NCBI GenBank assembly: GCA_015523725.1 | Contig: WAJV01000008.1 | Location: forward strand, 1-39,734 | Reading direction: 5' to 3' | DNA: 39,734 nucleotides | From: Candidatus Geothermarchaeota archaeon | Lineage (GTDB): Archaea; Thermoproteota; Nitrososphaeria; Geothermarchaeales; JDFR-13 | In this document: positions 1 through 39,734 of the stretch, piece after piece | How positions within the stretch are numbered: position 1 is the first letter of the stretch | How the letters are laid out: every line of letters starts with the position of its first letter | The notes under the pieces: generated by a model | What the model was told of the DNA's origin: nothing | The model's database searches: none | Seen by the model: the letters and a program-made list of their open reading frames with translations, nothing else | Program-made: the position numbers and the translations under genes

Positions 1-1782
1 GTCGCCCTCTATGCAGGTGGTTTTTCACCACTTGCTTTTCTTATAGCCTCCATATGCTATATAACTACTGGTTTAGTCTATGCAGAGCTTACCTCCCTAT
101 ATCCTTTAGCGGGTGGTGGGCAAGTTTTTGGGTTGAGGGCTGGTGGGGATTTTTTGGGTTTTATAGTTGGATGGGCTATTTTATTGGATTATATGCTGGA
201 TATAGGTTTATTTTCAATAATATCAGCTGGTTATCTATCGTTTATTCTGCCAACTTTATCCAATATTATCTCATTAAATTTTCTGGGTTTTCGTTTCTAT
301 GTGTCGGGAATTGGTGTGGTTGCATTTGGTATAGTGATTTTCCTTATATTCATAAATCTTTTGGGAATTAAGGAATCCAGTAAATTTAATGAGTCTCTAG
401 TGTTACTTACCTTGGCTACTGAGATAATTATACTGTTTACTGCATTCATTTTTGCTTTTGATCCCACTTTATTTATTAATCAGTTAAAATTTTTTGGTTC
501 ACCGATTAAGGAGTCTCACGTGTTTTATACTGGGTTGTTCCCAATAAACCAAGAGAATTTTATTTATGCAGTTACTTTAGCCATGAGTAGTTTTATTGGG
601 ATAGAGTCAATAGCTCAGGCTGCTGAGGAGACTAGAAATCCCTGGAAGTATATCCCTAAATCGTTTAAATATTCGATTGTAGCGGTAGTATTCTTTACAA
701 TATCCTTTTCAATACTTGGTTTAGGTGTACTGGGTTGGAGAGGATTATCAAATTCGATATATAATCCTATTGCAGCTATAACGGCTAAAGTACCTGTTGT
801 TGGTCCCTATATGGCTTCGGTAGTAGCCTTAATAGCTTTCTTAATTACGTTGGTATCGACTAATACTGGGGTTATAGGTGTTTCGAGGGTTTCATACAGT
901 ATGTCTAAGTTCAGGTTGATTCCGCGAATTTTTAGTAGGTTACATCGCGTTAGAGCTGTTCCATACGTTAGCATAGTCTTTTTCGGGTTGATAGGCGGTG
1001 CATTGGCTTTAACTGGTGATCTAGAAATGGTTGCTGGGTTGTACAATTTCGGGGCTTTGTTAAGCTATGTATTAGTTAATTATAGTCATATAAAGATTCG
1101 GATGGTTGATAAGGAATCTTATCGGCAATGGAAGACACCACTAAATATTTTTTTGTGGGGGCATGAAATCAGTTTAGTTGCTATTATCGGCCTCATATCT
1201 ACAGCTAGTTTATTTAGTTTAGTCGTTATATATCACCCTCTTGGAAGGTTACTAGGTTTTTTATGGATAGTCTTGGGGGCATTATTGTTTATAGGCTATA
1301 GGATTTATCAGCGCAGAGGTATTAGGGAGCGATTGGCTAGTAAAATGTTAAGACCAATTATTACTAGATTGAGGACTATTGTCATAGTTCCTTATCTCTC
1401 TGAGCCCCAAAAAATATATCGTACAATATATAATAATCTCGAGGATATACATGAGCTGATTCTAGTCAGCAGAATCGATATTCCACCTACATTTATTGAT
1501 GCAAAGTTGAGTTGGAGGGATATATATAGATTGAAGACTGAGGCGGAGGATTTCTTGGAGTCAATTTGTATATTATTGAGGGCCTCTGGATATAGGTGTA
1601 GCTATAGATGTCTGGTTGGACCGGAGGAGAGTCTTAATAACTTTATTGATGAAGTAAAGCCGGATGCTGTTGTATTGATTAGTGGTAAGAAACCTAGAGG
1701 GAAGGGGAAACGGAGGGAGTTGATAAAGATTAATAGGGATGTTAGTATAATGTATCTCTACATACCGGAGATGGGTGAGTAG
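1..1782 (+). CDS. APC-family amino acid permease with C-terminal USP-like domain (5' partial)
   Basis: The reading frame is open from base 1, so the N-terminus lies outside the window; the first ATG at 133 is internal. The first visible residues resemble the second and third helices of the APC superfamily (a YAEL motif followed by a P-AGGG turn). About ten hydrophobic segments follow, and an internal EE-TRNP-KYIPKS stretch is typical of amino acid permeases. From about base 1380 the chain is soluble and looks like a degenerate universal-stress-protein alpha/beta domain, a known archaeal fusion. Probable role: proton-coupled uptake of an amino acid or related amine, with the cytoplasmic domain as a possible nucleotide or stress sensor. 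It is followed after 3 bases by a RAM-domain gene and then a second USP gene. Permease family is seen clearly; substrate is unknown. Confidence 0.9.
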   Translation, partial: VALYAGGFSPLAFLIASICYITTGLVYAELTSLYPLAGGGQVFGLRAGGDFLGFIVGWAILLDYMLDIGLFSIISAGYLSFILPTLSNIISLNFLGFRFYVSGIGVVAFGIVIFLIFINLLGIKESSKFNESLVLLTLATEIIILFTAFIFAFDPTLFINQLKFFGSPIKESHVFYTGLFPINQENFIYAVTLAMSSFIGIESIAQAAEETRNPWKYIPKSFKYSIVAVVFFTISFSILGLGVLGWRGLSNSIYNPIAAITAKVPVVGPYMASVVALIAFLITLVSTNTGVIGVSRVSYSMSKFRLIPRIFSRLHRVRAVPYVSIVFFGLIGGALALTGDLEMVAGLYNFGALLSYVLVNYSHIKIRMVDKESYRQWKTPLNIFLWGHEISLVAIIGLISTASLFSLVVIYHPLGRLLGFLWIVLGALLFIGYRIYQRRGIRERLASKMLRPIITRLRTIVIVPYLSEPQKIYRTIYNNLEDIHELILVSRIDIPPTFIDAKLSWRDIYRLKTEAEDFLESICILLRASGYRCSYRCLVGPEESLNNFIDEVKPDAVVLISGKKPRGKGKRRELIKINRDVSIMYLYIPEMGE

Positions 1783-1785
1783 GGT

Positions 1786-2022
1786 TTGAAGGCTATTGTT
1801 GAAATAGTTGTGGAGCCGAAGAAGTTGGAGGCTGTTTGTAGGAAGGTAGCTACTTTACCTGAGGCTGTCAAGGTGTATGAGATTACTGGAGAGTTCGATG
1901 TATTGGTTGAACTTGAGGTTGATAGTATAGTTACCTTGAGGGAAATTCTTAGGGATAAGATTCTAAAGATTGATGGGGTGAAAACGACTCATAGTAGTCT
2001 TGTTCTGGGTGAGTGGAAATAG
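1786..2022 (+). CDS. Stand-alone Lrp/AsnC ligand-binding (RAM) domain protein
   Basis: A 78-residue protein starting with TTG three bases after the permease stop. It contains only the beta-alpha-beta-beta-alpha-beta RAM fold seen at the C-terminus of Lrp/AsnC regulators: an AIVEIVVEP strand, a P-EAV-VYEITGEFDVLVE core with the conserved TGE/D turn, and a final strand ending in VLGEWK. It has no helix-turn-helix. Stand-alone RAM proteins in archaea form oligomers that bind amino acids and can act as effectors or accessory subunits. Its place between a permease and a USP protein, with its 3' end overlapping the next start by 10 bases, suggests sensing of the transported amino acid, which is inference. 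Confidence 0.85.
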   Translation: MKAIVEIVVEPKKLEAVCRKVATLPEAVKVYEITGEFDVLVELEVDSIVTLREILRDKILKIDGVKTTHSSLVLGEWK

Positions 2023-2444
2023 CTGTTAAGAATGTGTTGATTCCGATTGGTCCTTATACAGATGCCGAGGCCCTATTAAGGATCCTAGATATTGTCGATG
2101 GCATATCAGATGCCGAGATAACATTATTGGGTGTTGTTACTATTCCGGTTGTCACCTCTATTAATGAGGATGAGATAAGGGATTTGAAGAAATATGAGGA
2201 TATTGATAAGCATTTATATAGCGTACAGCGATTATTCAATGATGTTGGTTTAGAGAAGGTTAATAGAAAGATCGTTGTATCCCGAGATGTCGCTGAAGCT
2301 ATTATTGAGGAGGTATCGACAAATATATACGACTTACTTATATTGGTAAAGAGGCGTAAGGCCCCATTGGTTGTTAGGAGGAGTATTAGTAGAGCTGTGA
2401 TTCCTAAAGTATTTATTCCAGTGCTTGTTTTAACAATGGATTGA
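2013..2444 (+). CDS. UspA-family universal stress protein
   Basis: A 143-residue protein beginning with GTG inside the end of the RAM gene; a second in-frame GTG at 2034 is also possible. It begins with the VLIPIGP strand typical of UspA proteins and ends with a VFIPVLVL strand, with YDLLILVKR before the usual nucleotide-binding segment. The canonical G-x2-G-x9-G-S/T ATP loop is replaced by a basic, serine-containing stretch around residues 115-128, so ATP binding is doubtful. Probably a cytoplasmic regulator paired with the permease, whose own tail is USP-like. Confidence 0.8.
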   Translation: MEIAVKNVLIPIGPYTDAEALLRILDIVDGISDAEITLLGVVTIPVVTSINEDEIRDLKKYEDIDKHLYSVQRLFNDVGLEKVNRKIVVSRDVAEAIIEEVSTNIYDLLILVKRRKAPLVVRRSISRAVIPKVFIPVLVLTMD

Positions 2445-2449
2445 TCTCG

Positions 2450-3070
2450 ATGGACTTAAGTAAATTCTCGAGTTTATATTTAAAAGCTCTTCTGTTAAGC
2501 TATAAGGATGGAGTTGATGAAGTTATAAATAAATTCTATCTGGTTCCCAGTGAATTTAGAGCGATTTATGATAATTTTAAGGAACTGCTTGAAGATAGGT
2601 CATTCAGGAGTGAATTGATGGGTATTTTATTATCTAGAGGTGAGTCTCCTGAGGAGGTCGCTGAGTATATTGTCTGGAGGGACTTTGAATATTTAGTTGG
2701 TAAGTTTTTTGAGTCACTTGGATATAATGTCAAAATGAATATTAGGATCCGAGGCTATAGATATGAGATAGATCTAGTGGTAGTCGATTTTTTAGGAAGA
2801 TATTGTTTAACTGTTGAGTGTAAGCGATGGAAGAGGATGTTGTCCCCCTCTCAAGCCAGTCGGATTGCGGAGGATTTAATTAGGAAGTCTAGGTTATTGA
2901 AGTCTATTGAGTTTACGTCATGTAGCTATATCTTACCTATTATCGTGACTCTTAGAAGGGGCCGGTTCTTTATTGTTGGCGGGGTGCCTGTTATACCCAT
3001 AAATTTCCTAGGTGATTTTGTAGAAAATCTTATATTACTAGTTGACGAAGGAGCGATAAAGATTATCTAG
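2450..3070 (+). CDS. PD-(D/E)XK (Mrr-like) nuclease family protein
   Basis: About 206 residues from the ATG at 2450; an in-frame TTG at 2441 overlapping the upstream stop is an alternative start. The N-terminal 75 residues are helical. The rest is a restriction-endonuclease-like fold: FEYLVGKFFESLGY (core helix with Glu80), EIDLVVVD (Asp108) and TVECKRW (Glu123, Lys125), the D...E-x-K catalytic set of Mrr/Holliday-resolvase-like nucleases. Family knowledge supports a metal-dependent DNA nuclease; target and partner are unknown. No methyltransferase lies nearby, so this is not an ordinary restriction-modification system. It is the last gene of the permease operon and its end overlaps the convergent rpo12 gene by 8 bases. 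Confidence 0.8.
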   Translation: MDLSKFSSLYLKALLLSYKDGVDEVINKFYLVPSEFRAIYDNFKELLEDRSFRSELMGILLSRGESPEEVAEYIVWRDFEYLVGKFFESLGYNVKMNIRIRGYRYEIDLVVVDFLGRYCLTVECKRWKRMLSPSQASRIAEDLIRKSRLLKSIEFTSCSYILPIIVTLRRGRFFIVGGVPVIPINFLGDFVENLILLVDEGAIKII

Positions 3071-3236
3071 CTAATACTTCTTTAACCCTTTCTCTCCTAA
3101 CCTTCTCCAATATATTAAATCCACATTCGGGGCATTGTAAATAACTCATTTCCGATATTTCTCTAGCAGTTGATACCTTACCACATTTTAGGCATCTGAA
3201 ACTTATTTCGGTTGTGTATACCCTAATGTTTTTCAT
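3063..3236 (-). CDS. rpo12: DNA-directed RNA polymerase subunit Rpo12 (RpoP)
   Basis: A 57-residue zinc-ribbon protein. The core FRCLKCGK...LQCPECGF...KVRRERVKEVLAR matches archaeal Rpo12/eukaryotic Rpb12: two CxxC knuckles followed by the basic V-K-V tail that packs onto the Rpo3-Rpo10-Rpo11 assembly platform. I chose the ATG at 3236 because an AGGTGA Shine-Dalgarno lies five bases upstream; the in-frame GTG at 3245 falls inside that site. The N-terminal 12 residues precede the usual family start. It is monocistronic, with a TATA-like element at 3274-3285. Confidence 0.92.
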   Translation of the reverse strand: MKNIRVYTTEISFRCLKCGKVSTAREISEMSYLQCPECGFNILEKVRRERVKEVLAR

Positions 3237-3273
3237 TTTTTTCACCTAGGTTCAGTATAATTATAAACTTATG

Positions 3274-3285
3274 GTATTTAAATAC
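3274..3285. promoter_or_regulatory. Palindromic TATA-like element between rpo12 and the epimerase gene
   Basis: GTATTTAAATAC is a perfect 12-base palindrome. On the minus strand it is about 25 bases from a start point near 3254, just upstream of the rpo12 Shine-Dalgarno. A separate TATA-like stretch, ATATTTAAAC at 3321-3330, probably serves the plus-strand gene at 3364. Assignment is by position and composition only. Confidence 0.55.
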
Positions 3286-3348
3286 TTTACTGTTGATGAT
3301 TGTAGATATATATCTATCTAATATTTAAACTGAATCTTATTTAGGTTA

Positions 3349-3355
3349 GGGGAGG
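3349..3355 (+). promoter_or_regulatory. Strong Shine-Dalgarno of the epimerase-like gene
   Basis: GGGGAGG lies 8 bases before the ATG at 3364 and fixes that start. Confidence 0.7.
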
Positions 3356-3363
3356 ATTCGCCG

Positions 3364-4524
3364 ATGCGTATTGGTGTGTTCTTATCTACTAGAGAGGATG
3401 TCGTGACCTTTTCACCAATATATTGGGTTCTTAAGAGGCTGGGGCACCGAGTGTACTTATATGATTTGAGTGTGGAGGCTGGATGGTTTGAGAAGGGTGT
3501 CCAGTATTTGTCGCTTGGTTATGACCGTTTATCCGGTCACTTCGATAGAGATATTCCAATTGACGTTATTTTCAGTGAGTTGTCTGATATATTGGATAAG
3601 ATTTATTTCGACTATGTTTTTTTCATTGGTGGTGAAACCAGTGTTATCCCATTTATTAGATTCTTTTATGAACATGGAATAAATACCGTCCATGTGGGGT
3701 CTGGGTTGAGGAGATATAATAATACCTTGGAGGATTTCACATACCAAATTATTGATAGATTCTCGACGATACATTTTACATATTCCCCGATACATACAAA
3801 GAATCTGTTGAATGAGGGGTTTGACCCTGGGCGAATAAAATTAATCGGTTATCCTATCATAGACTTGGTCGAGGCCAAATCTGGTGAGGCTTTATCCAAA
3901 TCTAGTATATTGAATGAGATAGATGTGGAGGAGGAGGATTACTTATTACTTCTTTTATGGAATAAAGAGTCGTTTAGATATATTGATGAGTTTATAAAAT
4001 TCTCTGAATTGAGTGGCGAATACCTAATATGCCCTACTCCTAAGTGGGGTAAGCGTATACTAATGGATATGGATAAATACTATTCGATTATGGAGCGTTA
4101 CGATGTGACTTTCCTCGAGTCTATGGATGTATTTGATCATTTGGCATTAATAATGAATTCAAAGGGTGTTATCACTGATGTAGAATGGATTTATGTTGAG
4201 GCATCTCTATTGGATCGCCCTGCATTGCTTATTATTCGAGAGGGAGAGTATCCAGTTATCTTGGAAGGTGCCGATATTAATTACTCGATTCTATCTAGTG
4301 GCTTAGGTGAGGAGATTTATAGGAGGTATAATCTTAGATCAGGCACAAATATTAGGAGATTTTTAGATACTAGTCTTATGAGGGAGAGGATAGAGGATAC
4401 ACTTAGGTCTTTTCGTGGTAAGTTTTTTGTTAATGAATTGGCTGTTTATTCTAGGGTAGAGGGTAAGCTTAAACGTTTTCCTGTAGGTATACTTCCTGAT
4501 TATTTGAAAGGGTTGGTTTTATGA
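3364..4524 (+). CDS. UDP-GlcNAc 2-epimerase-fold protein with altered active site
   Basis: A 386-residue GT-B-fold protein related to WecB/MnaA UDP-N-acetylglucosamine 2-epimerases. Visible family landmarks are HVGSGLRR (residues 110-117), a TLED segment near 121-124, NLLNEGFDPGRIKLIGYPIID (148-167) and a C-terminal VEASLLDRPALLIIREGEYP segment. By my hand alignment to E. coli WecB, Glu117 of VEAGLR is Gly112, Asp95 is Glu91, and the catalytic-loop His213 is replaced within LWNKES (199-203). It may have another activity or a regulatory role. The next gene, a polyprenyl-phosphate glycosyltransferase, overlaps it by 4 bases, pointing to cell-surface or N-glycan assembly. Family membership is fairly sure; loss of epimerase activity is inference. 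Confidence 0.75.
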   Translation: MRIGVFLSTREDVVTFSPIYWVLKRLGHRVYLYDLSVEAGWFEKGVQYLSLGYDRLSGHFDRDIPIDVIFSELSDILDKIYFDYVFFIGGETSVIPFIRFFYEHGINTVHVGSGLRRYNNTLEDFTYQIIDRFSTIHFTYSPIHTKNLLNEGFDPGRIKLIGYPIIDLVEAKSGEALSKSSILNEIDVEEEDYLLLLLWNKESFRYIDEFIKFSELSGEYLICPTPKWGKRILMDMDKYYSIMERYDVTFLESMDVFDHLALIMNSKGVITDVEWIYVEASLLDRPALLIIREGEYPVILEGADINYSILSSGLGEEIYRRYNLRSGTNIRRFLDTSLMRERIEDTLRSFRGKFFVNELAVYSRVEGKLKRFPVGILPDYLKGLVL

Positions 4525-5231
4525 GGGTTTTAATCGTATTACCTACGTATAATGAGGCAGAAAATATATTAACTCTATTGGATTTTATTGATAGAATCAG
4601 GAGGCGTTTGAAGTGGTTGGATGTATATGTTATTGATGATGATAGTCCCGATGGTACGGGTAAAATGGCTTTAAGTTATTCATTTGAGAATCCTTGGGTT
4701 AGTGTTAGGATTAGGAGGGGAAGACGGGGATTTGCATCTGCATTATATGAGGGTTTTAGATATGCCTACTCAAGAGGGTACGATTATGTTATTACGATGG
4801 ATGCTGATTTACAGCATAATCCTATTTACATACCATATTTATTGTCTAAAGCTATTGGTGGATGTGATGTAGTTATAGCATCGAGATATATAATGGGTGG
4901 AGGCATAGTAGGATGGAGTTTAAAGCGAAGGCTAATTAGTTTGGCCGCTAATCTATATGCTAGAATAGTACTAGGTTTATATCCGCTCGATGTGACCAGT
5001 GGATATAAATGTTATTCTAGGAGGTCTTTGGCTATTATAGTGGGTCTTGGGGTGCTTAGTAAGGGTTATGCGGTTCAGCCGGAGACGATATACAAAGTTA
5101 GTAGATATGGATTAAGAATTTGTGAGGTGCCTTTTACATTCGTTTATAGGCGTAGGGGCAGGTCTAAGATGGGCCTGAAAGTTATATTTGAATACTTTTA
5201 CTTGATTCCAGCCCTTCTTTTAAAGGGATAG
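4521..5231 (+). CDS. GT2 glycosyltransferase, dolichyl-phosphate mannose synthase (Dpm1) type
   Basis: A 236-residue GT-A protein with the full Dpm1 motif set: VLPTYNEAENI (6-16), VIDDDSPDGTG (38-47), MDADLQH with the DxD metal site (93-99), ASRYIMGGG (120-128), a DVTSGYK acceptor loop (157-163) and a late RRRGRSKM segment. It should transfer a sugar, typically mannose or glucose, from a nucleotide donor to a polyprenyl phosphate at the inner face of the membrane. It lacks the C-terminal GtrA-like membrane domain seen in many archaeal relatives, so it is a short Dpm1-like form. Its start overlaps the upstream stop (ATGA), indicating translational coupling. Confidence 0.88.
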   Translation: MRVLIVLPTYNEAENILTLLDFIDRIRRRLKWLDVYVIDDDSPDGTGKMALSYSFENPWVSVRIRRGRRGFASALYEGFRYAYSRGYDYVITMDADLQHNPIYIPYLLSKAIGGCDVVIASRYIMGGGIVGWSLKRRLISLAANLYARIVLGLYPLDVTSGYKCYSRRSLAIIVGLGVLSKGYAVQPETIYKVSRYGLRICEVPFTFVYRRRGRSKMGLKVIFEYFYLIPALLLKG

Positions 5232-5239
5232 GTTCTAGT

Positions 5240-5252
5240 AAATATATAAATT
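5240..5252 (+). promoter_or_regulatory. TATA element for the slipin-nfeD operon
   Basis: AAATATATAAATT lies in the 74-base gap after the glycosyltransferase. It predicts a start near 5270, upstream of either candidate start codon of the stomatin-like gene. Confidence 0.45.
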
Positions 5253-5305
5253 TCCTTAATTTATCTCTATATAATTAATAGGTTTTTAGAATCAATTATT
5301 TATTC

Positions 5306-6244
5306 TTGGCTTTGGATGTGGTGATAGACGTGTTAAATCCATATAGTATGGTCCTGCAGATGTTTGTGGATGTTGGTCAAATTATAATAATTTTCATTAT
5401 ATTGATCATTATAATTGGTTTGCTATACAGTTCAATAAGAGTAGTTAGGGAGTATGAGAGAGTAGTTGTTTTTAGGCTTGGTAGGGCTATCGGGGCCAAG
5501 GGTCCGGGAATCGTTTTTCTCATACCTATTATAGATAGGCCTGTTATAGTGGACTTGAGGGAGCGTTATTTAGAGATCACTAAACAGACATGTATCACTA
5601 AGGATAATGCACCGGTGGATATTGATTTTCTAATATATTTCAAGGTATATGACCCGATGCAGAGTGTCATCAATGTTAGGAATTTTGAGGGGGCTGCAAC
5701 TGGTATAGCTACTACCACGCTTAGGGCGGTTATCGGGGATATTATTCTAGATGATGTTTTGGCTAAGAGGGAGGAGATTAATAAAATTTTGAGGAGTAAA
5801 CTTGATGAAGTGACTGAGCGGTGGGGGGTTAAGGTCACCAGTGTTGAGATTAGGGAGATTCTACCACCTAGGGAGGTCCAGGATGCGATGATTAGACAGA
5901 TGAGTGCGGAGCGTAATAGGAGGGCGATGGTTACCGAGGCTAGTGGGAAGAAGGAGTCCGCTATACTAGTGGCTGAGGGTGAGAAGCAGAGTGCTATACT
6001 TAGGGCTGAAGGTGATAAGAAGGCTGCTATATTACGTGCAGAGGGTTATGCGCAGGCATTGAAGACAATTTTTGATGTGGCTAGGGGACTGGATTCTAAG
6101 ACAATGACTCTACAGTACCTGGATATGTTGAAGGAGTTGGGGAAGAGTGCCTCCACCAAGTTTGTAGTACCAATGGAGATTATCAGTTTAATTGAGTCAA
6201 TAGGGAAGTTTGTTAAGGAGACCAAGGAGGAGGATGGTCAATAA
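5306..6244 (+). CDS. Stomatin-like SPFH-domain protein (slipin)
   Basis: About 312 residues from a TTG. An in-frame GTG at 5330, with GGTGAT four bases upstream, is an attractive alternative start. One membrane segment (about residues 24-45) is followed by the SPFH/prohibitin domain: REYERVVVFRLGRA, KGPGIVFLIP, VDLRER, TKDNAPVDID and an LREI-PPREVQDAM segment. A C-terminal coiled coil carries the AILRAEG repeats typical of slipins. Such proteins oligomerise on the membrane and organise or regulate neighbouring proteins. The next gene encodes NfeD, the protease known to be paired with slipins in archaea, where it cleaves the slipin C-terminus. Confidence 0.93.
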   Translation: MALDVVIDVLNPYSMVLQMFVDVGQIIIIFIILIIIIGLLYSSIRVVREYERVVVFRLGRAIGAKGPGIVFLIPIIDRPVIVDLRERYLEITKQTCITKDNAPVDIDFLIYFKVYDPMQSVINVRNFEGAATGIATTTLRAVIGDIILDDVLAKREEINKILRSKLDEVTERWGVKVTSVEIREILPPREVQDAMIRQMSAERNRRAMVTEASGKKESAILVAEGEKQSAILRAEGDKKAAILRAEGYAQALKTIFDVARGLDSKTMTLQYLDMLKELGKSASTKFVVPMEIISLIESIGKFVKETKEEDGQ

Positions 6245-6281
6245 ATATTCTTTATCTATCTAATATCTTAATTATTTATCA

Positions 6282-7568
6282 TTGGTAATGAAGAATATGA
6301 GTAGATTAATCAATTATTCACTGGTTATTTTAGTTGGTGGAGCGGTCTTTATATTTGCCGCACTAAATATGCCAATAACATATTCACTTAACTCTAACCC
6401 TAAAGTATATGTTATTGATTTTAGGTCTACTATTGACTCGGGATTATCTGATCTATTGAGTAGGACTATCTTACATGCTCCGCCTAATACAAGGGCTATA
6501 ATTCTATTGGTGAATACGAATGGAGGATACCTGGAGGCCACTGAAGCGATTGTTGATGACATAATTAATTCTAAGATACCAGTAATTGTCTTCGTCCCTG
6601 TTGGTGGTCGGGCGTTTTCCGCTGGCGCATACATAGCGGTCTCTTCGGTTAGATTAGTTATGGCTGATGGAAGCGTGATAGGATCTGCTGAGCCAAGGTA
6701 TGTAGGTGGTGGTGGCACAGATCCGAAGGTTGTTAATGCGATGGCCAAGTGGATTGAGTCTTTGGCTATACTTAGAGGGAGAAATTCAACTGCTTGTCGA
6801 TTAATGGTTGTTGAGAATCGTGATTTTAATAGTGTTGAGGCGGTTAAATTAGGGATTGCTGATTATAATGCTAACTCTATTGATGAGGTATTGTCTAAAG
6901 AGGGTATTACGAATGCTGATGTTGAGTATGTTGATAAGGATGTTCGTGCTAGCTTGTTATCTATTTTATCTGATCCCTTCGTATTAGGTATCCTACTTGA
7001 TTTAGCAGCATTATTGATAATTATTGAGGCGATTCACCCCACTTATATTGGTGGAGTCGCTTCTGGAGTGGCGTTTTTACTAGCATTGTTGAGCCTCGGT
7101 CTTCTATCAGCTAACACTACGGCGTTAATTCTTCTCATATTAGGTATCTTATCAATTTTACTTGAGTTGAAGATTGGGCATGGTGGGCCAGCGGCTGTTG
7201 GTGGCTTGTTAATTGCCTTAGGAGTCTTGCTTTTGTATACGAGGGAATATTTTATATGGAGTTTTAATTACACGGCTCTGGTTACGGGGGGACTGGTTCT
7301 TATAGTTATTTCGAGTGGTGTTATTGGATTTTATTTACATAAGATTAGGGAGGTTTTGAAGCGGAAGTCTTCGCCATTAAATATGGATGTATTGGTAGGC
7401 AAAATTGGTTATGCTAAGTCTCGGATAGAGCCGGGTAAGCCTGGTGTGGTTCTAGTTATGTCTGATTATTGGACTGCCTATTCAGATGAGTTGATTAAGG
7501 AGGGAGATAAAATTATTGTTGATGCAGTCGATGGGTTAAAGCTTAAGGTTTCTAAGGCTAGGGATTAG
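6282..7568 (+). CDS. nfeD: NfeD-family membrane serine protease (ClpP-class, STOPP)
   Basis: About 428 residues from a TTG; an ATG at 6288 is equally possible. After one N-terminal hydrophobic segment comes a ClpP/SppA-like protease domain (residues 40-215) with VNTNGGYLEA, the nucleophile motif AFSAGAY (Ser113), and DPKVVN, whose Lys149 matches catalytic Lys138 of Pyrococcus PH1510. The Ser-Lys dyad is therefore intact. Four or five membrane helices follow (about 230-360), then a C-terminal NfeD OB-fold domain. It lies 37 bases after the slipin gene and probably shares its promoter. Its 3' end overlaps the convergent RuBisCO gene by 4 bases. Confidence 0.92.
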   Translation: MVMKNMSRLINYSLVILVGGAVFIFAALNMPITYSLNSNPKVYVIDFRSTIDSGLSDLLSRTILHAPPNTRAIILLVNTNGGYLEATEAIVDDIINSKIPVIVFVPVGGRAFSAGAYIAVSSVRLVMADGSVIGSAEPRYVGGGGTDPKVVNAMAKWIESLAILRGRNSTACRLMVVENRDFNSVEAVKLGIADYNANSIDEVLSKEGITNADVEYVDKDVRASLLSILSDPFVLGILLDLAALLIIIEAIHPTYIGGVASGVAFLLALLSLGLLSANTTALILLILGILSILLELKIGHGGPAAVGGLLIALGVLLLYTREYFIWSFNYTALVTGGLVLIVISSGVIGFYLHKIREVLKRKSSPLNMDVLVGKIGYAKSRIEPGKPGVVLVMSDYWTAYSDELIKEGDKIIVDAVDGLKLKVSKARD

Positions 7569-8860
7569 ATTGGAGTCTTATATCCCCATTTATCCAAGGC
7601 TTCTCTAAGTTCTCTACTGTGTTTAGAAGCCTCTTCTAAATTTATATTGTTTATGGTTGCTTCTAAAGCATCTCTGACAGCCTTTGCCCCTGCTCTGGGT
7701 CCACCTGGATGACCTAATACGCCTCCGCCTACCTGGATTATTAAATCATTCCCGAATATTTCTATTATTTTCGGTATTAATCCAGGATGTATTCCTCCAC
7801 TACTGACGGGGAATATCGGCTTCACCTTCCCCCAATCCTTCTTAAGTATTTTTATTTTCATATTCTCCTTTATACGAGTCTCTCTACATATTTGTATCAA
7901 TGCTTTTACATCGGTTAGTGGCGACTCTAATTTTCCAACAACCGTCCCCACATGTATTTGGTCTACACCTATGATTCTTGCCACCTCGGCAATTACCTTC
8001 ATCGATACTCCGTGTCTCCTGTCTCTCGTAAAGGCTGCATGGAAAGCTCTGTGGGCATGAATTGCTAATTGATATTCCTCATTTATATCCCTGAATGATT
8101 GTAGTGCTGACCAGCCTACTGTCAATATATCTATCATGACGAATTCGCCTCCGTAATCGTTTACTAATTTTGCCCTTCTTATCATTTCTTTATAGGGGGC
8201 AGTTATATTGATTAAATAGCTTTTTCTTTCTCCTGTCTCTCTCTCAATCTTATCCCTTAGCCTAAACATTTTCTTTACTCTTTCAGAGAATTTTATGTAT
8301 GATTGATTGGTTAGGTTTTCATCATCTTTTATTAAGTCTACTCCACCTAACCAGATTTCTTTAGCTACATCGATATATTCATTTGTTGTTAACCCGACCT
8401 TAGGTTTTGGAACCGTGGCTGTTATCGGGCGGTCATATATCTTGAGTATTTTTCTAACTCCTCTTAAACCATGGGTTGGCCCTCGAAAACTATTGAGTAT
8501 TGTTTCGGGCCAATATATGTCTTCAAGTCTTAGTTTTTTTACCGCTTTCATTCCAAATATGTTTCCCGCTATACTGCTTAGTATCTGGCTCATATTTCCT
8601 TCCTCAAACAACTGATGTGGATAAGCGATTTTAGTCCATGGTGGTTGTATATAATAGGCTTTTGCAGCCAATTCTTTTATTAATGATGATTCGATACTTA
8701 CATCTGTCCATGTACCGTTAGACGATTCTGACGCGACCCTTCCAACTGCTTCCTCGAATTTTATCCCCTTTGCCGGCTCAACTCTAAAAAGGCATATAAG
8801 ATCATTTTTAGTAGGTCTATAGTTTTGGTTAATGAAGTCGATATACTTGATTTTACTCAC
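7565..8860 (-). CDS. rbcL: Form III ribulose-1,5-bisphosphate carboxylase large chain
   Basis: About 431 residues from the GTG at 8860. The frame stays open to 8911, but that would overlap the upstream gene by 59 bases and add a basic N-terminus not found in the family. Active-site residues are all present (numbering from the GTG): Lys152 and Lys154 in TVPKPKVG, GGVDLIKDDE with carbamylated Lys178, Asp180 and Glu181, HAHRA (His268, His270), HVGTVVGKLE (His303, Lys310) and PVSSGG. Form III enzymes in archaea convert ribulose bisphosphate, made from AMP by AMP phosphorylase and ribose-1,5-bisphosphate isomerase, into 3-phosphoglycerate. Those partner genes are not in the window. The start lies inside the end of the PhoU-RCK_C gene. 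Confidence 0.95.
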   Translation of the reverse strand: MSKIKYIDFINQNYRPTKNDLICLFRVEPAKGIKFEEAVGRVASESSNGTWTDVSIESSLIKELAAKAYYIQPPWTKIAYPHQLFEEGNMSQILSSIAGNIFGMKAVKKLRLEDIYWPETILNSFRGPTHGLRGVRKILKIYDRPITATVPKPKVGLTTNEYIDVAKEIWLGGVDLIKDDENLTNQSYIKFSERVKKMFRLRDKIERETGERKSYLINITAPYKEMIRRAKLVNDYGGEFVMIDILTVGWSALQSFRDINEEYQLAIHAHRAFHAAFTRDRRHGVSMKVIAEVARIIGVDQIHVGTVVGKLESPLTDVKALIQICRETRIKENMKIKILKKDWGKVKPIFPVSSGGIHPGLIPKIIEIFGNDLIIQVGGGVLGHPGGPRAGAKAVRDALEATINNINLEEASKHSRELREALDKWGYKTPI

Positions 8861-10067
8861 CCCACTCGACTTTTTGAATGTCTTTCCTGATTTCCTCCCT
8901 CTCCTCTTCACTAGCTATCTTTGATAAGTATTCTTCGGCTTCAGAATAGTATCTAAGTAATAATATATCGTCCTCCTCTAATCTCATTCCTGTGGTTGGG
9001 GGTGCTATAAGCCAATTTCCATCTTTTTTCATCGCTAGTATCTCGATGCTCATTTTGTCTAACCCTAGTTCATCGATTGTCTTCCCCCTCATTCCTTTCG
9101 TCACTTTTATTAGGGCTAGTCTTTCATCCGATTCCTCTATGGCTTCCTCGATTATAGGATGTGGCTCCAAACCTTTTCTAACGGAGTAGGTTAGGTCCAT
9201 CGCTGCGTCCCCTATTCTTTCACATGCATCTGCTATTGATATTAGACTTAATTTATCTTCATTACGTAGTTCAGTGGACTCCATCACCCTCATTTTAAAT
9301 TCATGTGTGAATCTATCCAGCGTCTCTTCGATGCTTTTTAGTTCGTTAGCAAGTTCCTTACTATGTGTGAATAAGATTGAGTATGCTAAATCTACCATGA
9401 ATTCAGATAGATCTTTTATGTTTATTAACAAGTCTAATATTCCTTCTTCTATCTTCTTTATATTCCGTCCAATCCTCTCACTACCTATCTTATTTATCAA
9501 TGCTCTAATGTTTTCAGCTAGGCCTGTGATGAATAAGACGTCTCCCGGTTTTACCTTCATATCTTTATCTGGTGATAGTATGTAGTTCTCTCCTCTTCTA
9601 ATTGCTATTACATCAAATATTTCTCCAATAATTCTATAGATCTCTCCTATTGTTTTATCAACTAAAATATTTCTTTCGTCTATTTGTAAACTATAGACTA
9701 GGGTTGTTGATGTATGTAGGAATAGGTCTTCTACTCCTATATCTATTGGGAGACCCATCTCAGCTATTAATGCTATGTCTCCCGCCGCGTCACTTAATTT
9801 ATCCACTCCTATTAGGTAGTCTAATATGCTCACCAGTCTCTCCGCATCCCATCTATCTCTTGTGGCTAGGGCTGAATGCATTATTAATATGCTCTTCAAT
9901 TCATCTATTCTATTTTCAATGAAGTGTATTTCATTTAGTAGCTTCTTATCGCCGAGGAATATGCTGCAGTATGAAAGGTTCACCATCAGTTCGGATAAGT
10001 TCTTAATCTCTTTCAATATATCTTTAGCGGGTATGGGTTGATATCCAACCCCTCGACTTTGTCCCAA
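8853..10067 (-). CDS. Tandem PhoU-RCK_C (TrkA-C) regulatory protein
   Basis: A 404-residue soluble protein starting with TTG. It is an internal duplication: each half of about 195 residues has a PhoU helical bundle and then an RCK_C domain. The halves align clearly (KNLSELMVNLSY against KDLSEFMVDLAY; DKLSDAAGDIA against ERIGDAAMDLT). The RCK_C parts carry GDVLFITG and EDDILLLRY turns. RCK_C domains bind small ligands such as nucleotides and gate cation channels or transporters; PhoU domains bind metals and regulate transporters. A duplicated MgtE-type transporter is transcribed divergently next door, so it is probably the regulator of that transporter. A TATA-like stretch at 10083-10094 sits at leaderless distance from the start. 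Confidence 0.88.
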   Translation of the reverse strand: MGQSRGVGYQPIPAKDILKEIKNLSELMVNLSYCSIFLGDKKLLNEIHFIENRIDELKSILIMHSALATRDRWDAERLVSILDYLIGVDKLSDAAGDIALIAEMGLPIDIGVEDLFLHTSTTLVYSLQIDERNILVDKTIGEIYRIIGEIFDVIAIRRGENYILSPDKDMKVKPGDVLFITGLAENIRALINKIGSERIGRNIKKIEEGILDLLINIKDLSEFMVDLAYSILFTHSKELANELKSIEETLDRFTHEFKMRVMESTELRNEDKLSLISIADACERIGDAAMDLTYSVRKGLEPHPIIEEAIEESDERLALIKVTKGMRGKTIDELGLDKMSIEILAMKKDGNWLIAPPTTGMRLEEDDILLLRYYSEAEEYLSKIASEEEREEIRKDIQKVEWGE

Positions 10068-10079
10068 CTTAATTTTTCA

Positions 10080-10157
10080 CCAAATATTTTATAACTATCG
10101 CCTCAAATTTATATATCTACATATTTCGGTGTAAGTGTCGAGTAGGGGAGGGGATTT
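10080..10157. promoter_or_regulatory. Divergent promoter region between PhoU-RCK_C and MgtE-like genes
   Basis: On the minus strand a TTATAAAAT element centred near 10090 lies about 22 bases from the TTG at 10067, suggesting a leaderless transcript. On the plus strand AAATTTATATATC at 10106-10118 predicts a start near 10137, and GGGGAGGGG at 10145-10153 is a strong Shine-Dalgarno for the ATG at 10158. Confidence 0.55.
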
Positions 10158-11336
10158 ATGAGAAATTTAGTCGAGTTATTAAGTTATATTTCCCTTCCCC
10201 CTATACTGGTTGCTCTCTCAACTGGCTTAATAGATTTGTTTCCTGGTTATGTATTTAGTTATTTTAGTAGCTTTATTTCTTCTACCCCCCTTTTAATATT
10301 TATCTATCCTCAACTACTCAGTATGAGAGGGACTATTGGGGGTATATTTAGTGGTAGATTATCCACTAGTCTTCACTTAGGTGAAATAAGGCCTCAGTTA
10401 ATGGATAATACACCTATTTTCTATACATTGTTATCGGTAATAACTACATTATATTTGGTTGCTGCTTTGATTATCTCTCTCTTTTCTGCATTATTTTCAT
10501 TGTTAATGTACTCCGTGGCTTTATCGAAATTGTATCTTATGATTATACATATTTTATCTACATTTTCTTTGACAGAGTTGTCTATAATTCCTTTATCGCT
10601 GTTGGTTGCCAAGGTTAGTTATAGACGTGGTTGGGACCCGGATGTAATTACCTATCCATTCACGAGTTCCTTTGGGGATTTGTTTATAACAATTTATTTT
10701 GTTATGGTTAGTTATTTTATATATGCATATAATTGGTTGCTTCTAGTATTGATTTTTATTTCTCCATTGATTGTATTGCCCATAATTTTCACTCGGATAG
10801 GATTGGATAAGGATCTTTATTTTAGGGAGTTTAGTGAAAGTTTATTGGCGTTGATTTTGTCTGGTTTTTTGGTTCTTTTTACTGGACATTTGATGAAGGT
10901 GCTTGGTTCGAAGATTGTGTTGAGGAAGTATATTTATTTTGTTTATCCGGCTTTATTGACTACAATTGGGGATGTAGGCAGTATCATTGGTTCCTCCGCG
11001 ACTACAGAGTTAAGTATATCTGGAAGTATTTTCCATAATTATCGTCCTTTGATATATTTGGCCATATTTACTCTTTTGATTCCCTTCATTTTTATCACTT
11101 ATACTATGTTTGGTCATTTTCTAGTGGGTGTTGATTCATCTCCATTTACTGAGTATTTGGGTATTGGTCTAGCTGGATTATTATCTACGGTAGCGATAGG
11201 TATATATAGTTTGGTGATAGCTTATATTACTTTTATGAAGAGTTTAGATCCAGATCACTTTGTTATACCTATCGAAAGTACGTCTGCTGATTTATTAACG
11301 ACTTTTATATTATATACACTCTTAACAATGTTTTAA
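10158..11336 (+). CDS. Duplicated MgtE/SLC41-like divalent cation transporter
   Basis: A 392-residue protein with about ten membrane helices. It is two copies of the MgtE membrane domain. Each half has a pore-helix segment (PLLIFIYPQLLSMRGTIGG near residue 44 and PALLTTIGDVGSIIG near 264) and a later DPD-x4-P-x6-D motif (WDPDVITYPFTSSFGD and LDPDHFVIPIESTSAD). In MgtE the equivalent residues form the Mg2+ pathway. The cytoplasmic N and CBS domains of bacterial MgtE are absent, as in SLC41 and archaeal COG1824-type permeases. Role: probably Mg2+ or another divalent cation across the cell membrane, regulated in trans by the divergent PhoU-RCK_C protein. Confidence 0.8.
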   Translation: MRNLVELLSYISLPPILVALSTGLIDLFPGYVFSYFSSFISSTPLLIFIYPQLLSMRGTIGGIFSGRLSTSLHLGEIRPQLMDNTPIFYTLLSVITTLYLVAALIISLFSALFSLLMYSVALSKLYLMIIHILSTFSLTELSIIPLSLLVAKVSYRRGWDPDVITYPFTSSFGDLFITIYFVMVSYFIYAYNWLLLVLIFISPLIVLPIIFTRIGLDKDLYFREFSESLLALILSGFLVLFTGHLMKVLGSKIVLRKYIYFVYPALLTTIGDVGSIIGSSATTELSISGSIFHNYRPLIYLAIFTLLIPFIFITYTMFGHFLVGVDSSPFTEYLGIGLAGLLSTVAIGIYSLVIAYITFMKSLDPDHFVIPIESTSADLLTTFILYTLLTMF

Positions 11337-11340
11337 TGTC

Positions 11341-11353
11341 TTTATTTAAATAT
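11341..11353 (+). promoter_or_regulatory. TATA element of taw1 (leaderless)
   Basis: TTTATTTAAATAT is centred 27 bases before the ATG at 11374, which places transcription start at or next to that ATG. This argues against the in-frame TTG at 11353. Confidence 0.6.
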
Positions 11354-11373
11354 TGCTTATAGATAAATTTGAT

Positions 11374-12357
11374 ATGACTATGAATATGATAGTTATCCCA
11401 GAGAAGTTGAGGGATAGGCTTGAGAAGGCTGGTTATGGAGTGTCTTTGCATGGTACTGTCGAGGTCTGCCATTGGACTAAGAAGAGTCTGAGAAATCGGG
11501 GTGTATGTTATAAAAAAGTTTTCTATGGAATTGATACACATAGATGTTTTGAGTTTAGTCCTGCCGGAATGATGTGTCATTTTAGATGTATTTTTTGTTG
11601 GAGGCCAACTCGTTTTATGCGTATTATTGATATGGGTGATGATGAGGTAGCTGATCCTGAGGAGTTGATGTTTTATCTTGAGTTGGAGCGGAGGCGGTTG
11701 ATGAGTGGCTATAAAGGGACTCCAGCTATTGATAAGGAATTGTTGAAGGAGGCCTATTTACCCACTCATTATGCAATATCTTTATCCGGTGAACCAACTT
11801 TATATCCGAAATTACCCAAGTTGATTAAATTATTGAAGTCTTTACCAAGTACACGTAGTATTTTTGTTGTATCGAATGGAGCTAATCCGGATATGTTGAT
11901 TAGGCTATATGAAGAGGATGCCTTACCGACGCAGCTATATATATCTATGAATGCTCCAAATGAAAAGTTATTTAAGAGGATTGTGCATCCTATGGTAGGG
12001 GGTGCTTGGGATAATTTTTTGAGGAGTCTTGAAATTATTTCTTGGATCCCGACTCGAACTGTAATTAGATTTACATTAATTAAGGGTTTAAATGATAAAC
12101 GGGAATATATGAATGAGTATGTGAGGCTATTGAAGAAGGCCAATCCCCACTTTATAGAAATAAAGAGTTATATGCATGTTGGTTTTTCTATTGATAGGTT
12201 AGGTAAGGAGAATATGCTAACTCATGATGAAATAAGATCTTATTCTATGGATTTACTCGATCTCCTCAATGGTTTTGAGTTCATGGATGAGTATCCGCCT
12301 TCAAGAGTAGTTGTTCTGCAGAATATGGAGAGGTATGTGGATAGATGGATTGATTAA
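11374..12357 (+). CDS. taw1: tRNA 4-demethylwyosine synthase Taw1/TYW1 (radical SAM)
   Basis: About 327 residues. The radical-SAM cluster motif is C68-x3-C72-x2-C75 (CHFRCIFCW), and three further cysteines, C32, C45 and C58, have exactly the 13/13/10 spacing of the second [4Fe-4S] site of Methanocaldococcus TYW1. The SGEPTLYP and SNGANPD motifs and the ENMLTHDEI C-terminal region also match. The enzyme condenses N1-methylguanosine-37 of tRNA-Phe with pyruvate to form the tricyclic wyosine base, in the cytoplasm. It is found in archaea and eukaryotes, which fits the assignment of the window. Start chosen from the TATA position. Confidence 0.95.
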   Translation: MTMNMIVIPEKLRDRLEKAGYGVSLHGTVEVCHWTKKSLRNRGVCYKKVFYGIDTHRCFEFSPAGMMCHFRCIFCWRPTRFMRIIDMGDDEVADPEELMFYLELERRRLMSGYKGTPAIDKELLKEAYLPTHYAISLSGEPTLYPKLPKLIKLLKSLPSTRSIFVVSNGANPDMLIRLYEEDALPTQLYISMNAPNEKLFKRIVHPMVGGAWDNFLRSLEIISWIPTRTVIRFTLIKGLNDKREYMNEYVRLLKKANPHFIEIKSYMHVGFSIDRLGKENMLTHDEIRSYSMDLLDLLNGFEFMDEYPPSRVVVLQNMERYVDRWID

Positions 12358-12365
12358 AGTTTTTA

Positions 12366-13688
12366 CTAAGCCATTTTCAAGCCTTCTAGAACTATTGTTG
12401 GTGTAATCACATTATAGAATGTATCTTCATAGTCGTCTCCTAATTCTAATCTCATTAGTGACTGGTATATGTTTCCACTCAGGGTCATTGGCTTCAATAC
12501 TTTTTCTATAGTTCCTTTTTTAATGTAGTATACTTCTGTTGCCACCATGTTTAACGCCCCGGTAATGTAATTTGTAGTGTGTGCATTCATGGGCATATTT
12601 CTAACTAGGATTAGTTCATCATAGCTTGATAATAATTTGTTGTATTGTTTTGTTTTTCCTTTGATAATTAGGTTGGTTATTCCTACTGTTAGGGTGGTTC
12701 CTCTCCTAACTGCATTGCCTGTATTTGATTGTCCGAGTCTCTTTGCAGTATAGGAATTATGTATAAATGCGTTTAGTACTCCATTCTCAATAATTTTTGT
12801 AGTCCCACGTGGATATCCTTCATCATCATATACTCTAGAGTTCCATCCTCCCCTTAATATTCCGTTATCTATTAATGTTAAGTTTCTCGATGTTATTTCA
12901 TCACCTAGCTTATCTTTAAATGGTGAATATCCCTCCATTACCGCTGTTCCAGTTATTACTCTTGCGATGGAGAAGAAAAGTGTTGTTGCGGTTGCAAGGG
13001 GGTCTAGGGCGATCGCTTGGTCATAAATGCCTTGATATTTTTCTGCATTTAGTAATTCTTTATTTCTTGAGATGGTGTTCTCTATAACTTGTTCGGTATT
13101 GAGTGTTGGTTCTCTTCCTCTTGTATATCCGAATGTAGATGCTTCGTAACCATTTTTCTTCCCCTTAGTCTCTATAAGGAAAAATAAACCATTTATTTTG
13201 TCCTCGGCGTCCACTCCATTAGAATTGGTAATCATTATTTCGCTTTCATTGTAGTTATATGATATTCCCACTATTTTGATATTATCTGCAATATTTTTGG
13301 CGTATTTTAGGTCGTTATTTAAGTAATTCACCATCGTTTTTATGTCTAGGTTTGCAAGGTCCTCATTCCATATTTCTAACTTATCTGCCGTAGGTTTTCC
13401 TCCCGATGTGAGTCCTTCCCAATATGGATCTGGTGGTGAATTCTTTGCTATGGATATAGCCTTATCAACGCTATCTTTTAATATCGCCTCTTCTGAGCTC
13501 GAAACCTTGATGGATGCTATTGATTTCCCTACTATAATCCTTATAATAGTTTCTATCTGTATTGATGATGTAGTGGTTAATTTTTCACCCAATAGTTTGG
13601 CTACTCTAGATATGGTCTTTATTTTCGTGATTTCCGCCTCATTAGCTCCATTTTCTAATGCGTAATTAACTATACGTTTTAAATTCAT
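12366..13688 (-). CDS. pmbA: TldE/PmbA-family protein, TldD partner
   Basis: A 440-residue protein of the TldD/PmbA family lacking the HExxxH metal site. Visible features are the N-terminal YALENGANEAEI region, DPLATATTLFFSIARVITG, the MEGYSPFKDKLG segment and a late GNAVRRGTTLT-like loop. TldE forms a heterodimer with metalloprotease TldD that degrades unfolded peptides and, in bacteria, matures microcins. It begins 3 bases after the tldD stop, with a perfect GGAGGTG Shine-Dalgarno at 13696-13702 inside the end of tldD, so the two form one operon. Confidence 0.9.
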   Translation of the reverse strand: MNLKRIVNYALENGANEAEITKIKTISRVAKLLGEKLTTTSSIQIETIIRIIVGKSIASIKVSSSEEAILKDSVDKAISIAKNSPPDPYWEGLTSGGKPTADKLEIWNEDLANLDIKTMVNYLNNDLKYAKNIADNIKIVGISYNYNESEIMITNSNGVDAEDKINGLFFLIETKGKKNGYEASTFGYTRGREPTLNTEQVIENTISRNKELLNAEKYQGIYDQAIALDPLATATTLFFSIARVITGTAVMEGYSPFKDKLGDEITSRNLTLIDNGILRGGWNSRVYDDEGYPRGTTKIIENGVLNAFIHNSYTAKRLGQSNTGNAVRRGTTLTVGITNLIIKGKTKQYNKLLSSYDELILVRNMPMNAHTTNYITGALNMVATEVYYIKKGTIEKVLKPMTLSGNIYQSLMRLELGDDYEDTFYNVITPTIVLEGLKMA

Positions 13689-13691
13689 TTA

Positions 13692-15122
13692 CTATCCACC
13701 TCCTATATTTAGTGTCGATATATATAGGTATGGTCCGCCTAGGCCTACATATACTCCCTGTCCCTCTTTTCCGCAGCCTCCGAAGGGTATTGCATTTATC
13801 TCGATTTCTTTTGTTGCTCCTCTTATGTTTTTTAGCATATCGAATATATTCCCTGATAATACGATATCTCTTACTGGGTATTGGATCTCCCCATTTTTAA
13901 TGTAATACCCTCTTGAAGCGGTGAATGAGAATGTGCCGCTTAACTCGGCTTGTCCCCCTCTTTCATCATAAGCTATTATTCCCTCCTTAATATCCTTTAT
14001 CATTTCCTCTAAGTCCCAATCTCCTCCCCCGAAGTAAGTGTTCCTCATCCTGACTATAACAGGTTTACTGTAGTCTTGAGCTCTTCCATTACCCGTGCTC
14101 TCAGTGTTCATGTCAGCAGCTGTTTCCCTGCTATGCATAAATCCTTTAAAGATGCCTTTCTCCATTAATGGAACGGTTTTAGTAGGGACTCCCTCAGAAT
14201 CCACAAGGTAAATGAATCCTTGGTTATTGGGTGGAACGCCTGAGTCATAGATGAATGCATTCTCGGATCCTATCTGTTCACCAAGTCTATTGGATAATGG
14301 GGAGGCTCCGCTTGCTCCGTAATCACCTTCGCTCATGTGTCCGAAACTTTCATGGGCAAATACTCCAGATACATCTGGGGAAGTTATTACGGGATAGTAT
14401 CCTGAGGGAGCTTTCTTAGCGCTAACTTTTTCTAATGCGAATTTTACTGCATCTCTCCCAATCTTGGATATAGAATCTCTGTCTAATATTTTATCTAGAC
14501 CTCTACTGCTCCCGATGTAAGTATATGCATCTCCCCTCTTATCCTCCTTTCTAACGACTACGCTGGCTACTAATCCATTCAATATTTCTTCTGATATAAC
14601 TTCTAGTCCCTCGCTTGTAGATATATAATGTTCACCATAATACATGCCTAGTCTAATATTCACTGTTTCGATCTTATCATATCTACTTCCTTTTTTATTT
14701 CTAAATTCTTCATATACTAAGTTATTCAACTCATTTACTATATTGAGTTTTTCCTTATACTCTACGTCTTTTGGATGATATTTATAGTCATCGATTTTGA
14801 ATCTCTTTTTATATGGTTTTATAGGGCTCAAATTTATTTGCGTTCTTGATACTCTTGCTGTTTTGTATGCCTCTTCAAGTGTTTTCTCGATGTCATGGAT
14901 TGATAATCCACTGGTGCTTGCGAATCCTAATTTATTTTCTATCATGAGTCTTATGCCGACTCCTACATCTCTATTGTAGGTGCTTTCTTTAAGCCTATTA
15001 TTTAAATACTGTATTTGCTCAAATATTGTGTCTTGTATTCTTACCTCCACCCACTCTGCTCCTAATTTTTCTGCTTTGTTAATAATCTTATTTGATATTT
15101 CGAGGAGTTCTTCATTCATCAT
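13692..15122 (-). CDS. tldD: Metalloprotease TldD
   Basis: A 476-residue protein with the TldD HExxxH zinc motif, HESFGH at residues 257-262, in the context SGVFAHESFGHMSEGD. The family's late FGGCGKEGQ segment supplies the third-ligand cysteine, and MRNTYFGGGDWDLEEM is typical. It is the catalytic subunit of the TldD-TldE peptidase in the cytoplasm. A TATA-like TTATAAATTTA at 15148-15158 lies about 30 bases from the first of two consecutive ATG codons, indicating a leaderless or nearly leaderless transcript. Confidence 0.95.
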   Translation of the reverse strand: MMNEELLEISNKIINKAEKLGAEWVEVRIQDTIFEQIQYLNNRLKESTYNRDVGVGIRLMIENKLGFASTSGLSIHDIEKTLEEAYKTARVSRTQINLSPIKPYKKRFKIDDYKYHPKDVEYKEKLNIVNELNNLVYEEFRNKKGSRYDKIETVNIRLGMYYGEHYISTSEGLEVISEEILNGLVASVVVRKEDKRGDAYTYIGSSRGLDKILDRDSISKIGRDAVKFALEKVSAKKAPSGYYPVITSPDVSGVFAHESFGHMSEGDYGASGASPLSNRLGEQIGSENAFIYDSGVPPNNQGFIYLVDSEGVPTKTVPLMEKGIFKGFMHSRETAADMNTESTGNGRAQDYSKPVIVRMRNTYFGGGDWDLEEMIKDIKEGIIAYDERGGQAELSGTFSFTASRGYYIKNGEIQYPVRDIVLSGNIFDMLKNIRGATKEIEINAIPFGGCGKEGQGVYVGLGGPYLYISTLNIGGG

Positions 15123-15203
15123 AAATCATTTTTAATAAATGGAGGAGTTATAAATTTAGTATAATCTATAATTTTTTCATATATATAAATCACTCCTTTA
15201 ACC

Positions 15204-15229
15204 CGAAATTTTCAATATTTTTAATTTCG
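15204..15229. terminator. Inverted repeat downstream of the orphan gene
   Basis: CGAAATT at 15204-15210 and AATTTCG at 15223-15229 form a 7-base inverted repeat with a 12-base loop, 9 bases after the stop of the minus-strand gene ending at 15238. It may end that transcript or stabilise its 3' end. The remaining bases to tldD hold only the tldD promoter. Confidence 0.35.
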
Positions 15230-15237
15230 AGTGCGAT

Positions 15238-15609
15238 TTATATATAGTATACTTTCTTTATCTCTCCCTCTTCCTTTAGTTCCTTTTTGAGTGCTATTAA
15301 TAAATTGTAAATTTTCTTTACTTTATTTAGCAATGAGTCTAGGTCCTCTACTTCAGTTATTTTATCGGAAATCTTTAAGATGGCATATGATGATGGTTGT
15401 TTTTCAAATCTCTTGAGCAGTATCGTTATGTCTTTTGTCGGTAGATAATAATTTAATGTATATTTCCACTCTCCTATGCTGCTTTTTCCTATGACTAATG
15501 AACGTACTTCTATTCCTTTTCTGATTGTCTCGCCCTGAATTTCATTCAGATATTTAATCAATTCTTTAGCATATTGTTCTTCCTCACCATCTTTAATTTC
15601 TTCCTTCAT
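15238..15609 (-). CDS. Hypothetical protein, charged, 123 residues
   Basis: I do not recognise this protein. It is very rich in Lys and Glu, has no membrane segment and no cysteine, and has a predicted helix-strand-helix pattern: an acidic N-terminal helix, a central strand-rich part (EWKYTLNYYLPTKDITILL), then two amphipathic helices that could form a coiled coil, ending in KKVYYI. A palindromic TATA-like element (15623-15636) sits about 20 bases before the ATG, so it is probably transcribed alone and leaderless. It lies between tldD and citrate synthase with no obvious functional tie. Confidence 0.65.
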   Translation of the reverse strand: MKEEIKDGEEEQYAKELIKYLNEIQGETIRKGIEVRSLVIGKSSIGEWKYTLNYYLPTKDITILLKRFEKQPSSYAILKISDKITEVEDLDSLLNKVKKIYNLLIALKKELKEEGEIKKVYYI

Positions 15610-15622
15610 TTTGCAACACTAA

Positions 15623-15636
15623 AATAAATATTTATT
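15623..15636 (-). promoter_or_regulatory. Palindromic TATA-like element of the orphan gene
   Basis: AATAAATATTTATT is a perfect 14-base palindrome centred about 20 bases upstream of the ATG at 15609. The rest of the 140-base gap to citrate synthase is AT-rich, and I see no RNA gene in it. Confidence 0.4.
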
Positions 15637-15749
15637 ATTTCACCGATATATACCAATAGTTATATTTATATATATAATCAGAAAAAATAAATTCCTTTCT
15701 TTATACCGATTTTAACTGACTTTGTTCAAAAAATATAAAAAGGATGGGT

Positions 15750-16982
15750 TTAATGGGTTATTTCTACGCTAGTGGATTTCTTTGTTCTTTTCTCAATGGG
15801 TATATATTCTTTTTCTACCTCGCCTGTATAGAATAGCCTAGGTCTGATTATTCTATTGTTTTCAGTATATTCCAATATGTGTGCTGTCCAACCAACTACT
15901 CGTGATAGTGCAAAGAGTGTGCAGAAGAAATCTGTTGGGACTCCTAGAGCTCCATATACGATTGCAGACCAATAATCAGTGTTTGTGTATATTCCTTTCT
16001 CGGCTAATGGGGAAGCTAGTGCCACTTCTTCAAGTTTGTTTGCTATATTGTAAATTTCTAGTATCTCTCCACCCCTCTTTTTAGCTAGTTTCCCTGCGTA
16101 TTCTCTAAAAATCTTCGCCCTTGGATCATAGGACCTATATACCCTGTGACCGAATCCCATTAACCTTCTCTTCTTTGTCAATATGTATTTATTGAACCAG
16201 TTTTCTACATTATCAACGCTCCCAATTTCTCTAAATTGTCTCATGGCCTCTACATTGGCGTATCCATGTAGTGGGCCCCTTAATGCACCTATTCCTCCTA
16301 CAATTGCACTATAATAGTCTGATGCTGTTGATGCGATAACTACGGTTGTGAAAGTAGATGCATTCATTTCATGTTCTGCGTATAGGACAAATGCTGTATC
16401 GATGGCATCTTTCTCTAATTCATCAAGGTCTCTTCCTAAGAACATGTGTAAAAAGTTCTCCGCATGTCCCATGTTATCACTTGGTTTTACCAATTCTTTT
16501 CCGTTGATTAGTCTATGGAAATAGGCCACTATTGTGGGCATTTTCGCGATTAGTCTAATTGCTTTTGTATAGAATCCATCTCTTGATATGTCATGTCTAT
16601 CCGGATCTAGGTTTCCTAGGTATGAAACTGCTGTTCTTAGCATCTCCATAGGCTCGATATCTCTGGGTATCATTTTTAATAGGTTGATTAATTTATCGGG
16701 TATATTTCTTTCATTTATTAAACTGGTTTTGAAATCCTCTAATTCATTCTTTGTGGGTAGATATCCATTTAGTAATAGGAATGTTGTTTCTTCGAAGTTG
16801 CTATTTTTCGCCAGATCTTCTATGCTGTATCCTCTATAGAATAGTTTACTGTGATAACCGTCTATATAGCATATGGTTGACTTATCTATACATACATTCT
16901 GTACTCCTTTGTTTATTATTGGTTCTCCAGTTTCTTTGTCAATGCACCACGGTTGCTCATCGGGGCTTAATTTTCTAACCAT
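15750..16982 (-). CDS. gltA: Citrate synthase (type II-like, archaeal)
   Basis: About 410 residues from the ATG at 16982. A GAGGTG Shine-Dalgarno six bases upstream decides this start over the in-frame TTG at 17006. Catalytic motifs (numbered from the ATG) are AEHEMNAST (His204), GPLHGYANVEA (His239), GFGHRVYRSYDPR (His279) and the PTDFF aspartate, with NRIIRPR near the end binding substrate. It condenses oxaloacetate and acetyl-CoA; the archaeal family also includes methylcitrate synthases, which sequence alone does not exclude. The first 30 residues form an extension before the usual start of the core. It follows the reductase gene on the same strand after about 100 bases with its own AT-rich promoter. 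Confidence 0.93.
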   Translation of the reverse strand: MVRKLSPDEQPWCIDKETGEPIINKGVQNVCIDKSTICYIDGYHSKLFYRGYSIEDLAKNSNFEETTFLLLNGYLPTKNELEDFKTSLINERNIPDKLINLLKMIPRDIEPMEMLRTAVSYLGNLDPDRHDISRDGFYTKAIRLIAKMPTIVAYFHRLINGKELVKPSDNMGHAENFLHMFLGRDLDELEKDAIDTAFVLYAEHEMNASTFTTVVIASTASDYYSAIVGGIGALRGPLHGYANVEAMRQFREIGSVDNVENWFNKYILTKKRRLMGFGHRVYRSYDPRAKIFREYAGKLAKKRGGEILEIYNIANKLEEVALASPLAEKGIYTNTDYWSAIVYGALGVPTDFFCTLFALSRVVGWTAHILEYTENNRIIRPRLFYTGEVEKEYIPIEKRTKKSTSVEITH

Positions 16983-17085
16983 TGAACACACCTCGTGTTT
17001 TTGCAAAATTATTAATTTACGGTAGTCTAAATAATACTTGAAATTATATTATATATATTGGGATATGTTTTGAACGTTATTTTCT

Positions 17086-20000
17086 TTAACTTATTATACA
17101 TGCTGACCAGCCGCAGTCCAGGCATCTTAGGCATCCTTCTGCATATATAATGTTTAGGCTTTCACATATGGGGCATTTCTCATATCTTTCTTCACCATCT
17201 CCCTCTATTCCACTTGCTAATATAGTGGGCATCTTTATCTTTGACTTAGTTTCAACATCTTGCTTAGTTGTCTTTGCATATGAGGGTGGTTCAATACCCA
17301 GTTCTTGCATCATTTTAAGAGTATTATTTTCTATTTCTAATACATATTTTCCTGTTCTTTGTGATGGAGTAACGAGGACTTGTACGGCTTTTGATCCATC
17401 TCTGTATATTGTTATTCCTTTTGCTCCTAATTTATATGCAAATAAGTATGCTTTCTCTACATCTTCGACTGTCACCCAATTTGGCATATTTATTGTCTTG
17501 CTGACAGCTGCACATATCCATCTAGATATCTCTACCTGAGCTCTCACATGATCCCACCACGGTATATCGTACGCTACTATGAATATTTTCTTCATATCTT
17601 CTGGTATTTCTTCAATGTCTTGTAGGGAGCCTCCATTATCTGCAATCTTTTTTAGAAGTTTTTCACTATATAGTCCTCTTCTCTTTAACTCATATTCTAG
17701 CTCATTATCGACATAGAAGAATGTACCTACTGTTACTCTTTTTTCGAAGACGAGTGCAAACTGAGGTTCTATTCCAGATGAGGTGTCGGCTATCATTGAT
17801 ATTGAGCCAGTTGGTGCTATTGTGGTTGTTTCGGAATTTCTAATTCCATATTCCATTATTAACTTATTTAACTTTTCCCAGTCTAGTGTCCATTCTTCTT
17901 TCCTATAATATCCCTCGATTGGCATCTCTCCATCTACATAGCTTGATTTATCGTATAGAGGGAATGTCCCTCGTTCTTTGGCCAGTTCTACTGATTCTTC
18001 CATAGAGTAATAGGTTAAGTGTTCGGCGAATTTGCTCATTAGCCAGAATCCTTCTTCACTATTATAGGGAACTTTGAGTGCGAATAGGGTGTCAGCTAGT
18101 CCCATTAGTCCTAAGCCAATCTTACGTGTTGATAGTGTTTTTTCTTTTATTTCTGGTAGTGGGAATTGATTAACGTCTATGACATTATCAAGGAATCTAG
18201 TTGCAAGTTTAATGACTTTTCTATATTCTTCCCAATCGAAATATTTTTTACCGTTTTTGATTTTGATCAAGGCATATAAGTTTATGGAGCCCAAGTTGCA
18301 GGATTCGTATGGGTAAAGAGGCTCTTCTCCGCAGTTGTGGTTAAGTATGCCGTTGGCTATATAATTATGATATTTAGGCACAGTGAAATCATAGAAATCT
18401 ACTCTGTCTAATTTTTTAATATTGGATATTGTTATCCATATCGAATCTTTATCAATATTCTGTAAAGTTAATTTTTCCATTTTGGTTATGTCTTCGAATC
18501 CAATTATGTCTTTGAATAGCTTTAGGCTATAACCAGATATAATTAATTCATTATAATCCTCATTAGAAGAGATTTTGTTGTATGGGTAGGTGGTATTATT
18601 CTTGTCATCTGTATTTGATTTACTAGTTATCTCTGAGTAAATTCCAAATGTGGTTAATAATATTTGTATATCTTTTAGGAAGTCGATTTTTCTATTGAGT
18701 AATTTAATTCTATTATGTTCATCGATAGTGCCGTTTACAGTGAATATTCCCCTTAGGAAGGCTGCTAGGGACTCGGGAGCCAGTCTCCATATAATTTCGG
18801 GTATTCCCTCAATATTTTTATCTCCAGAATATTTACATATGATATTAGATACATTTTTATATACTTGTGTACCTATGTCGTATTGGATTTTGCGTACTGT
18901 TCGGTTAATCATATATGTATGTGAAAGTGGGTTTCCTCCAAGTTTATGTATTGCGTGCCTCAATCTATTTTCAGCTATCTTATCATCATCTTCTATGTAC
19001 CAAGCTACATATTCCTCATTAAATACGCCTTTGCCAATTAACCATCCTAATGCAAATGCAACATCACTATCAACCTTATATTCTCCCTTGTACTCTTGAT
19101 TTATAAATGCTGGATGTATTCTACTGACAAGTATTTTATCTCCTACACTCAATTTATTAGCCGCTTTCCAACCATTGGGTGTGAGGAATTTATGTTCAGG
19201 GGTTACAGTAATAGTGTATCCTTCCTTACTCTCTATATGAAGACCGCGTTTGTATCCAATATGCCAACACCATCCCTCGGAATCTCGAGGAACTAATAAT
19301 TTTAATTTTTTATTATGTCTATCTCGATAGACTATTTCATTATGAATAGCCGTCAGTAATCTAGTTTTGGTTGGGTTGGCGTCCCCACCTTCCCCTAATA
19401 TATTACTATTTATTGATACACCTAATATCTTATTCCCTATATTTATTTGATATAACTCTCTGGCTCTTATCCACCCCATCGGGGTCAATACTCTAGAGTC
19501 GCCTGATATACATGGATTTGTCGACCTTATCTCACCTAAATATTTCTTCATTACGTTGTGTTTATTTATATTATCTAGGAACAGTACACCTGGATCTCCA
19601 GTTTTCCATGCATTTTCTGCTATCATTCTAAATATCTGCCTAGCCTTTATCTTCTTCCAAACGCTTCCATCTCTTGGATTGACGAGACTATATTCACCGT
19701 CTTGATTGAATGCTTCCCAAAAATCGGGTGTTATCATTACTGATATATTGAAGTTTTCTAGAAATCCAGGCTTGGACTTGCTAGTTATAAATTTTTCTAT
19801 ATCTGGATGCCAGATCTCTAATATACCCATATTAGCGCCTCTCCGCCTTCCCCCCTGTTTAATTACATCAGTGACTGTGTCAATTATTCTCATGAAGGAG
19901 ACAGGCCCAGAAGCGACGCCAGCTGTAGATGACACTATATCTCCCTCGGGTCGTAGATTAGAATAGTTTATTCCTATTCCGCCTCCGGTTTTGAATATCT

Positions 20001-20901
20001 TTGCTGCATCGGAAGCCGCCTTCATTATGGAATTGATGTCATCACGGATCTCTAAAACAAAACATGCTGATAATTGCCCAAGTCTTGTTCCTGCATTAAA
20101 TAGGGTCGGGCTATTTGGTAAAAATTTCTTAGTTACCATTAAATTATAATAGTCTAAGAAAATGTCATAATACTTATCTAATTCTCCTCTTGCCAATTTC
20201 TCTATGAATTTACTCCATGGAATCTTCATTTTCTTCTCATTATTTAATCTATCATATAATTCTTTCATCCTCTGTAAATGGTACCTATTCCAATGTACTT
20301 TGAATGACCCTGTTTCAGGGTTATAGCCTAGACCTAATTTCCCCTCCCATTCCTCTGGATTAAAATCTTCCTCTTCGTGGATGGTTTGCCCCGCATATTT
20401 ATCATATATCGATTCATCATACAGTATGTCTGGTATTACAATTAATAAAGCTACCCTTTGGAATAATTGTTTAGGTGATTCTATTATTTTTCCCTCATTA
20501 TCTTTTAATAGGTATCTTGCAGCTAATAATCTAATAGAATTTAAGGAAAATGATTTATCGACTTCATCAAGGTAATCCTTATTCAGTAAGAGCATCTTCT
20601 CTTTTCTAATTTTCTCCCTTTCCTTCCTATATAATATATATGCTTTAGCAACTTCATATAGGTCATACCTTACAAGTGCGAACTCTACAATATCTTGGAT
20701 ATCCTCAACGTGGGGTGTGCCTTCCTCACCATATTTCTCGTTTAATACTCTAACTACATACCTTACAACTTTGTTCAAAGTTTTTTCATCGTATTTATTT
20801 ACACTCATCATTGCTTTCTGTATGGCGTTTCTAATTCTCTCTATGTCGAAATCGACTATCCTTCCATCTCGTTTAATAACTTTTTTAACATCTATCTTCA
20901 T
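17086..20901 (-). CDS. nrdJ: Adenosylcobalamin-dependent (class II) ribonucleoside reductase, intein-containing precursor
   Basis: A 1271-residue precursor from the ATG at 20901, chosen over a TTG at 20916 because GGAGGG lies 7 bases upstream. Mature protein: about 878 residues. Residues 1-95 form an ATP-cone. The catalytic barrel shows QLSACFVLE (redox cysteine), NPCGE split by the intein with radical Cys857, YESCNLGS (second redox cysteine) and a PTGS-SMIA loop. The C-terminus is a four-cysteine zinc-ribbon-like tail (CPIC...CLDCGWSAC) typical of thermophile NrdJ. It reduces ribonucleotides to deoxyribonucleotides using a B12-generated thiyl radical. No NrdB-like radical subunit is nearby, consistent with class II. 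Confidence 0.95.
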   Translation of the reverse strand: MKIDVKKVIKRDGRIVDFDIERIRNAIQKAMMSVNKYDEKTLNKVVRYVVRVLNEKYGEEGTPHVEDIQDIVEFALVRYDLYEVAKAYILYRKEREKIRKEKMLLLNKDYLDEVDKSFSLNSIRLLAARYLLKDNEGKIIESPKQLFQRVALLIVIPDILYDESIYDKYAGQTIHEEEDFNPEEWEGKLGLGYNPETGSFKVHWNRYHLQRMKELYDRLNNEKKMKIPWSKFIEKLARGELDKYYDIFLDYYNLMVTKKFLPNSPTLFNAGTRLGQLSACFVLEIRDDINSIMKAASDAAKIFKTGGGIGINYSNLRPEGDIVSSTAGVASGPVSFMRIIDTVTDVIKQGGRRRGANMGILEIWHPDIEKFITSKSKPGFLENFNISVMITPDFWEAFNQDGEYSLVNPRDGSVWKKIKARQIFRMIAENAWKTGDPGVLFLDNINKHNVMKKYLGEIRSTNPCISGDSRVLTPMGWIRARELYQINIGNKILGVSINSNILGEGGDANPTKTRLLTAIHNEIVYRDRHNKKLKLLVPRDSEGWCWHIGYKRGLHIESKEGYTITVTPEHKFLTPNGWKAANKLSVGDKILVSRIHPAFINQEYKGEYKVDSDVAFALGWLIGKGVFNEEYVAWYIEDDDKIAENRLRHAIHKLGGNPLSHTYMINRTVRKIQYDIGTQVYKNVSNIICKYSGDKNIEGIPEIIWRLAPESLAAFLRGIFTVNGTIDEHNRIKLLNRKIDFLKDIQILLTTFGIYSEITSKSNTDDKNNTTYPYNKISSNEDYNELIISGYSLKLFKDIIGFEDITKMEKLTLQNIDKDSIWITISNIKKLDRVDFYDFTVPKYHNYIANGILNHNCGEEPLYPYESCNLGSINLYALIKIKNGKKYFDWEEYRKVIKLATRFLDNVIDVNQFPLPEIKEKTLSTRKIGLGLMGLADTLFALKVPYNSEEGFWLMSKFAEHLTYYSMEESVELAKERGTFPLYDKSSYVDGEMPIEGYYRKEEWTLDWEKLNKLIMEYGIRNSETTTIAPTGSISMIADTSSGIEPQFALVFEKRVTVGTFFYVDNELEYELKRRGLYSEKLLKKIADNGGSLQDIEEIPEDMKKIFIVAYDIPWWDHVRAQVEISRWICAAVSKTINMPNWVTVEDVEKAYLFAYKLGAKGITIYRDGSKAVQVLVTPSQRTGKYVLEIENNTLKMMQELGIEPPSYAKTTKQDVETKSKIKMPTILASGIEGDGEERYEKCPICESLNIIYAEGCLRCLDCGWSACIIS
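18334..19512 (-). mobile_element. Intein in nrdJ with degenerate LAGLIDADG endonuclease domain
   Basis: A 393-residue in-frame insertion between NP and CGE of the reductase. Splicing blocks are intact: N-terminal CISGDSRVLT with Cys1, block B TVTPEH (Thr104, His107), block F DFTVPKYHNYIANGI, terminal NHN (His392, Asn393) and extein +1 Cys. The middle (about 145-345) is a LAGLIDADG DOD-type homing endonuclease, but both catalytic positions are changed: LGWLIGKG has Lys161 where Asp is expected and LRGIFTVNG has Asn260. It should therefore splice but probably cannot cut DNA. Confidence 0.93.
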
Positions 20902-20908
20902 CCGTTTT

Positions 20909-21146
20909 CCCTCCAATAATAAGATACGTTAATAAAAAATCTTAACCTAATGTACTTCCTCTATGCATATTTGCTGGTACTTTATATAATTATATTAGGT
21001 GGCACTCTCCTTATGTAATCAATGTATAAATTCGGCTTTTATAGGTATATACCCGTGGTAGGTTATTCGAGAGGAGGTTAATATTGGTTTATATATTAAT
21101 TGGGTATTGAGATATATAGGTATATTTTTTATAGAGGAATGGCCAA
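20909..21146. promoter_or_regulatory. Divergent intergenic region between nrdJ and dedA
   Basis: About 245 bases hold the nrdJ Shine-Dalgarno (GGAGGG near 20909-20914), an AT-rich TTTATATAATTATATT stretch near 20981-20996 and, for the plus strand, TTTATATATTAATT near 21090 plus GAGGAA at 21135-21140 before the ATG at 21147. A GAGAGGAGG at 21070-21078 precedes a possible nine-codon TTG frame, too short to call. No tRNA or other RNA gene seen. Confidence 0.4.
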
Positions 21147-21749
21147 ATGAACAGTATTACAGCTACCTTCATTCAATTCTTGATTAACTTAGTTGGTGAG
21201 ATAGGCTATTTAGGAATATTTTTGACTATGACGATGGAGTCAGCTGGTATACCTATACCAAGCGAAGTCGTCGTCCCATTCGCTGGTTATTTGTCTGTTA
21301 AAGGCGATCTTAATTTCTATATAGTAATTTTTTTATCCACTGTGGCTAATTTGATTGGCTCAATGATCCTCTATGGAGTTGGATTTAAGTATGGTAGACT
21401 TTTTGTATCAAGGTATGGTAAATATTTGTTATTAGAAGAGCGTCATTTAAATTATGTCGAGAAATTGTTCGAAAGATATGGTTCAATAATTATTTTCTTG
21501 GGTAGATTAACCCCAGGGGTTAGGACATATATATCTGTTGTTGCAGGCGCTGGGAAGATGGCTGTTTACCCCTTCCTAATATATACTCTAACCGGCTCAT
21601 TTATTTGGAACTTCTTCTTGACATATGTTGGCGTTGTACTAGGTGAGAATTGGGAGATTATCACTCCTTATTTAGACATGATTTCCGTTGTAGCGATTAT
21701 AATATTAATAATCATTGGAATTCTCTATATTCGTAGACGCGCTGGTTAA
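21147..21749 (+). CDS. DedA-family membrane protein
   Basis: A 200-residue protein with about five membrane or re-entrant segments. The family signature is complete: ESAGIPIPSEVVVPFAGYL (about 31-49) and FLGRLTPGVRTYISVVAGAGKM (about 117-138), where the Gly-Arg-x2-Pro-Gly-x-Arg loop is functionally essential in E. coli DedA proteins. Relatives act as lipid scramblases or flippases and affect membrane potential and polyprenyl-phosphate recycling. The C-terminus is short and basic (IRRRAG). GAGGAA precedes the ATG. Monocistronic, convergent with the peroxiredoxin gene. Confidence 0.9.
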   Translation: MNSITATFIQFLINLVGEIGYLGIFLTMTMESAGIPIPSEVVVPFAGYLSVKGDLNFYIVIFLSTVANLIGSMILYGVGFKYGRLFVSRYGKYLLLEERHLNYVEKLFERYGSIIIFLGRLTPGVRTYISVVAGAGKMAVYPFLIYTLTGSFIWNFFLTYVGVVLGENWEIITPYLDMISVVAIIILIIIGILYIRRRAG

Positions 21750-21769
21750 AAAGGTAACTCTATAATTTT

Positions 21770-22243
21770 TCATTTTTTAAGCTCCATTAGTTTGTTGAGG
21801 ACTTCTTCTGCATGTCCCTGTACTCTGACTTTTTTCCATATATGTCTAATTATTCCCTTGTCATCTATCAAATAAGTGCTTCTAATGACCCCCTCAAATT
21901 CTCTGCCATATCTCTTCTTTTTACCCCAGGCTCCATATAGTTTAATAACTTTTTTATCGGTATCACTTAGTAACTCTACCTTTAATCCATGTTTATCAAT
22001 GAATTTTTGATGGCTTTTTATAGAGTCTGGACTTACACCTATGACTACGGCGCCGTTTTTATTAAATTCATTAAGGAGAGTTGTGAAGTCAATAGCTTCT
22101 CTAGTACATCCAGATGTATTGTCTCTGGGGTAGAAATATAGGACTATCCATTTCCCTTTATAGTCTTTTAAACAGACTTCTTCACCCATTGAATTGGGTA
22201 GACAGAAATCTGGTGCTTTTTCTCCAATATTTGGGCCACTCAT
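21770..22243 (-). CDS. bcp: Peroxiredoxin, Bcp/PrxQ family
   Basis: A 157-residue thioredoxin-fold peroxidase. YFYPRDNTSGCTREA carries peroxidatic Cys46, with Thr43 in the expected place and Ser where the usual Pro precedes Gly-Cys. The Cys found five residues later in two-cysteine PrxQ enzymes is absent; Cys14 and Cys24 are the only others. It is therefore a one-cysteine type or uses an unusual resolving Cys. It reduces hydrogen and organic peroxides in the cytoplasm. A GAGGTGA Shine-Dalgarno lies 6-7 bases upstream of the ATG. Confidence 0.92.
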   Translation of the reverse strand: MSGPNIGEKAPDFCLPNSMGEEVCLKDYKGKWIVLYFYPRDNTSGCTREAIDFTTLLNEFNKNGAVVIGVSPDSIKSHQKFIDKHGLKVELLSDTDKKVIKLYGAWGKKKRYGREFEGVIRSTYLIDDKGIIRHIWKKVRVQGHAEEVLNKLMELKK

Positions 22244-22459
22244 AATAATTCACCTCAATATATTTCAATTATATTTGGATTAAATTAACTAAACAATGGT
22301 ATAAAGATTACTTCTATAAGTTAATGTTTTAACCAGTTATTTAATATAACATGTAGGTATGTTTATACCAATGATCATTGAGGTTTAATTTGATAATTAA
22401 ATCTTTAAAAAAGTTTACTTAAAATAATTTGTTAATAAATTGTGTTATTGGTGGATTGA
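22244..22459. promoter_or_regulatory. Divergent intergenic region, peroxiredoxin and metallophosphoesterase
   Basis: This stretch of 216 AT-rich bases contains the peroxiredoxin Shine-Dalgarno, a GGTAT-N4-ATACC repeat (22356-22369) and a neighbouring AATGATCATT palindrome (about 22370-22379). TTAATAAATTG near 22431-22441 is a weak TATA candidate for the plus-strand gene. I see no RNA gene or short reading frame that I would defend. Confidence 0.35.
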
Positions 22460-24244
22460 ATGAGATATAGCTATATAATTTTCCTGTCAGTAATGCTGTT
22501 TTTGGCCCTGCCTATATATAATGCCCGCCCGCTCAATGAAGTATATATACCTTTTGCACCTTATCATGTCGAGCCAATTAATAAAATTCTTTATCCTAGG
22601 CTTGCAGCCCCCATTTTTCTAAGGCCTGGAGACAACATCACTGTTTACCTATCCGGCTCTATTGAAGTTAGATCGCTTTATGCATTTGATAATATACGTG
22701 GCTTTAATTATAGCATAGATGTTATTGATGTCGAATCCATTGTAGATAATCGTGAAGGAGCTGTTATAAAGGATATTACCAAAATTACTGGTAGGCTTCC
22801 AGATGATATACGGAGTTCATTATATGATTTGGTTGTATTCAGTGGGTCTAGTGTTTTTAGAGAGCCGAACTCATTAATGGTTGTCCCTATGTACAAGGAT
22901 AGAATTGTTATTGGGCATATCTCTGATCCACATTTGGGCGGTTGGGGTGGTAAGTATATCGAGGCATACGAGAATTTTGATAAGGCTATTTATAGCCTGG
23001 AATCCATGGGTGTTGACATAATTGTATGTTCGGGAGATTTTATTGAACAGAATAAAGAACAGGGAATACAGCATATTTATAGTCTATTGAGTAATTTAGC
23101 TGTACCATTTACCACGACACTCGGCAATACAGATTATTCATTCAATTCTAAAGGATTATATTTAATAGAGAAGTATTTCGCCCCAGATTCATCGATGGTG
23201 TATCTTGGTAAGGGTATTATAGTAAATATTGATGCTGAGACTGGGGATATCGCTGAGGATGTTGTTTATGAATGGATTAGAGATACGTTAGTAAATTATC
23301 GTGATTTAAGATTGAAGATTATGAATTCTCATTATCCTAATTGGGACCCAGATGTAGTATCCAACAAATTTATTCAATTTTTCAAGAATATGAATGATGA
23401 ATTTGGGATATCACTATTTTTACATGGACATATTCATAGAAATAGTAAGAGAGTCTCGGATACCACTGGTATATTATCGATTACGACTACATCAACTGAA
23501 TTATCTAAGGAATTTCTCGGTTTCAGATTAATATACGGATTTTCCAATGGATCGATTATTGCTAATGATGATATGATATTTAACTTGGAGAAATTCTATG
23601 TCGATTATTCTCAAGATAATTTTTACACCTCGACTGGGCAAACTGCCATAGTCACCAATGATTTGGACTATGATGTTAACTTAACACTTTTCTTTAAAAT
23701 CTTGGATAATGGTGGTGAATTGAGGATAAATGATTCTACTGTATCAAATAATGTTTATCAAGTGAGTGATGGTAATAGACTTAAAACAGTTATATATAAT
23801 GTGTCTGTGCCAAAGAAGTCTAAGATGGTATATGTATTGTCACAGGGGGTGGATAATTCTCCGCCGAATGCAACTATAAAAGTTGGTACCTTTAAGCAAT
23901 ATTATTATCTTAGAATTAATGCAGTGGATGAGGGTACTGGTATAGCTCATATTGATGTATTTTACAGTACGGATAACTCTAGTTGGACTCCGTGTAAATA
24001 CATTATTATAGATTCATGGCCTTATCCAACTATTCCAAGGGATTTAGCGGGATTCTATTATAAAGTCGTTCTTTCAGATTACTCGGGTAACTCGAATACA
24101 ATATATGGTACATATGGATCTTTAGGCGGTAGTACGCCACCTCCTTCAGCAGGTCCTAACCTCGATTTATCTCTAATTATTGGTGTAATAGCAGCTATAA
24201 TTATAGTTGTAGTGATCGCTATATTGGTTAAGGTTAGAAAATAG
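22460..24244 (+). CDS. Surface-anchored metallophosphoesterase
   Basis: A 594-residue protein. Residues 1-20 are a hydrophobic signal sequence. A beta-rich N-terminal region to about 145 is followed by a calcineurin-like phosphoesterase domain with ISDPHLGG (Asp156, His158), CSGDF (Asp193), LGNTDY (Asn223), NSHYP and LHGHIHRN. The usual GNHD histidine is Thr224, which may reduce or alter catalysis. After about residue 370 come beta-sandwich-like segments, then a Gly/Ser/Pro linker and a C-terminal membrane helix ending in KVRK. The enzyme should face outside and hydrolyse phosphate esters or nucleotides. An ABC importer operon follows after 135 bases on the same strand. Confidence 0.85.
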   Translation: MRYSYIIFLSVMLFLALPIYNARPLNEVYIPFAPYHVEPINKILYPRLAAPIFLRPGDNITVYLSGSIEVRSLYAFDNIRGFNYSIDVIDVESIVDNREGAVIKDITKITGRLPDDIRSSLYDLVVFSGSSVFREPNSLMVVPMYKDRIVIGHISDPHLGGWGGKYIEAYENFDKAIYSLESMGVDIIVCSGDFIEQNKEQGIQHIYSLLSNLAVPFTTTLGNTDYSFNSKGLYLIEKYFAPDSSMVYLGKGIIVNIDAETGDIAEDVVYEWIRDTLVNYRDLRLKIMNSHYPNWDPDVVSNKFIQFFKNMNDEFGISLFLHGHIHRNSKRVSDTTGILSITTTSTELSKEFLGFRLIYGFSNGSIIANDDMIFNLEKFYVDYSQDNFYTSTGQTAIVTNDLDYDVNLTLFFKILDNGGELRINDSTVSNNVYQVSDGNRLKTVIYNVSVPKKSKMVYVLSQGVDNSPPNATIKVGTFKQYYYLRINAVDEGTGIAHIDVFYSTDNSSWTPCKYIIIDSWPYPTIPRDLAGFYYKVVLSDYSGNSNTIYGTYGSLGGSTPPPSAGPNLDLSLIIGVIAAIIIVVVIAILVKVRK

Positions 24245-24339
24245 AGCCCAGCTTTTTATTTATCATTTTATAATGTTTCTGTGATAAGTTAGTTTATAAA
24301 TATATTTATGGTATGCTTAAATGTATATTGATTATATTC

Positions 24340-24363
24340 TGTGCCTAAATGAATATAGGCACA
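24340..24363 (+). promoter_or_regulatory. 8+8 bp inverted repeat upstream of the ABC importer
   Basis: TGTGCCTA and TAGGCACA form a perfect 8-base inverted repeat around an 8-base spacer, 16 bases before the ATG at 24380. TATA candidates upstream (TTTATAAATATATTT near 24291-24305, or GCTTAAATG near 24315) place the repeat at or just after transcription start. It is either a repressor operator, as expected for a metal-responsive DtxR-type regulator, or a 5'-UTR hairpin. Confidence 0.6.
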
Positions 24364-24379
24364 TGATTTGGTGGTTCCA

Positions 24380-25813
24380 ATGATTAGAAGAGGTGTATCT
24401 AGATTAGTTGTTATTGGTGCTATAATAATTGTCCTTGCAATCGTGGCTGGTGGGCTATGGGTATACTATTCTTCTTCACAAGGAGGGGGAGGCGGCGGTA
24501 CGGAGACAACCACTCCAGCTAAGGGTATCGTGTTGAAGATAATTACGCGCCATCCATCTACTATATGGATCTTAACGAAGGAACATTTCTTAAAGTCAGA
24601 TATTGCGAAGAAGTATAATATTGTCGACCTTAAATTCCTCGGTCCGGCTCCTGTTTTATGGATAGACACTATTAACCGCGTTGGAGATATAGATGTTGCT
24701 TGGGGTGGGGGACCCACTTTATTTGATCAATTAATAAAGTCAGATTTACTTGAGCCGATTACTGATCCTGATACACTTAAGACGATTAGTGAAATTCCTG
24801 ATTCTGTTGGAGGTTCGCCTTTGAAGAGGGTTATAGATGGTAAGATGTATTGGGTCGCTGCCGCTATTGCTAGCTTCGGCTTCATAGTTAATGGACCTGT
24901 CCTAAAAAAATTGGGTTTGCCTGAGCCTAAAACTTGGGAAGATCTTGCGTCGGTTGATTTTGCGAAGCTTTTGCCTAAGCCTGTTATAGCTTATGCTAGA
25001 CCTACTACTTCGACAAGTCATACAAGGATATATGAAATTATTTTACAGAAATTTGGTTGGGATAAGGGTTGGGAGATTATTACAAGGATTGCTGCTAATG
25101 GCAAGCCTTTTGATGGAAGTGTTGAAGCACTCACAGCAGTTGAGACTGGTGATACGGCTGTCTCTATAGGTATAGACTTTTATGGCTATACAGCTCAGAT
25201 AGAATATCCCGGGAACTATTATGTATTACCATATAATGAATCTATCATTAATGGTGATCCCATAGCGATGCTTAAGACTTCTAAGCATAAGGAGGCTGCC
25301 CAAGCATTTATTAGGTGGGTTGTGAGTGTTGAGGGTCAGAAGATTTGGCTGGATAAGCGTGTCAATAGATTGCCCGTTAGGGAGGATGTTTTCCAGACAC
25401 CTGAGGGGAAGCAGCGGCCTGACCTTTATAAAAGTTATAAGGATGCTTTGAATAATATTGGTATACCTTTCAATGATAGTCTTGCTCTCCAGATAGAGTT
25501 TTCAATGAGATATTATTTTGATGCTGTTTTGGCCGATGTACATGATGACTTGGTTCAGGCTTGGAAGGCTATTGTAGATGCATATACATCTGGTAGGATT
25601 ACTCAGGAGGAATTTGAGCATTGGGCATATGAATTAGGTAAGCCACTTTCTTGGGAGGAGAATGGGGAGGTTAAGACCTTCACTCTACAGTTTGCTATGC
25701 AGATAAATGAACAGTTATATAAGAGTGCTGAGGCTCAGAGTCATTATCAACAATTGTGGCGTGAGGCAGCTAGGGAACGATATAGGTCTATTGTACAGGC
25801 ATTGTCTGGGTGA
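24380..25813 (+). CDS. ABC transporter solute-binding protein, Fe(III)/AfuA-like family
   Basis: About 477 residues from the ATG at 24380, preceded by GGTGGT; an in-frame TTG at 24368 would add four residues. An N-terminal membrane anchor is followed by a Gly-rich and Thr-rich linker, as in archaeal binding proteins held on the outer face of the membrane. The two-lobed binding domain has a DVAWGGGPTLFDQL segment, KTWEDLASVDF and an AMLKTSKHKEAAQAFIRWV hinge-distal helix typical of COG1840 Fe(III)-type binding proteins. About 130 extra residues extend past the usual C-terminus. Substrate could be ferric iron, but phosphonate, thiamine and sugar-phosphate binders share this family. First gene of a three-gene importer operon. 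Confidence 0.85.
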   Translation: MIRRGVSRLVVIGAIIIVLAIVAGGLWVYYSSSQGGGGGGTETTTPAKGIVLKIITRHPSTIWILTKEHFLKSDIAKKYNIVDLKFLGPAPVLWIDTINRVGDIDVAWGGGPTLFDQLIKSDLLEPITDPDTLKTISEIPDSVGGSPLKRVIDGKMYWVAAAIASFGFIVNGPVLKKLGLPEPKTWEDLASVDFAKLLPKPVIAYARPTTSTSHTRIYEIILQKFGWDKGWEIITRIAANGKPFDGSVEALTAVETGDTAVSIGIDFYGYTAQIEYPGNYYVLPYNESIINGDPIAMLKTSKHKEAAQAFIRWVVSVEGQKIWLDKRVNRLPVREDVFQTPEGKQRPDLYKSYKDALNNIGIPFNDSLALQIEFSMRYYFDAVLADVHDDLVQAWKAIVDAYTSGRITQEEFEHWAYELGKPLSWEENGEVKTFTLQFAMQINEQLYKSAEAQSHYQQLWREAARERYRSIVQALSG

Positions 25814-25821
25814 ATAGTTGA

Positions 25822-27660
25822 TTGTCTAGTCTAACAGCCAGGATTGTTAAGGAGGTTAATGAACTTAGATGGCATTTTGATGCTCTGAATTGGGTTCAAT
25901 TATTATCTGTTTTGACCGTATTTACTTTTTTTCTTATACTTCCTGTTTTAACTATAGTCCAGTCATCATTTATTTATAATGGTAAGATATCTCTGTATTG
26001 GTTCCAACATATCTTGCAAGATCCTCTATATCTTCCATGGAAGGGTGTTGAGGGTCGTTTTTTCGATATTATTGAATATTCTACTCAACAGGGTAAGCAG
26101 GTATTAATCTTTGTGGAGGGTCTGGATTTCGGTATTATTCTTAATAGTTTATTTGTGGCTAGTATGACCACTATCTTTAGCACATTGATTGGTTTTGTTC
26201 TTGCATTTATATTTGCTAGGTATAAATTTTTTGGTGATGAGATTTTAAGGATTGCGTTGTTGGCTCCATTATTATCCACTCCGTTTGTTGGGGCCATCGG
26301 TATCAAGAAGATGATTACCAGTGAAGGTGTTCTGAATACCCTGTTTGTTGATCTATTGAGGGTAATGCCTTTTAGGATTGAAGTAACAGGTATATCGGCT
26401 GTCATTTTGGTTCAAACACTACTATTTTATCCGATAACATTCCTGAATATTTATACATCTATTATTAATATTGATCCATCTTTAGAGGAACAAGCGGAGA
26501 ATATGGGGGCTAGTGGATTCTATTTATTTAGAACGGTTACGTTACCGCTTTCTCTTCCTGGAATTGAGGCAGGTGCATTATTAGTATTTATTTTAAGTAT
26601 AGAGGATTTAGGTACCCCAATTGTCTTTAGGGGGTCGAATGCCGATAAGCTGATGCCAGTATATATTTTTAGGAATATGTTTACCCCGACTGGTTCAATT
26701 AAGGGTGATGCTACTGCCCTATCTCTTATTCTGCTCTTAATATCTGCTACTATATTTGTTGTTTTAAGGAGATATATTAGCCTTAGGAGGTATGCTATGC
26801 TTACTAAGGGTGGTATTTGGAGGCCGAGGAGGAAGAAGTTAAGGTTCTCTGTTTCGGTATTTGTATATATAATATGTATATTTATACTTTTAGTTGCTTT
26901 GCTTCCACATATAGGAGTTCTCCTATTGGCTTTTGCTGGTGAATGGCCATCTGGACAGCTTCTCCCGACTTATTATACACTTAGGAATTTTTATAAATTA
27001 TTTACCGAGCCTGGTGTCTTAAGGTCAATAATAAATAGTGTTGTGTATGCGTCTGTAGCAACTGTATTAATTATTGTTTTGGGGGTTTCCGCAGCTTACT
27101 TAGTTAGTAGGGTTAAGGTTAGAGGGATGGAGCTGCTTGATACGTTGGTTACCTTACCAATAGCTATTCCAGGTATTATTATAGCAACTGGCTTCTTCCT
27201 TGTTTATTTAACTACACCATTATCCCCTCTTATATGGGGGGCTCCTCTGCTAATTATGTCATATACGGTTAGGAAGTTTCCATTTACGGTGAGGGCTGTA
27301 TTTGCTGGTCTGGAACAAGTGGATAAAAGCTTGGAGGAGTCTGCGATTAATATTGGTGCATCGAGGACTAGGGTCTTTTTCACGATTACTTTGCCTTTAA
27401 TATTTATTAATATATTGGCTGGTGGGATGCTGAGTTTTATATATAGTATGTCGGAGGTGAGTACTGGTATTGTTATAGGTGATGCGAATCATAATGATGC
27501 GCCGATGACTTGGAAGATGTATGATATGTTATTTAAAGGGTTTGGTGGAACGTTTGTGGCGGCGGCGATGGGTGTTATGCTGATGCTTCTACAGTTTATT
27601 ATGATAGTTGGTAGTAATTTGTTACTTAGGAAGAGGGCTGTAGCTTTAATTGGAATATAA
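25822..27660 (+). CDS. ABC transporter permease, fused two-domain (FbpB-like)
   Basis: A 612-residue protein starting with TTG 8 bases after the binding-protein gene. It contains two homologous permease domains of about six helices each, with two EAA coupling loops: EEQAENMGASG-LF-TVTLP (from about residue 222) and EESAINIGASRTRVFFTITLP (from about 504). A basic cytoplasmic linker with RPRRKK separates them near 335-340. The two-in-one organisation is that of FbpB/ThiP-type permeases and matches the Fe(III)-family binding protein. It forms the membrane channel for uptake, driven by the downstream ATPase. Confidence 0.92.
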   Translation: MSSLTARIVKEVNELRWHFDALNWVQLLSVLTVFTFFLILPVLTIVQSSFIYNGKISLYWFQHILQDPLYLPWKGVEGRFFDIIEYSTQQGKQVLIFVEGLDFGIILNSLFVASMTTIFSTLIGFVLAFIFARYKFFGDEILRIALLAPLLSTPFVGAIGIKKMITSEGVLNTLFVDLLRVMPFRIEVTGISAVILVQTLLFYPITFLNIYTSIINIDPSLEEQAENMGASGFYLFRTVTLPLSLPGIEAGALLVFILSIEDLGTPIVFRGSNADKLMPVYIFRNMFTPTGSIKGDATALSLILLLISATIFVVLRRYISLRRYAMLTKGGIWRPRRKKLRFSVSVFVYIICIFILLVALLPHIGVLLLAFAGEWPSGQLLPTYYTLRNFYKLFTEPGVLRSIINSVVYASVATVLIIVLGVSAAYLVSRVKVRGMELLDTLVTLPIAIPGIIIATGFFLVYLTTPLSPLIWGAPLLIMSYTVRKFPFTVRAVFAGLEQVDKSLEESAINIGASRTRVFFTITLPLIFINILAGGMLSFIYSMSEVSTGIVIGDANHNDAPMTWKMYDMLFKGFGGTFVAAAMGVMLMLLQFIMIVGSNLLLRKRAVALIGI

Positions 27661-27691
27661 ATAATCTTATTGATGATAAGGGGATCGGTGT

Positions 27692-28756
27692 ATGGTTAGT
27701 ATAAAGACTATGGATTTAGTCAAGAGGTTTGGTAATGTTGTGGCTTTGGATAGGGTTTCGCTAAATATTAAGCACGGTGAATTTTTTACCTTGCTTGGAC
27801 CCAGTGGGTGTGGTAAGACTACGTTCCTTAGGAGTATAGCTGGCTTTGAGTTGGTTGATGAGGGTAGAATATTCTTCGATGAAGATGATGTTACTTATGT
27901 TCCTCCTCATAAGAGGAATACTGGTATGGTTTTCCAAAATTATGCTTTATGGCCTCACATGACGGTTTATGATAATATAGCTTATGGGTTAAGGGTAAGG
28001 AAGTTGCCTAAGGATGAGATAGATAGGCGTGTGAAGTGGGCTTTGAAGCTTGTGCATATGGAGGGGTTGGAGAATAGAACTCCTCATCAACTGTCAGGTG
28101 GTCAGCAACAGAGAGTTGCATTGGCTAGGGTATTGGTTATACAGCCGAAGGTTCTTTTACTTGATGAGCCTCTTTCTAATCTTGATGCTAAGTTAAGGAT
28201 TGAGATGAGGGCTGAGATTAGGAGGTTACAGAGGGAACTTGGCATTACTACTATATATGTTACTCATGATCAGGAGGAGGCGATGAGTATATCTGATAAG
28301 ATGGCTATCATGAATAGAGGTAAGATAATGCAGGTTGGTGATCCCATTGATATTTATTTCCATCCTAAGAATTCTTTTGTTGCTGATTTTATTGGCCAAG
28401 GTACTTTTATAGAGGGTGAGGTTGTTGATATTGATGATTTCTTGGAAGTGGAGTTGGAGAGTGGATTGGGGAGGGTTAAGGCAGTTCCCTCTAGGAATGA
28501 TTTGGATATAGATGTTGGAGATAAAGTATTAATTACTATTAGGCCGGAGTCTTTTTCATTGAATCCTATAGATAATTCAAATAGATTTCATATTCATGTA
28601 TACCATGTATCCTTTCTGGGGAATGTAAAGAGGATCCAGGGCTCTAGTAATGATAAGCGGTTCTTGGTTGATGCTGATCCAATGGCCAATATAAATCCAG
28701 ATGAAGATATCACTGTATATGCCCCGTATAAGCTTACATTAGCCATTAAAATTTAG
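27692..28756 (+). CDS. ABC transporter ATPase (FbpC/PotA-like)
   Basis: A 354-residue ATPase with complete motifs: Walker A GPSGCGKT (36-43), Q-loop Gln82, signature LSGGQQQ (134-140), Walker B LLLDEP (155-160) and switch His192. From about 245 a TOBE-type OB domain follows, typical of importers of iron, polyamines, sulfate and sugars. It closes the binding protein-permease-ATPase operon, lying 31 bases after the permease. The FbpC-specific iron-regulatory domain cannot be told from other TOBE domains by eye. Confidence 0.93.
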   Translation: MVSIKTMDLVKRFGNVVALDRVSLNIKHGEFFTLLGPSGCGKTTFLRSIAGFELVDEGRIFFDEDDVTYVPPHKRNTGMVFQNYALWPHMTVYDNIAYGLRVRKLPKDEIDRRVKWALKLVHMEGLENRTPHQLSGGQQQRVALARVLVIQPKVLLLDEPLSNLDAKLRIEMRAEIRRLQRELGITTIYVTHDQEEAMSISDKMAIMNRGKIMQVGDPIDIYFHPKNSFVADFIGQGTFIEGEVVDIDDFLEVELESGLGRVKAVPSRNDLDIDVGDKVLITIRPESFSLNPIDNSNRFHIHVYHVSFLGNVKRIQGSSNDKRFLVDADPMANINPDEDITVYAPYKLTLAIKI

Positions 28757-28924
28757 CATAGTATTAAAACATATATTTTAATTTTATAGAGCTGGATTAG
28801 ATATAATTTTTAATTATCTATATATATTATTTTTCAATGTTAAATACAATAATAAATTATATATATGGTATTAACTCCGTTAATATACTCACTAAATTCT
28901 ATCAATACACGGTATTTTAATATT

Positions 28925-29410
28925 ATGCCTACTGAAAATCGTAAACAAGTAATATTGGCGCTGCTAATTCTATCAATGATATTGGTTGTTGGAGCAGCAT
29001 ATGCATATGCATTGACGGAGTCGGAGGCAGAGGCTAAGTTCCAGCAGCTGGGTTGCGTGAATTGTCATAAAGAGGGAGGAGTGGCGCCGACTTTCGATGG
29101 AGTTGTCGATGAGATTAAGGATTGGGCTAAAGAGTATCCGACAATCGACGCCGCTGTTAAGGCAGAACACAACGAGGATAGTTTCGATGATTTGATGGAT
29201 GAGATGGCTGCCAATGCTGGAGTTGATCCCTCACAAGTGACTGATCTTAAAGAATTCTTTGAGGGTGTATATAACGAGGCAAAGGCCAGTGCTGGAGGAG
29301 GCGGTGGAGAAGCCGGTGGCTTACCGTTTTCACCAGTTGAATTAGGCGTTATTATTGTGATCATCGTTATAGTATTGGCTATTGCTTTCTACTTACTAAG
29401 GAAGAAGTAA
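28925..29410 (+). CDS. Membrane-anchored monohaem c-type cytochrome
   Basis: About 161 residues from the ATG at 28925; an in-frame ATG at 28865 would put 20 atypical residues before the signal sequence. A signal sequence (about 8-29) leads to a small cytochrome c domain with one haem site, Cys44-x2-Cys47-His48, in LGCVNCHKEGG. A later DDLMDEMAANAG segment (Met91 or Met94) is the likely distal ligand, then DPSQVTDLKEFFEGVY as the last helix. A Gly-rich linker and a C-terminal membrane helix ending in RKK follow. It is an electron carrier on the outer face of the membrane. TlpA-like and CcdA genes come next, fitting cytochrome c maturation. TATA-like AATTATATATAT near 28855-28866. Confidence 0.87.
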   Translation: MPTENRKQVILALLILSMILVVGAAYAYALTESEAEAKFQQLGCVNCHKEGGVAPTFDGVVDEIKDWAKEYPTIDAAVKAEHNEDSFDDLMDEMAANAGVDPSQVTDLKEFFEGVYNEAKASAGGGGGEAGGLPFSPVELGVIIVIIVIVLAIAFYLLRKK

Positions 29411-29426
29411 GTTGGTTTTAACTACA

Positions 29427-29442
29427 TTTTATATTTTTTTAT
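29427..29442 (+). terminator. T-rich terminator/promoter overlap after the cytochrome gene
   Basis: A T-rich run (TTTTATATTTTTTT) 17-30 bases after the cytochrome stop could end its transcript. Its TTTTATAT part is also 27-30 bases before the next ATG at 29462, the right distance for a leaderless promoter. Confidence 0.4.
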
Positions 29443-29461
29443 TATATACAAATAGTTTGTT

Positions 29462-29986
29462 ATGAATATTGCTAAGAAAAAATATACACCACTTATTGTG
29501 CTTGTTATCGGTATAATCATAATAGTTCTATATTATGTCTCTCTATATTCCTTATATAATGGCTCTCGTGCCTCGGGTGTATATATTGATAATCAGGCGC
29601 TAGACTTTGGTTTCATTGATTTTAATGGTGGACAGCATAGATTGAGCGATTTTAGGGGTAGGGTGGTAGTATTAGAGTTTATGGCTTCATGGTGCCCTCC
29701 ATGTAAGGTTGAGGTTCAATATTTAAAGGAGTTGAATAAATTATATGAGGGTAAAGTCGTTATAATTAGTATTTCTCTGGATACTGATGACTCCTCCGCA
29801 AGGAATTTCTGGATGGAGTATAATGTCTCTTGGTATATGACTAGGAATACTACTATTGGCAGTATGTATGGAGTATATTATATCCCTACATTATTGATTA
29901 TAGATAAAGACGGGGTTATAAGGTTTAGGGAGGAGGGACTCACTTCATTTGAGGAGCTCGTCAATATTGTTGATAGATTCGTTTAA
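29462..29986 (+). CDS. TlpA/ResA-like membrane-anchored thioredoxin
   Basis: A 174-residue protein with an N-terminal membrane anchor (about 9-29) and an outward-facing thioredoxin-fold domain. The active site is SWCPPC (Cys78, Cys81) after LEFMA, and the cis-proline is in YYIPTLLIID. In bacteria ResA/TlpA proteins keep the haem-binding cysteines of apocytochromes c reduced. It sits between a cytochrome c and ccdA, which supplies it with electrons, so the same job here is likely. Confidence 0.92.
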   Translation: MNIAKKKYTPLIVLVIGIIIIVLYYVSLYSLYNGSRASGVYIDNQALDFGFIDFNGGQHRLSDFRGRVVVLEFMASWCPPCKVEVQYLKELNKLYEGKVVIISISLDTDDSSARNFWMEYNVSWYMTRNTTIGSMYGVYYIPTLLIIDKDGVIRFREEGLTSFEELVNIVDRFV

Positions 29987-29992
29987 TATGGG

Positions 29993-30694
29993 TTGATGAC
30001 TTATATGATAAATTACGGATTTATTGCATTAGCTATTTTGGCTGGAACAACTTCATTTTTTTCTCCATGTTCATTTCCATTATTGCCTACATATATGGTT
30101 TATATTGCTAGAGAGTCCGGGAGGGAAAGGGATTTTATATATGGTGTTAAGCTAGGTTTCTATTCATCGCTTGGTATGATCTTGGTCTATGGTTTGCTAA
30201 CAATTATTCAGATAAGTGTTATCAACGTGTTGACGGTGTTGTATAGTAGGGTTGTTTTAGTATTAGGTATATTAATTATTTTATTTGGCTTTTTAAATTC
30301 TCTTAAGGCTAGATTAGATTTGATATCTAGACCTATTGAAGTAATTACTTTGGGATTAATTAATAGGCTAAAAGGTAGACGGTCAACTTTCATTTATGGA
30401 GTTGTTTATGCATTATCTTCATTGGCTTGTTCTGGTCCAATATTATTTATGATTGCGGCGTTGGCTGTATCAAGCGGCTTCTACGGCTTATTTCTAATAC
30501 TACTAACATACTTGTTAACTATATATATGATGATGATATTCTTTTCTGGGCTATCGACATATATCGGTCTCTATTTATCTAAATATATTAATAAATATAT
30601 GAGGTATATGGATGTTCTTATTTCAATTCTATTGATATTCAGTGGTATTTATATTGTAGCTTTTGAGTTGGGATACCCACTGCTTATTTTATAA
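29993..30694 (+). CDS. ccdA: CcdA thiol-disulfide transmembrane electron carrier
   Basis: About 233 residues, six membrane helices. The start is TTG at 29993 or ATG at 29996, within a GGGTTGATG context; it follows the thioredoxin gene by 6 bases. The two redox cysteines are in the expected places: FSPCSFPLLP (about Cys26) and LACSGPI (about Cys146). CcdA passes electrons from cytoplasmic thioredoxin to extracytoplasmic thioredoxins such as the upstream TlpA-like protein. The 3' end is convergent with, and 10 bases from, the dehydratase gene. Confidence 0.93.
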   Translation: MMTYMINYGFIALAILAGTTSFFSPCSFPLLPTYMVYIARESGRERDFIYGVKLGFYSSLGMILVYGLLTIIQISVINVLTVLYSRVVLVLGILIILFGFLNSLKARLDLISRPIEVITLGLINRLKGRRSTFIYGVVYALSSLACSGPILFMIAALAVSSGFYGLFLILLTYLLTIYMMMIFFSGLSTYIGLYLSKYINKYMRYMDVLISILLIFSGIYIVAFELGYPLLIL

Positions 30695-30704
30695 ATTAAT
30701 GGTT

Positions 30705-31694
30705 TTAATAATTCTCTTTGAATGTTTTCAATACATTTATGAATGTTTTGTGATCTATATTACCTCCACTTAGTATTGCACAGACCCTCTTTTTGTGGAA
30801 GTGTTCTCGATACTTATCTAATGCAGCTAATGTTGTTGCTGCGGCTCCCTCTATTATGAGGTGATGTGCATAATAGATATTTGCTATATGTTTTTTTATA
30901 GTTGTTTCATCGACTAGCAATATTTTGTCTACCATACTATTTACTATATCGAATGTAATTGAGTCTTCCTCAATATTCCCATGGAGTCCATCCGCTATTG
31001 ATTCTCGTAGCTTAGTTTTCACTATCCTTCCTTTAATTATCGATTCATACATGGCTGGTGAAGCCTCACTTTGTACGCCTATTACTTCTATTGCATTATC
31101 TATTGATTTTAAAGCTATTGAAATTCCTGAAATTAATCCACCGCCTCCTACAGGTACTATAACACTATCAATCATTGGATGATCCTCAATAATTTCAAGT
31201 GCAATGGTACCCTGTCCTTCTATAATGTCTTTATCGTTATAGGGAGATATGTATACTGAATTCATGTTTCTCTTCACATATTGCTTAGCATTTTTCTCCG
31301 CTTCATCATAATCTCCCTCTACTGTCTTCAATAGAGCTCCATAATTTATTATGGCCTTCTTCTTGTTTATCGGTGTGTTTCTGGGGACATATATTATTGC
31401 CTTATTTTTGTATAATTGGGATGCGTATGCTAATGCTTTCCCATGGTTCCCGGCGGAGGCTGTTACCCATGTGGGGCCGATTAAATTATTCTTAATTATT
31501 TTGTTTAATACCCCTCTTATCTTGAATGAAGATGTTTTTTGAATGTTCTCGAGTTTTAGGTATACTTCGCCGCCAATATATTCACTGTATTTTTCTGAGT
31601 AAATAATGGGTGTTTTTAGTATGTGGTTTTTTAATCTTTTTCTCGCTTTATAAATATCTATGCACTCAACATGACCGGTTGATTTTTTCTTCAT
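30705..31694 (-). CDS. ilvA: Threonine dehydratase (PLP-dependent, no ACT domain)
   Basis: A 329-residue fold-type II PLP enzyme. SSFKIRG holds Schiff-base Lys58, SAGNHG (80-85) binds the carboxylate, and VPVGGGGLISG is the phosphate loop. It deaminates L-threonine to 2-oxobutyrate, and often L-serine; a serine racemase role is possible since these share the fold. The length leaves no room for an ACT regulatory domain, so it is the catabolic or feedback-insensitive type. GGTGA lies upstream of the ATG. It overlaps the alpha/beta hydrolase gene by 4 bases. Confidence 0.9.
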   Translation of the reverse strand: MKKKSTGHVECIDIYKARKRLKNHILKTPIIYSEKYSEYIGGEVYLKLENIQKTSSFKIRGVLNKIIKNNLIGPTWVTASAGNHGKALAYASQLYKNKAIIYVPRNTPINKKKAIINYGALLKTVEGDYDEAEKNAKQYVKRNMNSVYISPYNDKDIIEGQGTIALEIIEDHPMIDSVIVPVGGGGLISGISIALKSIDNAIEVIGVQSEASPAMYESIIKGRIVKTKLRESIADGLHGNIEEDSITFDIVNSMVDKILLVDETTIKKHIANIYYAHHLIIEGAAATTLAALDKYREHFHKKRVCAILSGGNIDHKTFINVLKTFKENY

Positions 31695-32296
31695 TGGATT
31701 TCACCTATAAATTCTGTTATATCTTTAGCAAATTTGCTTGGATGCTTTAGGTATAGGGGATGAGGCGCTTCTTCATAGATAATTAGTTTGGTTTTAGGGG
31801 TCTTGGCTTTAAATCTCTCCATCTCAATTTTTGGAACTATATGATCCTCATCTCCATATAATAGTAGTATAGGTATTTTTTGCTTTGAATAATGGTCAAT
31901 TATTTCTGGCCGATTGCTCCAGACAGGTGCGACCAAAATAAGTGCCTTTATTGGGTATTTTATCCCATATTTTAAAGCTATGTATCCCCCTAGGCTGGCT
32001 CCCAAAATGATTGGTGGACTCTCCTTGAATTCTCTCTGTATTGTTTCATGAAGATATTCTATATTTTTTGATGTGTCTCTTGATTTCATTTTACAATTAC
32101 TTATTTTGCCGTATGGCATGTCTAGCGCCAGAAACTTGATAGATTTTTCTCTCAATTTTTTTAATAGCCCTATTTCCCTCCAAATATCACTCGTGAAGCT
32201 GTATCCATGTAGCAATATTAATGGTCCTTTATCACCTTGCTTATTCAATATTCCACTGCATCCTCTATTTTCGTAGTTATAAAACATTTCGACCAT
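31691..32296 (-). CDS. Alpha/beta hydrolase
   Basis: A 201-residue alpha/beta-hydrolase with a LLHGYSFTSDIW oxyanion segment, nucleophile elbow GASLGG (Ser101), acid residue in LLYGDEDHIVP and histidine in APHPLYLKHP. It is short, with essentially no cap domain, like dienelactone-hydrolase or acyl-protein-thioesterase-type esterases. Substrate unknown; cytoplasmic, no signal sequence. First gene of a two-gene operon with threonine dehydratase. Confidence 0.85.
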   Translation of the reverse strand: MVEMFYNYENRGCSGILNKQGDKGPLILLHGYSFTSDIWREIGLLKKLREKSIKFLALDMPYGKISNCKMKSRDTSKNIEYLHETIQREFKESPPIILGASLGGYIALKYGIKYPIKALILVAPVWSNRPEIIDHYSKQKIPILLLYGDEDHIVPKIEMERFKAKTPKTKLIIYEEAPHPLYLKHPSKFAKDITEFIGEIQ

Positions 32297-32533
32297 AATT
32301 ATTAAGTAAATATTCTCTCCTTTATTTGATATACAAAAGTTTATTTAATAAATTATTCGGCTAATGAATATATTCATTTTTACTCTCTGAAATATGTAGT
32401 TTAAACATACACTATTAATTTGCCCCTTCGTGTTTCTTTTTTCAGGTATATAAAATATATTTTTTTGACAATGGATATATATTTATCTAAATTGTAAATA
32501 TATTACATAAATATTTTATTGGGGAAAGTATAT
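32297..32533. promoter_or_regulatory. Divergent intergenic region before the molybdoenzyme operon
   Basis: This stretch of 237 very AT-rich bases holds a perfect 16-base palindrome (32363-32378), a GTTTAAAC palindrome near 32399, a T-rich run near 32438, and for the plus strand ATAAATATTTTATT near 32507-32520 followed by a GGGGAAAG Shine-Dalgarno before the ATG at 32534. I see no RNA gene. Confidence 0.45.
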
Positions 32534-35047
32534 ATGAGCGACCATAGTCTTAAATTATCAAGAAGAGATTTTCTTAAATTATCTGGTGTGGCTTCATTAG
32601 GTTTATATTCGTTGATTCAAAGAGAATTCGGTATCCCCCCAGTTATCGCCGAGGAATTGCTTAAAATAGGTAAGATCAAGAGTTACTGGGTGCCATCTAC
32701 TTGTATAATCTGTGGTCAGGGATGTCCTATAAAAATACAGGTATTAGAGTATAATGGAAAAAGGATTCTTCATCAAATTAAGCATAATTATTATCCTGGT
32801 TTCAAAAAATATTATTCTGCATGTGGTAGGCCTAGGGCATTATACGATGTGTGGAGGCATCCGGATAGAATTAGAAAGCCGATGATTCGTATAGGTAGTA
32901 GAGGCAGCGGAGAGTTCAGGGAGGCGTCTTGGAGTGAGGCTTTAGATTTGGCTGCAAATAAATTGAGAAATTATCTGGATCATCCTGAGCAAATAATTCT
33001 TTTCTCTCATCAGGGGTGTGAAAAGGGTATAGTAAGTGGTTTCGCAAAATTGTTGGGCACTCCCAATGTTACTAAGCATGCTGATACCTGCCATACTTCA
33101 GCTGATGTTGGTAGGTGGTTTGTCTTTGGTAAGAGGTTGGGGCCGGGTGCTATTTATCCAGACTATGAGCATGCCCAGTTCGTTGTATTTATGAATAGAA
33201 ACCCTTATGGTGGCTTTGTGGCAACTCCTTGGGCGGAGTCCCTTTCCAATGGCTTAATGAATGGTCTACGGATAGTTGTTTTCGATGTACGTTTTTCTGA
33301 TGTATGTGGTTATGCTGAGAAATATTTTGTGGTGAGACCGGGTAGTGACTTAGCTATCTCATTATCGATTCTAAATTATATACTCGGGAATGAGTATTTT
33401 GACTCTGTTTTTTTGAGGAGGTTCACTAATGCATCAATGCTTATATATTTAGATAGTTTTGAGCCTGTAGGTACGAAGGAGATAGTTGATGGAGTGAGGA
33501 AGGGTAAGCTTGATTATTTAGTGTATGATGAAGAGAGTGGCGAGATTCGTTTTAAGTCTGAGGCATCTGCTCCATCTCTATTATATAGTGGATCATATAA
33601 TGGTAGGCGGGTAGCCACGGCTTTGGCGATTGTTAGGGATGCAGTGAGTAAGTATTCATTCGAATGGGCTTCTAAAATATCTGGTGTGGATGCTAGTGAG
33701 ATAAAGTGGGTCGCCCAGGAATTAGTAAATATGGCACCTAGAGCATTTATTGACCATGGATATAAAGCTGTTAGGTATTATAATGAGGCGATGCTTCATA
33801 GGGTTAATGCTTTAATAAATGTTTTGTTGGGTTCTGTTGGTGTTAAGGGTGGATGGGCGTGGCCGAGGAAAGTTAAGCCTCCTTCACCCTTTAAAGCTCA
33901 TCCAAAAAATGTTATATCGATAGCATCTTATTGGATGGAGAACGGGTATCCATTGGCGAATCCTAAAGCATATTCATTATTGGCTATAAAATCAATTCTA
34001 GAGGAGAAACCATACCCGATTAAGGTTGCAATTATATCTAACGAAAATTTGCTTTCTCATCTGCCTGGAACTTATAAAGTGGTTGAGGCCTTGAATAAAC
34101 TTGATTTTATATTATTAATGGATGTAATGTGGAATGAGACATGTTTATATGCTGATGTTATACTCCCTACACCTTTCTTCTTTGAGTATGATAATGCCTC
34201 TATCTATGGAGCTAGTAAGGGGAATATTGGGCAAGTTGGTATTATGCGTAAGGCAGTTGATCCACCTAATGATGTAGATGTTAAGCCGCCTAGGGAGATT
34301 ATTTACGAGTTGGTTAAGAGACTCATGCCTGATAAGCTTGGTGATATTGAGATCATCATGGATCCAGAGGCTGTTTGGAGGGTTCAATGTGAAAAGTTGG
34401 GAATTGACTATAATGAGTTGATTAAGTACGGTACGGTGGTTAAATATGATTCTCCAGATTATTCTCCACTCACTCATAAAGGTGTATTGAATACTAAGAC
34501 GGGGGAGATTGAGATAATCAATTTGGACTCTCTGGATAAATTTAAGGATTATTTAGGTTCTCCCCATTATATGAATCCATTACCTATATGGGTGCCTCCT
34601 TTGTGGATGCAGCGCGGAGGATTGGGTAAGGATGAGTTTATCCCAGTTGATTATATGAACCGCCTTACCGCTGTTAATACTTGGGCTAGAAACACCCATC
34701 TACTACAAAAATTGATTCAATATGAGCATGAGGATGTTGTTTTGATAAATAAGTATAGGGCTAGGGAGTTGGGTATTTCCGATGGTGATATAGTAGAACT
34801 ATATAATCCTGAGACAGGTATGTCTATAAAGTCTAGGGTTTTATTAAGTGAATTGGTGGCTAGGGAGGTTATCTGTGGTGTTCATGGTTTGAATCCCGGT
34901 CCCTTTGAGAAGGGGATGGTTAGGTTTACATATATGGCTAAATATGGTATAAATACTAATCATATCGCACCTTTCCACATTAATGAAATTATTGGCTCGG
35001 CATCCCTCCATGATTTTGTCGTTAAGGTTAGGAGGGTGGGGGTGTAG
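32534..35047 (+). CDS. Molybdopterin (Mo/W-bisPGD) oxidoreductase catalytic subunit, Tat-exported
   Basis: About 837 residues from the ATG at 32534, chosen for the GGGGAAAG site upstream. The N-terminus is a twin-arginine signal (LSRRDFLKLSG, Arg10-Arg11), so the folded enzyme is exported. A [4Fe-4S] site follows: C57-x2-C60-x3-C64...C97. The metal ligand is probably Cys186 in HADTCHTSAD. Later segments match the DMSO-reductase superfamily (VVFDVRFSDVCGYAEKYF, RPGSD, DVILPTPFFFEYD, HEDVVLINKYRARELGI). The Cys ligand and exported three-subunit setting fit polysulfide, thiosulfate or sulfur reductase, or formate dehydrogenase; sequence alone does not decide. Operon with the two next genes. Confidence 0.9.
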   Translation: MSDHSLKLSRRDFLKLSGVASLGLYSLIQREFGIPPVIAEELLKIGKIKSYWVPSTCIICGQGCPIKIQVLEYNGKRILHQIKHNYYPGFKKYYSACGRPRALYDVWRHPDRIRKPMIRIGSRGSGEFREASWSEALDLAANKLRNYLDHPEQIILFSHQGCEKGIVSGFAKLLGTPNVTKHADTCHTSADVGRWFVFGKRLGPGAIYPDYEHAQFVVFMNRNPYGGFVATPWAESLSNGLMNGLRIVVFDVRFSDVCGYAEKYFVVRPGSDLAISLSILNYILGNEYFDSVFLRRFTNASMLIYLDSFEPVGTKEIVDGVRKGKLDYLVYDEESGEIRFKSEASAPSLLYSGSYNGRRVATALAIVRDAVSKYSFEWASKISGVDASEIKWVAQELVNMAPRAFIDHGYKAVRYYNEAMLHRVNALINVLLGSVGVKGGWAWPRKVKPPSPFKAHPKNVISIASYWMENGYPLANPKAYSLLAIKSILEEKPYPIKVAIISNENLLSHLPGTYKVVEALNKLDFILLMDVMWNETCLYADVILPTPFFFEYDNASIYGASKGNIGQVGIMRKAVDPPNDVDVKPPREIIYELVKRLMPDKLGDIEIIMDPEAVWRVQCEKLGIDYNELIKYGTVVKYDSPDYSPLTHKGVLNTKTGEIEIINLDSLDKFKDYLGSPHYMNPLPIWVPPLWMQRGGLGKDEFIPVDYMNRLTAVNTWARNTHLLQKLIQYEHEDVVLINKYRARELGISDGDIVELYNPETGMSIKSRVLLSELVAREVICGVHGLNPGPFEKGMVRFTYMAKYGINTNHIAPFHINEIIGSASLHDFVVKVRRVGV

Positions 35048-35048
35048 T

Positions 35049-35837
35049 ATGAGGCCTATTATGGTTATTAATTATATGAAGTGTACTGGTTGTTTATCTT
35101 GTGTCGAGGCATGTATAGCTGAGAATATTAATAGAGTAGGTCCGGGAGGTGAAAATATATATCCTGAGGATGTTGTCTCATATGCAAGGACTAGGCCTTA
35201 CGTGATTAAGTATAAGAACTTGATTAGGAGGGTTTTTAAACAATGTGTGCAGTGTGAATCTCCCCCATGTGTTTATTCGTGTCCAACTGGTGCTTCATAT
35301 AAAAATAAGGATGGGATTGTATTGGTTGATGAGAAAATATGTATTAAGTGTAAATTATGTATTGAGGCATGTCCCTATGGGGCTAGAACTTTTTTGGAGG
35401 AGCCCTTCCCTGGATATTTGAAGCATGAATATGCGCTTAGGGATAGAGTTCCTGATAAGTGTACATTTTGTATACATAGAAGGTCTGGTGAGGGGCTGTG
35501 GGTCCCGGCTTGCGTCGAGGCATGTCCACATGAAGCAAGGTTATTCGGTGACTTAGATAATCCGGATGATGAGGCCACTAAGCTCGTGCTTGGTGGGATT
35601 GCATTACCTCCTAGGGAGGATCTGGGGACTTATCCAAAGGTATTTATTGTGCCTCGAATAGGGGGTGTGGAGTTAGCTGGGTATCCAACTAGAAAGGAGG
35701 ATCAATTGATTAGCTTCCCATTTTGGAGTATAATTAAAAATAATTTTGTTAAACCCTTGGTGGAGTATGGGGCTACTTTGGCTGTTTTATTGGGTATAAT
35801 TCATTTGTGGAGGGGGAGGAGACATGAGAAGAAATGA
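35049..35837 (+). CDS. Four-cluster ferredoxin-like electron transfer subunit with C-terminal membrane anchor
   Basis: A 262-residue protein starting at the ATG one base after the catalytic-subunit stop; GGAGGG-GGGGGTG lies upstream in that gene's end. Sixteen cysteines form four [4Fe-4S] sites: 12/15/18/22, 66/69/74/78, 98/101/104/108 and 138/141/155/159, the DmsB/PsrB/FdnH arrangement. A single membrane helix (about 233-255) ends the chain, as in FdnH of formate dehydrogenase-N. There is no signal sequence, so it is presumably exported together with the Tat-dependent catalytic subunit. It carries electrons between the Mo site and the cytochrome b. Confidence 0.93.
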   Translation: MRPIMVINYMKCTGCLSCVEACIAENINRVGPGGENIYPEDVVSYARTRPYVIKYKNLIRRVFKQCVQCESPPCVYSCPTGASYKNKDGIVLVDEKICIKCKLCIEACPYGARTFLEEPFPGYLKHEYALRDRVPDKCTFCIHRRSGEGLWVPACVEACPHEARLFGDLDNPDDEATKLVLGGIALPPREDLGTYPKVFIVPRIGGVELAGYPTRKEDQLISFPFWSIIKNNFVKPLVEYGATLAVLLGIIHLWRGRRHEKK

Positions 35838-36468
35838 TAGGGTTTTAAGATGGTCATTGTTAGCTAGGTTCACCCATTATCTATTGTTGATTGGTGTGGT
35901 TATAGGTGTCTTGACTGGTTTACCAGTATTAGATGGAAAATTATTTTACCCATTATATATAATTACTGGCGGTGAGTTTGGCAGGGAGTTTCTGCATCAT
36001 TATGCTACTCTCATAATACTTCTAATAGCTGTTCCCTTCGTTATTTTGAGGGGAGTTGAGAGTCTCACTAGGGAGGGTGAGGAAAGCTGGTGGCCTGGTT
36101 GGGAAGATATTAGGAAAGCATTTGTTATAATTGGAGATTGGTTTGGAGTAACTAAGAAATATCCAAAGATTGGTTTTCACCACCCAATGGAGAAATTGTT
36201 ATTGATATCTGTACACTTAGGCCTAATTCTACTGGGTCTTTCCGGTATTCCAATAGTTTTATTTGATGTTGGATATGAATTTAGGGCTTTACTGATGTTT
36301 ATACATGATATTGGTTTCATACTGGTTATTATACCGATCGCTGGGCACTTTATGCTCGCTATAAATCCAGTTAATTGGCCTACTCTAAAGGCTATGTTTA
36401 TTAATGGATATGTTCCTAGGAGTTGGGCCCTTAAACATCATTCAGCATGGATAGGGAAAAAGGACTAA
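35824..36468 (+). CDS. Dihaem cytochrome b subunit, FdnI/PhsC type
   Basis: A 214-residue protein with four membrane helices and histidines in helical positions expected for two b haems: His18, His58/59, one in SVHLGLILLG and one in AGHFMLAI. The C-terminal NGYVPRSWALKHHSAW is the signature of formate-dehydrogenase gamma subunits. It exchanges electrons with the quinone pool. The start is fixed by GGAGGAG just upstream and overlaps the ferredoxin-subunit gene by 14 bases. Use of this subunit rather than NrfD fits formate dehydrogenase-N or thiosulfate reductase (Phs) organisation. Confidence 0.9.
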   Translation: MRRNDRVLRWSLLARFTHYLLLIGVVIGVLTGLPVLDGKLFYPLYIITGGEFGREFLHHYATLIILLIAVPFVILRGVESLTREGEESWWPGWEDIRKAFVIIGDWFGVTKKYPKIGFHHPMEKLLLISVHLGLILLGLSGIPIVLFDVGYEFRALLMFIHDIGFILVIIPIAGHFMLAINPVNWPTLKAMFINGYVPRSWALKHHSAWIGKKD

Positions 36469-36483
36469 ATTTTCTCCTAACCT

Positions 36484-36493
36484 CTTTTTATTT
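36484..36493 (+). terminator. T-rich terminator of the molybdoenzyme operon
   Basis: CTTTTTATTT lies 16-25 bases after the cytochrome b stop in the 55-base convergent gap, as expected for archaeal oligo-T termination. Confidence 0.4.
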
Positions 36494-36523
36494 ATTAAAC
36501 TTTTGTTATAGATTTGTAAATCG

Positions 36524-37273
36524 TTATGTTGTTGGTATGGCTCCCTTCATAAGGATAGTCTTTAATGCTTCTAAAACACTTCTCTCGTGAATCAGGTTTG
36601 ATAGTTTTTGGATAACTTTATTTACATTGTATTTGACTCTAATGAAACTAACTATATTTTTATTCGTATCTAGTATTGCTGCCGCGGCTCTCCAGTCATA
36701 GTCCCTTGGTTGTCCTACACTACCAGGGTTTACTATTTTTACTCCATCTACATTAATATAACATTGGTGGTGAGTATGTCCATAGAGTAATATGTCGTAT
36801 CTTATCTCGGATAATAGTCCTATATTCGAAGTAGGTTTAAGCATTTTTAATATTTCGTGTTTTGGGCGCCAAGGATATAGATATCCATATAATGGATTTG
36901 ATGGTGAGGCGTGCACAACAAATATCTTCAAATTATCTATGTCTATTAACCTATGCTCGGGTAGGCTTCTCAAATATTTTATATCCTCTTTGCCTAGGTT
37001 CTTTAAAGAGATTTTTTCCCTAGTGTATATGCTTAGCCAATGGGTGGCCTCTCCACATCTGCAGTCAATGTTGTAGGCCACTGCCTCGTCGTGGTTCCCC
37101 TTAACAATTATTGGGTCTAGTTCTTTTAGTTTATCTATCGTCTCTGCTGGTGAGGGACCATAGTCGACTAAGTCTCCTAGATAAACTATATAGTCATATC
37201 CTCCTACCGTATCAAGTATCGAGTTTAACGCTTCTATGTTGGCGTGTACATCGCTTATTAGTAATATCTTCAT
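36524..37273 (-). CDS. YfcE/MJ0936-type metallophosphoesterase
   Basis: A 249-residue cytoplasmic phosphoesterase with every metal motif present: ISDVHAN, YLGDLVDYG, KGNHDE, VVHASP and YGHTHHQ, then NPGSVGQPRDYD typical of the YfcE/MJ0936 family. Such enzymes are Mn2+ or Ni2+ dependent phosphodiesterases of uncertain physiological substrate. A short CRCG insertion near residue 72 is noticeable. It is convergent with the cytochrome b gene and divergent from the ferritin-like gene. Confidence 0.9.
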   Translation of the reverse strand: MKILLISDVHANIEALNSILDTVGGYDYIVYLGDLVDYGPSPAETIDKLKELDPIIVKGNHDEAVAYNIDCRCGEATHWLSIYTREKISLKNLGKEDIKYLRSLPEHRLIDIDNLKIFVVHASPSNPLYGYLYPWRPKHEILKMLKPTSNIGLLSEIRYDILLYGHTHHQCYINVDGVKIVNPGSVGQPRDYDWRAAAAILDTNKNIVSFIRVKYNVNKVIQKLSNLIHERSVLEALKTILMKGAIPTT

Positions 37274-37351
37274 CCTTGATGTAAATATTAAGTATTAATG
37301 GGTAATTAATGGTTATTATATTCCTCTATATTTAATTAGGGGGTGATCCAA

Positions 37352-37819
37352 TTGGATAAGGATAAATTACTTTATTTTAGTGAGATGGAGGTTAAATACT
37401 CTAAAAAATTGTTAATGACTGTGGATAAATTGGGAAATCCTGCAATTAAGGTATTGTTGGAAGCGATATCGAGTGATTCCCTGAAGCATTCCAAGATTTA
37501 TAAAGCTATTATAGATTTGTTGGAGCATAAGGGTGCGTTGATTAGTGAGGCCGAATCCGAGAATATTCTTAAGGAGATAGAGGAGCATATTAAGGCTGAG
37601 GAGGAGATGATTAAGAATGTGTCATCGTTACTAGATATGGGTGTCGATAATAAAGCCGTAGAATTCTTGTTGGAGGCTATTTTAAGGGATGAAAAGCTAC
37701 ATCATTCAGTTTTAAAGACGATTCACGAGATGATTGTTAAAAGATTGACTTTAACCGAGACGGATTTATGGGACATGATATGGAAGGACACGGCTTTTTA
37801 TGGTACCCCTGGTGGATAG
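37352..37819 (+). CDS. Ferritin-like four-helix-bundle protein
   Basis: About 155 residues from the TTG at 37352; a near-perfect GGGGGTGATC Shine-Dalgarno (37339-37348) overlaps the alternative GTG at 37343 and favours the TTG. All-helical, with carboxylate/His pairs in bundle positions: FSEMEVKYS, SSDSLKHS, IEEHIKAEEEM and LRDEKLHHS. These resemble the E...ExxH ligands of rubrerythrin/ferritin-like diiron proteins, though the canonical ExxH pairs are partly DxxxH. Likely iron or oxidative-stress related, but metal binding is not proven. Confidence 0.72.
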   Translation: MDKDKLLYFSEMEVKYSKKLLMTVDKLGNPAIKVLLEAISSDSLKHSKIYKAIIDLLEHKGALISEAESENILKEIEEHIKAEEEMIKNVSSLLDMGVDNKAVEFLLEAILRDEKLHHSVLKTIHEMIVKRLTLTETDLWDMIWKDTAFYGTPGG

Positions 37820-37863
37820 ATACGCTTAAAACCATTCACATTAAATTATTATTAATCAATTCT

Positions 37864-38298
37864 CTATGCATTTAGTAGAGCTCCTGAGCCATATAGTAAG
37901 GCAAGCATCAATACTATATTTCCATATTTTGGTTCCCCCGTTATTAAGATTAGTGATGAGGATAGGGGAAATAGTGTCATCAATGGTAACACTAGTAATG
38001 TATCAGGTTCTAATAGATATATTATAGCTGGGAATATGATCGCTAATAAGAGTATAATAAGTCCTAGTGTTGCCCTGATTCGCTTATGGATTCTCCGTAT
38101 CAGATAGGAGCCTGGATATAGTAATATAATTGATGAAAGGAGGTACATTAGAAACATGGGGCCCGATAATATGGCCCTATTATCACCTATCTCAACCAAT
38201 GGAGGATAGGCGCTTACATATAAACCGTAGCCGGAAATCAGGAGTAAAAATAACCCTAATATTATTAAAACATATCCAATCATCGGTTTTCTATCCAT
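37864..38298 (-). CDS. Hypothetical polytopic membrane protein, 144 residues
   Basis: I do not recognise the family. From the ATG at 38298 (a TTG at 38310 is possible) it has about five hydrophobic segments (8-28, 48-66, 77-97, 102-120, 125-140) and a basic loop RRIHKRIR near 67-74. There is no cysteine and no recognisable motif. It is the last of three consecutive minus-strand membrane protein genes at the right edge and may share their function. Confidence 0.65.
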   Translation of the reverse strand: MDRKPMIGYVLIILGLFLLLISGYGLYVSAYPPLVEIGDNRAILSGPMFLMYLLSSIILLYPGSYLIRRIHKRIRATLGLIILLLAIIFPAIIYLLEPDTLLVLPLMTLFPLSSSLILITGEPKYGNIVLMLALLYGSGALLNA

Positions 38299-38367
38299 TC
38301 GTATTACCAATAAAGAATTAGATAAATTAATATAATTAAATGAATAAATATCTAAAAAGTAGGAAGC

Positions 38368-39006
38368 TTAAGTTTTAATAAATGGTTTGTATATTTCTCT
38401 GAGTCTATATGAATTGGCTATTAGATATATGGATTGGATGGGGGCTAGAACCACATAGTATGGGGCTCTTGAGAATAATATTATTAAAATTATGTTTAAA
38501 GCTATAACTACTGGATAGAATATCTTTATTGCTTTGTACTTGTATTTTCTCCCCCAGAATAGTAGATAGAGACACGTCGTCATAAGGACTGACCATATTA
38601 TGCAGAATGTGACACTGAAAATGGTTCTTGATCTAAAGCAGTTTAGAAATCCACATAATAAGATGGGTATGTAATATTCTATAGGGGCTGTATATCCATA
38701 TGAAGGAGCGGGGACGAGGGATATAGTTAGGGGGGATGCATCATATCTATAGCTCATTATGAATATCATTAAAAGCATGAATCTACTTGAGATGCCTCCA
38801 TATAGCTCAATATCTGTAAAGGGTACATATTTATTTTTAAACGGAAGCAGGATAAGCATCAATATAATTGGACTATAAATATACAAAAGGCCTATGTAGT
38901 CACTAGGTCTCCACAGAAGAAGGACAAAAAATAAAACTGGAATCAATAGACTGAGTAATACCAAAAAATATTTGGAAAAGATAAACTTAGAAAAATCCCC
39001 AATCAT
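38368..39006 (-). CDS. Hypothetical polytopic membrane protein, tandem paralogue A
   Basis: A 212-residue protein with about six membrane helices and no family I recognise. It is clearly related to the next gene upstream (39040 onward): shared positions include LLPFKNKY against LLPLRNRY, ELYGGISSRFML against DFYAGGSSKLMF, YGYTAPIEYYIP against YAYTLPFEFYIA, and LAPIQSIYLIANSYRL against FAPIHLPYLLLNLYRL. The conserved acidic-Tyr-Gly-Ser loop and the Pro-x-Glu-x-Tyr segment look functional. It starts 33 bases after its paralogue ends. Confidence 0.7.
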   Translation of the reverse strand: MIGDFSKFIFSKYFLVLLSLLIPVLFFVLLLWRPSDYIGLLYIYSPIILMLILLPFKNKYVPFTDIELYGGISSRFMLLMIFIMSYRYDASPLTISLVPAPSYGYTAPIEYYIPILLCGFLNCFRSRTIFSVTFCIIWSVLMTTCLYLLFWGRKYKYKAIKIFYPVVIALNIILIILFSRAPYYVVLAPIQSIYLIANSYRLREIYKPFIKT

Positions 39007-39039
39007 CCTCCATCACTTGTTCCTACTCTCCATATTTTA

Positions 39040-39734
39040 TCATCCCTCAGTATTGGTATTAAGCCGTGCCTCTAATTCTTTCCCAAATATGTTATGGAGT
39101 CTATATAGGTTTAAGAGTAGGTATGGTAGGTGGATTGGTGCGAAGACTATGAAAATGGTGGCTGATATGAAGAATAGAGTTATTATATTAGCATTAGCTA
39201 TTACACCACATATGAATATTATTTTTGCGGCTACATGTCTATATCCCTTCTTCCGATGAAGTAGGGTGAGGTATAGGGATAGTACAGCTAGGTTGGAGAT
39301 TATGAGTAATGACGGAAAGAATGAAACAAATATTCTCCAGGTTACTGTGGCAAAACCATAGATTAGATAAGGTACCCTTGCAATATAGAATTCGAAGGGC
39401 AGAGTATAGGCATATGCAGACCCCATATAAGTATACACAAAATAAATTCCCTCGATATTGTGGAAGGTGTGGTAGTGGAATGCATCCCTCATACCAGGTA
39501 AGGCAACGGCCAGAAACATCAATTTACTCGAGCCACCAGCATAAAAATCTATTTCATCAATATCTAGGTATCTATTTCTGAGTGGGAGTAGTACCAGCCA
39601 ATATATGAATAGACTATGCAGAAAAAGCATATTATACAATTGACTATTAACATCCAGACTATAAAGCATAAAAAAGAAGAGAGGAATGGATAGGCTAAGC
39701 AGAAGCAACAAACCATGCAAATATAGTCTTCTCC
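39040..39734 (-). CDS. Hypothetical polytopic membrane protein, tandem paralogue B (5' partial)
   Basis: The frame is open to the window edge. A TTG at 39720 is the first candidate start, but alignment with paralogue A, which has about eight more N-terminal residues at this point, suggests the true start lies beyond base 39734. About six membrane helices; a His-rich loop (FHYHTFHN) near the middle is absent from paralogue A. The conserved DFYAGGSSK and YAYTLPFEFY segments are shared with A. Function unknown. Confidence 0.68.
   Translation of the reverse strand, partial: RRLYLHGLLLLLSLSIPLFFFMLYSLDVNSQLYNMLFLHSLFIYWLVLLPLRNRYLDIDEIDFYAGGSSKLMFLAVALPGMRDAFHYHTFHNIEGIYFVYTYMGSAYAYTLPFEFYIARVPYLIYGFATVTWRIFVSFFPSLLIISNLAVLSLYLTLLHRKKGYRHVAAKIIFICGVIANANIITLFFISATIFIVFAPIHLPYLLLNLYRLHNIFGKELEARLNTNTEG

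Follow-up and report, generated by a model that had tools for sequence, protein, structure and literature searches.

Results

Our analysis suggests that many archaea carry an MgtE channel lacking CBS domains, with the sensor moved into a separate partner protein of two units. CBS-less double MgtE proteins were known in Archaea beforehand, and the new element suggested here is the separate PhoU-RCK_C partner that goes with them. The pair was observed in the window, i.e. the whole stretch of 39,734 nucleotides of Candidatus Geothermarchaeota archaeon DNA that was analysed, where an earlier note had described a tandem PhoU-RCK_C regulator divergent from a tandem MgtE protein. We confirmed both frames at the positions given there, and the Pfam domains of each were found to be doubled.

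The regulator and transporter genes

The regulator frame (8853-10067, minus strand, TTG start at 10067) encodes 404 aa with two PhoU-TrkA_C (RCK_C) units in one chain, and the transporter frame (10158-11336, plus strand) encodes 392 aa with two MgtE domains in one chain, without CBS or MgtE_N domains. The two are separated by an intergenic region of 90 bases (10068-10157) that is partly AT-rich and in which we looked for a terminator-like site and found none. A known RNA element was rejected, as an Rfam scan of the window at gathering scores returned 0 matches. A predicted rubisco frame (7565-8911) overlaps the end of the regulator by 59 bases only when read from its longest GTG start; the rubisco and regulator genes of one relative (L063) abut, with no overlap.

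Two stretches of the regulator matched TrkA_C (E 5.2e-18) and two matched PhoU (E 6.9e-11), and both families were matched in all 17 regulator relatives of alignment A1. The Pfam families observed across these 17 members were TrkA_C, PhoU, PhoU_div and one sub-threshold DALR_1, with no DNA-binding domain among them and no Rossmann RCK_N (TrkA_N) at E <= 0.01. The best NCBIfam models (K+/H+ antiporter, aspartate-alanine antiporter, PhoU and TrkA) all scored far under their cut-offs. The N-terminal half was matched by PH0236, a solved Pyrococcus protein, with an E of 1.9e-29 by phmmer and 1.5e-67 by profile. PH0236 was also the best likeness of the predicted regulator model, followed by RCK domains; this model was built from only three sequences (pLDDT 67.7, pTM 0.66).

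An alignment-based cut divides the regulator into half 1 (R1, residues 1-203, 9459-10067, minus strand), of the PH0236 fold family, and half 2 (R2, residues 204-404, 8856-9458, minus strand). The units formed two clades in the tree, with the window's first half in the R1 clade, none of 128 units misplaced and a support of 0.998. Paired E(D)xxxD motifs are a mark of PhoU metalloproteins. In the window such a pair lies in R2 (E247/D251 and E283/D287), where the motifs align with those of the PhoU protein 1t72; both were complete in 60 of 64 R2 units, while both acidic motifs were kept in only 30 of 64 R1 units. Mg2+ sensing at the PhoU-type motifs of R2 is plausible, if unproven.

The transporter matched MgtE (PF01769) over two stretches (E 3.2e-19), with a whole-protein score of 69.9 bits against a cut-off of 27.6, and no other Pfam family up to an E of 1. 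Both domains, M1 (10308-10706) and M2 (10947-11318) on the plus strand, scored above the family cut-off. MgtE was matched in 24 of 24 transporter relatives and CBS or MgtE_N in none of them, in an alignment (A3) that omits the neighbours of the L015 and L016 regulators, these being unalignable with the remaining transporters. The P(D/A)x4Px6D pore motif, as defined in a passage of PMC9276622, was present in both window units (P161-D162-x4-P167-x6-D174 in M1; P365-D366-x4-P371-x6-D378 in M2), and its final Asp was kept by the first MgtE unit in 60 of 64 cases and by the second in 62 of 64. The Px6GN motif is retained only as Px6G, with the N replaced by T59 and D272 in the window; across the units this position varied in half 1, and 38 of 64 second-half units have D there. 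The separation of M1 and M2 into clades had weak support (0.261). A structure model of the transporter was rejected as too poor (mean pLDDT 45.9). The sequence marks the protein as MgtE/SLC41-type, from which Mg2+ transport is predicted.

Co-occurrence and CBS domains

We searched 398 genomes of the window's phylum and found a strong regulator in 142, a strong transporter in 136 and both in 133. The p-values for this association and for the TrkH comparison below take no account of kinship among the genomes. A strong regulator was defined by a best E < 1e-15, with the next genome past the gap (G343) at 6.6e-11, and a strong transporter by E <= 1e-18, a limit with close neighbours (G304 at 1.8e-18, CBS types from 1.3e-16). 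Independent occurrence of the two families, which would speak against the pairing drawn in the earlier note, was not the pattern in the phylum searched: 133 of 136 transporter genomes had the regulator, and of the 142 regulator genomes 133 had the transporter. Co-occurrence in this one phylum is thus near-obligate. Nine strong-regulator genomes had no strong transporter; the Pfam model found two MgtE domains in two of these (G113, G294) and pieces in a third (G345), and MgtE was absent with either model from the other six (G091, G181, G274, G320, G327, G368), one of which is listed as 100% complete. A CBS-less MgtE sequence with no strong regulator was observed in four genomes: a 119-aa fragment in G118, and sequences in G304, G383 and G395, assemblies with a completeness of 80, 77 and 68%, respectively. 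The pair was also observed in one case outside the phylum, on a Halobaculum plasmid, with corA next to it on the opposite strand.

Among genomes that matched the MgtE profile and had no strong regulator (32 in total, 30 examined with G218 and G314 left out), 25 of the 30 carried an MgtE with CBS domains in cis. In genomes lacking the regulator, each of the 21 full-length proteins with a single MgtE matched both MgtE_N and CBS; of five weaker matches of family f2, four had CBS and the fifth was no MgtE. One genome (G121) contained the pair plus a full-length single MgtE of the length of the CBS type. The relation between the pair and CBS-bearing MgtE is mostly exclusive, and the 25 of 30 no-regulator genomes with CBS in cis fit the suggestion of the earlier note that the regulator replaces the CBS domain in trans.

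Gene linkage and unit number

The two genes are usually adjacent. In a sample of 200 genomes, regulator and transporter lay within 1,500 bases of each other in 49 of the 64 genomes bearing both. The transporter list for this count omitted the rows of G118 and G141, as well as the third row of G121, which is its long single MgtE. The orders were transporter-then-regulator (32), divergent (11), convergent (5) and regulator-then-transporter (1). Of the 15 unlinked pairs, one was 2.3 kb apart, six shared a contig at distances of 33 kb to 1.0 Mb, and eight had their genes on separate contigs, whose ends may conceal linkage.

Exactly two regulator units and two transporter units were found in the fetched loci of 64 out of 64 genomes, and all four fusion states were represented. 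This set comprised the 64 genomes of the linkage count minus two with contig-end cuts (G011, G087), plus G113 and Halobaculum; it did not include G002 with its broken frames, the G118 fragment or G294, whose regulator was not fetched. The count refers to the fetched loci; outside these, several genomes also matched the regulator profile more weakly, the highest number of matches per genome being 6 at E <= 0.001. As the genomes were chosen by matches to both whole window proteins, one-plus-one systems could be under-sampled. In whole genomes counted by eye, exactly two MgtE matches were observed in 125 of 136 strong-transporter genomes, with one in G011, G087, G118, G224 and G348, three in G121, G246, G292 and G316, and four in G248 and G339.

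Of the 64 genomes, 28 had the regulator as one chain and 52 the transporter, the remaining 12 having the transporter units as separate genes, and none of the fetched loci contained a fusion of regulator with transporter. Both proteins were one chain in only 20 of the 64, which makes the one-chain fusion incidental. The matching duplication described in the earlier note was thus retained as a constant count of two plus two units, and a shared one-chain state was not. The constant feature is the 2+2 composition, with the halves fused or split independently, and a count kept through repeated fusion and splitting gives a clear prediction of the stoichiometry of a complex. In a tree used to follow the fusions and splits, the two Halobaculum MgtE units had been arranged beforehand as in the remaining genomes. 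A pairing of each regulator half with one transporter half, as drawn in the earlier note, is a putative arrangement.

Discussion

The best explanation for these observations, and in our judgement a probable one, is a 2+2 Mg2+ channel in which the gating module is a trans subunit. Both genes would encode parts of one Mg2+ transport system, with the pore formed by an MgtE/SLC41-type fixed pseudo-dimer of two non-identical MgtE units. The regulator would be soluble, a pseudo-dimer whose two PhoU-RCK_C units are non-identical, and would dock on the cytoplasmic side of the pore. It may take over the role of the N and CBS domains that bacterial MgtE carries in cis, sensing the intracellular state and stabilising the closed pore. 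The likeliest signal would be Mg2+, either itself or complexed with a nucleotide, binding to the PhoU-type E(D)xxxD clusters in R2, with the RCK_C domains relaying the signal-induced change. That the regulator docks and gates, which way it regulates and what it binds are inferred. A more specific proposal is of an archaeal obligate 2+2 Mg2+ channel whose whole sensor is a detachable PhoU-RCK_C subunit, in which the R2 metal clusters sense Mg2+ and lineages exchange one whole sensor, trans or cis CBS, for the other. We hold this version only tentatively and lean somewhat against it; if true, MgtE gating would have been solved a second time, independently, and PhoU metal sites would gain a new role.

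The two proteins could also be functional partners that form no permanent complex, the regulator affecting Mg2+ homeostasis otherwise, e.g. by acting on how the transporter is expressed, assembled or turned over. Retention of both genes in the six pairs lying 33 kb or more apart on one contig and the lack of a regulator-transporter fusion in the fetched loci are consistent with this, but the constancy of the 2+2 count across fused and split states, the Pfam matches of the 17 regulator members with their lack of a DNA-binding domain, and the way in which the regulator stands in for cis CBS domains all count against it, and we consider loose partnership unlikely. The pair could instead form the same complex under second-messenger control, with RCK_C binding c-di-AMP as in KtrC, CpaA, KhtT and BusR. 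The closest solved domains by sequence after PH0236 were 4xtt and 6i8v, which we take to be c-di-AMP receptors, and the KhtT c-di-AMP complex 7agv and BusR 7b5t also matched the regulator model. The diadenylate cyclase (PF02457), however, was found in only 4 of 398 phylum genomes, one of them with a strong regulator (G091), which makes c-di-AMP an unlikely ligand in the window's phylum and leaves second-messenger control a very low probability. The same search recovered the cyclase from 11 of 14 control genomes, among them Haloferax and two methanogens; the assembly from which the window comes (72.7% complete) gave no match.

A regulator that serves K+ or phosphate transport, with its adjacency to MgtE incidental, would draw on the domain names TrkA_C and PhoU only; the NCBIfam matches are far under cut-off. 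TrkH was present in 20 of 68 regulator genomes versus 46 of 132 others, and the phosphate carrier PHO4 in 31 of 68 versus 44 of the 80 others listed. MgtE, taken from the full list of 66 transporter genomes, was present in 64 of the 68 regulator genomes of the same 200. Neither TrkH nor PHO4 tracks the regulator, so both were rejected as its partners, and we give the K+ or phosphate reading a slim chance at most. A comparably slight probability attaches to a transporter that is an exporter or Na+-coupled exchanger, with the regulator switching on efflux at high Mg2+. The CBS-less two-domain architecture is held in common with SLC41, and passages of PMC9276622 use it to group proteins of archaea and metazoa together and cite Na+/Mg2+ exchange by human SLC41A1; the bacterial pore motif, kept in both halves, is compatible with either direction.

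The 2+2 channel that we favour has parts in common with several known systems. TrkH-TrkA and KtrB-KtrA K+ channels combine a membrane pore with a separate RCK gating ring. Their arrangement (e.g. 6v4l, 6v4k) is like that proposed here in having a separate soluble RCK-containing gating subunit beside the pore, but the pores conduct K+ and the gating subunits contain the Rossmann RCK_N, which was unmatched in the regulator. PhoU metalloproteins (1t72, 1sum, 4q25) have in common with regulator half 2 the PhoU fold and the E(D)xxxD motifs, whereas the regulator has one PhoU per unit joined to RCK_C, and a link to PHO4 was not found. Bacterial MgtE (e.g. Thermus thermophilus, 2zy9) has the same membrane domain and P(D/A)x4Px6D motif, and its gating by a soluble cytoplasmic module, described in a passage of PMC8104411, is the principle proposed here. 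It is a homodimer, in contrast to the two non-identical units observed here, which lack MgtE_N and CBS and do not keep the GN of Px6GN, and the proposed gating module here is a separate PhoU-RCK_C protein.

SLC41 and archaeal double-MgtE proteins likewise have two MgtE motif sets and no CBS. Passages of PMC9276622, a 2022 review, describe the CBS-less double MgtE of Archaea and metazoa as perhaps differently regulated, leave the control of such transporters open and name no partner protein; our set differs further in the split units of 12 of 64 genomes. The control of eukaryotic homologues is likewise left open in passages of a 2025 paper (PMC13022745). As the partner accompanies the CBS-less form in nearly all phylum genomes and is missing with the CBS form alone, the question of control becomes testable in archaea. 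We recognised no paper on a partner of archaeal MgtE among the titles, abstract starts and passages of the open PubMed Central literature, and the pair may be listed by family number in older tables of genome context. The association also suggests a function for the PH0236 family. The Pyrococcus horikoshii protein, the best sequence and fold match to the PhoU-TrkA_C unit, was solved as a single 205-aa unit, unlike the regulator, in four crystal entries (1vct, 2bkn, 2bko, 2bkp) whose titles carry no established role, reading either putative potassium channel related protein or unknown function.

The gene pair

The regulator open reading frame (8853-10067, minus strand, 404 aa) and the transporter open reading frame (10158-11336, plus strand, 392 aa) are divergent and separated by a gap of 90 bases, in which no known RNA was found. 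Pfam matched two TrkA_C and two PhoU stretches in the former and two MgtE stretches in the latter, as expected from the earlier note's description of a soluble protein of two PhoU-RCK_C units opposite a protein of two MgtE domains; the same scan found no domain besides MgtE in the transporter. The source assembly is a draft of 1.43 Mb in 113 contigs (completeness 72.7%), and its closest named relatives, judged by the regulator, are MAGs labelled Geothermarchaeota and Nitrososphaeria (83% identity). Gene order around the pair is conserved in two fetched loci, L063 (by translation) and L064 (by ORF layout). Immediately downstream of the regulator, and in the same orientation, is a Type III RuBisCO (7565-8911, minus strand; TIGR03326, 621 bits), an order also observed in L063 and, by ORF layout, in L064. 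The segment 5306-7568 (plus strand) encodes an SPFH/Band 7 protein and then an NfeD protein made up of a protease-like domain at the N-terminus, a membrane domain and a C-terminal domain.

Both MgtE halves carry the P(D/A)x4Px6D pore motif, with D174 and D378 as the final Asp. This residue was conserved in 60 of 64 genomes in the first half and in 62 of 64 in the second, and the Asn of the Px6GN motif was not kept in the MgtE halves of these genomes. Profile alignment placed the motif Asp on that of bacterial MgtE in structures 8h5e and 4u9l, a weak match (E about 0.07).

Co-occurrence and linkage

The regulator and MgtE form a real, strongly conserved two-part system. We searched 398 genomes of the window's phylum, probably Thermoproteota, with unit profiles for the regulator (A4; strong, best E below 1e-15) and for MgtE (A5; strong, E<=1e-18), and observed a strong regulator in 142, a strong MgtE in 136 and both in 133, leaving 9 with only the regulator and 3 with only MgtE. 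Co-occurrence of the two families, proposed previously as a check, thus held within this one phylum. Among the nine regulator-only genomes, a Pfam MgtE search detected a pair of domains in each of G113 and G294 and, in G345, pieces of MgtE spread over two contigs; it found nothing in the other six. Within a 200-genome sample, MgtE was present in 64 of the 68 regulator genomes, with an MgtE match in 2 of the 132 others. Neither a TrkH-type K+ transporter nor a PHO4 phosphate carrier accounts for the regulator, because their frequencies with and without it were 20/68 versus 46/132 (TrkH) and 31/68 versus 44/80 among the other genomes listed (PHO4).

The genes were no more than 1,500 bases apart, in four relative orders, in 49 of the 64 genomes having both. 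The remaining fifteen comprised one (G001) at 2.3 kb, six with both genes on one contig but 33 kb to 1.0 Mb apart, and eight with them on different contigs, where in at least G011 and G087 the genes are cut at contig ends. A plasmid of Halobaculum roseum, the only plasmid record matched, carries a double regulator followed by two MgtE genes (L065, 6215-7442), and corA is their neighbour on the opposite strand; the pair therefore exists outside the phylum.

Unit number and fusion

Units were counted in the loci fetched from 64 genomes (62 of the 64 with both, with G113 and Halobaculum added); the loci of every genome held exactly two regulator and two MgtE units. First and second regulator units formed two clades with 0 exceptions among 128 (support 0.998), and the MgtE units likewise separated, save those of Halobaculum, at a low support of 0.261. 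The two Halobaculum MgtE genes are in swapped order relative to the other 63 genomes. Both proteins were fused in 20 genomes, only MgtE in 32, only the regulator in 8 and neither in 4, four states in all, of which the window shows the double fusion. The pair had been described as doubly duplicated, which is correct as regards an ancient duplication and less so for the matching fusion. On a combined tree with long branches and weak forks, the regulator required at least 7 switches between the fused and the split state, against one for the transporter.

CBS in cis or a separate regulator

An MgtE-profile match without a strong regulator was observed in 32 genomes, 30 of which were covered. Twenty-one of these had one full-length protein with MgtE_N, CBS and MgtE (21/21 scanned), and four more, of the window's own class (family f2), had a protein combining CBS with MgtE; one further f2 candidate, the fifth, was a different membrane protein. 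The last four were CBS-less: a 119-aa fragment in G118, and G304, G383 and G395 at 80, 77 and 68% completeness. Among regulator-type transporters, 0 of 24 scanned matched CBS or MgtE_N. The p-values computed for the co-occurrence counts assume independent genomes and are not to be read literally, but the pattern repeats within families: f5, f11, f12, f14, f18 and f55 each include genomes with the pair and others with CBS-type MgtE and no strong regulator. G121 holds both kinds: the pair in split form (2+2 genes) and, at another place in the genome, a full-length single MgtE (L096, 1477-2874, minus strand) judged to be of the CBS type from its length, a Pfam match to MgtE and reading.

The regulator is probably a trans gating subunit, the best reading of these observations and the one the earlier note proposed as a replacement for the cis CBS domain of bacterial MgtE; contact, ligand and direction we infer. 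As excerpted, the literature describes archaeal MgtE relatives as having two motif sets and no CBS, as possibly differently regulated and as needing comparative work (PMC9276622), reports closure of bacterial MgtE upon Mg2+ binding to its cytoplasmic domain (PMC8104411), treats the regulation of a CBS-less algal protein as unknown and that of eukaryotic proteins as needing structures (PMC13022745), and catalogues Methanothermobacter MgtE without a named partner (PMC3087415). We found no publication on the partner in the openly accessible literature, a scope outside which most subscription journals fall.

The G118 fragment (L189, contig C20, 1566-1922) comes from a genome 96% complete without a strong regulator. 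G368, which shares its genus code, matches the regulator but not MgtE, so loss of the system may be under way in this genus. An ACT domain was also matched in 6 of the 21 CBS-type proteins (L070-L090; at the N-terminus, residues 23-82, in L070), a possible extra cis ligand sensor.

Candidate sensor

Regulator half 1 is homologous to P. horikoshii PH0236, a solved structure, and a model of the regulator, predicted from three sequences, has PH0236 entries in the top three places by fold, ahead of RCK domains of GsuK, MthK and TrkA. By sequence and fold matches the RCK_C part resembles c-di-AMP receptors, among others; a c-di-AMP cyclase was present in only 4 of the 398 genomes. PhoU proteins bind metal via E(D)xxxD motifs, and both motifs were kept by half 1 in 30 of 64 genomes and by half 2 in 60 of 64. 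Our leading guess from sequence is that half 2 is a putative direct divalent-metal sensor, because its motifs are so conserved and align with acidic pairs in 1t72, a PhoU protein, and because E315 is acidic in 64/64 genomes.
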